Shown in pieces: positions 1-64,000 of a stretch of 64,000 nucleotides of DNA. Both the position numbers and the translations under genes were made by a program. This DNA comes from an uncultured bacterium (GTDB taxonomy: Bacteria > Cyanobacteriota > Vampirovibrionia > Gastranaerophilales > Gastranaerophilaceae). The stretch is taken from assembly GCA_949290355.1 (NCBI GenBank), contig CASERN010000011.1, positions 1 through 64,000 on the forward strand, in the 5' to 3' direction. Position 1 is the stretch's first letter, and the number at the start of each line of letters is the position of its first letter. The notes beneath the pieces were generated by a model, which searched no databases, had not been told where the DNA came from, and was given only the letters and a program-made list of their open reading frames with translations.

Positions 1-265
1 AACTTCGTTATTTAGCAATAACTTTCAAACGTTTTTACTAACGTTAAGTTTGTAGTGCAAAATTTGACTCAAATAAATATACATTTTCCCCAAGAAAAAT
101 TTAAAAAAGTACTTGACTTTTTCAACAGAATCTCTTGTAGCAATAAAAGTCAAGTCATTTGCTCAAAATTTTTTATTAAGAACTTATTAAGAATAACTAC
201 AAAAAATATCTGTAATATTTTAAACCAAATTATTTATAAATTGAATATATTCTAAAAATAGTTTC

Positions 266-295
266 TTGACGAAATCATGCTCAAAATGATATAAT
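266..295 (+). promoter_or_regulatory. Predicted promoter upstream of the degraded frame
   Basis: TTGACG at 266-271 and TATAAT at 290-295 are separated by 18 nt, close to the sigma-70 consensus. It would transcribe rightward through the broken frame at 325-467 and towards the LprI-like gene. Confidence 0.6.
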
Positions 296-324
296 AAGTA
301 AAACTGTTTACTGCTGAGTATAAA

Positions 325-467
325 ATGGTTACTATCAAAATTAAGTACAAACAAGAAGTTTAAAAATCTGCTGAAGCTGTAAATCTAAAATGAAATATAA
401 GTAGCACTCATATAAAAAGGTATTATAAAGTAGTACCTATATTTGTTATGAAAAATGAAAGGAGGTG
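325..467 (+). pseudogene. Possible remnant of a small gene with two in-frame stops
   Basis: Starting at ATG 325 the frame reads 12 residues, a stop, nine residues, a stop, then about 24 residues ending in NERR and a TGA that overlaps a strong Shine-Dalgarno (AAAGGAGGTGA, 458-468). The residue mix (KYK, KSAEAVN, HIKRYY, VVPIFVM) looks coding rather than random. I do not recognise the family. It could equally be non-coding leader sequence; the promoter at 266-295 and the strong Shine-Dalgarno are the main reasons to record it. Confidence 0.25.
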
Positions 468-515
468 AATTCAATAAAATTTAACAATAATATATTTTTA
501 GTGTAAAATGAATTT

Positions 516-974
516 ATGAAAATTTTAATAGCAGGTCTTTTTATAGTATTAGTAGGAATAACTACAATAAGTAGTTGTAATGCATTTGAAATAAACAACT
601 ATACAAATAATCAAAATGCTGCAATAGAAGTCCTTGATCCCATAGATAAAATAGAGCAGGACTGTATATCAAAAACTGCAGATACTCAGGAAATGAACAA
701 GTGCAGTCAAAAGGCTCAGCAATTATGGGAAAAGGATATAAATAAAAACTTAGCTGAATTAAAGGAAATTTTAAGTGCTGAGGACTATAAAAAATTACAA
801 CTATCGCAAACATCTTGGGAAAACTACATAGATAAAGAATATGAATTTATAAACTCTCTAACTTCTTATACTCAAGGAACAATGTATCTTAATACTAAAG
901 AAGGTTGGAGAACAGAAATTCTAAAACAAAGAGCTTTAACACTAAGAGGATATCTTAATACTTTAAAAAAATAA
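516..974 (+). CDS. Secreted LprI-like (DUF1311) protein
   Basis: This 152-residue protein starts with a signal sequence. A possible lipobox (I-S-S-C at about residues 18-21) suggests either a lipoprotein or an ordinary cleaved export signal. The mature part has the LprI/DUF1311 pattern: a Cys-containing helix with MNKCS, then W, LS, SQ..W..Y, GTMY and W-R-T-x-I-L-K-Q-R. LprI of mycobacteria inhibits lysozyme; many DUF1311 members are uncharacterised. The next gene is a GH108 lysozyme, so an inhibitor/enzyme pairing is plausible. There is no Shine-Dalgarno; a TAAAAT box at 504-509 lies 6 nt before the ATG, so the message may be leaderless. Confidence 0.75.
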   Translation: MKILIAGLFIVLVGITTISSCNAFEINNYTNNQNAAIEVLDPIDKIEQDCISKTADTQEMNKCSQKAQQLWEKDINKNLAELKEILSAEDYKKLQLSQTSWENYIDKEYEFINSLTSYTQGTMYLNTKEGWRTEILKQRALTLRGYLNTLKK

Positions 975-1052
975 TATTAAATTCATTTTACCTTGTGTTA
1001 GCAGACATATAAGTCTTGCTTTGTATTTTAGTTGAACAAGGAGAAATTTAAT

Positions 1053-1949
1053 ATGACAACAGAAGATTTTGAAAAAATGTTGAAATTTGTTTTGCAACGC
1101 GAGGGTGGGTATGTAAATGATCCTCACGATTTGGGAGGAGAAACAAATAAAGGTATAACTCACAATACTTATAATAGTTATCGGAAGAGTAAAGGCTTAC
1201 AAACAAGAAGTGTAAAGTATATTACAGATGATGAAGTTCGAGATATTTATTATAACAATTACTTTAAAGCTTCAGGAGCTGATAAGATTACAAATCCTCA
1301 GCTTGCAATTTATGTTTTTGATACAGCAGTTAATATGGGAGTTTCAAGAGCTAAAAAATTATTAGAGCAAAGCAATGGAGATCCAGAAACTTTTGAACAA
1401 TTAAGGCGAGCAAAATATAATGAATTTGCTAAATCAAATCCAAGTCAGCAAAGATATTTACAAGGTTGGAATAATCGAGTTACTGCGGTTAAAAATTTTG
1501 CAAAGACTAATTTTCAAGATAGTTCAGATAGTGATACAACAATGCTAAAAGTTGGCATTGAGATGAATGTGGATCAAAATGGAAATCACATATATACTCC
1601 ACAGGAAATAGGTGAGATGTCGGCAGAAGAATTTGAAAAAAATCTACCAATAATAGAACAACAGTTGCAGAATGGATTAATAAAACAACAAGTTCCAGAG
1701 GTTGATTATTTAGGTTATATAAATCCTGTAAATGGTGGTGGGAAAATATATTCAAGAGAAGATATTGATAAAATGACATCTAAAGAATATTCAGAAAATG
1801 AAGCAGCTATAATGGCTCAGATGAAAGCAATAGGAATTCCTACAAATAAAGAATTAGAAACGTCAAGCCAAAAAGGAGGAACTGTATATGTAAAACCATA
1901 TACAAGAAGTGATGGAACAGAAGTTCGTGGATATTATAGAGCAATCTAA
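1053..1949 (+). CDS. Phage-type lysozyme, GH108 family, with C-terminal repeats
   Basis: Residues 1-160 match the GH108 N-acetylmuramidase fold: the E-G-G-Y motif carries the expected catalytic Glu17, followed by D-P-x-D-x-G-G-E-T-N-x-G-I-T, and later a DTAVNMG segment and a peptidoglycan-binding-type half ending at QGWNNRV. It would cut the peptidoglycan glycan chain. The tail (about 165-298) has two related units of the form Y-(T/S)-x-(Q/E)-(E/D)-I-x-x-M-(S/T) and ends in a VKPYTRSDGTEVxGYYRA-type block that I associate with phage-like proteins. I chose ATG 1053 over TTG 1032 because AAGGAG (1038-1043) precedes it. No signal peptide or holin partner is adjacent, so this is probably a phage or mobile-element remnant. 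Confidence 0.8.
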   Translation: MTTEDFEKMLKFVLQREGGYVNDPHDLGGETNKGITHNTYNSYRKSKGLQTRSVKYITDDEVRDIYYNNYFKASGADKITNPQLAIYVFDTAVNMGVSRAKKLLEQSNGDPETFEQLRRAKYNEFAKSNPSQQRYLQGWNNRVTAVKNFAKTNFQDSSDSDTTMLKVGIEMNVDQNGNHIYTPQEIGEMSAEEFEKNLPIIEQQLQNGLIKQQVPEVDYLGYINPVNGGGKIYSREDIDKMTSKEYSENEAAIMAQMKAIGIPTNKELETSSQKGGTVYVKPYTRSDGTEVRGYYRAI

Positions 1950-1969
1950 AATAATTTTAGATTTTTAAT

Positions 1970-2013
1970 ATAAGAATAGAGCCTTTTTATAATGGCTCTA
2001 TTCTTATTAATAT
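1970..2013 (+). terminator. Intrinsic terminator after the GH108 gene
   Basis: A perfect 14-bp stem (1970-1983 with 1994-2007; arm AAGAATAGAGCC) closes a 10-nt T-rich loop. It lies 20 nt after the lysozyme stop and is followed by an AT-rich stretch. Confidence 0.75.
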
Positions 2014-2083
2014 TTTCAAATTATATAAATATCTAAATCTCATTGATAATTTAGTGTATCTCGATTTACAAGTAAAAATAAAA

Positions 2084-2210
2084 TTGCACTTTCTTGCACT
2101 TTATTGCACTGGACTTATATTTAAACACCAAGGCGATTTAAGCCTAATGTGGTCTTAAAATTTTGCAAATGGAGTGCAAAAGAGTGCAAGAAAAGAGTAC
2201 TTGAGTGCAA
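2084..2210. repeat. Phased inverted arrays of the 7-mer TTGCACT / AGTGCAA
   Basis: TTGCACT occurs at 2084-2090, 2094-2100 and 2104-2110, exactly 10 bp apart. The inverse AGTGCAA occurs at 2173-2179, 2183-2189 (10 bp) and 2204-2210 (21 bp). One-helical-turn spacing is what repeated binding sites for a protein look like, for example integrase arm sites or replication iterons. The arrays lie 210-330 bp from the 3' end of the tRNA-Ile gene, a common integration site for phages and islands. No recombinase gene is in view. Confidence 0.7.
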
Positions 2211-2267
2211 AAAATGTCCCATACATCTCAATACTAAAAAACAGCCTCAATCGTGCTGTCTGTTTGA

Positions 2268-2358
2268 TTTTTTATTAATTTTTCTCCGTCTCAATGTCTC
2301 AGAAACCTATTAATTTTTTATTAAATTTTCTCGTCTCAATGTCCCAGAAACCTATTAA
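2268..2358. repeat. Tandem direct repeat, two units of about 45 bp
   Basis: Unit 1 (2268-2313) and unit 2 (2314-2358) are almost identical. The last 26 nt of each, starting GTCTCAATGTC, differ at one base. A partial third copy of AACCTATTA follows at about 2358. The repeat sits between the 7-mer arrays and tRNA-Ile and encodes nothing obvious. Confidence 0.75.
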
Positions 2359-2382
2359 AACCTATTACCAAATTTTCGTAAT

Positions 2383-2410
2383 AAAAAAGACCCCTTAAAC
2401 TAGGAGTCTT
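2383..2410 (-). terminator. Terminator of the tRNA-Ile transcript
   Basis: Read on the minus strand, a hairpin (AAGACTCC..GGGGTCTT with one mismatch) is followed by a run of six T. It starts about 9 nt beyond the tRNA 3' end. Confidence 0.7.
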
Positions 2411-2418
2411 CTTTAATA

Positions 2419-2492
<74 letters not shown>

Positions 2493-2639
2493 TCAACGTC
2501 AGCAAAATTAAATGTAGCATGAACATTTTTTAAAATCAACCCTTTTAATTATCATTACTTTTTATATTACAAAAAGTTACAATCTTTAAAGTTTTTAAAA
2601 GAATTATCCGTTAATTTATTTAGTATTTATAGGAGTATT

Positions 2640-3551
2640 ATGAGTTTAGTTATTGATTCTAATCTAGAATATTTACAGACTGTTTTGGGTATTAGCAAAA
2701 CTACTTTTGAAGAAAAATACTCTGATATGTCGGTTGATGAAATTATTGAAGCTGAAGCTGCTTCAGGAAACCAACAAGCTATTGAATTAGCTCAAGAGCT
2801 TACTACAAATACAAGCCTTGTAATGGAGTTATTCGATCTTGCTGATACAAATAATAAATATAAAATTTTGAGAGAATTGACTGCTCAGCAATTACAAGTT
2901 TTTCTCCCTGAAATGGAAGAGAATGATTTATTACAAGGATTGTATTTCTTCACTCAGGATAAGTTAATGAAAATGCTTGAAGAACTCCCTGCTGAACAAT
3001 TAGTGAATACTGTTTTTGAATTATTTTCTCAAGAGGAAATTGTTCAACTTTTGCCGGAAGAACAATTGGATAAGTTTTTGACAAGTTCTGAAATTGATAA
3101 AAATAAAATTTTAAAACATATACAATCTATCCCTGAAGAATATGTCGCTCAAGTACTAGAGCAAATTACAGGTGAAGCTCAGGAAAATATGGATAGTATT
3201 GATTTGTCGAAAAAATTTGGGGAACTAAATCCACTTGAGTATAAAGATGCTTTAATGGCTTTTCAGCCTACACAAAAACAACAACTTGTTTTGTCTTTAG
3301 GAAAAGAACATGAAGAATGGTTTCAACTTATTGATGCTGATGCATATACTAAAGTAATTAATCGTGAAAAACAACAGCCTGAAGTTATTAAGGGGATGTC
3401 TGTAATTGAACCTGAATATATTCAAAATATGATTAAAGAACTACCTAATGATTTATTATCTATAGTTATAACTCAAATGGATACAGAAGATTTTACAGAA
3501 ATGTTAATGGATAATTTCCCAGAAGTTATTGCAGATATTATTATGAAATAG
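2640..3551 (+). CDS. Acidic helical-repeat protein (MgtE-N/FliG-like), unknown role
   Basis: This 303-residue cytoplasmic protein has no signal peptide or membrane segment. After an N-terminal piece it consists of repeated short helical pairs of the type L-(P/T)-x-E-x-(L/I)-x-x-(L/V/F)-(L/F), with leading phrases such as LPAEQLV, LPEEQLD, IPEEYVA and LPNDLLS. That periodicity resembles the superhelical MgtE N-domain and FliG armadillo-like folds, which act as protein-protein scaffolds. I cannot name a specific function. AGGAG (2631-2635) precedes the ATG, and the gene stands alone downstream of the tRNA. Confidence 0.6.
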   Translation: MSLVIDSNLEYLQTVLGISKTTFEEKYSDMSVDEIIEAEAASGNQQAIELAQELTTNTSLVMELFDLADTNNKYKILRELTAQQLQVFLPEMEENDLLQGLYFFTQDKLMKMLEELPAEQLVNTVFELFSQEEIVQLLPEEQLDKFLTSSEIDKNKILKHIQSIPEEYVAQVLEQITGEAQENMDSIDLSKKFGELNPLEYKDALMAFQPTQKQQLVLSLGKEHEEWFQLIDADAYTKVINREKQQPEVIKGMSVIEPEYIQNMIKELPNDLLSIVITQMDTEDFTEMLMDNFPEVIADIIMK

Positions 3552-3770
3552 CTAAAACCTTAAAAGATTATGCAAATCTGTTTCTAAATAATTGGCAAGT
3601 ACTGTTATTTTTACTAATGACATATTTTGCATGCCTCGTTCAATCCTGCTGATAAACTCTCGATTTACTCCCATTTTTTCTGCAAGCACCTCTTGAGAAT
3701 AACCAAGTCTTACTCTCTCTGCTTTTACATTTCTGCCAAATTGTTTTAGTATTTCTTTCTCATTATACAT
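3552..3770 (-). CDS. Small XRE-family transcriptional regulator
   Basis: This 72-residue protein is almost entirely one helix-turn-helix domain of the Cro/CI (XRE) type: a start helix with FGRNVKAERVRLGYSQ, then VLAEKMGVN and a recognition helix with REFISRIERG. Such single-domain proteins bind short operators as dimers and often repress their own promoter. It is transcribed divergently from a LuxR-type gene, and the 86-bp gap holds an inverted repeat (3784-3811) suited to be its operator. It also lies tail to tail with the preceding helical-repeat gene with no gap, so 3' ends may overlap. Confidence 0.85.
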   Translation of the reverse strand: MYNEKEILKQFGRNVKAERVRLGYSQEVLAEKMGVNREFISRIERGMQNMSLVKITVLANYLETDLHNLLRF

Positions 3771-3783
3771 TATTTACCTATTT

Positions 3784-3811
3784 TACAAGTATTGACATTA
3801 TTTTACTTGTA
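3784..3811. promoter_or_regulatory. Inverted-repeat operator TACAAGTA-N12-TACTTGTA
   Basis: Two perfect 8-bp half-sites (3784-3791 and 3804-3811) flank the -35 box (3792-3797) of the LuxR-gene promoter. A dimer bound here would cover that promoter and the start region of the XRE gene. Inferred to be the XRE regulator's operator. Confidence 0.65.
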
Positions 3812-3820
3812 CCTTATAAT
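3792..3820 (+). promoter_or_regulatory. Consensus sigma-70 promoter for the LuxR-type gene
   Basis: TTGACA (3792-3797), 17-nt spacer, TATAAT (3815-3820): both boxes match consensus. Transcription would start near 3827, about 30 nt before the ATG at 3857. Confidence 0.85.
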
Positions 3821-3856
3821 TATGCGTGGTGGATACTTATAAATTCTATTTATTAA

Positions 3857-4072
3857 ATGGAAGTAGATTATTTTTCAAAAAGATTAACAGATAGAGAACT
3901 TGAAATTTTAAATTTAGTAGCAAAGGGCTATTCGAATTCTGAGATAGGCGCAAAACTCTATCTTAGCCCAAATACAATAAAAGCATTTGTTGCCAGAATA
4001 ACCCAAAAACTTAATGCTAAAAATCGGACACATGCTGTTTTTATTGCGGTATCAAACAACTTATTAAAATAA
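3857..4072 (+). CDS. Single-domain LuxR/GerE-type DNA-binding protein
   Basis: This 71-residue protein is a bare LuxR-type helix-turn-helix: LTDRELEILNLVAKGYSN, EIGAKLYLS and the recognition helix NTIKAFVARITQKL, as in the effector domain of NarL/FixJ regulators. No receiver or ligand-binding domain is attached, so it may act constitutively and be controlled by abundance. Its near-perfect promoter overlaps a palindrome that probably binds the divergent XRE protein, giving a simple two-regulator switch. The upstream sequence has no clear Shine-Dalgarno. Confidence 0.8.
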   Translation: MEVDYFSKRLTDRELEILNLVAKGYSNSEIGAKLYLSPNTIKAFVARITQKLNAKNRTHAVFIAVSNNLLK

Positions 4073-4076
4073 TATT

Positions 4077-4598
4077 TTATTTTTTAAGTGTTTCTAGGAC
4101 AAATTTAAGGGCTTTTTCTGAGAACATAAATTTCATATTTTTTCTTGAATAATTTGGGTTAAGCTCGAATTTCTTAATTTCTATATTACCATTATACCCA
4201 CATGCAGCGTACATTAATCCTACGGGTTTACTTTCGCTTGAGGAAGGACCTGCTACACCTGTTGTGCATAAGACGATATCACTTCCTGTTAACTTTATCA
4301 ATCCTTCAGCCATTTCTTTTGCGCATTCCGCACTTACTGCTCCATGTTCTTTAAGGGTTTTTTCAGATACATTTAATATTTTTTGTTTAGCTTCATTTGA
4401 ATATGTTACAAAATTTTCTGTAATATAAGCAGAACTTCCTGCAATATCTGTAAGTCTTGAGCTTATTAGTCCTCCTGTACAGGATTCTGCTGTGGAAATT
4501 TTTAGAGTATTTCTTAATAAAATTTTCCCAATATTCAAAGGGGTTTGTGATTTAAAATTTAATATTATAGCTTTTAAATTTAATAATATATTAGGCAT
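4077..4598 (-). CDS. pncC: CinA C-terminal domain protein, NMN amidohydrolase type
   Basis: This 173-residue protein matches the stand-alone CinA C-terminal domain, which deamidates nicotinamide mononucleotide in pyridine nucleotide recycling. Visible motifs are STAESCTGG near residue 35, YSNEAK, GAVS and TGVAGPS. About 30 residues precede the usual domain start. The N-terminal molybdopterin-binding-like domain of full CinA is absent. A TTGACA box (minus strand, 4632-4627) and a CAAAAT box (4610-4605, 16-nt spacer) end 6 nt before the ATG with no Shine-Dalgarno, so translation may be leaderless. It is convergent with the LuxR gene. Confidence 0.85.
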   Translation of the reverse strand: MPNILLNLKAIILNFKSQTPLNIGKILLRNTLKISTAESCTGGLISSRLTDIAGSSAYITENFVTYSNEAKQKILNVSEKTLKEHGAVSAECAKEMAEGLIKLTGSDIVLCTTGVAGPSSSESKPVGLMYAACGYNGNIEIKKFELNPNYSRKNMKFMFSEKALKFVLETLKK

Positions 4599-4695
4599 AA
4601 TAAAATTTTGTACATAAAAAGGAATTTGTCAATAATTCTTTACGTGCAAATTTATTTTTTGTGTAATATCATGTTCTATAGGAGAAAAAACAGAC

Positions 4696-6072
4696 ATGGC
4701 AGTAAAAGAAAAAGAAAATAATTTAGGTATGTTACCTCAAAACATTGAGGCTGAAGAGGCTGTTTTGGGGGCAATTTTAGTAAATCCGAATGTTATTACA
4801 AAAGTTGTTGAGACTTTAAAGCCTGAAAGTTTTTATAAGCCGGCTCACCGTTATATTTATGATGCAATGTTACAATTATTTAACAATAATGAAAGGATTG
4901 ATATTGTATCTGTATCTGATGTTTTGAGTTATAATTCAAAGCTTGAAACAATTGGTGGTCGTGCATTTGTAAATGATCTTTGTTACAAAACAATTACGAC
5001 ATCAAATATTGAATATTATGCTAAAATCGTTCAAGAAAAAGCTATTAAAAGAGCATTAATAAATGCCGGTTCTGAAATAGTATCTTTTGGATACGATGTA
5101 AATCCTATTGATCAATCTCTTGATAGTGCTGAAAAACTTATATTTGATATTGCTTCTAAAAAGGCTACATCAGACTTAGTGCATGTTAAAGATTTAGTTT
5201 TAAATACTTACGAAAAAATAGAATACCGTTATGAGCATAAAGATGAATTAACAGGTGTTCCAACGAATTTTTATGAGCTTGATGCAATATTAAACGGTTT
5301 GCAAAAATCTGATTTGATAATTCTTGCGGCTCGACCTGCGATGGGAAAAACTGCTTTGGCGCTTAATATCGCGCAAAATGTTGCTTTGAAAGCAAAAGTA
5401 CCTGTTGCAATATTTTCTCTTGAAATGTCCAAGGATCAGTTGATGCAGCGTATGTTATGTTCAGAAGCTGAGATTGATTCACAGAGAGTGAAGACTGGTA
5501 ATATGCAGAGCAAGGATTGGGAAAAACTGGCAAATGCCATGAATGCTTTTGCGCAGGCTCCGATTTATATTGATGATACATCCGGTTGTACAATTACTGA
5601 TATTCGTGCAAAATGCCGAAGACTCAAAATGGAAGAAAAAGATTTAGGTTTAATTTTAATTGATTACCTTCAACTTATGGAAAGTGCAGGTAGAGAAGAC
5701 AGAATGCAGCAAATTTCTGCTATTTCAAGGGGATTAAAAATACTTGCAAAGGAACTTGATGTCCCTGTAATTGCTCTTTCTCAGTTGTCGCGTGCAGTTG
5801 AATCAAGAACTGATAAACGTCCGATGCTTTCAGATTTAAGAGAATCAGGATCTATTGAACAGGATGCTGATATTGTAATGTTTATTTATCGTGATGAATA
5901 TTATAGAAAAGCTGAAGATGGTGAAGATGATGCAGCTGCAAAGGCTCAATCTAAAGGAGAATCAGAAATTATTATTGCAAAGCACAGAAACGGATCTGTT
6001 GGTACTGTTAAGTTATTGTTCCAAGGCAATATCACTAAATTTAAAAATCCTATTAAAACTGATGCTTTTTAA
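4696..6072 (+). CDS. dnaB: Replicative DNA helicase DnaB
   Basis: This is a full-length 458-residue DnaB, the hexameric 5'-3' helicase that unwinds DNA at the replication fork. The N-terminal domain starts with LPQNIEAEEAVLGAIL; a linker leads to the RecA-like domain with Walker A ARPAMGKT (about residues 211-218), the SLEMSKDQL segment, the LGLILIDYLQLM Walker B region, and SQLSRAVESR / LRESGSIEQDAD. No intein interrupts the motor domain. AGGAG at 4680-4684 serves the ATG. It stands as a single gene between divergent pncC and the next gene. Confidence 0.97.
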   Translation: MAVKEKENNLGMLPQNIEAEEAVLGAILVNPNVITKVVETLKPESFYKPAHRYIYDAMLQLFNNNERIDIVSVSDVLSYNSKLETIGGRAFVNDLCYKTITTSNIEYYAKIVQEKAIKRALINAGSEIVSFGYDVNPIDQSLDSAEKLIFDIASKKATSDLVHVKDLVLNTYEKIEYRYEHKDELTGVPTNFYELDAILNGLQKSDLIILAARPAMGKTALALNIAQNVALKAKVPVAIFSLEMSKDQLMQRMLCSEAEIDSQRVKTGNMQSKDWEKLANAMNAFAQAPIYIDDTSGCTITDIRAKCRRLKMEEKDLGLILIDYLQLMESAGREDRMQQISAISRGLKILAKELDVPVIALSQLSRAVESRTDKRPMLSDLRESGSIEQDADIVMFIYRDEYYRKAEDGEDDAAAKAQSKGESEIIIAKHRNGSVGTVKLLFQGNITKFKNPIKTDAF

Positions 6073-6143
6073 TCGTATATAATTTTTATGTATTGTGAAA
6101 TAACACCCTTTGTTCTATCATAAAAAAATTTTAAGGGGTATGT

Positions 6144-7187
6144 GTGAGAATTTCTACAATAAGCAATACTTTATTATATAGTAAAAATAAGATTTCATCT
6201 TCAAAGAGTTATGTACCCTATAACAACGTATCCAATAATACAAAGCCGGATATTTTTGTAAAAAGTCCTTCCAGACAACAGGGTGTAAATATAATTCCAT
6301 TTATGGGGTATAAAGTATTCCTTGTAGATGGTGGAAATCATGCTACAAATCTTTTCCATTTTGCAAAAGCAATTAGTAAAGAAATGAATCCTGAGCTTTA
6401 TACTGTAAGAACTATTCCAAATTATCCAAATACTAAAAATTTGAAAGATTTAGAAAAAATTTTGAAACAACTTCCTGAGGGTAATTATTTATTAAATCAG
6501 TATTTTGCAGTTCCTGCTTCTTCATCTGTTTCTCTTTTAAATCTGCAAGATCAAGTAAATCGTGTTATGCATACTGATGTAAAATTGACACCTGAGAATA
6601 TAAAAGCACATAAAGAATTAGTTTTAAGCTTTCTCAAAAAGATATATGATAACCCATTGGGTTATAGAGAATATATAGGCTATATGGATACCGTAAATCA
6701 AGGTATTGAATATACATATGGTGTAATTAGTCAGATTAATACTTTAATTAAAAAATACGGTGCAAGAGTTTATTTGCCTGCAGAAAATCCTCAAAATGTC
6801 TTAGATGTAATTGAAAAAATGAAAAATACCGGAAAACTTGACAGAATACTTTTCGGAACAGATGCACCTTTAGGTTGCTATGGAGAACCAGAAACTATAA
6901 AAAGAACAGGCATAACATCGAAGGAGGCTTATGAACTTACTATAAGCCGCTTAAAATCTGCAATAAAAAACCGATTTAAAGACGAAGCTGATATGATAAC
7001 AGAAAAGATATTTTATGAAAATTCAAAAAATTTGTTTTTTGGTCAAAGTACAAAAGCTCCAAATGATATTGTAAAATCAGGCGGAAAAGGGAAATTAGGT
7101 GTAGTTGTAGGAACTGCTGCAGGTATATCGGCTATTATCGGGGGGATAATAGCTTACAAAAATGGTGAAGTTAAAAAGGGCAAATAA
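6144..7187 (+). CDS. Hypothetical protein, amidohydrolase-like C-terminal half
   Basis: This 347-residue protein begins at GTG 6144, chosen because AAGGGG (6133-6138) precedes it and the ATG at 6140 is in another frame. The N-terminus is Ser/Asn-rich and leads to F-M-G-Y..LVDGGNHATN, a block I associate with Gastranaerophilales-type proteins. Around residues 230-310 it has ILFGTDAPLG followed later by KIFYENSKNLFF, as in the final strand and Asn-Leu-Phe end of amidohydrolase-2 TIM barrels; the usual N-terminal H-x-H metal motif is not obvious. A glycine-rich hydrophobic segment ends the protein and could be a membrane anchor. Function unknown. Confidence 0.55.
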   Translation: MRISTISNTLLYSKNKISSSKSYVPYNNVSNNTKPDIFVKSPSRQQGVNIIPFMGYKVFLVDGGNHATNLFHFAKAISKEMNPELYTVRTIPNYPNTKNLKDLEKILKQLPEGNYLLNQYFAVPASSSVSLLNLQDQVNRVMHTDVKLTPENIKAHKELVLSFLKKIYDNPLGYREYIGYMDTVNQGIEYTYGVISQINTLIKKYGARVYLPAENPQNVLDVIEKMKNTGKLDRILFGTDAPLGCYGEPETIKRTGITSKEAYELTISRLKSAIKNRFKDEADMITEKIFYENSKNLFFGQSTKAPNDIVKSGGKGKLGVVVGTAAGISAIIGGIIAYKNGEVKKGK

Positions 7188-7205
7188 CTTTCCAATGTTG
7201 AGTTT

Positions 7206-7601
7206 TTAATTTTTCTTTAAATAATCATCAAAGCTTTTTATATTAACTTTATAACCGCAGCCTTCATGTAATTTGCCGGGATAAAATATCTTTTTTGCAG
7301 GATATTTTCTGCACATAGGTAATCTGTGTTCATAATCAGAACATAATCCTTCTTTAGTAACTAATTTACAAGCAAAGATTAGATTTCCTAGTTCATCTTT
7401 TCCTTTTATATAAAATCTTTTGTATGCCGGAAATAAAAACTGCATAATTTTAAATTCCTTTTCTGTATAAGTATCATAACTATACATGTAATTGCAGCAT
7501 TTCCCGCATTTTTTGCATTCTCCCGTAATCTCATATTTTACTTTTTCGGGCACGAAATATGAGCGGAATTCATTAAGTAATGTCATAAAAAAATCAAACA
7601 T
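7206..7601 (-). CDS. YkgJ-family cysteine-cluster protein
   Basis: This 131-residue protein has the C-x2-C-x2-C-C cluster (residues about 30-37) and a second C..C..C set (CKLV, LCSDY, PMCRKYP) typical of the YkgJ/UPF0153 family, thought to bind an iron-sulfur cluster or zinc; the biochemical role is not established. A TATAAT box on the minus strand (7618-7613) ends 11 nt before the ATG and no Shine-Dalgarno is seen, so its leader is at most a few nucleotides. It lies convergent to the preceding gene and divergent from the PBP1A gene. Confidence 0.8.
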   Translation of the reverse strand: MFDFFMTLLNEFRSYFVPEKVKYEITGECKKCGKCCNYMYSYDTYTEKEFKIMQFLFPAYKRFYIKGKDELGNLIFACKLVTKEGLCSDYEHRLPMCRKYPAKKIFYPGKLHEGCGYKVNIKSFDDYLKKN

Positions 7602-7646
7602 ATTAAAATATTATTATAAAATTTATTTAATATCCAACTTTTGAGT

Positions 7647-7674
7647 TTGCTTGCTAATAAAATGATTTTATACT
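7647..7674 (+). promoter_or_regulatory. Predicted promoter of the PBP1A gene
   Basis: TTGCTT (7647-7652), 16-nt spacer, TATACT (7669-7674), 29 nt before the start codon. A GAGGGA ribosome binding site lies between. Confidence 0.5.
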
Positions 7675-7703
7675 AGAATTTTATCGATAATGAGGGAATA
7701 TTA

Positions 7704-9848
7704 ATGGCAAGATATTATATAAACAGAAATTACACAGCCAAAGAAATGGCAAAGGCTAATATATCAAAAAATTCAAAGAAAAAAAATGGAGGTTTTTTCT
7801 CCACTGTAAAATTTGTATTTATAATGTTTTGTGCTTGTGCTTTAGCAGGTGTGGCTTCTTTGGAATTATATTTATCATCTTTGCCTCCGATTAATAATTT
7901 GGAACAATTTAAACCAAATATTGTTACAAAAATATATTCAGATGATGGAGAGATTATAAAAACATTTACCGCATATACATATGAAAAAATTGAATTAAAA
8001 GATATTCCTGAAAACTTGAAAAAAGCATTAATTGCTACTGAAGATAAAAATTTCTATCGTCATCACGGTTATGATATTACAGGTCTTGCTCGTTCGACTA
8101 TTCAAAATATTTTAGCAGGTCATGTAGTTCAAGGTGCAAGTACAATTACTCAACAACTTGCAAGAGTGCTATTCTTGAATAACGAAAGAACGTTTGACAG
8201 AAAACTGAAAGAATTATTCATTGCCGCAAGAATAGAAAAAACTATTTCAAAAGACCAGATATTAGAAATGTATATGAATAATGTATATTTGGGAGCCGGA
8301 GCTTATGGTGTTGAAGGCGCTGCTCAAATATATTTTGATAAGCATTTGAAGGATTGTGATTTGGCCGAGCTTGCTCTGATTGCAGGATTGCCGCAGGCTC
8401 CATCAGTATATTCTCCATTTAATAATATGGACTTAGCTGTTCAACGTCGAAATCAAGTTCTTACCAGAATGTATAAAATGCGATACATTACTACAGAAGA
8501 ATATGAGAAAGCAAAAGAAGAAAAAGTTCACCTTGCAAAAGTACCTCAATTTTATACAACCAATAAAGCTCCTTATTTCTGTGATTATGTAATGAAAGAA
8601 TTAGAAAAATTAGGCTTTGATGAAACAGAAATTTCTCAAGGTGGTTATAAAGTAGTTACTACATTGGATTATAAGGCACAAAAAGCTGCAAATGAAGCTA
8701 TTTTAAAGAATTTGAATAACTGGGGGCTTCGAGGAGATAAAAATCAAGCCGCAGTATTTTCTTTTAGCCCTGTAGATGGCAAAATTCTAGTATATTCTGG
8801 TGGAAAAGATTATACAAAAAGTCAATACGATAGAGTAACTCAAGCAGTAAGACCGCCTGGATCATCTTTTAAACCTATTGTATATGCTGCAGCAATGGAA
8901 AAGGGTATTACTCCAAATGATATGATTGAAGACAGACCTATTACTATTGGTCAGTGGTCTCCAAGAAATTATGGCAATAAATACAGAGGGAAAATTCCTG
9001 TATATACGGCTTTAATGGTTTCATCAAATGTATGTGCAGCAAGATTGATAAAGGAAGTCGGAATTCGTTCTGTTATCCAAACTGCAAGAGTTCTTGGTAT
9101 CGAAACACCTTTAGAGTATGATTATACAATTGCTTTAGGGTCAAATGGCGTTAAATTATTCGAGTTTACAAGAGCATACGGAGCTTTTGCAAATGGAGGG
9201 TATGTTGTTCAGCCTTATGCAATTGAACGAGTTGAAACTTCCAGAGGTAAAGTTGTATACAAGGCGCCTAAAACAAAAATTACTCATCAGTTAAGTATGA
9301 ATACATCAGCAGAAATGACTGCTATGATGAGATTGGTAATAACAAATGGTACAGGTCGTGCTGCAAATATAGGCAAACCTGCTGCAGGGAAAACAGGAAC
9401 AACTGATGATAACAAAGATGCTTATTTTATGGGATATACTCCAAATATTGTAACTGGAGTATGGGTAGGTAATGATGATAATACTGTTATGAATAAGTCT
9501 ATCCAAGGTGGTACTGTTCCTGCTTTGATTTGGAAAGATGTTATGAAAGTGGCATCTGAACCATATGGAAAGGCTGAATTTAACTATCCTGAAGTTGAAT
9601 TAATACCTTTTGGAAGTTACAGAGGGAATAAAGTCATCGGAACGCCTGTGAAACAGAAAGAAGAAGAAAAAATTGAAATTGATTTAGATGAGACAGTTCC
9701 AGATTTACCAGAATCTGTGAAGAAAATTGAACAGTCTAAGTCTGCCCCTGTTCAGACAAAGCAGACAGTACAAAAGCCTGTAGCATCTAAACCTCAAACT
9801 CAGGCGCCTGTTCCAATCCCGATGGCTGTTCCTGAAAGCTTAAATTAA
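7704..9848 (+). CDS. Class A penicillin-binding protein (PBP1A-type)
   Basis: This 714-residue bifunctional enzyme polymerises and cross-links peptidoglycan outside the inner membrane. Order: short cytoplasmic tail, one membrane anchor (about residues 32-54), GT51 glycosyltransferase with ATEDKNFYRHHG and GASTITQQLAR, then a transpeptidase with SSFK (nucleophile Ser near 387), SSN (near 438) and KTGTT (near 562). The C-terminal 90 residues are Pro/Gln/Lys-rich and disordered-looking. It would be a target of beta-lactams. The start follows GAGGGA. RNase HIII follows closely and is probably co-transcribed. Confidence 0.95.
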   Translation: MARYYINRNYTAKEMAKANISKNSKKKNGGFFSTVKFVFIMFCACALAGVASLELYLSSLPPINNLEQFKPNIVTKIYSDDGEIIKTFTAYTYEKIELKDIPENLKKALIATEDKNFYRHHGYDITGLARSTIQNILAGHVVQGASTITQQLARVLFLNNERTFDRKLKELFIAARIEKTISKDQILEMYMNNVYLGAGAYGVEGAAQIYFDKHLKDCDLAELALIAGLPQAPSVYSPFNNMDLAVQRRNQVLTRMYKMRYITTEEYEKAKEEKVHLAKVPQFYTTNKAPYFCDYVMKELEKLGFDETEISQGGYKVVTTLDYKAQKAANEAILKNLNNWGLRGDKNQAAVFSFSPVDGKILVYSGGKDYTKSQYDRVTQAVRPPGSSFKPIVYAAAMEKGITPNDMIEDRPITIGQWSPRNYGNKYRGKIPVYTALMVSSNVCAARLIKEVGIRSVIQTARVLGIETPLEYDYTIALGSNGVKLFEFTRAYGAFANGGYVVQPYAIERVETSRGKVVYKAPKTKITHQLSMNTSAEMTAMMRLVITNGTGRAANIGKPAAGKTGTTDDNKDAYFMGYTPNIVTGVWVGNDDNTVMNKSIQGGTVPALIWKDVMKVASEPYGKAEFNYPEVELIPFGSYRGNKVIGTPVKQKEEEKIEIDLDETVPDLPESVKKIEQSKSAPVQTKQTVQKPVASKPQTQAPVPIPMAVPESLN

Positions 9849-9870
9849 ATTATTGAAAGAGAAAGGTTCT

Positions 9871-10503
9871 ATGACTGAATTTGTTCCTCATATTGGTACT
9901 GATGAATCAGGTAAGGGAGATTTTTTCGGCCCACTTGTAATTGCAGGTGTTTTGGTTGATGAGAATACTGCTGAGTATTTTCGTGATTTAGGAATAAAAG
10001 ACAGTAAAAAATTGACAGATAAAAAAATGCTATCACTGGCTGCTGAAATTAAAAAATGTGCACCACATTCTATTATAGCAATTTCTAATACAAAATATAA
10101 TGATTTATATAATAATATAAAAAATTTGAACAAGCTTTTGGCTTGGGGACATGCAAGAGCTATTGAAAATATTCTCTCAGACCACCATTGTGAGTATGCG
10201 CTTTCTGATAAATTTGGTGATGAAAGTCTTATAAAATCTGCTTTAATGAAAAATGGCAGAAGTATAAGATTAGAGCAAATGTGTAAAGCTGAAAGTGATA
10301 TAGCAGTTGCTGCAGCATCTGTTTTGGCAAGAGCAACTTTTGTGCAAAAGATGCAGTTGATGGAAGATACTTATGGTATTCATTTCCAAAAAGGTTGTTC
10401 AGGGCTTGTAAAAGCTGTTGCAGCTGAATTTATTGCAAAATACGGTAAAGAGAAACTAAAGGAAGTTTGCAAAGCTCATTTTAAGACATATAATGAAGTT
10501 TAA
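9871..10503 (+). CDS. rnhC: Ribonuclease HIII, short form
   Basis: RNase HII/HIII removes RNA from RNA-DNA hybrids. The G-T-D-E-S-G-K-G-D motif (catalytic D11, E12) is the HIII variant, and D-S-K-K-L-T, a C-terminal E-x-x-x-A-V-A-A-A-S block and a late HFKTYNE segment complete the type-2 RNase H fold. At 210 residues it lacks the N-terminal TBP-like substrate-binding domain of about 80-90 residues that Bacillus-type RNase HIII carries. I chose ATG 9871 over TTG 9853 because AAAGG (9862-9866) precedes it. It follows the PBP1A gene by 22 nt. Confidence 0.85.
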   Translation: MTEFVPHIGTDESGKGDFFGPLVIAGVLVDENTAEYFRDLGIKDSKKLTDKKMLSLAAEIKKCAPHSIIAISNTKYNDLYNNIKNLNKLLAWGHARAIENILSDHHCEYALSDKFGDESLIKSALMKNGRSIRLEQMCKAESDIAVAAASVLARATFVQKMQLMEDTYGIHFQKGCSGLVKAVAAEFIAKYGKEKLKEVCKAHFKTYNEV

Positions 10504-10534
10504 ACTTGCTATGATGATTCTCTAAGTTAATATT

Positions 10535-10563
10535 TTGCCATATAAAAGTGATTATGATATAAT
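10535..10563 (+). promoter_or_regulatory. Promoter of the MotA/ZorA-like gene
   Basis: TTGCCA (10535-10540), 17-nt spacer, TATAAT (10558-10563) with an upstream TG giving an extended -10. The predicted start point is about 10569-10570, 20 nt before the ATG at 10590 that has a GGAG site. Confidence 0.75.
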
Positions 10564-10589
10564 TAAAAATGAGTAGTAGCGGAGAGATT

Positions 10590-11498
10590 ATGAATTTTTT
10601 AATTATATTTACAGATATTCCTATATTGATAGTAATATTTACATTTTTGTTCTCAATAATATATTGTTTGAAAAATTATATTTTTGTTAGTAGAAATTTA
10701 AAAATATTACTTAATTTTATCTCAATATTTAAAAAGACGGATTTAAATTTCCGTTTTAAAGAAATAGATGAATGGATGTCTGCAAATCCTTATGTTTCGG
10801 CTTCTTGGTTAGAGTTCAAAAATACTCTTGTATTTTCAGAATCAGTTGCTTTGAAAGGACAAAATAATAATTTAACTTATAAAGAGATATCTTCTACAGT
10901 TCAAAATGTTCAAACTACAGTTGATCCTTTATATTTTTTCAATGAAGAAACTTTAGTTTCATCAAAATTTAACAATAAATTTTTACAGAGTGTTCCTACT
11001 ATTTTGACAGGTTTTGGACCATTGTTTACTTTCTTGAATATTGCTTTGGCTTTTAGCAAGATTGATTTTTCATCTCAAGAAAAAACAATTGCATCTGTTG
11101 CAAATTTGATGTCAAGTATGCAGATTGCAGCTTTGGTATCTGTAGTAGCAGTTGGTTCTTCTCTTATTTTTATGATTTTTGAAAGAATTTCTTTCCAGAA
11201 TTTGTGCAAAACTCCATTATTAAAATGTGAGGAGGTTTTGGGCAAGTTATTCGATAATATTTCATCTGAAAAATTCTTGCTTGAATTATTAAAGGAAACC
11301 AAAATTCAAAACAATTCTTTGTCAAACTTGATAACAGCAATGCCTGATCAGTTTAAGGTAGCATTGAACTCAGGTATAGCAAGTAACCTTGTACCTTATC
11401 TTGAAAATTTAATTTTTGGGCTAAATCAAGTAAATAAAAGCTTGAAAGAAGTTGCCAAAAATGGGGGTAAATCTGATGATGTCGATGATTTATTTTAG
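10590..11498 (+). CDS. MotA/TolQ/ExbB-type proton-channel subunit (ZorA-like)
   Basis: This 302-residue membrane protein has one N-terminal membrane helix, a cytoplasmic part to about residue 130, then two helices (about 140-160 and 175-200) with V-P-T-I-L-T-G-F-G-P-L-F-T-F-L, the TolQ/MotA signature form seen in ZorA. In this superfamily the subunit forms a pentamer around a MotB-like dimer and turns ion flow into motion. The C-terminal cytoplasmic tail is only about 100 residues, far shorter than in Zorya ZorA. I prefer ATG 10590 (GGAG at 10581-10584) over ATG 10569, which lies 5 nt after a -10 box. The MotB/ZorB-like partner follows 15 nt later. Confidence 0.75.
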   Translation: MNFLIIFTDIPILIVIFTFLFSIIYCLKNYIFVSRNLKILLNFISIFKKTDLNFRFKEIDEWMSANPYVSASWLEFKNTLVFSESVALKGQNNNLTYKEISSTVQNVQTTVDPLYFFNEETLVSSKFNNKFLQSVPTILTGFGPLFTFLNIALAFSKIDFSSQEKTIASVANLMSSMQIAALVSVVAVGSSLIFMIFERISFQNLCKTPLLKCEEVLGKLFDNISSEKFLLELLKETKIQNNSLSNLITAMPDQFKVALNSGIASNLVPYLENLIFGLNQVNKSLKEVAKNGGKSDDVDDLF

Positions 11499-11513
11499 TT
11501 TGGGAGAAATCTA

Positions 11514-12212
11514 ATGGCTTTGTTGGGTAAAAAAAATACTTCTCAAGAAGGGGATAATAACATATTTTGGACAACAATGGCAGATTTGCTTTTAGGTTTG
11601 GCTATTATTTTTATGACCTTGTTTGTTCTTGCAATGACAGGTTTTACTCAGCAGACATTGGAAAGAAAAAAAGAACAAATTGAGGTAAGTAAAGAGCTGA
11701 TTGAAAATTTGAAAAAGGCGAATATTGAAGCTCAGGTTGATCCGATAAGCGGAGATATTAAAATTTCTGATTTGGAACTTTTTGAAGTAAGTAGTTACAA
11801 TTTATCTCCAAAAGGAAAAGCTTACTTAGATAAACTTGTTCCGATTTATATAAATACAATTTTTTCAAAAAAAGAGTTGATTAACGAAATAGATAATATT
11901 GTGATTCAGGGTCATACTGACAGTCAGTCTTATGCAGGAATCAAAAATCAGGATCAACAGTATATGAAGAATATGACTTTGAGTTTGCAAAGAGCTAATT
12001 CTGTTGCAGATTATATTTTTCAAACTGATTATGATAAAAAGTATAATGAAAAGTTAAAAAAGATATTGGTAGTCGAAGGTAAAAGTTATTCTGACCCTAT
12101 TTTGATAAATGGGAAAGAAGATTATAATAAAAGCAGACGCGTGGAAATGCGTTTGAAAGTTAAGAATTTAGATATTACAGAAGTTTTATTCCATGGAGCG
12201 CAACACTTATGA
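11514..12212 (+). CDS. MotB/OmpA-type stator subunit (ZorB-like)
   Basis: This 232-residue protein has one membrane helix (about residues 22-44) that begins with T-M-A-D-L-L-L-G; Asp24 is at the position of the proton-carrying Asp of MotB/ZorB. A short coiled linker leads to an OmpA-like peptidoglycan-binding domain with [17 protein letters not shown] and [10 protein letters not shown]. With the upstream MotA-like gene it should form an inner-membrane ion-driven stator anchored to the cell wall. No flagellar genes or Zorya effectors (ZorC/D/E) are adjacent. Its end overlaps the next start by 4 bp (ATGA), showing translational coupling. Confidence 0.8.
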
Positions 12213-13570
12213 TAAATGAAAATTTAATTTTAGAAACAATAAATATGATTAAACTGTACAACCTTGATATAAGGACAGTTACACTTGCATTGAGTTTGAG
12301 AGATTGCATGGACAGTGATGTGGATGTTGTTTGTAAGAATATCTATAATAAAATTACGCACTATGCTAAAAATCTTGTAGAATATGCAAATGAATTTGAA
12401 AATGATTATTCTATACCTATTGTTAATAAAAGAATTTCTGTTACTCCAATATCAATAGTTGGAGAGGCTTGTAAAAATCCTGATTATGTAAAAATTGCAA
12501 AAACGTTAGATAAAGCAGCAAAAGATGTTGGTGTAAATTTCATAGGCGGATTTTCTGCTTTAGTTGAAAAAGGTTTTACTAAAGGTGATAAATTATTGAT
12601 AGAAAGTATTCCTGAAGCTTTAGCGCAAACTGAAAGATTATGCTCGTCAATAAATGTTGCTTCATCAAAGGCGGGAATTAACATGGATGCTGTTTTGAAA
12701 ATGGCAGAGATTGTTAAAAAATCTGCAGAATTGACAAAGGACGCTGATGGTATAGGTGCTGCAAAATTGGTTGTATTTTGTAATACTCCTGGAGATAATC
12801 CTTTCATGGCTGGTGCTTTTTGCGGTGTAGGCGAACCTGAATGTGCTTTAAATGTAGGAGTTTCTGGCCCTGGAGTTGTAAGAGCTGCAGTAGAAGCATT
12901 AGGTAAAGATAAAGATTTAAGTGAGTTAGCTGAAAAAATTAAACATATTGCATATAAAATTACAACGACAGGTGAACTTGTAGGAAGAAAATTAGCAGAT
13001 AAATTAGGTATCCCTTTTGGAGTTATAGATTTATCGTTAGCTCCTACTCCTGCAATAGGTGATAGTGTTGCAGGAATTTTTCAAGCTATGGGATTAGAGC
13101 ATGCAGGAGCTCATGGAACGACTGCTGCACTTGCAATGTTGAATGATGCAGTTAAAAAAGGCGGTATTATGGCAAGTTCTCATGTTGGAGGACTTTCAGG
13201 TGCTTTTATACCAGTTTCTGAGGATGCAGGGATGATTGAAGCTGCTTCTAAAGGATACTTAACTTTTGATAAATTAGAAGCAATGACATCTGTTTGTTCA
13301 GTAGGTCTTGATATGATTGCAATTCCTGGCGATACTCCTGTTGACACTATTGCAGGTATGATTGCTGATGAAATGGCTATAGGGATGATTAACAAAAAGA
13401 CAACAGCTGTTAGAGTTATTCCAGTTGTGGGAAAAAATATAGGAGATGAGGTTGTATATGGAGGTTTGTTAGGAAAAGCTCCAATAGTACCTGTCAATAA
13501 ACTATCTTCTACAGGATTTGTAAGGAGAGGTGGAAGAATTCCTGCTCCTATTCACAGTTTAAACAATTAG
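12209..13570 (+). CDS. PFL family protein (UPF0210/DUF711)
   Basis: This 453-residue protein matches the UPF0210 (DUF711) family, related in fold to the glycyl-radical/PFL-like barrel but without a known reaction. Recognisable stretches are [57 protein letters not shown], and a long Gly/Ala-rich C-terminal half. In many genomes it follows a small ACT-domain gene (UPF0237); here that gene is missing and it is coupled by a 4-bp overlap to the MotB-like gene instead. A link between the two is unproven. Confidence 0.85.
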
Positions 13571-13592
13571 GTTAATAAGAAAGAATTACAAA

Positions 13593-13919
13593 ATGGGTAA
13601 AAATTTAAAAGAATTAGCAGATGAATTAAAAGCATATATGATAGATCAGCAGTCTGATTCTCATAACAGATTGAATGTCAGACCAGAGAGGTATAATAAT
13701 TTGAAATTTTCTATGGATATTGCAAAAGAGCAAATACCTCATGTTGTAATAAGTTTAGGAATGTCTGAAGCTCAATTCAATATAAGAAATGGCGAAAAGA
13801 TGAATGGCGGTTTAGGTGCTGATGAAAAATTTGTTTATAGATGGTTCAACAAAGCTAACACATTACCGTCTTTAAATGAGTGTTGGGTTACTATTGCTAA
13901 AGAAAGAGGCAGAATGTAA
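13593..13919 (+). CDS. Hypothetical 108-residue protein
   Basis: I do not recognise this protein. It is soluble, mixed in charge, without signal peptide or membrane segment, and has a Gly-rich loop (GEKMNGGLGADEKF) followed by R-W-F-N-K. It begins 22 nt after the DUF711 gene and probably ends that operon. Its stop codon is 1 nt from the stop of convergent uvrC, so it bounds the C-terminus of UvrC. Confidence 0.6.
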   Translation: MGKNLKELADELKAYMIDQQSDSHNRLNVRPERYNNLKFSMDIAKEQIPHVVISLGMSEAQFNIRNGEKMNGGLGADEKFVYRWFNKANTLPSLNECWVTIAKERGRM

Positions 13920-13920
13920 T

Positions 13921-15576
13921 TTATTTTATCATGTTTTTTGATCGCAAATTTCTATGATATGTTATAGCAAATCTGTGGGCTTCATCTCTAATTCTTTGGA
14001 ATAAAAACAGTGCGCTGGTATTTCTAGGTAAAATTACAGGTTTTGATTGTTTTGGCAAAAATACTTCTTCATGTTTTTTTGCAAGACTAACTACATCAAT
14101 TCCTTTAATGCCCAGATTTTCAATAATTTCCATAACACTTGAAAGTTGTCCTTTCCCGCCATCAATAATTATTAAATCAGGTTTTGCCCATTTTTCTTCT
14201 CCTAGATGAGAAAGCCTTCTTGTTAATACTTCTTTCATGGAAAGGAAATCATCAGGTTTGCCTTCTGTTGTTTTTATTTTAAACTTTCTATATTCAGATT
14301 TTTTTGGTATACCATTTATGAATGTAACCATTGATGCTACAGTATTTGTACCTTGAATATGTGAAATATCATAACATTCCATTCTATATGGAAAATTTTT
14401 CAGTTGTAATTTTTCTGCCAAATACGAACCGATTTCATTAAAATCATCCCGAATTTTCGACATTTTTGAAATTTTGGCATTATCAAGTACAACTTGTGCA
14501 TTTTTATCAGCCAACATTTGTAATTCTTTTCCTTGAGTAGATTTGCCGTAACTGATTTTAATTTTCTTTTGAGCAAGAATTTCAAGCCATTGTTCATAAA
14601 GAGCTTTTTCTCCAACTGCTTCAAGTTCATTTGAGACAATTCTATCCGGAAATTCAAGTTTTAGTGTACTGTAGTATTCTTTGAAAAATGTTGTAAAAAA
14701 TTCTGTTCTGTCTTCCTCTTCTACTTCGTATATAAAATCTTTTTTATCAATCAATCTGCCTTCTCGTATCATAAGAATAACGATAGCAAAAATACCTTCA
14801 TCAGCTATTAATGATATTATGTCTTCATTTAGTTTAGTATTTTCGTATACAACTTTTTGTTTTTCTAAAGTTTTAGCAAGATCATTATAACTATCTCTAA
14901 GTTTTGCAGCTTTCTCAAACTGTAGTGTGTCTGAATATTTTTGCATTTGTTCTTTTATTTGTTTCATCAATTCGGATTGTTTACCTGATAAAAATAGTTC
15001 AGCTTGTTTTACAATGTTTTTATATTCTTCTGATGAAACTTTGTTTTGGCATGGAGCCATACATCTTCCTATATGATAATAAAGACATGGTCTGTCTTTA
15101 AATTTAGGTGTTTTGCATTGTTTAAGCGGAAAAATTTTTTTTAAGAAATCTAAAGTTGCATGCATTGCTCTTATATCAGTATATGGGCCGTAATATTTCC
15201 CTTTTTCGGGATTCATGTTCTTTTTCCTGACTATGGTAATTCTTGGAAAATCTTCATCAGTAACCAAGAAATACGGATATTTTTTATCGTCTTTAAGCAG
15301 AATATTATATTTAGGTTTATATTTTTTAATAAGGTGGCTCTCTAAAATAAGAGCTTCTACTTCGGTATTTGTAATAATATATTCAAGTCGTTCAATTTGA
15401 GAGACTAGAACATTAACCTTTACGCTTTCATGTTTTCTGTTAAAATAACTCATTACACGGCGTTTAAGTATTTTGGCTTTTCCAACGTAAATAACTTCCC
15501 CGTTTTTATCGTAATATATGTAACATCCGGGAAGTGATGGTAATAGTTTAAGTGTCTGTTTTAAATTGTCATTCAT
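13921..15576 (-). CDS. uvrC: Excinuclease ABC subunit C without its C-terminal HhH domain
   Basis: UvrC makes both incisions in nucleotide excision repair. This 551-residue copy has the GIY-YIG nuclease (SLPGCYIYYDKNGEVIYVGKA, from about residue 13), the Cys-containing middle region, a UVR UvrB-binding segment near 200-225, and the RNase H-like second nuclease (CYDISHIQGT, IIIDGGKGQLSSV). It stops right after the H-R-N-L-R-S-K motif, where other UvrC proteins continue with about 50 residues of tandem helix-hairpin-helix. The facing gene ends 1 nt away, so no frameshifted remainder exists. ATG 15576 is preferred over TTG 15579; an extended -10 (TGATATAAT) lies 7 nt before it. Confidence 0.92.
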   Translation of the reverse strand: MNDNLKQTLKLLPSLPGCYIYYDKNGEVIYVGKAKILKRRVMSYFNRKHESVKVNVLVSQIERLEYIITNTEVEALILESHLIKKYKPKYNILLKDDKKYPYFLVTDEDFPRITIVRKKNMNPEKGKYYGPYTDIRAMHATLDFLKKIFPLKQCKTPKFKDRPCLYYHIGRCMAPCQNKVSSEEYKNIVKQAELFLSGKQSELMKQIKEQMQKYSDTLQFEKAAKLRDSYNDLAKTLEKQKVVYENTKLNEDIISLIADEGIFAIVILMIREGRLIDKKDFIYEVEEEDRTEFFTTFFKEYYSTLKLEFPDRIVSNELEAVGEKALYEQWLEILAQKKIKISYGKSTQGKELQMLADKNAQVVLDNAKISKMSKIRDDFNEIGSYLAEKLQLKNFPYRMECYDISHIQGTNTVASMVTFINGIPKKSEYRKFKIKTTEGKPDDFLSMKEVLTRRLSHLGEEKWAKPDLIIIDGGKGQLSSVMEIIENLGIKGIDVVSLAKKHEEVFLPKQSKPVILPRNTSALFLFQRIRDEAHRFAITYHRNLRSKNMIK

Positions 15577-15583
15577 CAATTCT

Positions 15584-15592
15584 ATTATATCA
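15584..15592 (-). promoter_or_regulatory. Extended -10 box abutting the uvrC start
   Basis: Minus strand TGATATAAT; the box ends 7 nt before the ATG at 15576, so transcription should begin at or next to the start codon. Confidence 0.65.
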
Positions 15593-15670
15593 TATTTATT
15601 TTACATAGAATTGAAAAATATTTTATATTCATATAAAATGTATTAGGAAGAAAGAATATCTGGTAGGACT

Positions 15671-16108
15671 GTGAAATTAATTAAAGGATTTATATTATTA
15701 ATACTATTACTATCCTGTCAATCTATAGTAATTGCAGATGAGATATATAGTGCCAGTTCATTGAATATAAATTCTCGTCCTTTATGGCGAGACATTTGCC
15801 CTGATGGATTGGAAGATGCCAGTTATAAGGAAATAAGATGGTTTTGGCCAGAAGGGACAAAATCAACTCAGGCTATATATAATTATTGGTCTGATAGAAG
15901 ACATGAATTTTATGAATCATTAAAACAATGCGATACTTTGCATGGTGGATACCAAAATACTTGTTATCAAAATTTAAGAAATCGCCAAATGTTTTATAAT
16001 GATCAGTATAAAAGAGATATTCAAAAGCAACAGATAAGTCAACAAATTTGGCGAGATATTCATGATAAAGGTTCAAGCCCAATAATGATAAATATTTTTC
16101 AGCACTGA
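15671..16108 (+). CDS. Putative lipoprotein of unknown function
   Basis: This 145-residue protein starts at GTG 15671 after a GGTAGGA-like site. Its N-terminus is a lipoprotein signal: a positive KLIK, a Leu/Ile core and the lipobox L-L-S-C (Cys at about residue 16). The mature part is rich in Tyr, Arg, Gln and aromatic residues with several Cys (DICPD, KQCDT, NTCYQ) and a charged Q/R helix near the end. I know no family match. Like the LprI-type gene at 516 it has a W and paired Cys, but I cannot show homology. Confidence 0.65.
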   Translation: MKLIKGFILLILLLSCQSIVIADEIYSASSLNINSRPLWRDICPDGLEDASYKEIRWFWPEGTKSTQAIYNYWSDRRHEFYESLKQCDTLHGGYQNTCYQNLRNRQMFYNDQYKRDIQKQQISQQIWRDIHDKGSSPIMINIFQH

Positions 16109-16114
16109 AGATTC

Positions 16115-16582
16115 CTAATTAATAATAGTTGAAACTTGTTCGGTAATATCATCACCTCCAAAAAGAGTCATATTTTTAGGAAGGACTAAGTTATAGTTCA
16201 TTGAGCGGGCTTTTTCAACTACTGCTGTTTTAATTTTACTGTCAATTGCAGTAAGTTTATTATTATAAGAAGTATCGAGGGCAAGTTTTTGTTGATTAAT
16301 TTCATTTCGGTATTTTTCTTCTAATTCTGCAACTTTTTTAGGATCTTTTTCTTTTGCAATTTCTTCTCTTGCTTTGTTGATTGTTAATTGCATATTCTGA
16401 ACTTGCTTTTCTTGTTCTGATTTAAGCGCTTTTATTTCTGATGAATTTGCTACAATTTTTTGAATATCGATTATTGCAACTCTATATTCAGGTTGTGTCT
16501 TCGAAATAGCTATGTTATTTATTGAATACCCTGCAGCGAATGCCCCTATTATAAGTGATACTGTTAATATTTTTTTCTTCAT
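16115..16582 (-). CDS. OmpH/Skp-family periplasmic chaperone
   Basis: This 155-residue protein has a signal peptide (MKKKILTVSLIIGAFAAGYS) followed by VAIIDIQKIVANSSEIKALKSE, the OmpH/Skp start strand and helix, and a long coiled coil of Lys, Glu and Gln with heptad spacing to about residue 115. Skp trimers hold unfolded outer-membrane proteins in the periplasm, which implies a diderm cell. I chose the ATG at 16582 because AAAGGAT lies 8 nt upstream; an ATG six codons earlier has none. It is divergent from pgk. Confidence 0.85.
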   Translation of the reverse strand: MKKKILTVSLIIGAFAAGYSINNIAISKTQPEYRVAIIDIQKIVANSSEIKALKSEQEKQVQNMQLTINKAREEIAKEKDPKKVAELEEKYRNEINQQKLALDTSYNNKLTAIDSKIKTAVVEKARSMNYNLVLPKNMTLFGGDDITEQVSTIIN

Positions 16583-16645
16583 ATTTGTAAATCCTTTCAT
16601 TTTTCTATTAAGATAAAATGAATTATAAAATTTTTAATTGGTTAC

Positions 16646-16722
16646 TTGGCTTAATTTCATGTTTTTTGTATGATAATTGTGCGAGTACATGAAAACTCGG
16701 GTTATTTGCGGGGAAAGCCTCG
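16646..16722 (+). promoter_or_regulatory. pgk promoter and structured leader
   Basis: TTGGCT (16646-16651) and TATGAT (16669-16674) are 17 nt apart. The leader of about 65 nt contains two small hairpins: CGAGT/ACTCG (16682-16686 with 16695-16699) and CGGGG-AAAG-CCTCG (16709-16722), then an AAAAGGAGAG ribosome binding site. The hairpins could stabilise the message or regulate it. Confidence 0.5.
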
Positions 16723-16749
16723 TTTATTTAAGCCGAAAAGGAGAGAAAC

Positions 16750-17952
16750 ATGAAAAAATCAATCAACGATTTAGGTGATGTTAAAGGTAAACGTGCTCTT
16801 GTAAGAGTTGATGTAAATGTACCTTTAGACGAAAATCACAATGTAACAGATGACACAAGAATTCAAGCAATTGTTCCGACTGTAAAAGCTTTGCAAGAAA
16901 AAGGAGCTAAAATTATTTTAATGGCTCACTTAGGCAGACCAAAAGGAGAATGGAAACCTGAATTTTCTTTGGAACCTGTTGCAAAATATATGTCAAAAGT
17001 TTTGGGTGAAGATGTGTTATTTGTAAAATCACCTGTAGGTGAAGGTGCAGATAAAGAATTGGCTAACTTAAAAGACGGTCAAGTAGCTTTATTGGAAAAC
17101 ATTCGTTACTACAAAGCTGAAGAAGCCAAAGATGATGATATGACATTTGCAGAAGAACTTGCAAAATTAGGTGATTTCTATGTAAACGATGCATTTGGCG
17201 CAGCTCATAGAAAACACACTTCAACTGCAAAAGTTGCTCACCTTTTGAAACCGGCTGTAGCAGGTCTTTTGATGGAAAAAGAAATCAGATGTCTATCTCA
17301 AGCTCTAGATAATCCAACAAGACCATTCACAGCAGTAGTTGGCGGAGCTAAAGTTTCTTCTAAAATTGGTGTTTTAGAAAACTTAATTGACAAAGTTGAT
17401 AATTTAATTATCGGCGGTGGTATGGCTTATACATTTGTAAAAGCTAACGGTGGTAAAATCGGTAACTCTATTTGTGAAGATGACCAAATTGATGTAGCAA
17501 GAGCTATCGAAAAGAAAGCTGCTGATAAAGGTGTAAAAATTGTTATGGCGACTGATGTATTAGCTGCAGATGATTTTTCAGGCAATGGTACAAACAAAGT
17601 TGTCCCAATCAATGAAATTCCTGATGGATTTGAAGGCGTTGATGCCGGTCCTGATAGCCAAAAAGCTTTCGCTGAAGTAATCAAAAATTCAAAAACTATT
17701 TTGATGAACGGTCCTGTAGGTGCTTTCGAAAATCCTAAATTTGCTGAAGGTACAAAAGCAGTATTGCAAGCAATTGTAGATGCGACTAAAAATGGTGCTG
17801 TATCTGTAATTGGTGGTGGTGATTCTGTATCTGCTGCTAAAAAATACTTTAAAGCAGAAGATTTCACTCATGTATCAACAGGTGGTGGTGCTTCTCTTGA
17901 ATTCATCGAAGGAAAAGTATTACCAGGTGTTGCTGCTTTAGATGAGAAATAA
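16750..17952 (+). CDS. pgk: Phosphoglycerate kinase
   Basis: This is a complete 400-residue phosphoglycerate kinase, which converts 1,3-bisphosphoglycerate and ADP to 3-phosphoglycerate and ATP. Signature R-V-D-V-N-V-P-L-D is near residue 22, followed by H-L-G-R-P, the NDAFGAAHR block near 155, G-G-A-K-V-S-S-K-I, the hinge/nucleotide domain with MNGPVGAFE and the final IGGGDSVSAAK and STGGGASLEF. It is monocistronic: a structured leader precedes it and an intrinsic terminator follows. Together with tpiA at 29 kb it places glycolysis in this segment. Confidence 0.98.
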   Translation: MKKSINDLGDVKGKRALVRVDVNVPLDENHNVTDDTRIQAIVPTVKALQEKGAKIILMAHLGRPKGEWKPEFSLEPVAKYMSKVLGEDVLFVKSPVGEGADKELANLKDGQVALLENIRYYKAEEAKDDDMTFAEELAKLGDFYVNDAFGAAHRKHTSTAKVAHLLKPAVAGLLMEKEIRCLSQALDNPTRPFTAVVGGAKVSSKIGVLENLIDKVDNLIIGGGMAYTFVKANGGKIGNSICEDDQIDVARAIEKKAADKGVKIVMATDVLAADDFSGNGTNKVVPINEIPDGFEGVDAGPDSQKAFAEVIKNSKTILMNGPVGAFENPKFAEGTKAVLQAIVDATKNGAVSVIGGGDSVSAAKKYFKAEDFTHVSTGGGASLEFIEGKVLPGVAALDEK

Positions 17953-17968
17953 GCATAAAAACATATAA

Positions 17969-18001
17969 AAAAGCTCTCTGTTTAGACAGGGAGCTTTTTT
18001 T
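17969..18001 (+). terminator. pgk terminator
   Basis: AAGCTCTCTG / CAGGGAGCTT stem (17971-17980 with 17987-17996) with loop TTTAGA, followed by a run of T. Confidence 0.9.
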
Positions 18002-18032
18002 GTGTTAAAATTAAAATATAAAAGAGGGCATT

Positions 18033-18962
18033 ATGAAAAATATTTTAATAACAGGTGGTGCAGGATTTATTGGTTCACATTTATGTGAAAAGCTTTTGGA
18101 ACAAGGTAATCACATAATTTGTCTTGATAACTTTTTTACTGGTTCAAGAAAAAATATTGAACATTTAATGGATAATAAAGAATTTGAATTAATTAGGCAT
18201 GATATCATAGAACCTATTATTCTAGAGGTTGATCAGATTTATAATCTCGCTTGTCCTGCAAGTCCTATTCATTATCAATACAATGCTATAAAAACGATTA
18301 AAACAAATGTCCTTGGGGTTACTAATATGCTTGATTTAGCAGATGAGACTCATGCTAGAATTTTACAAGCTTCTACAAGTGAAGTCTATGGTGATCCGAC
18401 AGTGCATCCGCAAAAAGAAACATATTGGGGTAATGTAAATCCGATTGGCTTAAGAAGCTGCTACGATGAGGGAAAACGTGTTGCAGAAGCTTTGATGATG
18501 GATTATCACAGGCAGCATAAAGTCGATATAAGAATTATTAGAATATTCAATACTTATGGCCCAAGAATGGCTCAAAATGACGGTCGTGTTGTGTCTAATT
18601 TTATTATTCAAGCCTTGAAAAACGAAGATATAACAATATATGGAGATGGCAAACAGACAAGATCATTCTGTTATGTTGATGATTTGGTCCGCGGTATGAT
18701 TGCACTAATGAATACCGAGAATTTTATGGGACCTGTAAATGTTGGCAATGATGGTGAATATACAATTTTGGATTTAGCAAAAATGATTATAGAGTTGTCA
18801 AATTCAAGTTCAAAAATTATTTTCAAACCTCTGCCGTCAGATGATCCTGCACAGCGCAGACCTGATTTGACTTTGGCAAAAGAAAAATTAGGGTATGAGC
18901 CAACAGTACACGTTCGAGACGGATTAATGAAAACGATTGAATATTTTAAATCAGTGTTGTAA
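18033..18962 (+). CDS. NAD-dependent UDP-glucuronate decarboxylase-like epimerase
   Basis: This 309-residue extended short-chain dehydrogenase has the Rossmann motif [15 protein letters not shown], the UXS-type [11 protein letters not shown] segment, STSEVYGDP, and the catalytic Y-D-E-G-K-R near residue 148. Those phrases are characteristic of UDP-glucuronic acid decarboxylase, which makes UDP-xylose for surface glycans. The trailing R-R-P-D-L-T substrate block is also typical. It is preceded by AAAAGAGGGC. The gene sits alone between pgk and Fe-ADH. A dTDP-glucose dehydratase relative is the alternative, but the motifs favour UXS. Confidence 0.85.
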
Positions 18963-18985
18963 TTTGTGTAGATATGAATTATAAT
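18957..18985 (+). promoter_or_regulatory. Promoter of the iron-dependent alcohol dehydrogenase gene
   Basis: TTGTAA (18957-18962), 17-nt spacer, TATAAT (18980-18985). The -35 box overlaps the stop codon of the preceding gene. The leader holds a small CCGT/ACGG hairpin (about 18995-19007) and an AAAGGAGAG site. Confidence 0.6.
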
Positions 18986-19036
18986 TTAATTGCTCCGTTA
19001 TAGACGGTTAGTTTTGATATGAAAGGAGAGTTTATT

Positions 19037-20245
19037 ATGTGGGAAAAGGATATTAACATTAACGAAGTTAAAGAAATTCGCACAAGAACAACAGTTTATT
19101 TTGGTGTTGGTGCTATCAAAAAGATTGATGACATCGCAAAAGTATTAAAAGGAAAAGGTATTGATAAAGTAATCGTAATGTCAGGCAGAAATGCTTATAA
19201 AGCTACAGGTGCTTGGGATTATGTAGAAAAAGCTTTGAAAGATCATGGCATTGGATATGTAAATTATGCAGAAGTTACTCCAAATCCAAATACTCATCAT
19301 GTAAATGATGCTGCAAAACTTGCAAAAGATTTTGGAGCTAAAGCAGTTATCGCAATCGGTGGCGGATCACCTACAGATGCAGGAAAATCTGTTGCTATCT
19401 TGCTTGAATATCCTGAAAAAACTGCAGAAGATATTTATGATTTTACATTTGCACCTGAAAAGGCTGCACCTATTGTATCAATTAACTTAACACACGGTAC
19501 AGGTACTGAGACAAACAGATTTGCTGTTGTAACTAATCTTGAAAAGAATTTCAAGCCTGCAATTGCATATGATTGCATTTATCCTATGTTTGCAATTGAT
19601 GATCCTCAGTTGATGACAAAATTGTCTCCAAAACAGACCAGATATGTATCAATTGATGCGGTTAACCATGTTGTAGAAGCTGCAACATCTGCAGTTGCTT
19701 CTCCTTATTCAATTTCTCTTGCAAAACAGGTAGTTGAATTAGTTGCAAAATATTTACCAAAAGCAATAGCAAATCCTGAAGATTTAGAAGCTCGTTATTA
19801 CTTGGCTTATGCGGCGATGATGGGTGGTGTAAGTTTTGATAACGGTTTATTGCACTATACACATGCTCTTGAACACCCATTGAGTGCTGTAAAACCTGAA
19901 TTGGCTCACGGTTTAGGTTTAGCAATTCTTTTGCCTGCGGTTGTTAAAACAATTTACAAAGACAGACCGCATGTATTGGCTGAAATTTTAGCTCCGATTG
20001 CACCAGGGTTATCAGGAGACCCTTCAGAGGCTGATAAGGCAGCAAAAATGGTTCAAGATTGGTTGTTCTCTGTAGATGTTAAAGAAAAACTTCAAGATGA
20101 AGGATTTACTGATGCTGATGTTGAAAGACTTACAGATCTTGTATATACAACACCTTCTCTTGGCGGTTTGATTGACATTGCTCCATCAGGTAATGGAAGG
20201 GATGTTGTTAAAGAAATATACAAAAATTCTGTAAAACCATTATAA
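19037..20245 (+). CDS. Iron-containing alcohol dehydrogenase
   Basis: This 402-residue group III (iron-dependent) alcohol dehydrogenase interconverts an alcohol and aldehyde with NAD(P). Seen are I-G-G-G-S-P-T-D-A-G-K (NAD binding), L-T-H-G-T-G-T-E-T-N-R-F, D-A-V-N-H and the metal-binding H-A-L-E-H-P / A-H-G-L-G set. The natural substrate cannot be read from sequence. ATG 19037 is preferred over 19019 because AAAGGAGAG (19022-19030) stands in between. It has its own promoter and terminator, consistent with strong monocistronic expression, perhaps in fermentation. Confidence 0.92.
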   Translation: MWEKDININEVKEIRTRTTVYFGVGAIKKIDDIAKVLKGKGIDKVIVMSGRNAYKATGAWDYVEKALKDHGIGYVNYAEVTPNPNTHHVNDAAKLAKDFGAKAVIAIGGGSPTDAGKSVAILLEYPEKTAEDIYDFTFAPEKAAPIVSINLTHGTGTETNRFAVVTNLEKNFKPAIAYDCIYPMFAIDDPQLMTKLSPKQTRYVSIDAVNHVVEAATSAVASPYSISLAKQVVELVAKYLPKAIANPEDLEARYYLAYAAMMGGVSFDNGLLHYTHALEHPLSAVKPELAHGLGLAILLPAVVKTIYKDRPHVLAEILAPIAPGLSGDPSEADKAAKMVQDWLFSVDVKEKLQDEGFTDADVERLTDLVYTTPSLGGLIDIAPSGNGRDVVKEIYKNSVKPL

Positions 20246-20265
20246 AATTTTTGATATATAAATTT

Positions 20266-20297
20266 AAAAGGGATTCCGAAAGGGGTCCCTTTTTTGT
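20266..20297 (+). terminator. Terminator with GAAA tetraloop
   Basis: AAAAGGGATTCC / GGGGTCCCTTTT stem (20266-20277 with 20282-20293, two G-U pairs) capped by GAAA, followed by T-rich sequence. The next gene's -10 box lies only a few bases downstream. Confidence 0.9.
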
Positions 20298-20299
20298 AT

Positions 20300-20305
20300 T
20301 ATAAT
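20300..20305 (+). promoter_or_regulatory. -10 box abutting the U32 peptidase start
   Basis: TATAAT ends 7 nt before ATG 20313, directly after the preceding terminator, and no ribosome binding site fits in between. A leaderless transcript is predicted. Confidence 0.65.
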
Positions 20306-20312
20306 TAGCAGT

Positions 20313-22091
20313 ATGAAAAAAGTAGAACTTTTAGCTCCAGCAAAGGATAAAAAAACTGCAATAACTGCAATAAATTCCGGGTGTGATGCTATTTATATCG
20401 GGGCATCAAATTTTGGTGCGCGTAAAAGGGTTCCAAATTCTTTGGAAGATATAAAAGAAATTGTGGATTATGCTCATAAATTCTATGTAAAAGTTCATGT
20501 TACAGTGAACACAATATTGACAGATGATGAACTTGTTGATGCGCAAAAATTAATCCAAAATCTTTATGATATCGGGGTTGATGCAATTATCGTTCAAGAT
20601 ATGGGGATTTTTAAACTTGCGGTTGATGGTAAACTTCCTCCAATTGCTCTCCATGCAAGTACACAGTGTGATAACAGGAATTTAGAAAAAGTTAAGTTTT
20701 TTGATGATATGGGAGTTCCTCGTGTAATTTTAGCAAGAGAATTATCGTTAGGGCAAATTAAAGAGATTTGCGAACATACAAATGCAGAGATTGAAACTTT
20801 TATTCATGGTGCATTGTGTGTATCTTATAGCGGGCAGTGTTATATGAGTTATTATATTGGCGGAAGATCTGCAAATAAAGGAGAATGTGCTCAAGCTTGC
20901 CGTAAAAAGTATACTCTTATTGATAGTAATGGAAGTGTAATTGCAAAAGATAAATATCTTTTGAGTATGAAAGATTTTAATGCTTCAAGACATCTGAAAT
21001 CACTAATTGATGCAGGTGTAAAATCTTTTAAAATTGAAGGGCGTTTGAAAGATGAAAATTATGTAAAAAATGTTGTTGCATATTATAGAAGAGAAATTGA
21101 CAAATTTGCGTCTAAAACGTCGTCAGGCCGTGTGTTTTTGGATTTTGAACCTGATGTGAGAAAAAGTTTTAATCGTGGTTTTACTGACTACTTTTTAGAT
21201 GGTCGTAAGAGATGTTTTAACTTTGATAGTCCTAAATCTTTGGGAGAAAAATTAGGTAAAATAACAAAAGTTGGAAAAGATTATTTTGAAATTGGCGAAA
21301 CGGATTCCAAGATGGCAGGAGGTCAAGCTGGTATCAAAATAAATTCTCAAGATGGTTTATATTTTAACGGCAATGGTTGTCTTGTAAATAAAGTTAAGGG
21401 GAAGAAAATTTACCCTAACAAGATGGATGGAATAGCTGTTGGGCTTGAGGTTTATCGAAACTTTGACAGTAAGTTTGAAAAACAATTAGAAAATTCAAAG
21501 ACAAAAAGACAAATCGGGGTGAGATTCTTTTTTGAAAATGGGGTTTTGAAAGTTGTTGATGAAGATAAAAATTCTATTAATTTGAGTTTAATTGAGGGTG
21601 AAAAAGCTAAAAATTCTGAAAAAATGAAAGAAAATTTTATAAACCAACTCAAAAAAACCGGTGATAGTGATTTTTATGTTCAAGATATAAATGTTTTAGG
21701 CGAAGTTCCTTTTATGCCTATTTCTCAAATAAATGAAATTCGTCGTAATATACTTGATGAATTGATGAATGAACGTCTAAAAAATTATAAAAGAGAATTA
21801 CAAAAGCCTTTAAAATACGTTAAATTCCCAAAAGAAAGTCTTGATTATAGTGCAAATATTCATAATAAATGCGCAAAAGAGTTTTATGAACACTGTGGAT
21901 GTCAGGTATGTGAAATGTCTGCAGAAAGCGGAACTTCCCCAAAAGAGCTTATGCGTACAAAACATTGTTTAAAATATGCTTTTAATATGTGCAAATCCCC
22001 TAAAAAACTTTTCCTTATTGATGAGAAAGGGAAGAAGTATCCTCTGATGTTTGATTGCAAAAATTGTGAGATGGTTGTCTTAGCCAATTAG
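20313..22091 (+). CDS. U32-family peptidase-like protein
   Basis: This 592-residue protein belongs to the U32 family (RlhA/YegQ group). N-terminal ELLAPAKD, YIGASNFGARKR, and the diagnostic H-G-A-L-C-V-S-Y-S-G-Q-C, GECAQACRKKY and FKIEGRLK are all present; the clustered Cys probably bind an iron-sulfur centre as in the tRNA/rRNA hydroxylation members (TrhP, RlhA). A C-terminal region adds more Cys (GCQVCEM, KHCLKYA, CKNCEM). The likely role is RNA modification rather than proteolysis. The last 77 nt overlap the opposite-strand hydrolase gene. The start is probably leaderless. Confidence 0.85.
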   Translation: MKKVELLAPAKDKKTAITAINSGCDAIYIGASNFGARKRVPNSLEDIKEIVDYAHKFYVKVHVTVNTILTDDELVDAQKLIQNLYDIGVDAIIVQDMGIFKLAVDGKLPPIALHASTQCDNRNLEKVKFFDDMGVPRVILARELSLGQIKEICEHTNAEIETFIHGALCVSYSGQCYMSYYIGGRSANKGECAQACRKKYTLIDSNGSVIAKDKYLLSMKDFNASRHLKSLIDAGVKSFKIEGRLKDENYVKNVVAYYRREIDKFASKTSSGRVFLDFEPDVRKSFNRGFTDYFLDGRKRCFNFDSPKSLGEKLGKITKVGKDYFEIGETDSKMAGGQAGIKINSQDGLYFNGNGCLVNKVKGKKIYPNKMDGIAVGLEVYRNFDSKFEKQLENSKTKRQIGVRFFFENGVLKVVDEDKNSINLSLIEGEKAKNSEKMKENFINQLKKTGDSDFYVQDINVLGEVPFMPISQINEIRRNILDELMNERLKNYKRELQKPLKYVKFPKESLDYSANIHNKCAKEFYEHCGCQVCEMSAESGTSPKELMRTKHCLKYAFNMCKSPKKLFLIDEKGKKYPLMFDCKNCEMVVLAN

Positions 22092-22785
22092 TACAAGTGT
22101 CAATAAATTTTTCAGGATGATCCAGATATAAATCTTCGGCATGTATGCTGTTGAATAATTGAAAACTTTTAGGACAAGTTGCTTTTTCATACAATAATTT
22201 TGTATGCCAAGGATATACTGTAGGATCTTTTTCTCCAGCAATGAATAATGTAGGGACTTGTATTTCTTTTATTATATCTATCGGCTTGATTTTATCTCTT
22301 AATATTAAAGAAGGTCTGATTGAGAACCATCGTTTTAGTTCACATTTTTTTAATGTTGGAAGCCAAGCTTCTTTTTTCCACATTTGATTTTCAATTTTGT
22401 TAAAATCACAAGGTGCAGATACTGCAATTACTTTATTGATATCTTTTTTTAAGGCACCGTGAATTAGTACTAAAGCAGCACCTAATGAAAAGCCAACAAG
22501 ATAGATTCTTTCATAATATTTTTTTGCATAATCTACAACTGTTTTTAAATCAATAGTTTCTTTGCTTGTAAATGTATAAAATCCTGAACTTTTGCCATGA
22601 CCTCTGCAGTCAAAAGATATTACATCAAAATTTTTGGAAAAATCGTTTGCAATATTTGTAAAGGCTTTGCTGTCTTTCGTCATAAACCAGCCATGTACAA
22701 GAATAATGACTTCTTTGTTTTTATTTTTTATATGATTTACAGCAATATTTATATTATCTTCAGTTTTTAGAAAAAATTTATCCAT
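22015..22785 (-). CDS. Alpha/beta hydrolase
   Basis: This 256-residue hydrolase of the alpha/beta fold has HGWFM near the start (oxyanion region), the nucleophile elbow V-G-F-S-L-G-A (Ser near residue 98), the acid in GEKDPTVYP and the histidine in S-I-H-A-E-D. It is probably an esterase or lysophospholipase-like enzyme; substrate unknown. The final 26 codons lie antisense to the end of the U32 gene. A minus-strand extended -10 (TGATAAAAT, 22800-22792) ends 6 nt before the ATG without a Shine-Dalgarno. Confidence 0.85.
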   Translation of the reverse strand: MDKFFLKTEDNINIAVNHIKNKNKEVIILVHGWFMTKDSKAFTNIANDFSKNFDVISFDCRGHGKSSGFYTFTSKETIDLKTVVDYAKKYYERIYLVGFSLGAALVLIHGALKKDINKVIAVSAPCDFNKIENQMWKKEAWLPTLKKCELKRWFSIRPSLILRDKIKPIDIIKEIQVPTLFIAGEKDPTVYPWHTKLLYEKATCPKSFQLFNSIHAEDLYLDHPEKFIDTCTNWLRQPSHNFCNQTSEDTSSLSHQ

Positions 22786-22911
22786 ACAAATATTTTATCA
22801 TGTTTTGACTTATGTACAAAAAACCTTAAATAAAAAATGCAGATATCATACGAAAGTATGACGCAAGATAGCGGGTTTTAGTATATATTTAGATTACCAG
22901 AGGGTAGATTT

Positions 22912-24453
22912 GTGTTAAACGGTATATTTCAACGACCTTATTTGAATAAAGATGCACGCAGTCTTGTAAAGAAAAAACAAGACGAAGAAAAAAATGCGTC
23001 ATCTTCAGCTATTCAAAGAGAGGAACAAGCAAACCAAAATTCAAAAAGTAAAGGTCTTCAGTATATAGAACAAAAAAGACCGACCTATATCCCTGCTTAT
23101 CAACAGCAAAACAATGGAGAACAAGTTGACTGGCGTCAAATGCGTTCTCAAATACAAAATCAGGTTCAATCAAGAAATATAAAACAAAATAATTTACAGT
23201 CAAATTCCGCAACGCAAGAGGTGATGCCAACAAAAACTCTTTCAGGAAGAAGTACTGTAATTAATATCGCACAAATTTTAAAAGATTTTAGAAATACAGC
23301 TGCAGCAATAGGTACTCCTAATGATTTGAAAGAGGAAGTGAATGGCTATTTATCTTTGATTGAAGCTCAGGTAAAAAAAGATAATCCGAACACGAAACTC
23401 GTTAAATCAAATTTGAAAAATGCATCTTCAATTTTGGATGGTTATATTTCTGAAACTCTAAATAAAGATTCCAAAGTTGTTGAAAACTGGGTCGATGCAT
23501 TATTTTTGCAGCAGATTGATTTTAAATATAATGAAAATGATATAAATCCTCAGTTTTTGGTAAAATTCCCTGAAGGTAGTACGAAAGAGAAAGAAAAAGC
23601 TGAAAATAAGACATCTGTTGATAATACAGTATCAGAACCTGTTCAACAAGAAATTGATACTAATTCAAAAGTCGTATCCCTGATTCCTCAAGATAAAGAA
23701 TTAAAAGGAATGTTTATTCAAGCAAAAAAATTATCCTATGCCAATGAGCCTGAAAAGGCTATTGAAACTTTCCAAAAAGCTATGCAAAAAGCAGATGAAG
23801 TTGGTGATACGGAAACAAAATCTAAAATATATTATGAGGTCGGGCGAATTTACGATGATCATGATTATTATGCTCAAGCGCTGACCAGTTATAATAATTC
23901 GTTGAAAAATACAAATGATAATAATGTTAAGACAAAAGCTCACTATTCAATGGCACAAATATATGATGATGTGAATCAGATAAAACCTGCTTTGGATCAT
24001 TATTTTAGTTCAATATCTTTTGCAGGTGAGGCAGAAAATCTTGTTGCACAATCTACTTCTTTAACAAAAATGGGAAATATTTATACAGATATGTATGATG
24101 ATGAAGCAATGAATTATTATTCTATTGCGGATGATTTAGCTATTCAAACTGATAATTCCAAAGTAAAAGGTTTTGTATCCTCAAGTCTAGGTGATGCTTA
24201 TGACAGGTTTGGAGATCCCCAAAAGGCTTTGAAGTCTTATTCTAAAGCTGTAAAATATTATACTGATGCTGAATCTCCTTTAAAAGTAGCTCAAAATTAT
24301 ACAAAAGCAGCGGATATAATGGTTGAGCACAGTAATGTATCAAAAGCTAAAGGATTATTGATGAAAGCTCAAAATTACGCACGCCAAACTGATGATGTTA
24401 ATTTAATGAATGAAATTAACGATAAATTATCATCTTTAGAACTTTTAAGCTAA
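22912..24453 (+). CDS. TPR-repeat protein
   Basis: This 513-residue protein has a disordered Gln/Lys/Asn-rich first 90 residues, a small helical domain (about 115-215), an acidic linker, then tetratricopeptide repeats from about residue 260 to the end (A-N-E-P-E-K-A-I-E-T-F, Y-A-Q-A-L-T-S-Y, K-P-A-L-D-H-Y, D-P-Q-K-A-L-K-S-Y). Repeats of this kind bind other proteins. There is no signal peptide, so it is likely cytoplasmic. GTG 22912 follows AGAGGG. Function unknown. Confidence 0.75.
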   Translation: MLNGIFQRPYLNKDARSLVKKKQDEEKNASSSAIQREEQANQNSKSKGLQYIEQKRPTYIPAYQQQNNGEQVDWRQMRSQIQNQVQSRNIKQNNLQSNSATQEVMPTKTLSGRSTVINIAQILKDFRNTAAAIGTPNDLKEEVNGYLSLIEAQVKKDNPNTKLVKSNLKNASSILDGYISETLNKDSKVVENWVDALFLQQIDFKYNENDINPQFLVKFPEGSTKEKEKAENKTSVDNTVSEPVQQEIDTNSKVVSLIPQDKELKGMFIQAKKLSYANEPEKAIETFQKAMQKADEVGDTETKSKIYYEVGRIYDDHDYYAQALTSYNNSLKNTNDNNVKTKAHYSMAQIYDDVNQIKPALDHYFSSISFAGEAENLVAQSTSLTKMGNIYTDMYDDEAMNYYSIADDLAIQTDNSKVKGFVSSSLGDAYDRFGDPQKALKSYSKAVKYYTDAESPLKVAQNYTKAADIMVEHSNVSKAKGLLMKAQNYARQTDDVNLMNEINDKLSSLELLS

Positions 24454-24483
24454 AAATTGAAGAATATGCTTTAAATATTTTTA

Positions 24484-24864
24484 TTATGCATTTTTAGACA
24501 TAATTTCTATTTCATTTCCGTCCGGATCTTTTAAGAATGCAACATGCATATTCACTTCGGGCATGAAAAATGGTTCGTATAAATATTTATAACCGAATTT
24601 ATTCATTCTTTCTGTAAATTCAGACATTGATTTTGCTTCAAAAGCTAAATGCCCAAATGCATTTCCATTAACATAGCCATCTTTTGGTAATTCGTCATTA
24701 TAAGTCAATTCAATTTGTGTTTGTCCGTCTTCATCGCTTAAATAATATAAAGTACAATCTTCAAGCCTTACTTCTCCGGTTTTGTTCATATCTAAAAATT
24801 CTGCATAAAATCTCATTGACTCATCAATGTCTTTTACTCTAATCATTATATGTACAAATTTCAT
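24484..24864 (-). CDS. Lactoylglutathione lyase-like VOC protein
   Basis: This 126-residue vicinal-oxygen-chelate protein resembles glyoxalase I. The metal ligands can be placed: His in F-V-H-I-M-I, Glu in TQIELTYN, His in FGHLAFEA, and Glu in GNEIEIMSK. Glyoxalase I detoxifies methylglyoxal with a thiol cofactor; the physiological thiol here is unknown. AAAGGAT precedes the ATG. It follows, on the opposite strand, the TPR gene and lies 25 nt before a hypothetical gene's stop. Confidence 0.85.
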   Translation of the reverse strand: MKFVHIMIRVKDIDESMRFYAEFLDMNKTGEVRLEDCTLYYLSDEDGQTQIELTYNDELPKDGYVNGNAFGHLAFEAKSMSEFTERMNKFGYKYLYEPFFMPEVNMHVAFLKDPDGNEIEIMSKNA

Positions 24865-24889
24865 TTTTATCCTTTCAAAATGTTTTTTA

Positions 24890-26002
24890 TTAATCCATAT
24901 GAGATATTACACCTTTGGAAGTATTTTTGTCAATTTCAATAACATGTCTTATAAGTGTGTGGGACATTAAAAGTAAATATGGATTTATTTGATTAGTATT
25001 ACTCATATTAATTTTTGCTTGAGGTTTTTCTTGTTTTTCATTTATTGTTGTCTGGGAACTTGACTCAAAAGAAACAACTGATTCCATTGAATAATGCTTT
25101 TCATCATTTTCGATGCGCATTAAAAGTTCATCTTTTGGGAATTCTTTTACGCATTCAATATTTACCTGTATCGAATTAGAATTTTCAAGAATTAGTGTAG
25201 CTTTAACATTGCCATAGTTTAATGTTGTTATTGTAATGATTAAAATGCTGTCAGATTCTTTATTATTTTCTCCTGTTTCTATTTCAAGATCGAAGCCTAC
25301 ACCTTCTTGTAATGGGAGCCAAGGTAGGTATAGTAACATCAAAAGCTTCATTGTCTGAGCTGAGTCGTTTTGAGATGCTGCAGCTATGCTTGCATTTATA
25401 AGTTTTGCTGTATCTTTCAATTGAGATAAATCATTAATTCCTAATTTTGCGGAATTAGCCATTGCTGTGATGAGTTTTGTCATTGCATCTTTGCCGTTAG
25501 CTTGAATCATTGATGCAATTTCTGATAGATTAATTAATCCATTTGAAGATATTGAGAGATTTCTTATGGAATTTTGAAGTTGATTTAATACAGCTTTATT
25601 ACCTGTGAGTAAAAGATTTTGAGCTTCGGTAAGAGATAGACCTTGCAGCTGTGCAAGTATTTGAGCCTGAGTTTGAGACAAGGAATTCCTTTGCATGGCT
25701 ATTTGGTTTGCAAAACGTTGGTTAAATTGTGCAAGTGTAATATTTTTTTGCAGAATATATAAAAGCTCATTTAAGTTTTTAGGCAAATTCATCATATCTT
25801 TTACATACGCTGATTGATCAATATTTGTCATATTGCTTGTTTGTTGTGCAGAAAGAGGTGTGCTTTTTATATTTACACTATTTTGCGTTGTCGGAGCAAA
25901 AGATGACTGGGTAGATTTATTTGCTACCTGCTGCTTTTGTATATTTAGTGATTGATAATTTACAAATTTCGAAATCAAATGTCCTAAATTCAAATCTGCC
26001 AT
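24890..26002 (-). CDS. Hypothetical protein with FliK-like C-terminal half
   Basis: This 370-residue protein starts with a Gln/Ser/Asn-rich disordered stretch, passes through long amphipathic helices (about 65-215), and then has a beta-rich module with the sequence style LLMLLYLPWLPLQEG, LIITITTLNYGNVKATLIL, resembling the C-terminal domain of flagellar hook-length control protein FliK. No flagellar genes are nearby, so this may be a divergent domain used elsewhere. A minus-strand TATAAT (26015-26010) ends 7 nt before the ATG; leaderless translation is likely. Confidence 0.45.
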   Translation of the reverse strand: MADLNLGHLISKFVNYQSLNIQKQQVANKSTQSSFAPTTQNSVNIKSTPLSAQQTSNMTNIDQSAYVKDMMNLPKNLNELLYILQKNITLAQFNQRFANQIAMQRNSLSQTQAQILAQLQGLSLTEAQNLLLTGNKAVLNQLQNSIRNLSISSNGLINLSEIASMIQANGKDAMTKLITAMANSAKLGINDLSQLKDTAKLINASIAAASQNDSAQTMKLLMLLYLPWLPLQEGVGFDLEIETGENNKESDSILIITITTLNYGNVKATLILENSNSIQVNIECVKEFPKDELLMRIENDEKHYSMESVVSFESSSQTTINEKQEKPQAKINMSNTNQINPYLLLMSHTLIRHVIEIDKNTSKGVISHMD

Positions 26003-26042
26003 AAATTAAATTATACTTATTTTTCAAACTTTGTCCAGATAA

Positions 26043-27038
26043 TTAATTCTTAATTGGCAAATATGATTGCGGGTAATTGTAATCTTCTTTAAATCCTAAA
26101 TGTCTATACATTTTTAAAGCTTGGAAATTATTTGTTTCAGTAGTTGTGTTGACTTCCGTAATAAGTTTTTCTCCATTATCTGCAAGTTCAATTAATTTTT
26201 CTACGGATCTTTTTAACATATGTTTCGAAAGCCCCTTGCCTTGATGTTCTTTCCTAATTGCAACTATAGGTATATTGGCAATTCTTCCGCCAGTAAGGTT
26301 CATAAAACAGAATCCTACGGGAATGTTATTATATAACATTACTGTTGTGGCTTCAGGTAAAAATTCTGCATATATGTTATCAACTATTTTTAATATAATA
26401 TCTTTGGTACCCTCAATTGTTTTGAATCGTGGATCAAATAATGCATCTGCAGAATCTTCAAATCCTTCTTGGACAACTTCCACAGCATCCTCAAAATACT
26501 TAGCTTGCCAATCGACAAGTTTGTATTCATTATCGAGTTGTGAAAGCTGAGTCATTTTAAGAATTTCTTTTGAATTTGTACCGGACATCATAAATCTTAA
26601 AACTGCTATGCCGACAAATTTAAAACCATATCGAGCAATTTCTCCAATAAGTTCTTTTTGTGAACCAAGCATTGGATAACAAACAATTTTTTCTAATCTT
26701 TCAGCTTTTGTTAATTCTAAGAATTTCTTTACTAAATATATGCTTCTTTCAACCATATTTTCCATTTTGAAAGAATGGATAATATTAAGCTCAATGGCTT
26801 CAGATATTGCAGTTGTATATACTAAAAATGCAACAGGGATTGAATCCTCAAAAAGTACTACACAACTTATAAGCTGTTTTTCTATAGAGTCGATAAAATC
26901 ATCATAATCTAATGGCTCAAGCTCAAATTTGTATTCATCAACGGCTCTGTTTCTAAAATCATTATACACAGGTGCAAAACTCTTATAGTCATTTTGTGTT
27001 AGAAGTCTTGCTTCAAAATTTTTATCTGTTTCAGTCAT
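26043..27038 (-). CDS. Tandem GNAT acetyltransferase
   Basis: This 331-residue protein has two GNAT-like halves. The C-terminal half is the better one, with VAIRKEHQGKGLSKHML (acetyl-CoA binding R/Q-x-x-G-x-G/A) near residue 275 and N-F-Q-A-L-K-M-Y-R-H-L-G-F. The N-terminal half is degenerate. The target molecule is unknown. AAGGAA precedes the ATG. It lies 12 nt downstream of ribBA on the same strand and probably shares the riboflavin transcript. Confidence 0.75.
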   Translation of the reverse strand: MTETDKNFEARLLTQNDYKSFAPVYNDFRNRAVDEYKFELEPLDYDDFIDSIEKQLISCVVLFEDSIPVAFLVYTTAISEAIELNIIHSFKMENMVERSIYLVKKFLELTKAERLEKIVCYPMLGSQKELIGEIARYGFKFVGIAVLRFMMSGTNSKEILKMTQLSQLDNEYKLVDWQAKYFEDAVEVVQEGFEDSADALFDPRFKTIEGTKDIILKIVDNIYAEFLPEATTVMLYNNIPVGFCFMNLTGGRIANIPIVAIRKEHQGKGLSKHMLKRSVEKLIELADNGEKLITEVNTTTETNNFQALKMYRHLGFKEDYNYPQSYLPIKN

Positions 27039-27050
27039 TTGCTTAATTCC

Positions 27051-28259
27051 TTAAATCATATGGTGCATTTTTTCTTTTTTAGTTTCCATATAACGCTTAT
27101 TATAGTCGTTAATAAATGGTGGTATTTTAACTATATCATGTACAGTTAATCCGTAACCATTCAAACCGATGATTTTTTTAGGATTATTGGTAATAAGACT
27201 AAAATTATTAAATCCGAGATCTCTTATGATTTGTGCACCCATACCGTAATCTCGTAAATCTTCTTTAAAACCAAGAGAAATATTAGCTTCCACAGTATCT
27301 TGTCCGCATTCTTGCAATTTGTATGCTTTTATTTTGTTAATGATTCCTATTCCTCTTCCTTCATGCCCTTTCATGTATATAAGCGCACCTTTACCATATT
27401 CATTAATCATTTTAAGAGCACTATGCAATTGATAATTGCAATCACATTTTAAACTATGGAAAATATCTCCTGTAAGACATTCACTGTGAACTCTTATTAA
27501 AGGAATTTTATCAGAACCGTCATCTTTTACTAGTGCAACACTTTCTTGTCCTGTTATGTGATTTACGTAACCGTAAATTTCAAATTCTCCAAATTGTGTA
27601 GGCAAATGAGCCTCAGCTTCACGTGTAACAATTTTTTCTGATTTTAATCGGTAAGCAATTAATTCTGCAACTGAAATAAATTTGATTCCATGCTTTTGAG
27701 CAAATTCGTACAATTCATCTCGTTTTGCCATATGCCCGTCTTTCCCCATAATTTCGCACATAGGACCTGCAGGAATATGCCCGCATAATCTTGCTAAATC
27801 AACAACTGCCTCGGTATGACCTGTGCGAGTTAATACTCCGCCTTTTCTTGCAACACATGGGAAAAGGTGCCCGGGTCGTCTCAAGTCAGATGGTTGAGCA
27901 TCGGGAGCAATACATACTTCAATCGTTTTTGCTCTGTCAAAAGCTGAAATACCTGTTGTTACCCCATATTTTTCAGCAGCGTCAATGCTCACAGTAAAAG
28001 CTGTTTTCATACTCTCGGTATTTTGTTCTACCATTTGATGAAGTTCCATTTTTTCTGCTATTTCAGGAGAAATTGCAAGACAGATAAGTCCTTTTGCATT
28101 TTCTGCCATAAATTTTATAACTTCAGGTGTTACCATTTGTCCTGAACAAATCAAATCACCTTCATTTTCCCTATCTTCATCATCAGCAACGATAATCATT
28201 TTGCCGTTTTTAAAATCCTCTAGGGCTTCTTCTATACTATCAAATTTAAAATTTTCCAT
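27051..28259 (-). CDS. ribBA: Bifunctional DHBP synthase / GTP cyclohydrolase II
   Basis: This 402-residue fusion supplies both precursors of riboflavin. The N-terminal half makes 3,4-dihydroxy-2-butanone 4-phosphate from ribulose 5-phosphate (DDEDRENEGD acidic loop, TGISAFDRA, RKGGVLTRTGHTEA). The C-terminal half opens GTP, with the zinc-binding Cys in H-S-E-C-L-T-G-D and K-C-D-C and the R-G-I-G-I-I-N-K loop. It overlaps nothing but starts 1 nt after ribE ends. ribD and ribH are not in this window. No FMN riboswitch is visible upstream. Confidence 0.96.
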   Translation of the reverse strand: MENFKFDSIEEALEDFKNGKMIIVADDEDRENEGDLICSGQMVTPEVIKFMAENAKGLICLAISPEIAEKMELHQMVEQNTESMKTAFTVSIDAAEKYGVTTGISAFDRAKTIEVCIAPDAQPSDLRRPGHLFPCVARKGGVLTRTGHTEAVVDLARLCGHIPAGPMCEIMGKDGHMAKRDELYEFAQKHGIKFISVAELIAYRLKSEKIVTREAEAHLPTQFGEFEIYGYVNHITGQESVALVKDDGSDKIPLIRVHSECLTGDIFHSLKCDCNYQLHSALKMINEYGKGALIYMKGHEGRGIGIINKIKAYKLQECGQDTVEANISLGFKEDLRDYGMGAQIIRDLGFNNFSLITNNPKKIIGLNGYGLTVHDIVKIPPFINDYNKRYMETKKEKMHHMI

Positions 28260-28260
28260 T

Positions 28261-28914
28261 TTACATAAACCCGTTTTCTTTCAAAAAATCTTCCGTAATA
28301 TTATTATTTTTCGTTGATAAAAATTTTTCAACATATCTGCCTAAAATATCGGTTTCAATGTTCACTAAATCTCCGATTTTTAAATATTTGAGGTTAGTAT
28401 TTTCTAGTGTATGTGGAATAATTGCAACAGAGAATGTATTATTTTGGTTTTTAGAAACAGTTAAACTGACACCATTTACCGTGATTGAGCCCTTATAGAC
28501 AATGTATTTATCTAACTCTTTTGGCACTTCAAAAGTCATATCACCTAAGTACTTTCCTGTTCCGTCAATGTGTCCCTGTACAATATGTCCGCCCATTCTG
28601 GTTGATCTGGTGCCACGCATGTAGCCCTCTTTGCCGGTAGAGGAAGCATTTTCAATTAAATCTTGTGGAAGTAGTGCTCTTTCTAAATTTACACATTCAC
28701 CAGTTTTAAAACCTTTTGTAATTCTCAAAGTCTCATCACTTACATCAGCACTAAAAGAATTTGAACTCATTGCAACAACTGTCTGACAGCAACCGTCAAT
28801 TGAAATGCTGTCTCCAATTATGGTATTATCTAAAATTTTCGAGCATTCAACAATAAGTCTGTGTCCGTCAAAACTTTTTATAAATCCAATTTCTTCTACA
28901 ATCCCTGTAAACAT
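28261..28914 (-). CDS. ribE: Riboflavin synthase, alpha subunit
   Basis: This 217-residue enzyme dismutates two lumazines to riboflavin. It has the duplicated lumazine-binding barrel: MFTGIVEEIG at the N-terminus, SIDGCCQTV and the VNLERAL block in the first half, and GGHIVQGHIDGTG, I-T-V-N-G-V-S-L-T-V and NIETDILGRYVEK in the second. ATG 28914 is chosen over a longer frame because the protein family starts at MFTG. A minus-strand extended -10 TGCTAAAAT (28930-28922) ends 7 nt before it, predicting a leaderless ribE-ribBA-GNAT transcript. Confidence 0.95.
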   Translation of the reverse strand: MFTGIVEEIGFIKSFDGHRLIVECSKILDNTIIGDSISIDGCCQTVVAMSSNSFSADVSDETLRITKGFKTGECVNLERALLPQDLIENASSTGKEGYMRGTRSTRMGGHIVQGHIDGTGKYLGDMTFEVPKELDKYIVYKGSITVNGVSLTVSKNQNNTFSVAIIPHTLENTNLKYLKIGDLVNIETDILGRYVEKFLSTKNNNITEDFLKENGFM

Positions 28915-28921
28915 ATTATTT

Positions 28922-28930
28922 ATTTTAGCA
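28922..28930 (-). promoter_or_regulatory. Extended -10 box abutting ribE
   Basis: Minus strand TGCTAAAAT, ending 7 nt before the ribE start codon; there is no room for a Shine-Dalgarno leader. Confidence 0.65.
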
Positions 28931-28938
28931 TAAATAAA

Positions 28939-28966
28939 TTGCAATAAAATATTTTCTTCATATAAT
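28939..28966 (+). promoter_or_regulatory. tpiA promoter
   Basis: TTGCAA (28939-28944), 16-nt spacer, TATAAT (28961-28966); the ATG at 29007 follows AAAGGAGAG. Confidence 0.65.
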
Positions 28967-29006
28967 TGTATATGTTAATTGTATTGAAAAAAAAGGAGAG
29001 AATATT

Positions 29007-29801
29007 ATGTCTAGAAAACCTATTATTGCAGGAAACTGGAAAATGAATTTACTTCGTAGCGAAGCTAAAGAAGTTTTTGAAGGTGTTAAAAATTTTGTAA
29101 AAGATTATACAGCAGTACAATTACCTACAATTGTTATAGCTCCTGTGTTTACATCAATAGCAGCAGTAGAAGCTGTAAGATGCGATTGCGGTTGCGGTGG
29201 AAATAAAATTTCTATCGCAGGTCAAAACTGCCACTGGGAAAAATCAGGTGCTTACACAGGCGAAATTTCTGTTGAAATGTTGAAAGATGCAGGTTGTGAT
29301 TATGTAATTATCGGCCACTCTGAAAGAAGACAATATTTCTCAGAAACTGATGAAATGATTAATAAAAAAGCAAAAGCTATTTTAGCAGGCGGATTAATTC
29401 CTATTATTTGCTGTGGTGAAACTTTAGAGCAAAGAGAATCAGGTGTTACTGATAAACACATTGCATCTCAAATTAAAGCGGCATTAGACGGTATTTCATC
29501 TGAAGATGTTGCAAAATCAGTTATCGCATACGAACCAATTTGGGCTATTGGTACAGGAAAGACTTGTGATGCTGATGAAGCTAACAGAGTAATTGCAATG
29601 ATTAGAAATGTTGTAAAAGAAGTTGCAGGCGCTGAAGCTGCTGATGCAATCAGAATTCTTTACGGTGGATCTGTAAAACCTTCAACAATTGAAGAACAAA
29701 TGTCTAAATCAGATATTGATGGTGCTTTAATTGGTGGAGCTTCATTAAAAGCAGACAGCTTAAATGAAATTATTGAAAAAACTATGAAATTAATGAAATA
29801 G
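29007..29801 (+). CDS. tpiA: Triosephosphate isomerase
   Basis: This 264-residue TIM barrel interconverts dihydroxyacetone phosphate and glyceraldehyde 3-phosphate. The active-site Lys is in G-N-W-K-M-N, the His in V-I-I-G-H-S-E-R-R, the catalytic Glu in A-Y-E-P-I-W-A-I-G-T-G, and the phosphate loop in L-Y-G-G-S-V. A short Cys/Gly-rich insertion (CDCGCGGN, about residues 60-67) before the second strand is unusual and lengthens the protein slightly. It has its own promoter, a strong Shine-Dalgarno, and a terminator. Confidence 0.97.
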   Translation: MSRKPIIAGNWKMNLLRSEAKEVFEGVKNFVKDYTAVQLPTIVIAPVFTSIAAVEAVRCDCGCGGNKISIAGQNCHWEKSGAYTGEISVEMLKDAGCDYVIIGHSERRQYFSETDEMINKKAKAILAGGLIPIICCGETLEQRESGVTDKHIASQIKAALDGISSEDVAKSVIAYEPIWAIGTGKTCDADEANRVIAMIRNVVKEVAGAEAADAIRILYGGSVKPSTIEEQMSKSDIDGALIGGASLKADSLNEIIEKTMKLMK

Positions 29802-29824
29802 TTTTTGTAAAAAATCAAAAAAAT

Positions 29825-29857
29825 AATAAGGCAGGATTTTCTAAGTCCTGCCTTATT
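29825..29857. terminator. tpiA terminator
   Basis: Perfect 12-bp stem AATAAGGCAGGA / TCCTGCCTTATT (29825-29836 with 29846-29857) with a TTTTCTAAG loop, 24 nt after the tpiA stop. Confidence 0.85.
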
Positions 29858-29859
29858 AC

Positions 29860-30300
29860 ATAATATATGTTATAAGTATAAATATTATTAGCATTATAAT
29901 AGAAAAATTCTATAAATTATCTCCGATGGGTCTTCCAGACAGGGGAACTTTTTATGGAAAAAGTTCCACAAAACCACCCACACGTTGCATTCGCTAATAA
30001 TCTGTAATGGCTCAACATAAATCGGCTTAACTCGCTTACGCTCAAACAAAAGCCTCTTTGAAATTTGTTTCACCAACAATTATTGCTCATTACACTATTG
30101 TGGGAATCTTTATTAATCACTACTTAACGAAATGATAACAAAGCAGACATTGTTTGAACGCAGTGAGTTTGTCTGCTATAGATTGAGTTTAGTAGTGATT
30201 AAACGGTTTAGCGTGTTTTCTTTTCTTATGTAGATTCTTTTCTTTTGCATCGCAACAAAAGAAAAGAATATACAACGATAAAAAAATATTATTTTAAATT
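29860..30300. other. Long non-coding region with nested inverted repeats
   Basis: No convincing gene lies here, but there is much structure. Hairpin A: GGAACTTTTT/AAAAAGTTCC (29944-29967). Nested pair B: an outer TTAATCACTACT..AGTAGTGATTAA encloses AGCAGACA..TGTCTGCT (roughly 30114-30202). Hairpin C: a 14-bp perfect stem ATTCTTTTCTTTTG (30234-30247 with 30256-30269). Local G+C is higher than in neighbouring gaps. It could be an RNA gene, a decayed mobile element, or a repeat family; the 60720-60860 gap has a similar look. Confidence 0.5.
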
Positions 30301-30328
30301 ATTATATAACATATATTATGTTATTAAA

Positions 30329-30358
30329 TTGACATTATCTCTGCTTTTGGTTTATAAT
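30329..30358 (+). promoter_or_regulatory. Promoter of the rpmF/fatty-acid cluster
   Basis: TTGACA (30329-30334), 18-nt spacer, TATAAT (30353-30358). AAGGAG then serves the ATG at 30396. Confidence 0.8.
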
Positions 30359-30395
30359 TTAGTATACTTGTATTAAAAAAGATAAGGAGTGCAAA

Positions 30396-30647
30396 ATGGC
30401 ACAACAATTCAATCCTCAGAATATAAAAAAAAGAATTTCTGTTTTAGTTTTTTTAAAAGGTTCAACAGCTCCTTTAGTTTTGTATGTTGAAAAACCAGAA
30501 GAACTATATGCAGAATTACAACAAGCTATAAAAAGTGCAGCTGCAACTTTAATTGAAAAAGAAACTTTAGGTCCTTTAAAAAAAGTTTGCTTTATTTCTA
30601 ACCAAATTGCAGCTTTGGCTATTCAAGAAGAACAATATGTAGGATAA
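30396..30647 (+). CDS. Conserved-looking small protein at head of the lipid cluster
   Basis: This 83-residue soluble protein is not one I can name. It starts with a basic segment, has a beta-like block (ISVLVFLKGSTAPLVLYVE), a helix with E-E-L-Y-A-E-L and a C-terminal I-A-A-L-A-I-Q-E-E. The pattern resembles a small alpha/beta fold. It has a consensus promoter and an AAGGAG site and lies 6 nt before yceD, so it is the first gene of the operon that makes ribosomal protein L32 and fatty acid enzymes. Confidence 0.65.
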   Translation: MAQQFNPQNIKKRISVLVFLKGSTAPLVLYVEKPEELYAELQQAIKSAAATLIEKETLGPLKKVCFISNQIAALAIQEEQYVG

Positions 30648-30653
30648 TTTTTT

Positions 30654-31151
30654 ATGGATTACAAAATTTCAATAGAAGAATTGGAAAACTCTCCTTCAAA
30701 AACTCTTGATTTTCATTTTGAAGAAAAAATTAAAGAGTTAAATTGTGTTACTCCAATTATTTCTGATTTGGAAATTACTTCTTTAGGTGATTTTATTGAA
30801 GTTAAAGGTAATGTTAAAGGAATTGTAAAGCTTGAATGTGATTTATGTTTAAAAGAATTTGATTATAAATTGGATTTTTTAATAGATGAGATGTTTGCAA
30901 AAGATCAGCTACTAGATGATTATGGGCTGGAATTTGAATTAAAAGACGGTCAGTTTGTTACTGATTTAGAAGGTGCAGATGAAATTGATATTTATGACTT
31001 ATTGTATCAATCTGTAATATTAAATTTACCAAATAAAAAAGTTTGTGGTATAAATTGTAATGGGGATAAATTTTTAAAAGAAGAAAATTTATCCGATCCG
31101 AGATTAGATGTTTTCAAAAATATCAAAATCGAAGATAAAAAAGAAATATAA
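30654..31151 (+). CDS. yceD: DUF177 (YceD-like) protein
   Basis: This 165-residue protein belongs to the DUF177/YceD family, which almost always precedes rpmF. It has an N-terminal beta-rich half with V-K-G-N-V-K-G-I-V-K-L-E-C-D-L-C-L (a C-x2-C pair), and a C-terminal acidic part with D-I-Y-D-L-L-Y-Q-S-V-I-L-N-L-P. In plants and some bacteria the family has been connected to 23S rRNA; the exact bacterial role is unsettled. The synteny with rpmF-plsX-fab supports the call. Confidence 0.85.
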   Translation: MDYKISIEELENSPSKTLDFHFEEKIKELNCVTPIISDLEITSLGDFIEVKGNVKGIVKLECDLCLKEFDYKLDFLIDEMFAKDQLLDDYGLEFELKDGQFVTDLEGADEIDIYDLLYQSVILNLPNKKVCGINCNGDKFLKEENLSDPRLDVFKNIKIEDKKEI

Positions 31152-31183
31152 GTAGTATAAGAAAATAAAAAGGAAAAAGAAAA

Positions 31184-31495
31184 ATGGCAGTACCTAAGAA
31201 AAGAACAGGACATTCAGCACAAGGACATAGAAGAAGTAACTGGAAAGCTACAAAACCGGAAACTACTAAATGCCCAAATTGTGGTGAAACAGTATTAACT
31301 CACACAGTATGTACAGCTTGCGGAACTTACAAAGGTAAACCTGTAAGCTTGAAAGACAGAGTTGAAGAAACAGCAGTAAAAGAAGAAAAAAAACCTGCTA
31401 AAAAATCAACTAAAAAAGCTGAAAAAGTTGAAGAAGTTGAAGCAAAAGTAGAAGAAGCAAAAGAAGAAGAAACTTCTGAAACTGAAGAAAAATAG
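31184..31495 (+). CDS. rpmF: Ribosomal protein L32 with long charged tail
   Basis: The first 58 residues are L32: A-V-P-K-K-R-T (the family N-terminus), the Arg/Ser-rich HRRSNWK, and two C-x2-C pairs (CPNCGE, CTACGT) that bind zinc. Instead of ending there, the protein runs to 103 residues with an Ala/Lys/Glu tail containing KKPAKKSTKKAEK and repeated VEE/KEE. Such a tail would protrude from the large subunit near the peptidyl-transferase exit side. It is co-transcribed with yceD. A 12-bp hairpin follows. Confidence 0.93.
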   Translation: MAVPKKRTGHSAQGHRRSNWKATKPETTKCPNCGETVLTHTVCTACGTYKGKPVSLKDRVEETAVKEEKKPAKKSTKKAEKVEEVEAKVEEAKEEETSETEEK

Positions 31496-31506
31496 TTTTA
31501 TAAACA

Positions 31507-31540
31507 GTTGAGTGGCTGATAATTTCAGCCCTCAACCTTT
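31507..31540 (+). terminator. Hairpin after rpmF (partial terminator or processing site)
   Basis: GTTGAG-(T bulge)-GGCTGA pairs with TCAGCC-CTCAAC (31507-31519 with 31525-31536), loop TAATT, followed by CCTTTT. The weak T-run suggests attenuation rather than complete termination before plsX. Confidence 0.6.
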
Positions 31541-31580
31541 TAACCGTTATACTTAATTATGAGACTTTGAGAGGGATAAG

Positions 31581-32639
31581 ATGACGAGAATAGCGATAGA
31601 TGCAATGGGCGGCGACCATGCTCCACATGAAATAGTTGCAGGAGCAGTATGGGCAGCAAAAGAATACGGTGTTGCAATTGAGTTGGTTGGGAAACAAGAT
31701 AGAATTGAGCAAGAGCTTGATAAAATTTCTCATGAAGGCTTCATGACTGATTATGGAAAAGGTGGAGCAGCTAAATATCGTGTTAAAATTGATACTTCTA
31801 AACTTGATATAAAAATAACCCATGCTTCTGAGGTCATTGAAATGGGTGAGGCCCCGGGACAAGCTATTCGTAAAAAGAAAAAATCATCTATAGTTTTAGC
31901 AGTTGATGCAGTAGCTCAAGGTAGTTCTGATGCTGTTGTAGCTGCAGGTTCTACTGGTGCGGCTATGGCATCAAGTTTGTTTGGCCTTGGTAGAATTCCT
32001 GGTATTGACAGACCTGCTATTGCTGTAACTTTGCCTACAATTAAAAAACCGATTGTTGTAATTGATGGAGGTGCTAATAGCAATTGTTCTCCGGAAATGC
32101 TTCACCAATTTGCAATTATGGGTGCTACTTTCTCTAAAAATGTTTTGGGTATTGAACATCCTAGAGTTGGTGTTTTGAATATCGGAGAAGAAGCAGGCAA
32201 AGGTAATGAGTTGGCTCAAGCTACTTATAAATTGCTTGAAGCACAACAAGATAAGTTGAATTTCGTTGGAAACATTGAAGGGAAAGAAATTTTCTTAAGT
32301 GTTTGCGATGTGGTAGTTTGTGATGGTTTTGTTGGTAATGTTGCATTAAAAGTAACTGAGGGTACTTCTCAAATGTTATTTAGAATGTTAAAGCAAGAAT
32401 TCAAAGCTGATATTTTAGGTAAAATAATTGGGCTGTTAGCAAAGCCTTTCATGAAAAGAATTTATACAAAAATTAATTATGAAGAATTTGGCGGAGCTTT
32501 ACTTTTGGGTGTTAAAGGTATAACAGTAATATCTCATGGCAGAAGCAAGGCTTATGCAATTAAGAACGCGGTAAGAGTTGCAAAACATGCCGTAGAAACA
32601 GGCGTAAACGAAAAAATAGCTAAGTTTTATGAGGAATAA
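31581..32639 (+). CDS. plsX: Phosphate acyltransferase PlsX
   Basis: PlsX turns acyl-ACP into acyl-phosphate, the first step of phospholipid synthesis in bacteria that use PlsY. This 352-residue protein starts with the family signature I-A-I-D-A-M-G-G-D-H-A-P, and shows SVVVAAGSTGA-like (DAVVAAGSTGAAM), D-G-G-A-N and the GEEAGKGN loop, and an ending GVKG-x-x-x-x-S-H-G-R-S. Residues 60-80 are a little longer than in Bacillus PlsX. GAGAGG precedes the ATG. It is followed by fabH after 5 nt. Confidence 0.96.
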   Translation: MTRIAIDAMGGDHAPHEIVAGAVWAAKEYGVAIELVGKQDRIEQELDKISHEGFMTDYGKGGAAKYRVKIDTSKLDIKITHASEVIEMGEAPGQAIRKKKKSSIVLAVDAVAQGSSDAVVAAGSTGAAMASSLFGLGRIPGIDRPAIAVTLPTIKKPIVVIDGGANSNCSPEMLHQFAIMGATFSKNVLGIEHPRVGVLNIGEEAGKGNELAQATYKLLEAQQDKLNFVGNIEGKEIFLSVCDVVVCDGFVGNVALKVTEGTSQMLFRMLKQEFKADILGKIIGLLAKPFMKRIYTKINYEEFGGALLLGVKGITVISHGRSKAYAIKNAVRVAKHAVETGVNEKIAKFYEE

Positions 32640-32644
32640 AATAT

Positions 32645-33655
32645 ATGACAGATAAATTGATTCCATTGAGAATTGCAGGTGTAGGATATAGTTTGCCTGA
32701 AACAGTAATTACAAATGATGATTTGACAAAATTGTATGAGACATCAGATGAATGGATTTATACTCGTACAGGTATTAAAGAAAGACGAGTTGTATCAGGT
32801 GAACAAAATGCTATTGATTTAGGCTTTGAAGCTGCTCAAAGAGCTTTAGAAAAGGCAAAAATGAAGCCTGATGATATTGATTTGATAGTTGCAGCATCAT
32901 CTGCACCGCCTGATTTGTACCCTGCAATTGCTTGTCATATACATCAAAGATTAGGCATTAAGGCTCAAATTCCAGCTTTTGATATTACTGCAGCATGCTC
33001 AGGATTAATTTATGCTTTAAGTATTGCAAGAGCATATATTGCATCTGGAATGTATAAAAATATTTTGCTTGTTGCAACAGACAACAATTCCCGTTTAGTA
33101 AATTGGGAAGACAGATCTACATCAATTTTGTTTGGGGATGGTGCAGGTGCTATGGTAGTTACTCAAGCAGAAGATGGAATCGATGATATTATTGCAATTG
33201 ATATTAAAGCTGACGGGAATTATGGAAATTTAATCGAACTTTCATTTGATGGTAAAAATTGTCCTTTGGTTGATCAATATGAGGAAAAACCAAAAGGCAT
33301 AAGAATGAATGGTCGCGGTGTATATACATTCGTTGCTAAAATCCTTCCTCATTATGTAGAAGATTTGATTACTAATGCAGGATTAAAAGCTGAAGATATT
33401 GATTATTTAATTCCGCACCAAGCTAATATTAGAATTATTCAAGCTGTCCAAGAAAGATTGGGATATTCTGATGACAAGGTTGTTACAAATATCAAATATT
33501 ATGGTAATACATCAGCTGCTTCAATTCCTATAGCATTAGCAGAAAGTGTAGAAAAAGGAAATGTAAAATTAGGAACTACTGCTGTACTTTGCGGTTTTGG
33601 CGCAGGTATGACATGGGGTGGTGCGATTGTAAGATTGCGTGAAGGTATTTGCTAA
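32645..33655 (+). CDS. fabH: Beta-ketoacyl-ACP synthase III
   Basis: FabH starts fatty acid synthesis by condensing acetyl-CoA with malonyl-ACP. This 336-residue thiolase-fold enzyme has the catalytic Cys118 in T-A-A-C-S-G, His in P-H-Q-A-N-x-R-I and Asn in Y-G-N-T-S-A-A-S. The C-terminal G-F-G-A-G-M-T-W-G-G is the usual end. It is 5 nt from plsX, as in many bacteria. FabH choice of primer (straight or branched) cannot be read from these motifs. Confidence 0.97.
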   Translation: MTDKLIPLRIAGVGYSLPETVITNDDLTKLYETSDEWIYTRTGIKERRVVSGEQNAIDLGFEAAQRALEKAKMKPDDIDLIVAASSAPPDLYPAIACHIHQRLGIKAQIPAFDITAACSGLIYALSIARAYIASGMYKNILLVATDNNSRLVNWEDRSTSILFGDGAGAMVVTQAEDGIDDIIAIDIKADGNYGNLIELSFDGKNCPLVDQYEEKPKGIRMNGRGVYTFVAKILPHYVEDLITNAGLKAEDIDYLIPHQANIRIIQAVQERLGYSDDKVVTNIKYYGNTSAASIPIALAESVEKGNVKLGTTAVLCGFGAGMTWGGAIVRLREGIC

Positions 33656-33684
33656 TTTTATAACAATTTTTAAGGAGTATAATT

Positions 33685-34632
33685 ATGACAAAAAAAATAG
33701 CTTTTCTTTTCCCTGGACAAGGCTCTCAAGCTGTTGGTATGGGCAAGGATTTGTATGATAATTTTGAAAGTGCAAAATCTGTATTTGACACGGCAGATAA
33801 AGTTTTGGGAAAAAGTGTTACAACTTTATGTTTTGAAGGTCCTGAAGATGCTTTGAAACAAACGGTAAATACTCAGCCTTGTATTGTAACAATGTCAATC
33901 GCAGCTTTGGAAGCTTTAAAATCTCAATTAGATATCAAACCTGATTTTGTTGCAGGCCATTCATTAGGTGAGTATTGTGCAATGTATGAAGCTGGAGTTA
34001 TGTCTTTGGATACAACATTAAAAGCTATCCAAAAAAGAGCAGATTTGATGGGTGCAACTCATGGCGGTGCAATGTCCGCAATTTTAAATGCTCCTGAAGG
34101 TGCTTTAGAAGAAGCTCTAAAAGAAGCTTCTCAAGTTGGTTATGTTGATGTTGCAAACTATAATTCACCGGCTCAAGTTGTAATTACAGGTGATGAAGCA
34201 GCAGTTGCAAAGGCTGGAGAATTATTACTTGCAAAAGGTGCAAGAAGAGTTGTTCCTTTAGCTGTATCAGGAGCTTTCCACTCTAAATTTATGGAAAATG
34301 CAGGACATGAATTTGAAAAATTTGTATCAGAGCTTGAATTGAATGATGCTCAAACTCCTGTTGTTACAAATGTTGATGCATCTGCAACAACTGAAAGTTG
34401 TGATTTCAGAGTAAAAATGCCAAAACAGATTTATTCATCTGTTCACTGGACTCAATCTATTCAAAAAATGGCATCAGAAGGTGTTGAAATTTTTGTAGAA
34501 ATCGGACCAGGCAAAGTTCTTGCAGGTTTGAATAAGAAAATTGTACCTGAAGCAAAAGTATTTAACATTTATGATAAAGCATCTTTAGATGCAACAATTA
34601 CTTCTTTAAAAGAAGAAATGGTGTGTGTATAA
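33685..34632 (+). CDS. fabD: Malonyl-CoA:ACP transacylase
   Basis: FabD loads malonyl groups onto acyl carrier protein. The 315-residue protein starts with F-L-F-P-G-Q-G-S-Q-A-V-G-M-G, has the nucleophile Ser in G-H-S-L-G-E-Y (near residue 94), the substrate-binding Arg region Q-K-R-A-D-L-M, and the catalytic His in S-G-A-F-H-S. It is preceded by AAGGAG, lies 29 nt after fabH, and is followed after 35 nt by fabG. Confidence 0.97.
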   Translation: MTKKIAFLFPGQGSQAVGMGKDLYDNFESAKSVFDTADKVLGKSVTTLCFEGPEDALKQTVNTQPCIVTMSIAALEALKSQLDIKPDFVAGHSLGEYCAMYEAGVMSLDTTLKAIQKRADLMGATHGGAMSAILNAPEGALEEALKEASQVGYVDVANYNSPAQVVITGDEAAVAKAGELLLAKGARRVVPLAVSGAFHSKFMENAGHEFEKFVSELELNDAQTPVVTNVDASATTESCDFRVKMPKQIYSSVHWTQSIQKMASEGVEIFVEIGPGKVLAGLNKKIVPEAKVFNIYDKASLDATITSLKEEMVCV

Positions 34633-34667
34633 CTAGGATTTATCCAATAAAATAAGGAGAAAAATTA

Positions 34668-35399
34668 ATGACAGAAAGAAAAATTGCATTGGTAACAGGC
34701 GGTTCTCGCGGTATTGGTCTTGCTTGTGCTAAAGAACTTGCAAAAGCTGGTTGTGATATCATTATCAATGATATTTGTGAAGCAGAAAAAGCTCAACCTG
34801 CTTTAGATGAGATTAAAGAATTAGGAGCAAATGCTTATTTTTACAGATTTGATGTTTCAGATCCTGTTGCTGTTCAAGAAAATGTCGATAAAATGATAGC
34901 AGAACATGGTAAAATTGATGTTTTACTAAACAATGCAGGTATTACAAAAGACGGTTTGTTCATCAGAATGGATATGGAACAATGGGAAAGAGTTATCAAA
35001 ATTAACTTAACAAGTGCATATTGCGTAACTCATGCAGTAATCAAATACATGATGAAGGCTCGTCAAGGTTCAATCATCAATATGTCAAGTGTTGTAGGCC
35101 TACATGGTAACCCTGGTCAAGCAAATTATTCAGCATCAAAAGCAGGCTTGGTTGGCTTGACAAAAACTTTAGCTAAAGAATTCGGCTCAAGAAATATCAG
35201 AGTTAACGCTGTATGTCCTGGATTTATTCAAACAGCTATGACAGCAAATCTTCCAAATATTGAAGAATACTTGAAAGCTATTCCTATGAAAAGACTAGGA
35301 ACCCCTGAGGATATTGCAAAAACTGTTAAATATTTAGCACTAGATGCTGATTATGTATCAGGTCAAGCTATTGAAGTTGCTGGAGCTTTGATTATTTAG
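34668..35399 (+). CDS. fabG: 3-oxoacyl-ACP reductase
   Basis: FabG reduces 3-oxoacyl-ACP with NADPH in each elongation cycle. The 243-residue short-chain dehydrogenase shows T-G-G-S-R-G-I-G near residue 10, L-N-N-A-G-I-T-K-D, the active-site N-M-S-S and Y-S-A-S-K-A-G (Tyr and Lys of the catalytic set), and P-G-F-I-Q-T-A-M. The ending D-Y-V-S-G-Q-A-I-E-V is typical although the final residues are GALII rather than the common DGG-M. AAGGAG precedes the ATG. Confidence 0.96.
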   Translation: MTERKIALVTGGSRGIGLACAKELAKAGCDIIINDICEAEKAQPALDEIKELGANAYFYRFDVSDPVAVQENVDKMIAEHGKIDVLLNNAGITKDGLFIRMDMEQWERVIKINLTSAYCVTHAVIKYMMKARQGSIINMSSVVGLHGNPGQANYSASKAGLVGLTKTLAKEFGSRNIRVNAVCPGFIQTAMTANLPNIEEYLKAIPMKRLGTPEDIAKTVKYLALDADYVSGQAIEVAGALII

Positions 35400-35480
35400 T
35401 CAATGCCCTTTACAGCATAGTTACACAGCTTCTTAAAAAGTAAAGATTTTTAACAATATGGCACTAGGAATGTAAATTCC

Positions 35481-35509
35481 TTGCAAAAAAATCTTGCTCT
35501 AAGTATAAT
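35481..35509 (+). promoter_or_regulatory. Internal promoter upstream of acpP
   Basis: TTGCAA (35481-35486), 17-nt spacer, TATAAT (35504-35509) in the 161-nt gap after fabG. It allows separate strong expression of acyl carrier protein. Confidence 0.75.
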
Positions 35510-35560
35510 ATTAGAGAACAAATAGTATAGTATACAATTTAAATTATGAGGAAATTAGAA

Positions 35561-35791
35561 ATGAGTACATTTGAAAAAGTAAAAAAAGTTGTAGTAGATC
35601 AATTAAGCGTAGATGAAGCTTTAGTTACTCCAGAAGCTAGCTTCACAGCAGACTTAGGCGCTGACTCTTTAGATACAGTTGAATTAGTAATGGCTTTCGA
35701 AGAAGAATTCGGTTGCGAAATTCCAGATGAAGAAGCTGAAAAAATTCAAACTGTTCAAGATGCAGTTAACTATATTGATTCCCACAAATAG
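35561..35791 (+). CDS. acpP: Acyl carrier protein
   Basis: This 76-residue acidic four-helix protein carries growing acyl chains on a phosphopantetheine attached to Ser36 in G-A-D-S-L-D-T-V-E. The helix II recognition region [13 protein letters not shown] is standard. I chose ATG 35561 over the in-frame ATG 35546 because GAGGAAA lies between them. It has its own promoter and is followed by a strong hairpin, in line with ACP being one of the most abundant proteins. Confidence 0.97.
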
Positions 35792-35822
35792 TAGGGTTTC
35801 TCCCTGAGTCGGAAAAGGTGTG

Positions 35823-35855
35823 CGAGGGTGAAAATTAAATAATATTTTCCCCTCG
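35823..35855 (+). terminator. Hairpin between acpP and fabF
   Basis: CGAGGG-(T bulge)-GAAAAT pairs with ATTTTC-CCCTCG (35823-35835 with 35844-35855). No strong T-run follows, so it probably attenuates or stabilises rather than fully terminates. Confidence 0.6.
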
Positions 35856-35890
35856 TATATTTATTAAGATAGTTTTAAAAAGGTAAAGAG

Positions 35891-37144
35891 ATGTCAAAAA
35901 GAAGAGTAGTTATCACAGGACTTGGTGCAGTATCACCTTTCGGTGTAGGTGTTGATAAATTTTGGAATAGTCTTGTTGAAGGTAAAAGCGGTATTAGTAC
36001 TTCAGAACTAATTGATATAAGCAAGCATGTTGTAAAAATTTCAGGAGAATGCAAGAACTTTAATCCTGAAGATTATCTAGATCCAAAAGAAGCTAAAAAA
36101 ATGGATAGATATATTCAATTTGCTGTGATTGCAGCTGATGAAGCAATTAAAGATGCAAAACTTTCTGAAGTTACTGATGTAGATCCATATAAAATTGGTG
36201 TAATCGTTTCTTCTGCTGCTGGCGGATTTAGAACTTTTGAAGAAAACCATGTTAGAATTCTTGAAAAAGGACCAAATAAATGTTCTCCGTTTACTATTCC
36301 TATGATGATTGTGAATATGGCATCAGGCAGAATTTCTATGAAGTATGGTTTTAAAGGTTTAAATAAAGTTGTTGTTTCTGCTTGTGCAACCGGTACGCAT
36401 TCAGTTGGTGATGCATTTAGAGCTATTCAATATGGCGATGCTGATATTATGGTTGCTGGTGGTGCAGAGGCTACAATTTGTGATGTTGGTATTGGAGCTT
36501 TCTCTAGTGCTAGAACTTTATCTAAACGCAACGATGAACCTAAAAAAGCTTCTCGTCCTTGGGATGTTGACAGAGATGGTTTTGTAATGAGTGAGGGTGC
36601 AGGAGTTCTTATTTTAGAAGAATATGAACATGCCAAAAAACGTGGTGCAAAGATTTACGGTGAAATCGTTGGGTATGGTCAAACAGCTGATGCATATGAC
36701 GTTGTTGCTCCAGATCCGGAAGGTCAAGGTGCAACCCATTCTATGCAATTTGCTTTGGAAGATGCTGGATTAAAACCTGAAGATGTTGATTATATCAATG
36801 CCCATGGGACAAGTACTGGATTAGGTGATATCGCTGAATCTAAAGCCATTGAAGGCTTGTTTGGCGATAAGGAAACTAACAAAAAACTTTTAGTAAGTTC
36901 TACAAAATCAATGCATGGACACCTTTTAGGTGCTACAGGTGCTGTTGAATGTATAGCTTGCGTGAAAATAATAAATGAAAAAATAGTTCCGCCGACTATA
37001 AATCTTGATAACCAAGATGAGCGTGTTGCGAATTTGGATTATGTACCTCACAAAGCAAGAAAAGCCGACATAAAGGTTGCATTGTCTAATTCGTTTGGTT
37101 TTGGCGGTCAAAATGCTTCTATCATTATAAAAGAAGTAAAATAA
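35891..37144 (+). CDS. fabF: Beta-ketoacyl-ACP synthase II
   Basis: FabF elongates acyl-ACP by condensing it with malonyl-ACP. The 417-residue enzyme has the G-L-G-A-V-S-P-F start, the catalytic Cys165 in V-S-A-C-A-T-G-T, and the two His in N-A-H-G-T-S-T and S-M-H-G-H-L-L-G-A-T-G, ending with S-F-G-F-G-G-Q-N-A. It is preceded by a hairpin and an AAAGAG site. fabZ and fabI (or fabK) are not in this window, so the cycle must be completed elsewhere. Confidence 0.97.
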   Translation: MSKRRVVITGLGAVSPFGVGVDKFWNSLVEGKSGISTSELIDISKHVVKISGECKNFNPEDYLDPKEAKKMDRYIQFAVIAADEAIKDAKLSEVTDVDPYKIGVIVSSAAGGFRTFEENHVRILEKGPNKCSPFTIPMMIVNMASGRISMKYGFKGLNKVVVSACATGTHSVGDAFRAIQYGDADIMVAGGAEATICDVGIGAFSSARTLSKRNDEPKKASRPWDVDRDGFVMSEGAGVLILEEYEHAKKRGAKIYGEIVGYGQTADAYDVVAPDPEGQGATHSMQFALEDAGLKPEDVDYINAHGTSTGLGDIAESKAIEGLFGDKETNKKLLVSSTKSMHGHLLGATGAVECIACVKIINEKIVPPTINLDNQDERVANLDYVPHKARKADIKVALSNSFGFGGQNASIIIKEVK

Positions 37145-37170
37145 TTGGATTATTAAATCACTTTTATAAT

Positions 37171-37205
37171 AAAAAATCTCCTTTAATATTAAAGGAGATT
37201 TTTTT
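37171..37205. terminator. Bidirectional terminator, fabF and the helicase gene
   Basis: Perfect palindrome AATCTCCTTTAAT/ATTAAAGGAGATT (37175-37200) with A-run on the left and T-run on the right, between two convergent genes. Confidence 0.92.
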
Positions 37206-37215
37206 ATGTTAATTT

Positions 37216-40200
37216 TTAATTTTCAATTAATACTCTATCCAGGCAGGCTTTTGGAGAATATTGCCATTCTCTGAAAGTTATTCGTTTTACTTTGTATCCT
37301 GAACGTTCAATTATTGCTTGCTTTTTCATATTAGAAATATGCGATTTAATTTTATCCTCGAGTCCATCAATTTCAATTACAAATTTGTCATCTACAAATA
37401 AATCTGCACTCAGACCTGCAATATCTGTGCCGGCAACAACTTTGTGCCCTAATTCTCTTATTTTGTCTGCAATTTCTTTTTCGAGAGAATTTTTGTAGAT
37501 ATTTTCATCTATATCTCCTGAAAGCATAGCTTGTTTTCTATCTTGGTATAATTGTATATATGATATGTAGTTTCTAAAATGGCCTTCAGGTAATTCTCTT
37601 GGATTTCGAGAGACAAAGTTAATTACTTTATTTCTGGCTCTTGTAATTGCGACATTAAATAGATTTGGTTTTTGTAAGAATATTAAGCTTTGGTTAAAGC
37701 TGTTATCCGCAATAGCCCATGAGATAAGCATAATATCTCTTTCATCTCCTTGGAATGTATGAGCTGTACCAATTTCTATTTGGTGTTTTTTTATCATGTA
37801 ATCAGAAAGAACTTTTGAGACAGAAACTTTTAGTTGTTCCACTTGTGCACGGAAAGGGGAGATTATACCTACCGATACAGGGTTTTCAGGATTTTGTCTT
37901 TCATCTTCTATAATGATTTCATGTAAGCGTTTTACCAATGCTTCAATTTCGGGTAAATTCCTTGTGGCATCAAAATCTACTTTCCCATCTAATACTTCAA
38001 CAAGTTCAATAACTTTTTCATCTGTTTTATCTTTTCTCATTATGCGAATTCTGTCGTTATAAAATTCGTGATTTGAGAAGTTAATAATTGGCGGGAGACT
38101 TCTAAAATGTTCATCCAGCATAACTGAATTCATTGAATAGTAATCAGCCAGATCAAACATTGAATTTGTTCTGAAGCGCCACATAAGTTGGTATTTATCA
38201 GGAATCCCGTATTGACTTAAGAAAGATTGTTCTTTTGCTTTTTCCAAGAATGAAAGATGTGGTAGTTGTTTGTCATCTCCCACAATCACAGCACGTTTTG
38301 CACGGAAAAGAATTGGGAAACAGCTTGCAATATCGCATTGTGAAGCTTCATCAATAATTGCAACATCAAACAGACCAGGTTTTAAAGGCAATGAATCTGA
38401 TACTGCATAAGTTGTTACGCACCAGCATGGAAAAGCTTCTAAAAGAGGTTTGAAATCTTCTTCTTCAAGAATGTTAGTTTGTAGTCGTTTTCTATTTGTT
38501 ACAAGAGATTTGGCATGTACTTTTAATCTTCTGCGTTTGTTTTCATCTCTTAGCAGTTCTTTTAGTGCTTCTCTTCTTTTGTTTTTAAGAATATTTATTG
38601 CAAGAGTTTTTTGTTTACGTTTCATTGTGCGGATCTGTTCTGAGAGCATATGAAGATTACCTGTTTTTTGGATATCTGCTTCAATTTTTCTCAAAGACCA
38701 TTCCATATTTGCAAAATCAAGTTCTTGTTTTAATTTACCTAAGTTTTCATATGTTACGTCAAAATCTTTAAGGTTAAGAATTTTTTTCAATTGTCCAAGG
38801 CTTGTAAAATTAGCAATTTTTGATATGAAGCTTGCTTTTTCCATATTATGTTCAAGAATTTTTATTATTCCTGCAATAATATCAATTTCACCTTTTTTAA
38901 GTGATTTTTTTATAAATTCTTTTTTACCTAATATTTTTTCTTGTTCTTCTACTTCTTGTAATTTATCATGCCAATTTTTTTCAAGCTTGATAATTGTTTC
39001 GGATTTATTTTCCATATTTTTTAACAAGTCAAGATGATCTTTCATATCTTTTGTGTCAACGAGAAGGATATCTTCGACTCCTTGATCAAGGTCGTTATTT
39101 TGTGATAGAAGATTATTTAATTCTTCGCTTAATTGTCTTTGATAATTTAAACGACCTGCTCTTAGTGCCATATGACTTGCACCAAGTTCGTTTAATCTGT
39201 CTGCTACAACATCAACAGCTTTATCCATACGAGATGCTACAAGGACAGTTTTTCCATTTGCCACTAAGTGTGCTACAAGGTTTACTATTGTTTGGGATTT
39301 CCCTGTGCCAGGAGGACCTTGGACTGCTATAAATTTATTATTTTCAATATTTTTTATAACTTGGAATTGACTGTCGCTTAATGATAGTGGAGTAATTGGA
39401 TAGAACTCGGTAATTTTATTCATATCCTTTATTGGGACAGATTTTTCTTTGCTTTGGGTATATTCTTCATTAATTATGCTTAATGCGGTTTCTCTATATA
39501 TACCTGAAGGTTTTTCTGCTATTTGTGTTAATTCATGTAATACTCCTGCTGTAACTGATGGACGTTTTGTTAGAATTATTGCACTTTGATATGTTACAGC
39601 GATTTTTTCAAGTTTAACTTTTTGTTTTTCTTGCTCTGTTTCTTCTTCAATAAGTTCGTCTAAATTTTCACCGTCAATTTTTTCTTTATAAAAATCTTTT
39701 GATTTAGAAACGTTATCATCTTCTTTGTAGTCCCCTATATTTTCGGCAATTTCAATTTCTGGAACAAGAGATTTTAGAGTTGTTAAAAATATATCAAGTT
39801 TTTCTTTTGTAATTGGAAGATCCGGTACAACATCCAAAATTCCTTCAAGAAGGAGATCTACCTCATCTTCATCATCATTTTTCCGCATAAGAGCAGCGAG
39901 TGCTCCTGTATTTAAGGATAAAACTTCATCAAGAGGCAAACAGTTTATATTCACGCCGTTACGCTCGAGTTTGCATGGCATGTATAAAAGCGGAGTTAAA
40001 AATTCATTTTGTCTTTTTGATTTTGAACTTTTCCCAACTAAGAATAAATAGCCGTAAATTAAGTATTTATCTTTTTGTCCTAAATCGCTTTGAATCATTA
40101 ATTCCGTCAATTTTGGATCACTACCTTCAAGAGAAATATATTCTGTATCAGTAGAAAATAGTTGTTCTTCACCTTTTAAGAAAATCCATTTGTTGTCTTT

Positions 40201-40332
40201 ATCCCCTTTTAGGTTTCTAAAAGTTGAGCTTTTAACTTCTTCTCGTACGCAATCATGAAGATATTGACTTAATTTTTTTATAAAACTGTTATTAAATGCT
40301 GAATTTATTGCGCGTGAAGCTTCCTGTAGCAT
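37216..40332 (-). CDS. SF1 helicase-like ATPase fused to a restriction-endonuclease-like domain
   Basis: This 1038-residue protein is an UPF1/DNA2-group SF1 helicase: Walker A V-Q-G-P-P-G-T-G-K-S-Q-T near residue 342, then a long coiled insertion (about 420-620), Walker B I-I-D-E-A-S-Q-C-D near 658, V-G-D-D-K-Q-L-P, and the second RecA domain with T-A-H-T-F-Q-G-D-E-R-D and V-A-I-T-R-A-R-N-K. The last 90 residues (GHKVVAGTDIAG, L-F-V-D-D-K-F-V-I-E-I-D-G, S-G-Y-K-V-K-R-I) have the D..E-x-D/K layout of a Vsr/DUF559-type nuclease fold. The same architecture occurs in several phage-defence and DNA-processing genes; the role here is unknown. AAGGAGA precedes the ATG. Confidence 0.85.
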   Translation of the reverse strand: MLQEASRAINSAFNNSFIKKLSQYLHDCVREEVKSSTFRNLKGDKDNKWIFLKGEEQLFSTDTEYISLEGSDPKLTELMIQSDLGQKDKYLIYGYLFLVGKSSKSKRQNEFLTPLLYMPCKLERNGVNINCLPLDEVLSLNTGALAALMRKNDDEDEVDLLLEGILDVVPDLPITKEKLDIFLTTLKSLVPEIEIAENIGDYKEDDNVSKSKDFYKEKIDGENLDELIEEETEQEKQKVKLEKIAVTYQSAIILTKRPSVTAGVLHELTQIAEKPSGIYRETALSIINEEYTQSKEKSVPIKDMNKITEFYPITPLSLSDSQFQVIKNIENNKFIAVQGPPGTGKSQTIVNLVAHLVANGKTVLVASRMDKAVDVVADRLNELGASHMALRAGRLNYQRQLSEELNNLLSQNNDLDQGVEDILLVDTKDMKDHLDLLKNMENKSETIIKLEKNWHDKLQEVEEQEKILGKKEFIKKSLKKGEIDIIAGIIKILEHNMEKASFISKIANFTSLGQLKKILNLKDFDVTYENLGKLKQELDFANMEWSLRKIEADIQKTGNLHMLSEQIRTMKRKQKTLAINILKNKRREALKELLRDENKRRRLKVHAKSLVTNRKRLQTNILEEEDFKPLLEAFPCWCVTTYAVSDSLPLKPGLFDVAIIDEASQCDIASCFPILFRAKRAVIVGDDKQLPHLSFLEKAKEQSFLSQYGIPDKYQLMWRFRTNSMFDLADYYSMNSVMLDEHFRSLPPIINFSNHEFYNDRIRIMRKDKTDEKVIELVEVLDGKVDFDATRNLPEIEALVKRLHEIIIEDERQNPENPVSVGIISPFRAQVEQLKVSVSKVLSDYMIKKHQIEIGTAHTFQGDERDIMLISWAIADNSFNQSLIFLQKPNLFNVAITRARNKVINFVSRNPRELPEGHFRNYISYIQLYQDRKQAMLSGDIDENIYKNSLEKEIADKIRELGHKVVAGTDIAGLSADLFVDDKFVIEIDGLEDKIKSHISNMKKQAIIERSGYKVKRITFREWQYSPKACLDRVLIEN

Positions 40333-40474
40333 GTGTTCTCCTTATTATAGATTTTCAGAGGGCAAGATGGCAGGCTGGTTTCATAAATGATTAATTAGCT
40401 TGAACTCATGACCTCTTTTAGTCCGGTCTTCTATTACCTTGTTTATTTATACATTTTACGCTAAAATGCTTGAT

Positions 40475-41560
40475 ATGGACATCATCAATATAAAGGATAA
40501 TTCAAATAAATTATTTTATATCGGCGGGGTTGTACGAGATGAAATTTTAGGGAAAAAATCGTTCGATATTGATATTACTTATGTGGGTAATGCAATAGAG
40601 TATTGTTCTAAATTTGGTGAAGTTATTCAAGAAAATCCTGATTTTGGCACGGTAAGAGTTAATGTTGATGGTAAGGAAGTTGATTTTGCATCCACAAGGT
40701 CTGAAAGTTATCCTAAAAAGGGACATTTACCTGTTGTTGAAAAAATTGGATGTTCTTTGAAAGAGGATGTGTTACGAAGAGATTTTACAATAAATGCTCT
40801 TGCAAAATCTGTTACAACAGGTGAAATTGTTGATTATACAGGTGGGCTTGATGATTTAAGAAATAAGAAACTTAAAGTATTACATGATGAAAGTTTTATC
40901 GATGATCCGACAAGAATTATTCGAGGACTTAAATTTTCAATCCGTTTTGGTTTTGAATTGGATGAACATACAAAAAAGCTTCAGGAAAATTATTTAGCGG
41001 ATATAAATTATGATATGAGTTATAAAAGGGTAAAAAAAGAACTTGTTGAAACTTTTAATTTGAATTCTCAACTCGCATTTGAAAAGTTTATTAACGAAAA
41101 GATTTATAAGCTTGTAACTCCATTTGATGTTAGTCTTCCAAATATTAATATAGAAAAGCTTATAAACTGTTATGGAGCAGAATATGTGTGGCTTGTATAT
41201 ATAGGAGTTCTAGGAGATTTATCTCATTTGCCTTTGACAAAGGTTGAACAAAAAATTCTTGATGATGTACCGATTAATGTTTTGAAAACAGATTTTGATC
41301 TTTACAAAGCTTTTGAAAATACAAGAATTGAGTCAGTTTTACTCTATGCTATTTTAAAAGATGAAAAAGGTGCAAGAAAGTACCTAGATAAATTGTGTAA
41401 AATAAAAATTTCAGTAACCGGTACTGATCTACAAAATCTTGGGATCAAGCCATCTCCAAAATACAGTTTGATTTTTGATGAGATTCTAAAATTAAAACTT
41501 GAAAAGCCTCAATTGACTTATGACCAAGAAATTGAGTTTATAAGGCATTCATTTTTTTAA
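40475..41560 (+). CDS. tRNA nucleotidyltransferase / poly(A) polymerase family protein
   Basis: This protein of about 361 residues has the class II nucleotidyltransferase head: I-G-G-V-V-R-D-E-I-L-G, the metal-binding F-D-I-D-I-T, K-E-V-D-F-A-S, the R-R-D-F-T-I-N-A-L motif and the basic D-D-P-T-R-I-I-R-G-L-K-F helix. It could be the CCA-adding enzyme (both tRNA genes here lack encoded CCA) or an A-adding partner. The C-terminal half is divergent. Start sites are uncertain: TTG 40439, ATG 40466 and ATG 40475; TAAAAT at 40462-40467 ends 7 nt before the last, which fits the leaderless pattern seen elsewhere. Its 3' end overlaps the opposite gene by 23 bp. Confidence 0.85.
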   Translation: MDIINIKDNSNKLFYIGGVVRDEILGKKSFDIDITYVGNAIEYCSKFGEVIQENPDFGTVRVNVDGKEVDFASTRSESYPKKGHLPVVEKIGCSLKEDVLRRDFTINALAKSVTTGEIVDYTGGLDDLRNKKLKVLHDESFIDDPTRIIRGLKFSIRFGFELDEHTKKLQENYLADINYDMSYKRVKKELVETFNLNSQLAFEKFINEKIYKLVTPFDVSLPNINIEKLINCYGAEYVWLVYIGVLGDLSHLPLTKVEQKILDDVPINVLKTDFDLYKAFENTRIESVLLYAILKDEKGARKYLDKLCKIKISVTGTDLQNLGIKPSPKYSLIFDEILKLKLEKPQLTYDQEIEFIRHSFF

Positions 41561-42098
41561 CGGTATTTTTAATATAAAATTTAACGGCTGGTGTAATTAA
41601 CAGATCAGGCTCAGAGCTTGCAAATTCATCAAGTACTATTATTCCTCTTTTTGTATTTCCGTTTTCAATATACAAAAGTCCTAGCATTACTTTATTCAAA
41701 ATATTGCTATCATTGTTGTATTCTTTTATTTTTGAAGAAATAAGTCCCAGTGCTTTGTAACATTTTGCAAGAGCTTGATAGTATTGAAAATTAAGTGAAT
41801 ATTGTTTTATAGCATCTTCATACGGTTGTTTTGCTAAGTTTGGATAGTTGATAGCCATATAAGCATCACCTAAGTTTTTATAATAAACAGAAGTCGCCTG
41901 AGTATTTGGATTTAAGCTTATTGCTATTTTAAATTCCTGAATAGCTGCATAATAACAACGTTCATCCATGTATCGAAGTCCCATATTGTTATGAGTATAG
42001 GCATTTTTTGTTGCATCAATCACATATACATCAGGTTTTGTGTAAGCTGATGTTAACATACTTATAAATATTAAAAGTATCAGAATAATTTTTTGCAT
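41538..42098 (-). CDS. Secreted TPR-containing protein
   Basis: This 186-residue protein has a signal peptide (MQKIILILLIFISMLTSAYT) and three tetratricopeptide-like units (A-Y-T-H-N-N-M-G-L-R-Y, C-Y-Y-A-A-I-Q-E-F, P-N-L-A-K-Q-P-Y). Such proteins usually hold complexes together in the periplasm. It ends inside the convergent nucleotidyltransferase gene. It is related in style to the TPR gene at 44070, two genes upstream on the same strand. Confidence 0.75.
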   Translation of the reverse strand: MQKIILILLIFISMLTSAYTKPDVYVIDATKNAYTHNNMGLRYMDERCYYAAIQEFKIAISLNPNTQATSVYYKNLGDAYMAINYPNLAKQPYEDAIKQYSLNFQYYQALAKCYKALGLISSKIKEYNNDSNILNKVMLGLLYIENGNTKRGIIVLDEFASSEPDLLITPAVKFYIKNTVKKMNAL

Positions 42099-42131
42099 TT
42101 TGATTTTTATATATAAATTATGATGTATTTG

Positions 42132-43064
42132 TTATATTAGATTAATTTCAAGCCCTTCATAAGCAAGGATGATATTTTCTTGAGGATCTTTATATTGTTC
42201 TTTAATTAAATTTAATTTATTGTCATCATAACTTGGATCAAAGTGGAAAAATACAAGTTTTTTAGCTTCTGTTTGTTTTTTAGCTTCTATTGCCATATCA
42301 AATGTAGAATGTCCATATCCTTGTTTTGGTACAAATCCATCTAAATAATCTTCTGTTGTATATTGTGCGTCGTGAATTAACAGGTCGCAATTTCTTGCGA
42401 AATTCATAAGTTTTTTATCTCCGCCGGGATAACTTTCTTTATCTGTAGCATATACTAAAACTTTATCTTTATATGATATTTTATAAATCAAAACTCCTTC
42501 TTGAGGATGTGCATAAGAACGGTAACAAGTTATTAACACATCATCATCTTCGACTTTGGTATCTTCTTCTGTTTCAATCCTTTTTATAACAGGAGCTTGT
42601 CCATGACGAAGAATTATACCTTCTGTCTCATTAATATCTTTTATATTCAAATTCCCTGCAATATCCCCTAAATCAAGAGGGAATGATTTCCCAAAAAGCA
42701 ATTCTGACATTTCATCAGCTAAACTTTCATTATAATTTACATTCCCGAAAACATTAATTTGAGATGTCGGAATATGTAGGGGCTTGAAAAAAGTAAAGCC
42801 TTGAAGGTGGTCTTGATGAATATGCGATATCAAAACAGTAGCCTCAATAGGAGTTCTTTTTTCCGGGTCAATATTTGATGAAATATATTGGTTTACGAGT
42901 TCATTGCCTATGTTTATTAATCCTGTTCCTGCATCAAGGATAATAACGTGTCCATTGACATTAACTTCAACGCATGAAGTATTGCCTCCGTATTGTAAAA
43001 AATTTTTATCTGCAATAGGATAACTTCCTCTAACGCCTCTAAATTTAACATTAAATTTTTTCAT
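42132..43064 (-). CDS. MBL-fold metallohydrolase
   Basis: This 310-residue protein is a metallo-beta-lactamase-fold hydrolase. It has G-V-R-G-S-Y-P and Y-G-G-N-T-S-C-V near the N-terminus, I-L-D-A-G-T-G, the metal-binding S-H-I-H-Q-D-H-L-Q-G-F, an L-I-H-D-A-Q-Y-T-x-E motif and G-H-S-T-F-D-M-A near residue 250. Those phrases match the RNase Z/phosphodiesterase-like branch found in response-regulator and stand-alone proteins. The substrate is unknown; cyclic nucleotide or phosphodiester hydrolysis is a reasonable guess. Confidence 0.85.
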   Translation of the reverse strand: MKKFNVKFRGVRGSYPIADKNFLQYGGNTSCVEVNVNGHVIILDAGTGLINIGNELVNQYISSNIDPEKRTPIEATVLISHIHQDHLQGFTFFKPLHIPTSQINVFGNVNYNESLADEMSELLFGKSFPLDLGDIAGNLNIKDINETEGIILRHGQAPVIKRIETEEDTKVEDDDVLITCYRSYAHPQEGVLIYKISYKDKVLVYATDKESYPGGDKKLMNFARNCDLLIHDAQYTTEDYLDGFVPKQGYGHSTFDMAIEAKKQTEAKKLVFFHFDPSYDDNKLNLIKEQYKDPQENIILAYEGLEINLI

Positions 43065-43113
43065 AATTTTACCCTCTCTGTCAATTTTTTATATGACTAT
43101 GGTTGGTTTTATG

Positions 43114-44055
43114 TTATTTTTTTATTGTAATTATTGCATTTTGGTCTTTTGCTTCTCCAGAGTATACAGTAGTTCCAAATACCAGCATTTTGGCAAGTTT
43201 TTGAACATTAGTTAATCTTGTTTCTTTATTTTCTATGTTAAATACTGTTTTATTTCTGTAATTTGTAACTGTAATTAATCTGAAAGCATTTGGGAATGAT
43301 ACTAATGATGGGCAACTAACATATAATATATTCCCTTTTTGAGTGATTTTAGCTCCATGGTAGTGCCCTTGGAATACTCCTATAGGATTTTTATATTTAT
43401 TAAGGATTTCTTCCATTTTGTCAGCATCAAGCAATCTATGGTTTGGACTATTATACGGTTCTAATAATGGCACATGCATAAAAATTAAAACAGTATCTTT
43501 TTTAGAATTTTCAAGTTCGTTATCAAGCCAATTAAGCTGCTTTTCTCCGATTTGACCGTTCGAAGTCAGTCTGTCTCTGATTATTGTGTCTAAAACTATT
43601 ACTTTGTATCCTTTTTGAGGGACAAATGAGTAATATGTTTTTTCAAATTTATAATTTTTATTATATTTGTTTACAAGTTCCATATACAAAGAAGGGTTTA
43701 AATATCCTCCTACCATCGTATCGTGGTTCCCGAAAGAGAAATACCAAGGGTAATTCAAATTTTCAGTATGCGGCAAAAAAGAGCTCAATTCTTTTTCAAA
43801 AGGTTTGTCTATAAGGTCTCCTGTAAACATTACAAAAGATAAATTCGGTATCGAGTTTATTTGTTCAATGGCATCATCTAAAAGTTTTGGGGATTCTGCT
43901 ATCATTTTATATGTTGTGTTGTTTTCTCCTGTGTAATAATGCACATCGCTTAATTGTACAAATTTAAGGCTTGCGGTGCTGCTGAAGCCTTGCAATCCCA
44001 GTAACATTGCTCCGGCTAATAATATTGAAATTGACCAGTTTTTGAATCTTGTCAT
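43114..44055 (-). CDS. Secreted metallophosphoesterase
   Basis: This 313-residue protein has an N-terminal membrane/signal segment (WSISILLAGAMLLGLQGF) and a calcineurin-like phosphoesterase domain with all metal motifs: S-D-V-H, T-G-D-L-I-D, F-G-N-H-D, M-H-V-P-L and Q-G-H-Y-H. It should act outside the inner membrane on a phosphoester. I chose the ATG at 44055, which has AAGGAA 6 nt upstream; an upstream ATG at 44100 would overlap the preceding gene. A paralogue lies at 55799. Confidence 0.88.
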   Translation of the reverse strand: MTRFKNWSISILLAGAMLLGLQGFSSTASLKFVQLSDVHYYTGENNTTYKMIAESPKLLDDAIEQINSIPNLSFVMFTGDLIDKPFEKELSSFLPHTENLNYPWYFSFGNHDTMVGGYLNPSLYMELVNKYNKNYKFEKTYYSFVPQKGYKVIVLDTIIRDRLTSNGQIGEKQLNWLDNELENSKKDTVLIFMHVPLLEPYNSPNHRLLDADKMEEILNKYKNPIGVFQGHYHGAKITQKGNILYVSCPSLVSFPNAFRLITVTNYRNKTVFNIENKETRLTNVQKLAKMLVFGTTVYSGEAKDQNAIITIKK

Positions 44056-44069
44056 TGCTGATTCCTTTT

Positions 44070-44981
44070 TTAATTTATATTTTTTGTATCTTTTTGCCAT
44101 TTTGTTTCCAATTTTTCTTTTACTTCATTATATTTTGAATCCAAACTTTTGTCTTCATCAGACAGAATGATTGCTTTATCAAGATTGAGAAGAGCATTTG
44201 TATAATTACCTAAAGCATAATCGCATAAACCTAAATATTTGTAAACTTCTGAACTTTGGACATTTCTTGATAAGATGTTGAATTTTTCTCTAGCTGTGGG
44301 GTAATCTTTTTTACCATACAAAATTTTTGCTTCAATGAGAAGATATGATATATTTTCATCTTTTTCTAATGCTTTTTTTATATCATCCTCAGCACTTGCA
44401 AGGTTGTTAAGTTGCAAGTTTATTTCAGCTCTCATAGCATATGCTATATCTGATTCACTATTGTATGTTAGATATTTGTCCAAATATTTTAAAGCACTTT
44501 GGCAGTCGTTACAAGTTATGTAAGCAAATGCAAGTCTCAAATAGCTTTGAGCGAAATTTGGTTTAAGCGATATTGCTTTTTGATAATATGTAATTGCTTC
44601 TTTTATTTTATTGGTTCTATAGTATTCTTCTGCTGCAATATAATTTGCCCAAAAGTCATTTGGGTTTGAGGTTAAAGTTTCTGCTTCTTTTATGGTATTT
44701 CCTGCATATTTATAATTTTGAGCCTGTTGTATCAATTTATTTGTTGTAGTTAAATATGATTTTGAGTTAGGGTTCATTGCTCTTAAAATCGCATTTTTTA
44801 ATTCTATTACATCAGTATTATTAGGTTCAAGATTTATTATTTTATTTAAATATATAAGAGCATCATTGTATTTACCATATGTGCAATAATTTGTTGCAAT
44901 ATCAAGGTAATCCTCAGTCATTTCACTTGAATATACTGCGATACAAGGGAATATTAGAAATAATAATAGGAGTTTTTTCAT
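44070..44981 (-). CDS. Secreted TPR protein
   Basis: This 303-residue protein has a signal peptide (MKKLLLLFLIFPCIAVYS) and at least six tetratricopeptide repeats (Y-G-K-Y-N-D-A-L-I-Y-L, N-K-I-K-E-A-I-T-Y-Y, C-Q-S-A-L-K-Y-L, Y-P-T-A-R-E-K-F, Y-T-N-A-L-L-N-L). Gap to the downstream phosphoesterase is 14 nt, so the two are co-transcribed. A minus-strand extended -10 (TGTTATAAT, 44996-44988) ends 6 nt before the ATG and no Shine-Dalgarno is seen. Confidence 0.8.
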   Translation of the reverse strand: MKKLLLLFLIFPCIAVYSSEMTEDYLDIATNYCTYGKYNDALIYLNKIINLEPNNTDVIELKNAILRAMNPNSKSYLTTTNKLIQQAQNYKYAGNTIKEAETLTSNPNDFWANYIAAEEYYRTNKIKEAITYYQKAISLKPNFAQSYLRLAFAYITCNDCQSALKYLDKYLTYNSESDIAYAMRAEINLQLNNLASAEDDIKKALEKDENISYLLIEAKILYGKKDYPTAREKFNILSRNVQSSEVYKYLGLCDYALGNYTNALLNLDKAIILSDEDKSLDSKYNEVKEKLETKWQKDTKNIN

Positions 44982-45060
44982 AATAGAATTATAACATAAT
45001 TTCATCTAAATGTATGATAAAATTAAAGTTTAAAGTTTTTTCTCCGTAATAGAGATTATT

Positions 45061-45600
45061 ATGGCTAAAAATTTTTTTGTAAACCCTTTTGAAAAAAAAG
45101 AAAATAAGGATCCTATGGCTCCTACTTATGTAAAACCTGATGGAACTAAGGTTATTGAAAAGCAGGAGGAATTTGGGCTTACTGTTTATGAAAAATGTCC
45201 TGACGGCGCTTTATTATTCAGAAGTTATAATAAAGTAGGAAAGCTTATTTTAGACTTTGCAAGAGACAGAAACTTTGAAATAGGTCATAGATATGATGAG
45301 TTTGGGAATATAGTCTACAAATACGATTCTGTATATGATGAAAATAATAAGCTCGCTCAACAAAATGAATATGATATTGATTATCATGATAATGGTCAAA
45401 AAAAAGCTGAGATTCAAACTATTCATCCGAGTGAAATAAAAATTTATATGCAATATGACGAAAATGGTAAAAGAATCGAAAAAATAGAAGAACGAGGGAC
45501 TGTAAAGACTTGGTTTGATGAAAATGATAAACCTATAAAACGAGAAATTGACAGAGGATCGGGGGGAATAATCACTGAAGATTTAACAAAAAAAGACTAA
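45061..45600 (+). CDS. Hypothetical protein with YwqK/MORN-like repeats
   Basis: This 179-residue soluble acidic/basic protein has repeated short beta hairpins such as R-Y-D-E-F-G-N-I-V-Y-K, D-Y-H-D-N-G-Q-K-K-A-E, Q-Y-D-E-N-G-K-R-I-E and W-F-D-E-N-D-K-P-I-K-R, each with an aromatic-D/E-x-N/F-G turn. That is the style of MORN/YwqK toxin-antitoxin-like repeats and RHS-type strands. No signal peptide is present. I cannot assign a function. A strong bidirectional terminator follows. Confidence 0.6.
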   Translation: MAKNFFVNPFEKKENKDPMAPTYVKPDGTKVIEKQEEFGLTVYEKCPDGALLFRSYNKVGKLILDFARDRNFEIGHRYDEFGNIVYKYDSVYDENNKLAQQNEYDIDYHDNGQKKAEIQTIHPSEIKIYMQYDENGKRIEKIEERGTVKTWFDENDKPIKREIDRGSGGIITEDLTKKD

Positions 45601-45620
45601 TTTATAATTAGTCTTTTTTT
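45588..45620. terminator. Bidirectional terminator
   Basis: GACTAAT/ATTAGTC core (45595-45601 with 45607-45613) flanked by seven A on the left and seven T on the right, between convergent genes (stop of the YwqK-like gene and thrC). Confidence 0.9.
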
Positions 45621-45641
45621 GTATTTCTAATATTCTAAAAA

Positions 45642-46694
45642 TTATATATTCATAGCTTTTAAAATTTCTGTCATATCAGCTGATGTTTTCTTAACATCTG
45701 AGTTAGAATATTTGATTGCATTATCAGGATCTTTAAGTCCGTTACCTGTTAATATGCAAACAATTTTTGATCCTTCTTTTACTTGGTCTTTTACTTTAAT
45801 TAAGCCTGCGACTGATGCTGCACTTGCGGGTTCTGCAAGCACACCTTCACAAGATGCTATCAGTTTGTATGCTTTTACGATTTCTTCATCTGTTACACAA
45901 TTTATCATACCATTACTTTCATCTCTTGCAGCTTCTGCGAATTTCCAGCTTGCAGGATTACCTATGCGGATTGCAGTTGCAAGTGTTTCCGGTTTATAAA
46001 TTCTTTCTCCTTTTACAATAGCTGCAGCACCTTCAGCTTCAAAACCCATCATTTTTGGTAGCGTTGGAATTTTTCCTGCTTCGTGCCATTCTTTGTATCC
46101 TTTCCAGTATGCGGTTATGTTACCTGCGTTACCAACAGGGATAAAATGATAATCAGGTGCTTGTCCCAGTGCATTACAAATTTCAAATGCACCTGTTTTC
46201 TGCCCTTCAATCCTATATGGGTTAACCGAGTTTACAAGTGTAATTGGATAATTATCAGAAATTTTTCTTACCATTTCCAGAGCTTCATCAAAATTTCCTT
46301 GAATAGCAATAATTTCAGCTCCGTACATCATAGCTTGAGATAATTTCCCAAGTGCAATATATCCGTCAGGAATAAGTACAAATGTTCTCATCCCTGCTTT
46401 TGCTCCATAAGCTGCTGCAGATGCTGATGTGTTGCCTGTAGATGCACAAATAATTGCTCCTGAGCCTGATTCTTTAGCTTTTGATACTGCCATTGTCATC
46501 CCACGGTCTTTGAAACTGCCTGTCGGATTGCAACCTTCAAATTTTAAATAAATTTCGGCATCAAGCCCTATTTTCTTAGCTAGGTTTTCTGCTTTAATTA
46601 AAGGTGTGTTCCCTTCATTAAGTGTAATTACCGGAGTTTTGTCAGTTACCGGCAAATATTCTCTGAATGTATTAATTAACCCTTGATAGTACAT
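45642..46694 (-). CDS. thrC: Threonine synthase
   Basis: This 350-residue PLP enzyme converts O-phosphohomoserine to threonine. It has [15 protein letters not shown], where the Lys binds [16 protein letters not shown] near residue 85, and the C-terminal S-A-A-S-V-A-G and [11 protein letters not shown] blocks, i.e. the short threonine synthase class. It lies just downstream of hom on the same strand, giving a threonine-pathway pair; thrB is not in view. Confidence 0.95.
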
Positions 46695-46794
46695 ATTTTA
46701 ACCTCTCTATTGATTTAAGTGCTGTTTTAAAAATCAGGCTATTAAGAAAATAACAAAAATGCTTTTGTTGTAGGCAAATTGGAGTTGCGGAATT

Positions 46795-48069
46795 TTATAC
46801 TTGAACTCTTATTAAGTTGTTGACTTTGTTTCCGTCTTGTTCAATTTGTTTTATTGCATTTTGCATATCTTGTTCTTTTACAAGTTCTGTAATTACGGTG
46901 ATATTTGCAGTATTATCTTCTGCTACACATCTTTGTACGATACTTTCCAAGCTAATATCATTATTAGCACAAATTGTTCCGATTTTACCGATTACACCTT
47001 TGTTATTTTTGGCGTTAATTGAAATGTAGTATTTATTGATTGTATCTTTAATATCAATCATATTTGCATCAGCATTATGTTTACATCTCATCATTGGGAG
47101 AATATAATCTGATTTTCCGATTTCTGCAGCTATGGCCAAAATATCTCCTACAACTGAACTTGCAGTTGGAAATTCTCCGGCTCCTGGACCTGATAGAGTA
47201 ATACTTCCAACCGGATGGCCTTTTAATGATACCGCATTTGTTACATAATCAATATGAGCAAGAGTTGATTTCTTTGAAACAAGCATTGGATGAACTCTTA
47301 CATCTACATCTCCATTTTCATGCATATTTGCGGATGCGATTAATTTTATTTTGTATCCTAAATCATTCGCTGCTTCCATATCGATTGCACGAATTTTAGT
47401 AATACCTTCTCTATAAACTTTATTAATATCAATACGTTTTAAAAATGTAATTGAAGCCAGAGTCGCTATTTTATAAGCAGCGTCAAAACCTTCTACGTCT
47501 CCTGTTGGGTCAGCTTCTGCATAGCCAAGTGCTTGTGCTTCCTTTAAAACGTCTAAATATGAAGCTCCTTGAACATCCATTTTGGTTAATATATAATTTG
47601 TTGTTCCATTTACAATAGCTTCAATATGGTTAATCTTGTTTCCTGCAAGTATTGTTTTTATAGGCATGATTATTGGAATACCGCCTGCTATTGCTGCTTC
47701 ATATAATATTACTCTGTTATTTTCTTCTGCAATTTTAAAAAGTTCTTCTCCTCTTTTTGCAAGAAGTTCTTTGTTAGCAGTAACAATATGTTTCCCATTT
47801 TTTATAGCCGTTGCAATTAAATCGAATGCAGGTTCCAATCCTCCTACTAATTCTGCAACTATTTCAATTTCAGGATCATTTACAATTTCATATGCATTGT
47901 CAGTGATTATAGAATCATCTAATCCTTCAATATTTCTTTTTTTGTTAATATTTCGTACTGCAATTTTAGATACTTCTATGTTATCAAAACTTTTAAGAGT
48001 TTTAAAAACTCCTGAGCCGACAGTACCCAACCCAATTAATCCGATTTTTATTTTATTATTTTTTCCCAT
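46795..48069 (-). CDS. hom: Homoserine dehydrogenase with ACT domain
   Basis: This 424-residue enzyme reduces aspartate semialdehyde to homoserine. It has the Rossmann G-L-I-G-L-G-T-V-G-S-G-V, A-N-K-E-L-L-A, the G-G-I-P-I-I catalytic region, the substrate Y-A-E-A-D-P-T-x-D-V-E-G-x-D-A-A-Y-K motif, and a C-terminal ACT domain (from about residue 345: G-V-I-G-K-I-G-T-I-C) that usually mediates threonine feedback. It is about 100 nt upstream of thrC. Confidence 0.96.
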   Translation of the reverse strand: MGKNNKIKIGLIGLGTVGSGVFKTLKSFDNIEVSKIAVRNINKKRNIEGLDDSIITDNAYEIVNDPEIEIVAELVGGLEPAFDLIATAIKNGKHIVTANKELLAKRGEELFKIAEENNRVILYEAAIAGGIPIIMPIKTILAGNKINHIEAIVNGTTNYILTKMDVQGASYLDVLKEAQALGYAEADPTGDVEGFDAAYKIATLASITFLKRIDINKVYREGITKIRAIDMEAANDLGYKIKLIASANMHENGDVDVRVHPMLVSKKSTLAHIDYVTNAVSLKGHPVGSITLSGPGAGEFPTASSVVGDILAIAAEIGKSDYILPMMRCKHNADANMIDIKDTINKYYISINAKNNKGVIGKIGTICANNDISLESIVQRCVAEDNTANITVITELVKEQDMQNAIKQIEQDGNKVNNLIRVQV

Positions 48070-48132
48070 AAAAAAATAATACCATAAACACTAATTTTAT
48101 GATATTATTTTTTATTTGAATATTGTTTTTAA

Positions 48133-48492
48133 TTATTTTATATGGTCAATATTTTGAACAAATTTGTTTACTTCGCCATTATTTTGGTTAATAATTATTT
48201 TTTCAGCTTTGTTTGATTTAAGTTTTTGTACAACTGTATGTTGTTCATTTGGAAACATTTTTATTGAATATAGAGTTTTTTCAAGTGTACTGTTTTTATC
48301 TCTTCTAATTAAATTATAACTAGATACATACCATTCTGTTGGGAGATAATCAGTTTTTCTGTATGTAATGTCCAAAACTTTTGGGTTTTTCCCTGGAATT
48401 TCGATTATTCTTTTAAGTGCTTGACCGTTTTCAATAAATTTTTCCATTACAAGATTATTTTTTAATCTTTGGGGCATAAAATTAATTTTCAT
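48133..48492 (-). CDS. Hypothetical small protein
   Basis: This 119-residue protein begins MKINFMPQ at the ATG preceded by AAAGGAT; an upstream in-frame ATG at 48528 has no site. It is basic, rich in Lys/Asn/Ile, without a membrane segment, and shows Y-R-K-T-D-Y-L-P-T-E-W-Y-V-S-S-Y. I do not recognise it. The N-terminal form K-I-(N/S)-F resembles other short proteins in organisms of this type. No partner is evident. Confidence 0.5.
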   Translation of the reverse strand: MKINFMPQRLKNNLVMEKFIENGQALKRIIEIPGKNPKVLDITYRKTDYLPTEWYVSSYNLIRRDKNSTLEKTLYSIKMFPNEQHTVVQKLKSNKAEKIIINQNNGEVNKFVQNIDHIK

Positions 48493-48564
48493 TATATATC
48501 CTTTCTTAATATCTATGGGGTAATGCAAATGTATTGTAATATTAAAAAAAAGAAATGTAAATAA

Positions 48565-49416
48565 CTATTTGTTTATTGAAAATTTTATATGATTAAAAAT
48601 AATATATTCTTTTTTCAGTTTATAATATTTTATTTTGTAAATTGTCAGCCCAAATATTTTAAATTTTTTTATCTTAGTTCTATAATGATCAAGATTAACA
48701 TTGTTGGCTTTGATAATGTTCATCATTTTTTCATGGGTGTACTCCGAATCTTTGAATTTTTTAGGGGATTTAGTTTTAACAATGGAATTATTATTTGTCC
48801 AATAATTGTAGTAAATGTCAGGAACTGTAACGAGTTTTTTTAAATGAATTAAAGCTTCTGTTGTAAAACATCTGTCTTCATAAAAAACATAAGGCTCAAA
48901 ATAAATATTGTTTTTTATTAATTCTTCTCGTTTATATATTTTATTAAATACATAACATTTTTCCGGGACATCGCATATTTCGAATTTTTCATTTGTGTCT
49001 TCTGTTATTTCTGCTTTTGTAATTTTAAGGTGATATTTCCATTTGTAACTCCTTAGTCTTTTTATTCCACATACTGCTATATCTGCATTATATTTTTTTG
49101 CTGCAGTGTATAATTTTTCATAGTAGTTTAAATCAATCCAATCATCAGAATCAACAAAACCTATATATTCCCCTGATGATATTTCAATTCCATTGTTGCG
49201 GGCAATAGAAGGTCCTTGATTCTTTTGGCTAATAATTTTTATGCGTTTATCTTTTTGGTTGAACTTCTTTAGGATTTCGAGGCTTTTATCTTTAGAACCA
49301 TCGTTGATGCAAATTATTTCAATATCATTAAGTGTTTGATTGCACAAGCTGTTTAGACATTTTTCTAAAAATTTTTCATTATTATAAACAGGTACGATCA
49401 CACTGATTTTTATCAT
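48565..49416 (-). CDS. Family 2 glycosyltransferase
   Basis: This 283-residue GT-A glycosyltransferase transfers a sugar from a nucleotide donor. It has I-S-V-I-V-P-V-Y-N-N, C-L-N-S-L-C-N-Q-T, I-C-I-N-D-G-S-K-D, A-R-N-N-G-I and the D-x-D-type G-F-V-D-S-D-D-W near residue 93. The C-terminal region is basic and Tyr-rich. It probably acts in lipopolysaccharide or capsule assembly. No other glycan genes are next to it in this window. Confidence 0.9.
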   Translation of the reverse strand: MIKISVIVPVYNNEKFLEKCLNSLCNQTLNDIEIICINDGSKDKSLEILKKFNQKDKRIKIISQKNQGPSIARNNGIEISSGEYIGFVDSDDWIDLNYYEKLYTAAKKYNADIAVCGIKRLRSYKWKYHLKITKAEITEDTNEKFEICDVPEKCYVFNKIYKREELIKNNIYFEPYVFYEDRCFTTEALIHLKKLVTVPDIYYNYWTNNNSIVKTKSPKKFKDSEYTHEKMMNIIKANNVNLDHYRTKIKKFKIFGLTIYKIKYYKLKKEYIIFNHIKFSINK

Positions 49417-49563
49417 ATTACTAATCCTTTTGCTGAAAAAATATTGTAAAATCTATCTAATAATAAGAAATTCTATAAATAAATTAGAGATATGTCAATA
49501 TAATTCATAAAATAGATTAGTAATAAATCAATTATTTATCAATAAACTAAACATGAGAATATT

Positions 49564-49875
49564 ATGTTAAGACAGAATTTTGCGAATAACCTAAAAAAAA
49601 TCAGAAAATCAAGAAAGCTAACACAAGAACAGCTGGCAGAGTTAGTTGATGTTGATTTTCGTTATATTTCATTTTTAGAAAATGCAAAAAGCTTTCCTTC
49701 CTGTGATTTAATTGAAAGATTATCAGATGCCTTAAATGTTAAATATTCAGAATTATTTGATATTCAAGAAGATATTTCAAGAAAAGATATAGAAGCTTCA
49801 TTGATAAATCTTATAAAGTCTTTGAGCGACAAGAATTTAGAAATTGTCTATAAAATAGTCAAAGATCTTATTTGA
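49564..49875 (+). CDS. XRE-family regulator with C-terminal extension
   Basis: This 103-residue protein has an N-terminal Cro/CI helix-turn-helix (N-N-L-K-K-I-R-K-S-R-K-L-T-Q-E-Q-L-A-E, F-R-Y-I-S-F-L-E-N) and a C-terminal helix set (about 68-103) that could dimerise. The preceding 140 bp is very AT-rich with repeated TTATTTATC-like patterns. Its stop overlaps the convergent next gene by 8 bp. The regulated genes are unknown. Confidence 0.85.
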   Translation: MLRQNFANNLKKIRKSRKLTQEQLAELVDVDFRYISFLENAKSFPSCDLIERLSDALNVKYSELFDIQEDISRKDIEASLINLIKSLSDKNLEIVYKIVKDLI

Positions 49876-50146
49876 TAAATAAATTTTTAACGTAGATAAT
49901 AATTTCTGCAATTAACTTTGCAATAGAGAATTTGTCTTCAGGCATATCAGGTTCTTTGCCGAAAATAAATTTATCTTGATTATCTTTAGATTCAAAGATA
50001 CTTTCATTTAATAATCTTTGTTCTTTTTTTTCTTCTTTTTCACCTTGAGCCATATAACCTAAGTTTCCGGCACCGCCGTCATTTTGCATGGATGCCGCTG
50101 CTTTGATAACAGGTTTTGTGCTCAAAACATTAACATCAAAACTCAT
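49868..50146 (-). CDS. Hypothetical small protein with C-terminal hydrophobic helix
   Basis: This 92-residue protein starts MSFDVNVLSTKPV after GAAAGGG, has a Gly/Ala-rich stretch, a highly charged E/K segment (about 38-60) and a final amphipathic or membrane-associated helix (F-S-I-A-K-L-I-A-E-I-I-I-Y). I do not recognise it. A perfect 10-bp hairpin (TGTTACAAAA/TTTTGTAACA, 50205-50231) separates it from the upstream HD gene on the same strand. Confidence 0.5.
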   Translation of the reverse strand: MSFDVNVLSTKPVIKAAASMQNDGGAGNLGYMAQGEKEEKKEQRLLNESIFESKDNQDKFIFGKEPDMPEDKFSIAKLIAEIIIYVKNLFIK

Positions 50147-50204
50147 TTTTTTGACCCTTTCGTTTTTTTTCCCTTATATATATAAAGTATTTAACATGAA
50201 GAAA

Positions 50205-50231
50205 TGTTACAAAATTTCCCTTTTTGTAACA
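50205..50231. terminator. Hairpin between the HD gene and the small gene
   Basis: TGTTACAAAA / TTTTGTAACA, perfect 10-bp stem (50205-50214 with 50222-50231) with 7-nt loop; it lies 17 nt past the HD gene stop on the minus strand. Confidence 0.5.
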
Positions 50232-50247
50232 AAAAATTTACAATTTG

Positions 50248-50835
50248 TTATTGTGCAAATTTAATAATACTTTGGCACTTAAAACCGATTTCAAAAAGAT
50301 CTCTTTTTCTAATTGCAGATGAAATATCCGGTCTGAATTCAGGAGTGTTTGGGGTCAAAATAAATTCTATAATATTGTTTTCTTCATCATAGTTAAGATG
50401 AATTTTTTTGATTAAATTCAAATGACCTCTATCAAGTCCATCAGAAACTTTTAATATCCCTGCGAGTCGTTTTACAAGTTTTCTATCTTTTTTTTCTAGC
50501 GTATTGTAAATTTCATGTTCTTTTTTGTCTGGCAAACCGCCTCTATGATATCTGCATATACAACCAATTAAGATAGCTTCATGCTCATTAAAACCCAACA
50601 ACCCATTTTCTATAACCATTTTCATGCTATGTTTGTTATGCCCTTTGGAATCAATATAATATCCGATGTCATGCAATAATGCAGCAGCTTCTAAATATTT
50701 TCTCTGCTTATTTGACATTTCATGGATTTTTTCAGAGGTTTCATCAAATATCATCATGGCAAGTCTTCTTACTTCCATTGGATGGGAAGCATTTTTTGAA
50801 AACTTATTAAGCATTTCTTCTGCGGATAATTTCAT
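50248..50835 (-). CDS. HD-domain protein (Ppx/GppA C-terminal-like)
   Basis: This 195-residue protein is an HD phosphohydrolase domain similar to the C-terminal half of exopolyphosphatase/GppA: L-E-A-A-A-L-L-H-D-I-G-Y-Y-I (HD metal pair), K-H-S-M-K-M-V, CRYHRGGLP, and A-G-I-L-K-V-S-D-G-L-D-R. The Ppx catalytic domain itself is absent. It probably cleaves a phosphoester or nucleotide; which one is unknown. I use the ATG at 50835; a minus-strand extended -10 (TGATAAAAT, 50855-50847) ends 11 nt before it. It is divergent from the GGDEF gene 65 bp away. Confidence 0.8.
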   Translation of the reverse strand: MKLSAEEMLNKFSKNASHPMEVRRLAMMIFDETSEKIHEMSNKQRKYLEAAALLHDIGYYIDSKGHNKHSMKMVIENGLLGFNEHEAILIGCICRYHRGGLPDKKEHEIYNTLEKKDRKLVKRLAGILKVSDGLDRGHLNLIKKIHLNYDEENNIIEFILTPNTPEFRPDISSAIRKRDLFEIGFKCQSIIKFAQ

Positions 50836-50900
50836 ACTTATTTTGTATTTTATCAAAAACATGGATGAGTTACAATATTTTTGGTATGATGGTAAAGGTT

Positions 50901-51560
50901 ATGGAAAATATGGATATAACAAATTCGGATTTTAATATTCCGTCAGATATTTTAGATGAAATCCAAAAAAATATTCAAAATATTATAGAGAGTTTTGATA
51001 TTCCCGATGATAATAAAACTGATGTTATAAAAAAAATAAATTTTATGTATACTCAAACAAAATTTATGTCAGAAACTGACCCTTTGACAAGATTGTATAA
51101 TAGAAGATATTTTGAAAACAATTTTGAAAGAGAATTTGCAAGGGCAAAACGTTATCATTGTGATTTGAGTATTGCTATTTTGGACATTGATTTTTTCAAA
51201 AAAATTAATGATACTTATGGGCATTCTTGTGGTGATTATGTTTTGAAAGAGGTAGCCTACTTAATTTTAAATTCTTTACGAGGAACGGATATGGTATTTC
51301 GCTATGGAGGGGAAGAGTTTGCTATATTGCTCACTGAGACCTGTTCTGAAAATGCTTCAATCCCACTTGAAAGGGTAAGAAGAATGATTGAAGATTCTAA
51401 ATTTTATTATAAGAATCATAAAATAAATGTAACTGTAAGTATTGGATATTCTTCTTGTACCGATTTTGAGACTCCATGGCAAATGTTTGATGATGCAGAT
51501 AAAGCTTTGTACAAGGCAAAAGAATGCGGTAGGAACAATGTTAAGTCATCTGTGCAATAG
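50901..51560 (+). CDS. Diguanylate cyclase (GGDEF)
   Basis: The protein of about 219 residues makes cyclic-di-GMP. The GGDEF domain (about residues 60-219) has D-P-L-T-R-L-Y-N-R-R-Y-F, D-I-D-F-F-K-K-I-N-D, active R-Y-G-G-E-E-F, and the I-site R-G-T-D exactly five residues earlier, so product inhibition is expected. The N-terminal 55 residues form a helical sensor or dimerisation part. Starts at 50886, 50889, 50901 and 50910 are possible; TGGTATGAT at 50882-50890 looks like an extended -10, which argues against the first two. Confidence 0.88.
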   Translation: MENMDITNSDFNIPSDILDEIQKNIQNIIESFDIPDDNKTDVIKKINFMYTQTKFMSETDPLTRLYNRRYFENNFEREFARAKRYHCDLSIAILDIDFFKKINDTYGHSCGDYVLKEVAYLILNSLRGTDMVFRYGGEEFAILLTETCSENASIPLERVRRMIEDSKFYYKNHKINVTVSIGYSSCTDFETPWQMFDDADKALYKAKECGRNNVKSSVQ

Positions 51561-51592
51561 TATAAAAAGAAAAATTGAGGTATTTTAAAATT

Positions 51593-51940
51593 ATGATAAA
51601 AAATATTTGTAAATTATTAATAATGTTTGTAATGTTATCAGGAATAGTTTTTGCAGAGGATTTTGAAACTGTTCATGCAGAACATATTCTTGTAAAAACT
51701 GCTGCAGAAGCTCAACAAATAAAAAAAGCTATTGATGAAGGTGGTAGTTTTGAGGATTATGCAAGAATGTATTCATTGTGTCCTTCTGGTCGAAATGGCG
51801 GAGATTTGGGCTATTTTGGCAAAGGCCAAATGGTAAAAGAGTTTGAAAAAGCTGCATTCTCAACTCCTGTAGGTGGTGTCTCAAATCCTGTATATACTCA
51901 ATTTGGATGGCATTTGATAAAAGTAATTGATAAACAATAA
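51593..51940 (+). CDS. Exported parvulin-type peptidyl-prolyl isomerase
   Basis: This 115-residue protein has a signal peptide (MIKNICKLLIMFVMLSGIVFA) followed by a complete parvulin/PpiC domain: A-E-H-I-L-V-K-T, F-E-D-Y-A-R-M-Y-S, G-G-D-L-G-Y-F-G-K-G-Q-M, F-E-K-A-A-F-S, Y-T-Q-F-G-W-H-L-I-K-V. It should speed proline isomerisation in exported proteins. An earlier TTG (51575) would hide the signal peptide, so I chose ATG 51593. It is downstream of the GGDEF gene and followed by a terminator. Confidence 0.9.
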   Translation: MIKNICKLLIMFVMLSGIVFAEDFETVHAEHILVKTAAEAQQIKKAIDEGGSFEDYARMYSLCPSGRNGGDLGYFGKGQMVKEFEKAAFSTPVGGVSNPVYTQFGWHLIKVIDKQ

Positions 51941-51960
51941 TAAAAATTAATTGAAGATAA

Positions 51961-51992
51961 AAAAGGAAGATTTTTTTAATCTTCCTTTTTCT
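51961..51992 (+). terminator. Terminator after the parvulin gene
   Basis: AAAAGGAAGAT / ATCTTCCTTTT stem (51961-51971 with 51979-51989) followed by T. Confidence 0.88.
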
Positions 51993-52010
51993 TATTTATT
52001 ATTTTATGAG

Positions 52011-52352
52011 TTATTTATTTGCTTGTTGTGCGGGTTGTTGAGTTTGCGGTTGATTTTGTTGTAATTTTTTTTGAAGAGCTGCCATTTTTTTTGCAGTTTT
52101 AGCTTCTCCTACAGGTTTGTTGAAATCTTCAGCATTTAGTGTATTCATTTTTTCCCAACAGCCAGGGATAGGAGTTTTTTCTCCACAAATACAATTTCTC
52201 CAAGTGTTACCTGTTTTTTTGTCTACAAGAATTGTTAGCATATTGCTTCCTGTGATTACATCATATCTTTCATTAGCGTTTTGATTTGAAATTTGAAACC
52301 ACATTGTTGCAAGAATTAGCACTGCAAGCCCAATTAAAATATTTTCTTTCAT
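52011..52352 (-). CDS. Small membrane-anchored hypothetical protein
   Basis: This 113-residue protein has one N-terminal membrane helix (NILIGLAVLILATMWF), then a periplasmic part with Y-D-V-I-T-G-S-N-M-L-T-I-L-V-D-K-K-T-G-N-T-W and two Cys (NCICGE), and a Gln/Pro-rich tail. The V-D-x-x-T-G-x-x-W phrase is common in small envelope proteins. Function unknown. AGAGAGG precedes the ATG. Confidence 0.6.
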   Translation of the reverse strand: MKENILIGLAVLILATMWFQISNQNANERYDVITGSNMLTILVDKKTGNTWRNCICGEKTPIPGCWEKMNTLNAEDFNKPVGEAKTAKKMAALQKKLQQNQPQTQQPAQQANK

Positions 52353-52488
52353 AAAAACCTCTCTTTTAAATTATTACTAAGCCATTATACTACCAAATCC
52401 CTTTATAATCAAGTTTGGTATAAGACTTCGCGGTAATGACAAATTTGTTTTTGAGATTTAAAATTGATAAAAAAGAAAGGAATTATAT

Positions 52489-52836
52489 ATGGTTTTGTTG
52501 TTAAGGTGGATATTATTTGCAATTTCGGTTGTATTTGTAGCTTGGTTAGTTCCGGGAATTGAGGTTGCAAATTTTCAAAGTGCAATGCTTGTTACTGTAA
52601 TAATGGCATTAGTTAACATTTTTTTGCGGCCGCTTATTGTATTTATTACTTTGCCTATAAATTTTCTTACTTTAGGTCTTTTTGGGTTAGTAGTTAATGC
52701 TTTATTGTTTATGTTTGTGGGATATATTGCTCCGGGAATCGAGGTGGAAGGCTTTTGGGCTGCTTTGTTAGGTTCGATAGTCTTATCATTTCTTGGGTTA
52801 ATTATAAATTCCGTTACTCTAAATAATTCCGATTAA
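52489..52836 (+). CDS. Phage-holin-family-4-like membrane protein (YvlD type)
   Basis: This 115-residue protein has four hydrophobic helices with little else and carries the family patterns A-W-L-V-P-G-I-E-V, F-L-R-P-L-I-V-F-I-T-L-P and I-N-S-V-T-L-N. Proteins of this type (PF04020) are widespread in bacterial chromosomes and are not evidence of a prophage. AAAGG precedes the ATG. A terminator follows. Confidence 0.85.
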   Translation: MVLLLRWILFAISVVFVAWLVPGIEVANFQSAMLVTVIMALVNIFLRPLIVFITLPINFLTLGLFGLVVNALLFMFVGYIAPGIEVEGFWAALLGSIVLSFLGLIINSVTLNNSD

Positions 52837-52841
52837 ATTTA

Positions 52842-52873
52842 AAGGCTCTGATATAAAATATCAGGGCTTTTTT
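52842..52873 (+). terminator. Terminator after the holin-like gene
   Basis: AAAGGCTCTGATA / TATCAGGGCTTT hairpin followed by a T-run; the next gene's TGATAAACT box lies right after it. Confidence 0.85.
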
Positions 52874-52889
52874 GTGATAAACTTTTTTT

Positions 52890-53918
52890 ATGAAAGCTTT
52901 AATATGTGAAAATAATACAATTCAAATGGTAGAAAAACCTTTTCCTGTAATAAAAAATTCTAAGGATGCAATAGTAAAAGTTACTTTGTCATCTATTTGT
53001 ACAAGTGATTTGCATATTATTCACGGTTGTGTCCCATCGGCAAAGAATGGAGTAGTTCTTGGGCATGAATTTGTGGGGGAAGTTGTTGAAACAGGTGATG
53101 ATGTTAAAAATTTTGCAATTGGGGATAGAGTATCAGTAAACTGTGAAACTTTTTGCGGGGAATGTGAGTTTTGTAAAAAAGGTTTTGTAAATAATTGTGT
53201 TAATGGCGGATGGGAGTTGGGATGTAAGATTGACGGCTGCCAAGCTGAATATGTGAGAGTGCCTTACGCTGATAAGGGTTTGAGTCTATTACCTGATAAT
53301 GTTAGTTTTGAGAACGCTTTATTTGTTGGTGATATTTTGTCAAGTGGTTTTTGGGGTGCTGAGCTTTGTGAAATTAATAAAGGTGATACAGTGGCTGTAA
53401 TAGGTGCAGGACCTGTTGGCTTATGTGCTATGCAAAGCGCCAAGTTCATGAAAGCTGAAAAGGTTATTGCTATTGATATTGATGAAAGAAGGCTTTTACT
53501 TGCTAAAAAACTCGGTTTTGCAGATTTTATAATCAATTCTGAAAAAGAGGATGTTGAAAAAGTTATAAAAAATTTAACAAAATACGGAGCTGATTCTGTT
53601 ATAGAAGCAGCAGGTGGAGATAATACATTTGAGATGGCTTATAAAATATCAAGGCCAAACGCTATTGTAGCAATTGTTGCGATGTATGAAAAAAATCAAA
53701 TTCTTCCATTACCTGAAATGTATGGAAAGAATTTGATTTTTAAAACAGGCGGTGTTGACGCAATTCATTGTAAAGACTTATTGAAATATATTTCCGATGG
53801 GAGATTATCTACTGATTTTTTAATTACGCATAAATTTGCATTTGAAAATATAATTGATGCATACAGTATTTTCGAAAATAAGTCTGGTGATTGTTTAAAA
53901 ATTGCAATTAAATATTAA
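52890..53918 (+). CDS. Zinc-type medium-chain alcohol dehydrogenase
   Basis: This 342-residue MDR protein has the catalytic zinc site Cys-Thr-Ser-Asp (I-C-T-S-D-L-H), L-G-H-E-F-V-G-E-V-V-E, the structural zinc quartet C-G-E-C-E-F-C-K-K-G..C, and the NAD fold V-I-G-A-G-P-V-G-L-C. It resembles sorbitol/threonine/formaldehyde dehydrogenase-like enzymes; substrate uncertain. TAAACT (52878-52883) preceded by TG ends 6 nt before the ATG, another leaderless candidate. The 3' end overlaps the next gene by 4 bp. Confidence 0.88.
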   Translation: MKALICENNTIQMVEKPFPVIKNSKDAIVKVTLSSICTSDLHIIHGCVPSAKNGVVLGHEFVGEVVETGDDVKNFAIGDRVSVNCETFCGECEFCKKGFVNNCVNGGWELGCKIDGCQAEYVRVPYADKGLSLLPDNVSFENALFVGDILSSGFWGAELCEINKGDTVAVIGAGPVGLCAMQSAKFMKAEKVIAIDIDERRLLLAKKLGFADFIINSEKEDVEKVIKNLTKYGADSVIEAAGGDNTFEMAYKISRPNAIVAIVAMYEKNQILPLPEMYGKNLIFKTGGVDAIHCKDLLKYISDGRLSTDFLITHKFAFENIIDAYSIFENKSGDCLKIAIKY

Positions 53919-54880
53919 TTATTATTTAATGCGTGTCCAAGAAATCTGCATAAGATTTTGTAACCTGCCTTTGTTGCTTTACTTTCACTCAAGGCATTAA
54001 GTAAAAGAAAGTCATGAATTGTGTTGTTTATTCTGACACAAGCAGTATCTACGTTTGCGTTTATAAGTTTGCGAGCAAGTTCTTCGCCTTCATCTCTTAA
54101 GACATCATTTTCGGCTGTAATAATTAAAGTCGGCGGCAGCCCTTCAAGGTCTTTATCTTCTGCTTTTAAAGGTGAGATTAATATATCATTTTCTTTAATT
54201 TCTTTTTTAGGTTTATAACAGTCCCAGAAATATTCCATGGATTTTTTAGTAAGCCATGGTCCATCTTTGAACTGCTTATAAGATTCGGTATTCATATCAT
54301 TATCAGCAACAGGATAGACAAGTGCTTGAAATAAAAGTTTAGGCCCGTTTTCGATTTTTGCTTTAATAGCTGCAGCGATAGCCATGTTCGCACCTGCGCT
54401 GTCTCCTGCTATTGCTATTTTATTTGAATCTATGTTGTTATCACTACCATATTCAGAAAAATATTTGATAGTAGCGTATATTTGATTTAGTGCATCAGGA
54501 TATTGAAATTCTGGGGAACGAGGGTAATTAACAAATGCTACTGCAGCTTTTGTATAATTCGCAATTTTTCTAATAGTCATATCATAAGTATCAGCATCAC
54601 CCATTACCCAGCCGCCACCATGGCAGTATATTATTACCGGAAGTTTTTCATTAAGAGTATCTTTGGGTCTTATTATTCTTACATCTATATCTCCTGATGT
54701 TGTACTAAAAATCGTGATATCTTCTGAATAAGCATCAATTGGTGTATAAAATTCTTGTTGTAGTTCATATAAAAATTTTCTGGCATCATCTGGAGTTATT
54801 TCATTAAGGGGTTTTGAATTTTTAGATTCAATATAGTTAATGAAGCTTTGTACTACTTTATCAAGGTTCGGTTTTGTCAT
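53915..54880 (-). CDS. HSL-type alpha/beta hydrolase (esterase/lipase)
   Basis: This 321-residue protein belongs to the hormone-sensitive-lipase branch: oxyanion motif Y-C-H-G-G-G-W near residue 88, nucleophile G-D-S-A-G-A-N-M-A near 158, P-T-L-I-I-T-A-E-N-D-V-L-R-D-E acid loop, and H-D-F-L-L at the catalytic His. It should hydrolyse short-chain esters. AAAAGGAGG precedes the ATG; it is convergent with the dehydrogenase gene, overlapping by 4 bp. Confidence 0.9.
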   Translation of the reverse strand: MTKPNLDKVVQSFINYIESKNSKPLNEITPDDARKFLYELQQEFYTPIDAYSEDITIFSTTSGDIDVRIIRPKDTLNEKLPVIIYCHGGGWVMGDADTYDMTIRKIANYTKAAVAFVNYPRSPEFQYPDALNQIYATIKYFSEYGSDNNIDSNKIAIAGDSAGANMAIAAAIKAKIENGPKLLFQALVYPVADNDMNTESYKQFKDGPWLTKKSMEYFWDCYKPKKEIKENDILISPLKAEDKDLEGLPPTLIITAENDVLRDEGEELARKLINANVDTACVRINNTIHDFLLLNALSESKATKAGYKILCRFLGHALNNN

Positions 54881-55016
54881 TTTGCCTCCTTTTTTTTAAA
54901 TTTTTATAAAAAAATTTTTTTATGTCATTGTCTATTAGGAATATTTTAATTTTGAAAATATATTGTAAGGTTGGGTAATAGATATTTTTTATAAATTGTT
55001 CAATTATATCTGTGTT

Positions 55017-55730
55017 ATGAAAAAATTATTTGTATTGTTATTTTTAATATTGGTTGGAGTATCTGTTAATGCTCAAGATTACCCTTGCGAAGAACAAATA
55101 ATCGCAAAAGAACATATGTTCCAAGAAAAGGGTGCTATATCAAATTGTGTAACAATTACAAATTTACGAAACATAATATGCAAAGGGAATGCATTTAAAA
55201 TAGCTTTTGATTGTAAATTTTTGTCAGAGTGTGCAAAAGCAGGTGATAGAGTTAATTTCACTGTGCCCGAAGCTATTTATACTCAGGAAGGGACATTACT
55301 AATCCCCGCATGCTCAAAAGTTGTAGGAACAATTATAAAAATAGAAAAGCAAAGAGTTCCAAATAAAAATGCAAGGGTTTATTTCAATTTTGAGTGTCTT
55401 ATTTTACCTGATGGTAGTGCAATTTCAATGTCAGCAAGACCTTTGACCAAAGATTCTTCTTTAAAAGAAGGACCTTGGCATACTGCAGGTAAATTAACAG
55501 CTTATACTCTGGGTTTAGGTATAGTGGGTGCAGGTGCAGGTACAGGTTTTGCATTTATTCCAAATCCTGCAAAATTAGGCGCAGGTTTTGCGATTGGTAT
55601 CCCTGTAGGTACAACTGTCGGGTTAATAACTGGTCTTATTACTCCTGGATTGAAATATCATGCAAAAGCTGGGGAATTAATCCCTATTATATTGTGTGAA
55701 GATTTAAGTATAAAAAAAATATGTGAATAA
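55017..55730 (+). CDS. Exported hypothetical protein with VirB10/TrbI-like strands
   Basis: This 237-residue protein has a signal peptide (MKKLFVLLFLILVGVSVNA), several Cys, a middle beta part (F-T-V-P-E-A-I-Y-T-Q-E-G-T-L-L-I-P-A, V-V-G-T-I-I-K-I) that resembles the OmpA/VirB10-like barrel lid, and a Gly-rich hydrophobic pair of segments near residues 165-205 that may insert in a membrane. No other secretion genes are adjacent, so I leave the function open. ATG 55017 is preferred over TTG 54996 because it exposes the signal peptide. Confidence 0.5.
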   Translation: MKKLFVLLFLILVGVSVNAQDYPCEEQIIAKEHMFQEKGAISNCVTITNLRNIICKGNAFKIAFDCKFLSECAKAGDRVNFTVPEAIYTQEGTLLIPACSKVVGTIIKIEKQRVPNKNARVYFNFECLILPDGSAISMSARPLTKDSSLKEGPWHTAGKLTAYTLGLGIVGAGAGTGFAFIPNPAKLGAGFAIGIPVGTTVGLITGLITPGLKYHAKAGELIPIILCEDLSIKKICE

Positions 55731-55798
55731 ATCAGATTAAAATCTGACAATCAAAAAATTTTAGTATGAGGTGAATAGTTTATATAGTGATAGAAGTG

Positions 55799-56581
55799 AT
55801 GAGAAAATTTAATTTTGGAATTTTAGTCTTTTTATTTTTTTGTAATCCATGTTTTGCTAAAAATATAAAATTTATTCAAGCTACCGATGTTCATTTGTCA
55901 GAATATAATGTTCAAAATTTAAAAAATTTTATAAATGAAACAAATGAGAATTATCGTGATGTTGATTTTATTGTTTTTACGGGAGATAACATAAATAGCG
56001 CTAATCCTAAAGATTTAGAGACTTTTCTAAAAATAATAAAAAAATCAAAAATAAAATCTTACATAATTATGGGAAACCATGATTTATATAGATCAAATGG
56101 AATGACTAAAGATTATTATATGAGTCAAGTCCGAAAAAATCTCGGGAATTATCATAGTGAGAAACCAAATTACACATTTAAAAAAGGTAATGTTGTCTTT
56201 GTCGCAATGAATGGTGTAAAAGAAGTTATACCTAGTTCAAACGGATATTATAGACAAAATGAATTATCTTGGCTTGATAGGACTTTGTCTAAATATAAAA
56301 ATAAAAAAGTTGTTATATTACAGCATTTTCCATTGCTTGATATTGAGCCTAAGACCCATCAATTATATAAGAAAGATGATTATAAAAAAGTCCTTGCAAA
56401 TCATGATAATGTAATAGCTGTAGTTTCAGGGCATTATCATAAAAATAGTGAATTAAAAGATGGTAATGTTTATCATATTGTAACTAAAAATTTTTCAGAT
56501 GATAGATATTATAAGCTTATAGAAATTGATGATAAAAATAATTCAATTTATACATTCCTAGTAGATAATAATGCGAAATAG
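55799..56581 (+). CDS. Secreted metallophosphoesterase, second copy
   Basis: This 260-residue protein has a signal peptide (MRKFNFGILVFLFFCNPCFA) and the calcineurin-type motifs T-D-V-H, F-T-G-D-N-I, M-G-N-H-D, Q-H-F-P-L-L and S-G-H-Y-H. It resembles the gene at 43114 in order and length, so the two are paralogues. ATG 55799 is chosen over GTG 55787 because it gives a clean export signal. The gene stands between an exported hypothetical gene and a tRNA gene. Confidence 0.85.
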   Translation: MRKFNFGILVFLFFCNPCFAKNIKFIQATDVHLSEYNVQNLKNFINETNENYRDVDFIVFTGDNINSANPKDLETFLKIIKKSKIKSYIIMGNHDLYRSNGMTKDYYMSQVRKNLGNYHSEKPNYTFKKGNVVFVAMNGVKEVIPSSNGYYRQNELSWLDRTLSKYKNKKVVILQHFPLLDIEPKTHQLYKKDDYKKVLANHDNVIAVVSGHYHKNSELKDGNVYHIVTKNFSDDRYYKLIEIDDKNNSIYTFLVDNNAK

Positions 56582-56643
56582 CTGTAGAAAAATTTTTATA
56601 TTATTGAACAAATAAATTTTTAGTGATAATATAAAATTACTTT

Positions 56644-56715
56644 AGCGGCATCGTCTAGAGGTTAGGATAGCAGATTCTCATTCTGTTGACACGGGTTCAA
56701 TTCCCGTTGCCGCCG
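56644..56715 (+). tRNA. tRNA-Glu (anticodon CTC)
   Basis: The sequence folds as a Glu tRNA: D-arm GTCTAGAGGTTAGGAT as in Glu tRNAs, anticodon stem GCAGA/TCTGT, loop TTCTCAT giving CTC, T-arm ACGGG-TTCAATT-CCCGT, acceptor xGCGGCA/TGCCGCC. If numbered as other Glu tRNAs the first pair is A1:C72, a mismatch; the other six pairs are sound. CCA is not encoded. A CUC anticodon reads only GAG, so another Glu tRNA must exist elsewhere. Confidence 0.88.
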
Positions 56716-56750
56716 TAATTATAGGTTTTAGATTTTAAAAATAAATAAAA

Positions 56751-56788
56751 AAATTAGGTCTTATTTATATAAGACCTAATTTTTTTTA
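56751..56788. terminator. Terminator after tRNA-Glu
   Basis: AAATTAGGTCTTA / TAAGACCTAATTT stem (56751-56763 with 56770-56782) followed by T-run. It also faces the convergent cupin gene. Confidence 0.85.
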
Positions 56789-56811
56789 TTCTAATTAGCA
56801 AGATTCTTATT

Positions 56812-57117
56812 TTATATTTTTATTAAAAAGAATTTACTATCTTTAAGGGCTAATACTTTGTGTTCTTTGTCTTTTTTAAACATTAAAATATCGCCTTTAT
56901 CAAGTTTAAATTTTTCCGCGTCAAAGTGCAGTTCAATTTCCCCATCTAATACATAAACAGCAGCATCTGATTCTGATGTATGTGTGTCTATAATTTCATC
57001 TTTTTTCAAGCCCATGATTGTTAAACTACTTTCATCTTTTTCTAACAATCTTTTATGCTCGAATTTTTCATGTTCAGTGTCAATAATATCTTTTGCTTTA
57101 AGTACGTTATAAAACAT
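56812..57117 (-). CDS. Small cupin protein
   Basis: This 101-residue protein is a single cupin barrel: H-T-S-E-S-D-A-A-V-Y-V-L-D-G-E-I-E-L-H-F (motif 1, with a T-S-E variation) and G-D-I-L-M-F-K-K-D-K-E-H (motif 2 with His). It may bind a metal or small ligand. A 10-bp inverted repeat (57124-57156) overlaps its ribosome binding site. It lies downstream of the MFS pump on the same strand with an 80-nt gap. Confidence 0.8.
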   Translation of the reverse strand: MFYNVLKAKDIIDTEHEKFEHKRLLEKDESSLTIMGLKKDEIIDTHTSESDAAVYVLDGEIELHFDAEKFKLDKGDILMFKKDKEHKVLALKDSKFFLIKI

Positions 57118-57123
57118 AATCCC

Positions 57124-57156
57124 TCCTTTTATAAAATAATTTATTGTATAAAAGGA
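57124..57156 (-). promoter_or_regulatory. Inverted repeat covering the cupin ribosome binding site
   Basis: TCCTTTTATA (57124-57133) and TATAAAAGGA (57147-57156) are separated by 13 nt. On the minus-strand mRNA the 3' arm is part of AAAAGGAGGG, the Shine-Dalgarno of the cupin gene, so the hairpin would hide it. It could instead be a protein operator. Confidence 0.5.
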
Positions 57157-57196
57157 AAGATTACATTCTATATTAAGGCTATTAATTTAAGTAATT

Positions 57197-58744
57197 TTAT
57201 TTAGCCTTTTTTCTTATAATTAGAACAAGTGGTATTATTACAAATGCTGCAATTCCAAAATATCTGAATGTTTCAACGTATCCCCAAAGGCTTGATTGTT
57301 GCAATAGCTGGTTATATATTTGCATTCCTGCCATATGAGTTGCAGTTGATAAATCTGTATTAGCAGCAAAAGATGCGGCTAAAGAATTTATTTTAGATGT
57401 ATATGCATCACTTGAAAAATTTAGATGTCCTACCATCATCATTTGATGTACTTGAGAAAATCTTGAAATCATTGTAGTCGCAAGAGATGTACCTACAGCG
57501 GCACCAATATTTTTTAAGAGATTTTGTACACCTGCAGCATTTGTTTGCTGATCATTAGTTAATGTGCTACAAGACAAATTCATCATAGGTACCATTGCCA
57601 TAATCATTCCAAGTCCAAATACCATATTCGGCAGAGCAATATCAACAAGTGCAATGTTTGTATTTATTTCCCCAAACATTAAACCGCCTATTCCAAGAAT
57701 AATAAGTCCAGCAATAATTAACGGTTTTGTACCTATTTTAGGGGTTAAAATCCCGCATAGTACTGTAGCAATAAGACAGCCGGCACCTCTTGGAACCATT
57801 GAAATTCCGCTTAAAAATGATGTATATCCCATTAATTGTTGCAACATAGATGGTAATATTGCAGAAGATGCCATCATTACACCCATCAAAACAATTAAAA
57901 CAATTGTTCCGAAAAAGAAATTCCCGTCTTTTAAAATGGATAAATCAATTAAAGGTTTTTTCTTTTTAATCTGAATTGTAAAAAATGCTATCATTGCCAT
58001 CATTGAAATAGCAAAGGTTTTGCAAATCCATGCGGCTCCAAACCAATCTGCGTCATTCCCTTTATCAAGTACGATTTGCAAAGTTAAAAGCCATACACAT
58101 AAGAAGAAAAATCCTGAATAATCCATTGAAACGTTTTTTTGTTTTTTTGCATAATCAGGATCAAATACTAATTCTTTAATAAGATGGAATGCTACAATTC
58201 CAAAAGGGACATTTATGAAATAAATAAAAGGCCAAGACCAAGTTTCAGTAAGCCAGCCGCCAAGAGCCGGCCCCATAATAGGTGCAAGAACAACACCTAG
58301 CCCAAATACAGCCATTGCTGCAGATCTTTTTTCTTTCGGAAATATTTCAAAAATAATAGCTTGAGATATTGGCATAATACCTCCACCGCCTATTCCTTGC
58401 AGAATTCTTGCAAGCAAAATCATAGTCATTGATTTTGAAAGTCCGCAAAGTACCGAAGCTATTGTAAATATAGTTACGCTAATCAAAAAATAAGTTTTCC
58501 TTCCCAAAAGTTTAGAAAAGAAGTCAACAGCAGGGATTATAACACCGCTTGCGACCAAGTAACTTGTAATAATCCATGTAGATTCATTATGACTTATTGA
58601 AAAGCTCCCTGCCATATATGGTAGAGCAACATTAGAAATAGTTTCATCTAATGCATACATGAATACAGATAACATTACTGGAATCATGACAATCCAAGGA
58701 TTAATATTTCTATTTGTAATAGTTAAATTTCCTGTTTTTCCCAT
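57197..58744 (-). CDS. DHA2-family multidrug MFS transporter (EmrB/QacA-like)
   Basis: This 515-residue protein has about 14 hydrophobic segments and the family phrases D-E-T-I-S-N-V-A-L-P, W-I-I-T-S-Y-L-V-A, L-L-G-R-K (motif A), R-I-L-Q-G-I-G-G-G and A-P-I-M-G-P-A-L-G-G-W. It should export drugs or other hydrophobic compounds using the proton gradient; no membrane-fusion partner is next to it. A TTGACA/TAAAGT promoter and a palindromic leader lie upstream. GGAGG precedes the ATG. Confidence 0.93.
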   Translation of the reverse strand: MGKTGNLTITNRNINPWIVMIPVMLSVFMYALDETISNVALPYMAGSFSISHNESTWIITSYLVASGVIIPAVDFFSKLLGRKTYFLISVTIFTIASVLCGLSKSMTMILLARILQGIGGGGIMPISQAIIFEIFPKEKRSAAMAVFGLGVVLAPIMGPALGGWLTETWSWPFIYFINVPFGIVAFHLIKELVFDPDYAKKQKNVSMDYSGFFFLCVWLLTLQIVLDKGNDADWFGAAWICKTFAISMMAMIAFFTIQIKKKKPLIDLSILKDGNFFFGTIVLIVLMGVMMASSAILPSMLQQLMGYTSFLSGISMVPRGAGCLIATVLCGILTPKIGTKPLIIAGLIILGIGGLMFGEINTNIALVDIALPNMVFGLGMIMAMVPMMNLSCSTLTNDQQTNAAGVQNLLKNIGAAVGTSLATTMISRFSQVHQMMMVGHLNFSSDAYTSKINSLAASFAANTDLSTATHMAGMQIYNQLLQQSSLWGYVETFRYFGIAAFVIIPLVLIIRKKAK

Positions 58745-58760
58745 TCAACCTCCGTGAAAT

Positions 58761-58788
58761 AAGGGGTAGAATTTTCTACCCCTTTTTT
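58761..58788. promoter_or_regulatory. 10-bp palindrome in the MFS gene leader
   Basis: AAGGGGTAGA-ATTT-TCTACCCCTT at 58761-58784. Read on the plus strand a T-run follows; on the minus strand, the sense direction of the MFS gene, there is none. It lies 17 nt before the start codon, so it may be a repressor operator or an mRNA hairpin. Confidence 0.55.
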
Positions 58789-58796
58789 ATGTTTTT

Positions 58797-58825
58797 ACTT
58801 TAATAGATAAATAAATAATTGTCAA
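58797..58825 (-). promoter_or_regulatory. Promoter of the MFS gene
   Basis: Minus strand TTGACA (58825-58820), 17-nt spacer, TAAAGT (58802-58797), 53 nt before the start codon. Confidence 0.65.
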
Positions 58826-58871
58826 TATAAATTCTATTATTCAATTTAAAAACTCCTTAATAAAACTATAC

Positions 58872-58900
58872 TTGACAAAATTCAAATAAAATAAGATAAT
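58872..58900 (+). promoter_or_regulatory. Promoter of the His-rich peptide gene
   Basis: TTGACA (58872-58877), 17-nt spacer, GATAAT (58895-58900), then GGAGGG (58918-58923) before ATG 58927. Confidence 0.8.
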
Positions 58901-58926
58901 AGCGTTTTATAAAAGTTGGAGGGTAT

Positions 58927-59178
58927 ATGCTGAAAAAAATATTAGGAGTATTTATTTGTATATTAATTTTATCGTTTTTTCAAACAGCAAGTGCACATGA
59001 TGGATTTACTTGGTTTGGTTTGAGACGTAATAATACAGAAGTAATGTTTAGAACGTCAGATTCGAATGTAAGATGTGATCATCACGATTGCCACAAACAT
59101 AAGCCTAAAAAGCATAAACCAAAGCCGAAACATAAACATCATAAAAAAGGCCCTCATCATTTCAAATGGTGGTGGTAA
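58927..59178 (+). CDS. Secreted His/Lys-rich peptide
   Basis: This 83-residue protein has a signal peptide (LGVFICILILSFFQTASA) and a mature part whose last 35 residues are almost only His, Lys and Pro (H-D-C-H-K-H-K-P-K-K-H-K-P-K-P-K-H), ending KWWW. Such a tail binds divalent metals (Ni, Cu, Zn) or a polyanion such as LPS or DNA. It has a good promoter and GGAGGG site, so it is likely to be well expressed. It is divergent from the MFS pump. Confidence 0.8.
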   Translation: MLKKILGVFICILILSFFQTASAHDGFTWFGLRRNNTEVMFRTSDSNVRCDHHDCHKHKPKKHKPKPKHKHHKKGPHHFKWWW

Positions 59179-59179
59179 T

Positions 59180-59548
59180 AATTTGTATTGGAGTAAACCA
59201 ACGAAAATTACAAATAAAGAAGTTATGTTTTCATAGTTTATAGAAAAAGTGAAATTTTTAAAATCTTTTGTATATTATGATATAAAAAATTCTTTAAATA
59301 AGATTATTGGTTAATTGAATACAAATAAAAAGAGGACAAAATTTTATTTTTGTCCTCTTTTTATTTACCATAGAATTGTCGAGTTTCGAACTTGGTTGGT
59401 TGAAAACACCCCCCGACTTAAAAGTTAAATTAAAAAATTTTTATAATTACTGTTTTAATATATTAGAAATGCTTATTTGTAATTATTGTGAATAAAATCA
59501 AAATCTGCAAACCTATATGAATGAGAAATCCTAAATTATTGGGACAAA
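59180..59548. other. Intergenic region with terminator and repeat copy 1
   Basis: A hairpin (59325-59364) ends in TTTTTATTTACC, followed by ATAGAATTGTCGAG-TTTCGAACTTGGTTG. The blocks at 59353-59369 (17 nt) and 59384-59398 (15 nt) recur exactly at 60892-60908 and 60923-60937. A poly-C run (CCCCCC) lies at about 59410. No gene seen. Confidence 0.6.
59325..59364. terminator. Hairpin terminator with ATAAAAAGAGGACAAAA arms
   Basis: Symmetric A/T-flanked hairpin (ATAAAAAGAGGACAAAA with its complement), suitable for either strand; convergent with the SnoaL-like gene. Confidence 0.8.
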
Positions 59549-59974
59549 TCATACTAGCAAAGGACAAGCACCAATTGCTTTAAATATAGCAATCATGCCT
59601 TCTGCTGCAATATCATTAATAATCTTGCCGTTATCATCAAAATAATAGAAATTCATAATACGAGCATTAAAGTTTTTTCCTGTCGGTTCAATTCCTAAAA
59701 ATTCACCATCATGTGTTCCACTACAGGTCCAATTTATAGCAACAATATTATTTTCTGCTACCATTTCTTCAATTTCCCATTGGATATTAGAAAATCCAGA
59801 ACGCATAAATTGCACAACAGATAAATAACCTTCACCTCCAACAAGAGGTACTGATGAAATTGGAGTAGTGAATTTTGCTTCTGGACTAATTAATTCATTA
59901 GCTAAATTAATATCCATAGTATTAATCATTGTTTCAAATTTTTTCATTAAGTTTTTATTTTGCTCTATATCCAT
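59549..59974 (-). CDS. SnoaL-like / ester cyclase family protein
   Basis: This 141-residue protein has the cone-shaped SnoaL/NTF2-like pattern: an N-terminal helix pair (M-K-K-F-E-T-M-I-N-T-M-D), L-I-S-P-E-A-K-F-T-T-P, a helix with V-Q-F-M-R, then strands I-Q-W-E-I-E-E-M-V-A-E, I-N-W-T-C-S-G-T-H-D-G-E-F-L-G-I-E-P-T-G-K. G-T-H-x-G-x-F and P-T-G-K are typical. The ligand is unknown. AGGGGTG precedes the ATG. It lies just downstream of the DUF1349 gene on the same strand. Confidence 0.85.
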   Translation of the reverse strand: MDIEQNKNLMKKFETMINTMDINLANELISPEAKFTTPISSVPLVGGEGYLSVVQFMRSGFSNIQWEIEEMVAENNIVAINWTCSGTHDGEFLGIEPTGKNFNARIMNFYYFDDNGKIINDIAAEGMIAIFKAIGACPLLV

Positions 59975-60003
59975 AACACCCCTATTTGAAAAATGTTGAT
60001 ATT

Positions 60004-60594
60004 TTATTTATGTTCCGACCAAACACAATCCGATATAAGCATATCACTAAATACCGCTTTAAATGACGAATTTTCAGGGCTACAAGCGTAGACACCAATA
60101 CTTATTTCGTTATTTGCTTTATCAAGATGACAAATACGCATTTGCTTAAAATTAATTCCATCTAAGCTATTTTCAATACAAAAATCGTTTTCTCTTCTGC
60201 TTAATCTGTAATACATTTCTTTAATATTAGAAGAAATATCAACAGTTGCCCAGTCTGAAAAACCGTTGTTGGTTACAACACTACCAAGTCTTGATATGTC
60301 ACTATTTTCATATTCTACAGAAGCTTTAAGCCAGTTATTGCTATCTAAATATAAAATAATACCTGCTTGGTCAAATCTTTTTTCAGATAAATATTTAACT
60401 TTTATTGTGAAAGAAAAATATTTTTTACAAATATTTATTTGGACGAAAGGAGCATTGTCATGTTGAAAACCATAATAGGTATTTTGCCATAAATCAGTGT
60501 TTGGCTCTGTTATAAACTCTAAAGTATTATTTACCACAGCTACGCTAGGAGAATTAAAATATTTAAGCTGCTCTTCTAAAAAACATTTTTTCAT
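60004..60594 (-). CDS. DUF1349 (concanavalin-like) protein
   Basis: This 196-residue protein matches the DUF1349 jelly-roll family (the yeast Ree1-like group): an early T-D-L-W-Q-N-T-Y, F-S-F-T-I-K-V, F-D-Q-A-G-I-I-L-Y, W-L-K-A-S-V-E-Y, and Y-R-L-S-R-R-E-N-D-F-C-I-E. Many members bind carbohydrate-like ligands; the role is not established. A minus-strand TATAAT (60607-60602) ends 7 nt before the ATG with no Shine-Dalgarno. It pairs with the SnoaL gene as a two-gene cassette. Confidence 0.85.
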   Translation of the reverse strand: MKKCFLEEQLKYFNSPSVAVVNNTLEFITEPNTDLWQNTYYGFQHDNAPFVQINICKKYFSFTIKVKYLSEKRFDQAGIILYLDSNNWLKASVEYENSDISRLGSVVTNNGFSDWATVDISSNIKEMYYRLSRRENDFCIENSLDGINFKQMRICHLDKANNEISIGVYACSPENSSFKAVFSDMLISDCVWSEHK

Positions 60595-60967
60595 ACAAAA
60601 AATTATACCTTAAAAAAATATAATCAACTATAAATCTTTGATTTAAACAAAATCGTATTAAAAAATTGCAATAAAAAGCGGGTTTAAAAACCGCTTACTT
60701 TTTATTAATTTACCCGAGATGCGATTAATCACTTCGCTCGCCATAAACGAATTTTGTGAGTGCCTCTTTGACCTGCGGTCAGCCGATTTAATCGGCACTC
60801 AGCTACATTCTTGGCTCGCTCGTTCCGAACGCAAACTGACATTCTCATCGCTATCGCAAGCAAAATAAAAAGAGGATTAGGAAAAATCCTATCCTCTTTT
60901 TATTTACCCGAGATATGACAATTTTCGAACTTGGTTGCTAGAAAATGTGGCATAATGATTAATAGTT
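60595..60967. other. Non-coding region with three hairpins and repeat copy 2
   Basis: A GCGG/CCGC hairpin (60677-60697) is followed by TTTACCCGAGATGCG. Next is a GC-richer block (60720-60860) with TGACC-TGC-GGTCA (60769-60781), GCCGAT-TTA-ATCGGC (60782-60796) and an outer GAGTGCC..GGCACTC (60758-60800). Then comes a strong hairpin (60863-60905) ending TTTTTATTTACCCGAGATATG and TTTCGAACTTGGTTG. No gene is seen. Confidence 0.6.
60863..60905. terminator. Symmetric terminator-like hairpin
   Basis: AAATAAAAAGAGGA..TAGGA-AAAA-TCCTA..TCCTCTTTTTATTT, an A/T-flanked stem with one bulged T, near the end of the KAP gene on the minus strand. Confidence 0.75.
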
Positions 60968-62503
60968 TTAGTTTTCTACTTCTGCTAATTTTAATTTGTC
61001 CGCATGTATACTTGGCTCACTATTTACAATATCATCATAGTATTGTTGTAAAGTACTATCATTATCATCAGAATCCCAAATGTTTCTATAGTTATCAATT
61101 TCTTGTTTTTTTGTTTCTATGTATTGTTCGAGTGGTGCAAAATTATACCCCTGTGAAACATATATATCTGAACTTCTTTTTACAGGATAAGCATCAAAAT
61201 TTCTAGGTCTTTCCGAATAATATTTATAAAAATCTTCAAATTTCTCGTATGAATTAAACGTTCTATCCCTAAATATTTCATGTTCCATCATAAATTGTTG
61301 CTGATATATTGTATTTTGGATTGTATAAACTTCTTCTGGAAGACTAAACGTTAATAGTTCCTTTTTCTTAGAATTGGTGCTAAATGGATGGTCAAATTGG
61401 ATATTACAATCTTTGTTTTCTATTCTCGAAACATGACGGCACAAGAGGAATGCTAAATATTCACAATCGATTTTTTTTTCGATGTTATAGCAAAAATAAA
61501 TTGCCTTATTGCAAATATTTACCATTTCTCGCATAGTTAATTTAAATCCCTCACCAAATTCCGCAAGTTTTTGCTGCAGTGTTGTTAATGAATTGTATTT
61601 ATTATTTAAAGTCATTTTCCCATCCTCAATAAGAGGTTGGATTTTTTCTTCTGGAATAATTGTTTGTACCAATTTCAAATAATCCGGTCTATATAAATTT
61701 AGTTTATCATTGAAAAATTTATTAAAATAACACTCATTTTCAGTATCTTGATTAGATGTTTCATTAATTCCATATAAAGCTTGAACACATTTTTGCAAAG
61801 AACGCTCATTTGTAGGAATTATGATAAATAATCCTTCTACATCAAAGAAATGTTTTATAATTTCTAAGGTTTTCATTGCATAGTCTGGCCTGCACCTATC
61901 CAACTCGTCTACAATAATGACAAGTTTTTTGTTAGGTAAACTTTCGACAAAACCTTTTAGCATTTTTTTGAAATTTATCAAGTCATCATCATTTTTTATA
62001 AAAGACTGAACGAAATTTTCAATTGCACCTATACCTTTATCCAAATCTACACTGTAACCAGCTTGTATTCCTACACCTGCAGTAACAGAAACTGTGGTTG
62101 ATTTTAGTAAATTTAATATGAGTTGGTAAATAGATTTTGAGACATTCTTAAGATGAGCTTTTAGTTCAGCATTAATACTTCTGTGCTGAAAATATTTGAT
62201 AATTTCAGTAGAGAATGATACGAAAGGTTGCTCAATATAATCGTTTTCCCATGCGCTAAAATATATTGCATCAATATCACAATTGCGCAAGAAATATGTA
62301 AATCTTGTGGAAAAATGAGTTTTTCCCATTCCAAAATTATCTTCAAGTCTTAATACATAAGGTGTAGGTTTTGTTAATATTGTTGTTTTTAAACATTCTG
62401 CAAAACTTGCAGCACCTGGCATACAGTCGATAAATTCTTTACCTTTGTAACTTTCTAAATCTTCTTTTTCTAACTTAAAAATATTTGCATAGTCTTTTGG
62501 CAT
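60968..62503 (-). CDS. KAP-family P-loop NTPase
   Basis: This 511-residue protein has the KAP hallmarks: an early G-M-G-K-T-H Walker A region (the first Gly of the loop is replaced by an acidic residue), a middle hydrophobic insertion with S-V-T-A-G-V-G-I-Q-A-G, and V-I-I-V-D-E-L-D-R-C-R-P-D-Y-A with L-E-I-I-K-H-F-F-D. KAP ATPases are predicted to work at the membrane and several sit in phage-exclusion or defence loci. The C-terminal 180 residues are unlike others I know. I start at ATG 62503 (GGAG 8 nt upstream); a longer frame to 62566 is possible. It is divergent from an AIPR gene. Confidence 0.85.
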   Translation of the reverse strand: MPKDYANIFKLEKEDLESYKGKEFIDCMPGAASFAECLKTTILTKPTPYVLRLEDNFGMGKTHFSTRFTYFLRNCDIDAIYFSAWENDYIEQPFVSFSTEIIKYFQHRSINAELKAHLKNVSKSIYQLILNLLKSTTVSVTAGVGIQAGYSVDLDKGIGAIENFVQSFIKNDDDLINFKKMLKGFVESLPNKKLVIIVDELDRCRPDYAMKTLEIIKHFFDVEGLFIIIPTNERSLQKCVQALYGINETSNQDTENECYFNKFFNDKLNLYRPDYLKLVQTIIPEEKIQPLIEDGKMTLNNKYNSLTTLQQKLAEFGEGFKLTMREMVNICNKAIYFCYNIEKKIDCEYLAFLLCRHVSRIENKDCNIQFDHPFSTNSKKKELLTFSLPEEVYTIQNTIYQQQFMMEHEIFRDRTFNSYEKFEDFYKYYSERPRNFDAYPVKRSSDIYVSQGYNFAPLEQYIETKKQEIDNYRNIWDSDDNDSTLQQYYDDIVNSEPSIHADKLKLAEVEN

Positions 62504-62537
62504 ATACATTTCTCCATATAAACTTGAATAGAATAAT

Positions 62538-62566
62538 TGTATAGTATTTTGGGGCAGAAAATTCAA
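62538..62566 (-). promoter_or_regulatory. Promoter of the KAP gene
   Basis: Minus strand TTGAAT (62566-62561), 17-nt spacer, TATACA (62543-62538), about 35 nt before the ATG at 62503. Confidence 0.5.
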
Positions 62567-62742
62567 AATTAAGAAAATATTAATAATTAACGATAAAAAA
62601 TAATAGGTAATGCCAAGAATTAGGTGTTGAAAAGCAAGTTTAAATCTGTTTAGTTTATATTTGCTAGAGATGGGATAATTTTCATTTGCTAACTTAAAAT
62701 ATAGTATAATATTTATTCGTGATAATGTAAATACTATTTTCG

Positions 62743-62751
62743 TGCTATAAT
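62743..62751 (+). promoter_or_regulatory. Extended -10 of the AIPR gene
   Basis: TGCTATAAT; predicted start near 62758, giving a leader of about 25 nt with GGAG (62772-62775). Confidence 0.6.
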
Positions 62752-62782
62752 TGCAATATTATTTATGATGTGGAGTGGTATA

Positions 62783-64000
62783 ATGTATCAAAAAATTTTA
62801 ACAGATATTAAGCAAGATTATTATCAAATGACATACCAAAATGATGGACAACGCTTTGTTGCTTGGTATTTAAGAAATATACATAACCTTGATATTTGTG
62901 AAACTAAAGATTGTATTACAGATGGTGCTGGAGATAAACAAATTGATGCAATATATATTGACAATGAAAATAGTACAATTCACATTATTCAGGGGAAATT
63001 CTATCATGGATCATCTGTTGATGCAGAGCCCTTAAGAGAAGTTTTGTCTTCTTGGGTTCAAATTAAAAATCTAGAAAAACTTCAAAATGGGGCAAATCAA
63101 AAGCTCCAAATAAAAATTCAAGAAATGGCTGCAGCAATAGAAGACGACTATGAAATTTGTTTTGAACTAATAGTTACATCTGGCCTAACTGAGTCTGCAA
63201 AAAAAGATTTAGAAGTATTTCAAAAAGAGCTTTCTGAAGATGAGACTTTGCAAGCAAATTTATTTGTAATTGATAATGATTTGTTGAAATATAAATATGA
63301 TGAAGCCTTAAACAAAAATAGGCCTTATATTAATTACGATTTTACCCTTGAAGAAGGAAAATATATGCAACTATTTATCGGTAACACTAAAGCTGTAATA
63401 GCTGCAATACCACTAAAAGACTGTGTGAAAATCCCAGGAATCAAGGACGGGAGCCTTTTTCGTAAAAATGTTCGCCAGTCTCTCGGAACTAATAATAAAG
63501 TTAACAAGGGCATTGCAAATACTATAAAGAATAGTGCAGAAAACTTTTTCTTTTTTCATAATGGGATAACTGCAATTTGTTCAAATATGAATATTGAAGG
63601 CAATTTACTGTCAGTAAAAGAACTAAATGTTGTAAATGGCTGTCAATCATTAAATACTATTTATAGCTGCAGTGAATCAGCCAAAAAATGTTCAGAAGCA
63701 TACATAATGTTTCGATTTTATGAAATAGAAAATCCTGATAAAGCTGATAAGATTAGTACTTCAACAAATAGCCAAAGTGCTGTTAAAGCAAGAGATCTAA
63801 GAAGTAACGATAAATCAGTGCTTGAAATGAAGAAAACATATGAACAGTATTATCCAGGAGGCTATTTTAAAACAAAACGCGGTGAAAATGTTGATAGTAC
63901 AAGGTATAATACAACATATATTGTTGACTTAACAGAACTTGGTAAACAATTAATTGCTTGGCATTCACAACGACCTACAATTTCATATAGCGAAACCAAA
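62783..64000 (+). CDS. AIPR-family (abortive infection) protein, cut by the window edge
   Basis: The open frame from ATG 62783 runs 406 codons to the window edge without a stop. The N-terminus has a restriction-enzyme-like core, D-G-A-G-D-K-Q-I-D-A-I-Y-I-D followed by H-I-I-Q-G-K-F-Y, as in the PD-(D/E)XK set. The middle has the AIPR (PF10592) signature: L-F-R-K-N-V-R-Q-S-L-G, G-I-A-N-T-I, F-F-F-H-N-G-I-T-A-I-C, L-N-V-V-N-G-C-Q-S-L-N-T, and S-T-N-S-Q-S-A-V. AIPR proteins are linked to phage resistance. GGAG at 62772-62775 is 7 nt from the start. Confidence 0.85.
   Translation, partial: MYQKILTDIKQDYYQMTYQNDGQRFVAWYLRNIHNLDICETKDCITDGAGDKQIDAIYIDNENSTIHIIQGKFYHGSSVDAEPLREVLSSWVQIKNLEKLQNGANQKLQIKIQEMAAAIEDDYEICFELIVTSGLTESAKKDLEVFQKELSEDETLQANLFVIDNDLLKYKYDEALNKNRPYINYDFTLEEGKYMQLFIGNTKAVIAAIPLKDCVKIPGIKDGSLFRKNVRQSLGTNNKVNKGIANTIKNSAENFFFFHNGITAICSNMNIEGNLLSVKELNVVNGCQSLNTIYSCSESAKKCSEAYIMFRFYEIENPDKADKISTSTNSQSAVKARDLRSNDKSVLEMKKTYEQYYPGGYFKTKRGENVDSTRYNTTYIVDLTELGKQLIAWHSQRPTISYSETK

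Follow-up and report, generated by a model that had tools for sequence, protein, structure and literature searches.

A UPF1-like helicase with a C-terminal Vsr-like nuclease domain, carried by nearly all Gastranaerophilales and probably a housekeeping enzyme

The locus raises the question of whether a helicase fused to a nuclease, standing by itself on the chromosome of an uncultured member of the Gastranaerophilales, protects the cell against phages or serves a household function. An initial annotation of the window (the whole 64,000-nucleotide stretch of contig CASERN010000011.1 that was analysed) had recognised an SF1 helicase with a Vsr/DUF559-like nuclease end and proposed either a single-gene defence system or a repair enzyme.

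Gene, protein and nuclease site

The features of the locus are as follows.

35891 to 37144, plus strand: fabF, convergent neighbour (Pfam ketoacyl-synt, N- and C-terminal domains)
37171 to 37204, no strand assigned: palindromic terminator-like hairpin of 15 pairs in the gap between fabF and the helicase-nuclease gene (consensus match)
37216 to 40332, minus strand: helicase-nuclease gene, an ORF of 1038 aa with an ATG start
37225 to 37497, minus strand: Vsr/MTES_1575-like PD-(D/E)xK domain, residues 946-1036 (E951, D977, E987, D989, K1004)
37528 to 39390, minus strand: two RecA-like domains of an SF1B helicase, residues 315-935 (AAA_11, AAA_12; Foldseek and VIA)
37633 to 37656, minus strand: motif VI NVAITRAR, residues 893-900 (R898 invariant in 120/120 distinct orthologues)
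37735 to 37761, minus strand: motif V HTFQGDERD, residues 858-866 (G862 and D863 invariant, 120/120)
38263 to 38280, minus strand: motif III GDDKQL, residues 685-690 (D686 and Q689 invariant, 120/120)
38338 to 38352, minus strand: motif II DEASQ, residues 661-665 (D661 and E662 invariant, 120/120)
38500 to 39054, minus strand: long helical insertion separating Walker A from motif II, residues 427-611 (AF2 model)
39289 to 39321, minus strand: Walker A/motif I QGPPGTGKSQT, residues 338-348 (K345 and T348 invariant, 120/120)
39403 to 40332, minus strand: stalk helices and 1B-type strand region, residues 1-310 (AF2 model at moderate confidence; conservation)
40338 to 40343, minus strand: Shine-Dalgarno-like AAGGAG, 5 bases upstream of the ATG
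40439 to 41560, plus strand: presumed CCA-type tRNA nucleotidyltransferase gene, head-to-head neighbour (Pfam PolyA_pol head domain)

The gene at 37216-40332 encodes an SF1B helicase of the UPF1/IGHMBP2 kind, whose stalk/1B region includes a variable linker at about residues 201-250. Pfam placed AAA_11 at residues 318-691 (E 1.2e-25) and AAA_12 at 724-904 (E 2.9e-22), and Foldseek and VIA comparisons of the RecA-like part returned SETX, UPF1, IGHMBP2 and SEN1. For the modelled protein, VIA gave Z scores of 24.1 for IGHMBP2, 23.7 for UPF1, 21.1 for SETX and 19.0 for Dna2, the structural alignments with UPF1 and IGHMBP2 running from model residue 15-16 to 931-932. Ten residues of motifs I to VI were unchanged in all 120 distinct orthologues, in agreement with the initial annotation, which had seen a full set of SF1 motifs. 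The long insertion that it placed between Walker A and B was also found: residues 427-611, about 185 aa, form long helices in the AF2 model (pLDDT 81-93 by block) and are the least conserved part of the helicase in the orthologue alignment.

As had been noted, the gene stands alone after the fatty-acid cluster, 71 bp from the convergent fabF and with the hairpin between them; the region holds three such terminator-like hairpins, compared with 1.9 in its shuffles. On the far side lies the head-to-head CCA-type gene, which the first description had missed.

The C-terminal domain is supported by profile and fold. PF18741 (MTES_1575) at residues 951-1035 reached 34.0 bits in the whole protein, below the cut-off of 38.2, and 38.8 bits when the last 109 residues were scanned alone. 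All 35 aligned orthologues matched this profile at E<=0.001, the best at 1.4e-19. Modelled alone, the domain had VIA Z scores of 11.1 with the I-Bth0305I catalytic domain, 11.0 with NGO0050 and 8.5 with Vsr; a plain Foldseek search with the lone domain returned nothing at E<=0.001 (best 1.5e-3). Further VIA matches of this domain were the FASTKD4 module with its RAP domain (Z 7.9) and Toxoplasma gondii mitoribosomal chains (Z 10.3 and 9.5), which we take to be RAP proteins. When the Pfam RAP profile was run against ten C-terminal domains, a single one passed the cut-off (L154, 24.6 versus 24.2 bits), L155 fell just under it, and the window's own domain scored 13.0 bits. MTES_1575 outscored RAP in every C-terminal domain tested, and the identification of this end as a RAP domain was rejected.

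The acidic residues of the D...E-x-D arrangement, presumably the catalytic site of the Vsr-like domain, are intact in the window protein. The D-E-D triad was kept in 109 of 120 distinct orthologues and altered in 11, and its fate differed between families. In the family of the source genome (f1) 102 of 103 distinct proteins keep it and one is altered, so that cutting is probably under selection there. Family f3 has an altered triad in 6/6 proteins, with two of the acidic residues gone in four, so that its nuclease activity is predicted from these residues to be lost; the triad is also altered in 2/2 f4 and 2/3 f7 proteins. The absence of an active site, which the initial annotation would have counted against its proposal, thus does not apply to f1 and applies wholly or in part to f3.

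Distribution, descent and rates of change

Orthologue-strength matches were found in 188 of 192 genomes sampled from the order, which we take to be Gastranaerophilales, representing 45/45 genera. The gene was present in 30/33 genomes of the genus, in 188/191 of the family and in 21/22 from the order's other families. Among good order genomes 179 of 182 had a match, and since three did not, the gene may not be strictly essential. No full-length match occurred in 79 genomes from other orders of the class, where the best hit was partial at 96 bits, and the 38 order genomes of the same sample scored at least 1659 bits each. The 84 other genomes of the phylum sample likewise gave no full-length match. 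In the searches made, the core family is confined to this one order. Among the open-access literature matches listed, no paper dealt with the gene in Gastranaerophilales.

Carriage by phages or plasmids was considered and rejected: 987 plasmid records matched partially and none covered 80% of the query, nine phage matches were partial with none full-length, viral contigs gave 14 loci at 24-31% identity, and two PHROG families matched in part. In a quick gene tree without bootstrap, every family with several rows stayed on one side of a branch, and all groups together required 7 changes, which is the minimum. L103 and L112 (from the same genomes as L162 and L154) were left out of the tree, as were L079 and L099 to shorten it. 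The placement of accessory proteins on it is unreliable because of long branches, and we therefore claim no origin. A patchy, horizontally moving distribution, the mark of a mobile anti-phage gene, was not seen, and the phyletic check that the initial annotation had proposed gave a core gene.

Rates of change were compared with those of three other genes. The helicase-nuclease gene had a median dN of 0.050 and a dN/dS of 0.030 (n=23), against 0.035 and 0.033 for fabG, 0.060 and 0.052 for fabF, and 0.150 and 0.107 for the CCA-type gene; these pairs come from close relatives only, and dS of the helicase-nuclease gene is near saturation (about 1.8, versus 0.95 for fabG), which lowers its dN/dS. 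The corresponding identities were 93.2% for the helicase-nuclease, 95.5% for fabG, 92.3% for fabF and 75.4% for the CCA-type gene. By part, dN/dS was 0.021-0.030 in the RecA parts and 0.052 in the nuclease. In its slow pace of change the gene is roughly on a par with fabF and fabG, and it is under purifying selection.

The head-to-head pair might suggest that the protein works with the CCA-adding enzyme in repairing or monitoring tRNA. Of the 80 closest loci, 73 do have a divergent CCA-type gene <=800 bp upstream, although these were the best 80 of 300 confirmed stretches, kept for similarity, which biases the count. Among 31 diverse loci the pair was immediate in only two (L142, L148); in L144 the CCA-type gene lay about 2 kb off, L135 had it on the opposite side, and it was not found at any of 12 other-family loci, within about 4 kb per side (less in some). 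With the pairing lost in the diverse set, such a partnership is very improbable and was set aside. No neighbour, of defence type or otherwise, was kept across families at these 31 loci. Of the combination that the initial annotation held to speak against its proposal, universal conservation is nearly reached, and constancy of neighbours holds for close relatives only.

Defence relatives and DNA-end repair

The best prokaryotic library families were mostly defence families (PDC-S37, MkoA/C, Hhe, ProA, PLuB), which agrees in part with the defence link made at the outset for similar fusions; all of these matches were partial, and TIGR00376, the IGHMBP2 family of helicases and not a defence family, scored 126 bits. 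The described architecture closest to the window protein, by description, is CnuH of CoCoNuT type III-B, minus its McrBC partners. PMC11090510 describes CnuH as a UPF1-like SF1 helicase with a large helical insertion after Walker A, an OB/stalk and a fused Vsr-like nuclease; the window protein shares the helicase type, the insertion, the OB/stalk region and the direct fusion. It differs in that III-B CnuH has an N-terminal wHTH and that CoCoNuTs include CnuB (McrB-type) and CnuC (McrC-type) partners, whereas the neighbours here are fabF and the CCA-type gene. In a profile search, McrC (PF10117) had no match in the source genome and was present in 10/60 order genomes, so that the near-universal gene is not tied to a co-encoded CnuC/McrC.

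PDC-S37, Hhe and ProA share with the window protein an SF1 helicase with an insertion and a C-terminal MTES_1575 domain, the partial profile match covering residues 438-1035. Their profiles are several hundred residues longer, and Pfam found no DUF4011 in the window protein. PDC-S37 gave it 170.6 bits, with 438-1035 as the best stretch, compared with 1346.9 for L150, a protein from this order that matches in full, and ProA (NF058533 of NCBIfam) gave 165.6 bits against a curated cut-off of 1500; it is therefore neither a full-length DUF4011-type (PDC-S37/Hhe) protein nor a ProA. In Mokosh systems the helicase is joined by a kinase or a phospholipase-D domain. At E<=1 Pfam showed neither of them in the window protein, and the best MkoA/MkoC stretches lie within residues 406-906. 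L150 and L163, two accessory paralogues about 1012 aa long from two genomes of one genus in our samples, have the same domain order and 34-35% identity over part of their length (MTES_1575 at 49.4 bits in L150), but they retain a DG..H motif missing from the core family.

The main rival to a housekeeping role is fixed immunity encoded on the chromosome, in which the order would have kept a single gene for an anti-phage or anti-plasmid nuclease; we regard this as somewhat unlikely. On this view the Vsr-like domain would cut nucleic acid that the helicase had recognised as foreign or replicating. The PDC-S37, MkoA, MkoC and Hhe profiles match 35/35 aligned orthologues, accessory relatives adjoin BREX and McrC (McrBC), and the intact f1 triads fit a cutting enzyme. 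Core members of the wider family also exist: PMC10250203 reports a large DUF4011 gene in every Pseudomonas aeruginosa isolate, flanking the defence hotspot cDHS1. That gene, likened here by description, is also a large protein fixed in a bacterial species, and differs from ours in its DUF4011 and its hotspot flank. Against immunity stand the non-patchy distribution (188/192), a tree with no sign of transfer between families, the want of a conserved defence neighbour, a pace of change similar to that of fabF and fabG, and the retention of the gene in 6/6 f3 proteins despite their altered triad.

DNA-end processing, by a Dna2/AddAB-like resection enzyme replacing AddAB or RecBCD, would be a special case of a housekeeping role, and we think it unlikely. 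The AddAB question was approached through PF12705 rather than AddA/AddB models. All 12 order genomes searched had a 205-236-aa nuclease and only four added one of about 1000 aa, whereas PF12705 proteins of about 1000-1290 aa were usual in families f8, f9, f10, f13 and f14; the match to Dna2 (Z 19) also agrees with resection. However, family f12 had no PF12705 match in 8/11 genomes and is without the helicase-nuclease gene as well; a clean replacement of AddAB is thus not seen. The source genome retains a UvrD-like helicase of 645 aa, which a RecB/Cas4-like nuclease adjoins, the two inspected order proteins of about 1000 aa start UvrD-like by eye, and the triad decay in f3 fits poorly. RecD2 was absent from the 12 order genomes and also from 43 of 48 others (5/60 class genomes have it) and is thus uninformative. 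Dna2 carries an N-terminal, RecB-like nuclease. At E<=1 the window protein showed no RecB-like PF12705 domain. UPF1, IGHMBP2, SEN1 and Dna2 share its fold over residues 15-932 (VIA Z 19-24) but lack its C-terminal Vsr-like nuclease.

Probable role of the core family

Our best reading is that a defence-type helicase-nuclease was fixed in the order's ancestor and now serves as a housekeeping nucleic-acid translocase. We consider it probable that the gene, fixed and passed on vertically, is a housekeeping representative of an otherwise mostly accessory, defence-associated family of UPF1-like helicases with Vsr-like nucleases. The core distribution, the slow change and the retention of the motor in f3 beside a decayed site make housekeeping more likely than a mobile defence gene. 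Conversely, among the prokaryotic library relatives to which a role has been given, most act in defence, which counts against housekeeping and leaves room for a fixed defence role; the analysis also turned up neither a partner nor a substrate for the protein. Of the two roles first proposed, the single-gene defence system is the less likely, the gene being core, following the families and changing slowly, and repair enzyme was the better half, which these sequence comparisons would widen to a housekeeping nucleic-acid enzyme.

In such an enzyme, ATP hydrolysis would drive movement along single-stranded nucleic acid, RNA or DNA, in the 5'-to-3' direction by analogy with UPF1, IGHMBP2 and SEN1. 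The motor would strip or unwind structured RNA, RNA:DNA hybrids or DNA intermediates. The C-terminal domain would nick the strand in the source genome's family or merely hold it in f3. The selected function would lie mainly in the motor, whose motif residues are kept in 120/120 orthologues compared with 109/120 for the triad. A bolder version supposes that an anti-phage enzyme was domesticated once, in the order's ancestor, as a UPF1-like surveillance factor, the nuclease decaying family by family to a RAP-like, RNA-gripping domain while the motor stayed invariant. The UPF1/IGHMBP2 fold, the FASTKD4 and T. gondii matches and the RAP score of L154 are hints for the RNA side, and we give this version only a small chance.

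Helicase-nuclease fusions of this type are easily read as phage defence, yet this one is near-universal and vertically inherited in a whole order. The several defence profiles that match every aligned orthologue call for caution in profile-based defence calling. The family lends itself to studying how immune enzymes turn into housekeeping ones and, if the RNA reading were true, would represent a core factor of the UPF1 type in bacteria.

Domain architecture and fold

The gene under study is a single reading frame:

37216-40332, minus strand: helicase-nuclease ORF, 1038 aa

The sequence AAGGAG lies 5 bases upstream of its ATG, and the host assembly (1.85 Mb, 99.96% complete) holds one copy. Pfam detected AAA_11 and AAA_12. 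MTES_1575 scored 34.0 in the whole protein, under the cut-off of 38.2, and 38.8, slightly over it, against the isolated C-terminal domain; it matched 35/35 aligned orthologues at E<=0.001. The AlphaFold2 model (pLDDT 79.1, pTM 0.70) aligned with IGHMBP2 (Z 24.1, rmsd 4.3, 440 residues) and UPF1 (Z 23.7, rmsd 3.9, 449 residues), from residue 15-16 to residue 931-932. Given that early start, a UPF1-type stalk and 1B region belong to the N-terminal portion, where the model is less sure. Between Walker A and motif II, residues 427-611 form long helices. When modelled in isolation (pLDDT 84.9), the C-terminal domain resembled the I-Bth0305I catalytic domain (Z 11.1), NGO0050 (Z 11.0) and Vsr (Z 8.5), and a plain Foldseek search with it gave no hit at E<=0.001, the best being 1.5e-3. 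The initial annotation was right to call a helicase-nuclease fusion, given the AAA_11/AAA_12 domains, UPF1/IGHMBP2 fold and MTES_1575/Vsr-like C-terminus.

Distribution, neighbourhood and descent

Presence was scored at E<=1e-10 in three overlapping samples; here and in the class and phylum samples, scoring covered the five or six top-ranking candidate sites of each genome. The gene was found in 30/33 genomes of the genus (27/27 good ones), 188/191 of the family (159/160 good ones) and 188/192 of the order, taken as Gastranaerophilales (179/182 good ones; 45/45 genera), and every matching order genome had a best E at least as good as 4.3e-70. The order's other families matched in 21/22 genomes, with some loci ending at contig edges, and gave full-length proteins from 17 loci. 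By table count, 38 of the 117 genomes in the class sample are order members, all matching at >=1659 bits; among the 79 outside the order, 32 had partial matches only (<=96 bits), mostly in 1400-1700-aa frames. Outside the order, 6/84 genomes of the phylum sample matched at E<=1e-20, all partially. Partial matches occurred in 987 plasmid records, none covering 80%; nine phage matches were partial too, and viral contigs gave 14 loci at 24-31%. Full-length orthologues may exist in other phyla, as the genome-contig scan retained the best 80 of 300 stretches. One genome (G006:C10:43054-44892; contamination 3%) holds an additional copy that is incomplete (residues 426-1038) and 95% identical; it may be a fragment from another strain and not a duplication.

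In the 80 closest loci, those retained from that scan, the CCA-type gene was divergent and <800 bp upstream in 73; the seven loci without it include L086, with 796 bases available upstream. The window's fabF was present at 39 of these 80, 35 convergent downstream and 4 upstream. In a diverse set of 31 loci (19 f1 genera, f1 being the family of the window's genome, and 12 loci from other families), CCA pairing was immediate in two (L142, L148), about 2 kb off in L144 and on the other side in L135; the CCA-type gene was found in 0/12 loci from other families, within the roughly 4 kb per side searched (less at some loci). Neighbour clustering of 41 loci (the window, these 31 and nine of the 80 closest) placed it at 11/41, and apart from it and the helicase-nuclease no cluster exceeded four loci. 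In the window, a perfect 15-pair AT-rich palindrome (37171-37204) separates the convergent fabF and helicase genes and is possibly their shared bidirectional terminator.

A tree built by a quick method without bootstrap comprised 45 orthologues and 7 accessory relatives, 52 rows in all. Every multi-row family (f1, f2, f3, f4, f6, f7) fell on one side of a branch (f4 at 94), and all groups together required 7 changes, the minimum. Median dN was 0.050 and identity 93.2% (n=23), ranking the gene between fabG and fabF; its dN/dS of 0.030 is flattered by a high dS (about 1.8, near saturation, versus 0.95 for fabG).

Medians for the other genes against close relatives (25 loci for the whole comparison): dN, dN/dS, identity
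fabG: 0.035, 0.033, 95.5%
fabF: 0.060, 0.052, 92.3%
fabD: 0.104, 0.115, 84.6%
MBL-fold gene: 0.126, 0.060, 81.2%
metallophosphoesterase: 0.134, 0.066, 79.3%
CCA-type gene: 0.150, 0.107, 75.4%
two TPR genes: dN/dS 0.106 and 0.182

Conservation of the motor and the nuclease triad

We surveyed residues in 120 distinct proteins, from 149 sequences before repeat removal; the f1 label of genome-contig loci rests on 72-95% identity, not taxonomy. Ten helicase motif residues were invariant. The predicted triad D977-E987-D989 was D-E-D in 102/103 f1 proteins, including the window genome's own copy, and in 2/2 f2, 1/1 f5 and 3/3 f6 proteins. It was D-E-D in 0/6 f3 proteins (SEA twice, SEI, KEA, DEV, DEN), 0/2 f4 proteins (DEC, DEN) and 1/3 f7 proteins (the others SED), with two of the three acidic residues lost in 4/6 f3 proteins. 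Since E987, R1010 and W1023 were invariant, the nuclease fold is probably kept despite these changes. Predicted activity may survive the single-residue ones (f4, f7, two of f3). Judging from these residues, the nuclease is the weak part of the fusion and the motor is invariant.

Relatives and probable role

PADLOC models PDC-S37, MkoC, MkoA and Hhe matched in 35/35 orthologues. The NCBIfam hits, to models of ProA, PLuB, the IGHMBP2 family and Hhe, scored far under cut-off in every case. PDC-S37 scored 171 bits, versus 1347 for a full match in the same order, which has DUF4011. The closest described architecture is CoCoNuT type III-B CnuH (PMC11090510), with a UPF1-like helicase, a helical insertion after Walker A and a fused Vsr-like nuclease. 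CoCoNuTs have McrB/McrC partners, whereas McrC is absent from the window's genome (present in 10/60 order genomes). PMC3710099 describes MTES_1575 as a novel Vsr-family REase, in a protein that also carries HEPN, transglutaminase and SF1 helicase domains.

Accessory relatives occur in defence settings, beside BREX pglZ-brxL and beside McrC. On an Acinetobacter plasmid (NZ_CP093969.1; L166:1-7540), a 1579-aa relative with an MTES_1575 nuclease, annotated only as 'AAA domain protein', lies immediately 3' of pglZ and brxL. Two order genomes (G224, L177:2007-10571; G080, L176:5969-9866) carry a cassette in which McrC (415 aa) adjoins an 860-aa UPF1-like helicase with C-terminal DUF2726, a candidate CoCoNuT-like or EVE-McrBC island; in G224 it includes a 975-aa AAA_5 protein with a weak EVE match, under cut-off. 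Another genome (G103, L150:4415-12978) has two related helicase-nucleases near each other, a 1012-aa paralogue with the domain order of the core gene and a 1439-aa protein with full PDC-S37/DUF4011 and a weak N-terminal zinc-ribbon match. In a 1651-aa relative on a Microvirga plasmid (NZ_CP016617.1; L167:2741-7696), the nuclease is followed at the end of the protein by a GreA/GreB C-terminal domain, which scored 31.9 bits in Pfam against a cut-off of 26.9; this is an odd fusion.

Two observations make an AddAB-like role less likely: family f12 mostly lacks both a PF12705 nuclease match and this gene, and the window's genome carries a UvrD and RecB-like pair. There (G000:C7, L175:2284-4843), a 645-aa UvrD-like helicase gene overlaps a 209-aa RecB/Cas4-like nuclease gene; PF12705 nucleases of 205-236 aa occurred in 12/12 order genomes searched, and the two genes are possibly a compact split AddAB-like pair.

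Retention as a fixed chromosomal immunity gene, which we regard as rather unlikely here, gains some support from the DUF4011 gene that PMC10250203 reports in every P. aeruginosa isolate. The proposal of a defence-island gene is not the best reading: the gene is core, vertical and slowly changing, with an invariant motor and a triad dropped by one family. For these reasons, a housekeeping role, as a nucleic-acid translocase with a defence-type ancestor, is the better reading of the helicase-nuclease, the ancestry being suggested by its relatives rather than by the tree; any mechanism past ATP-driven strand movement would be read from the predicted fold.
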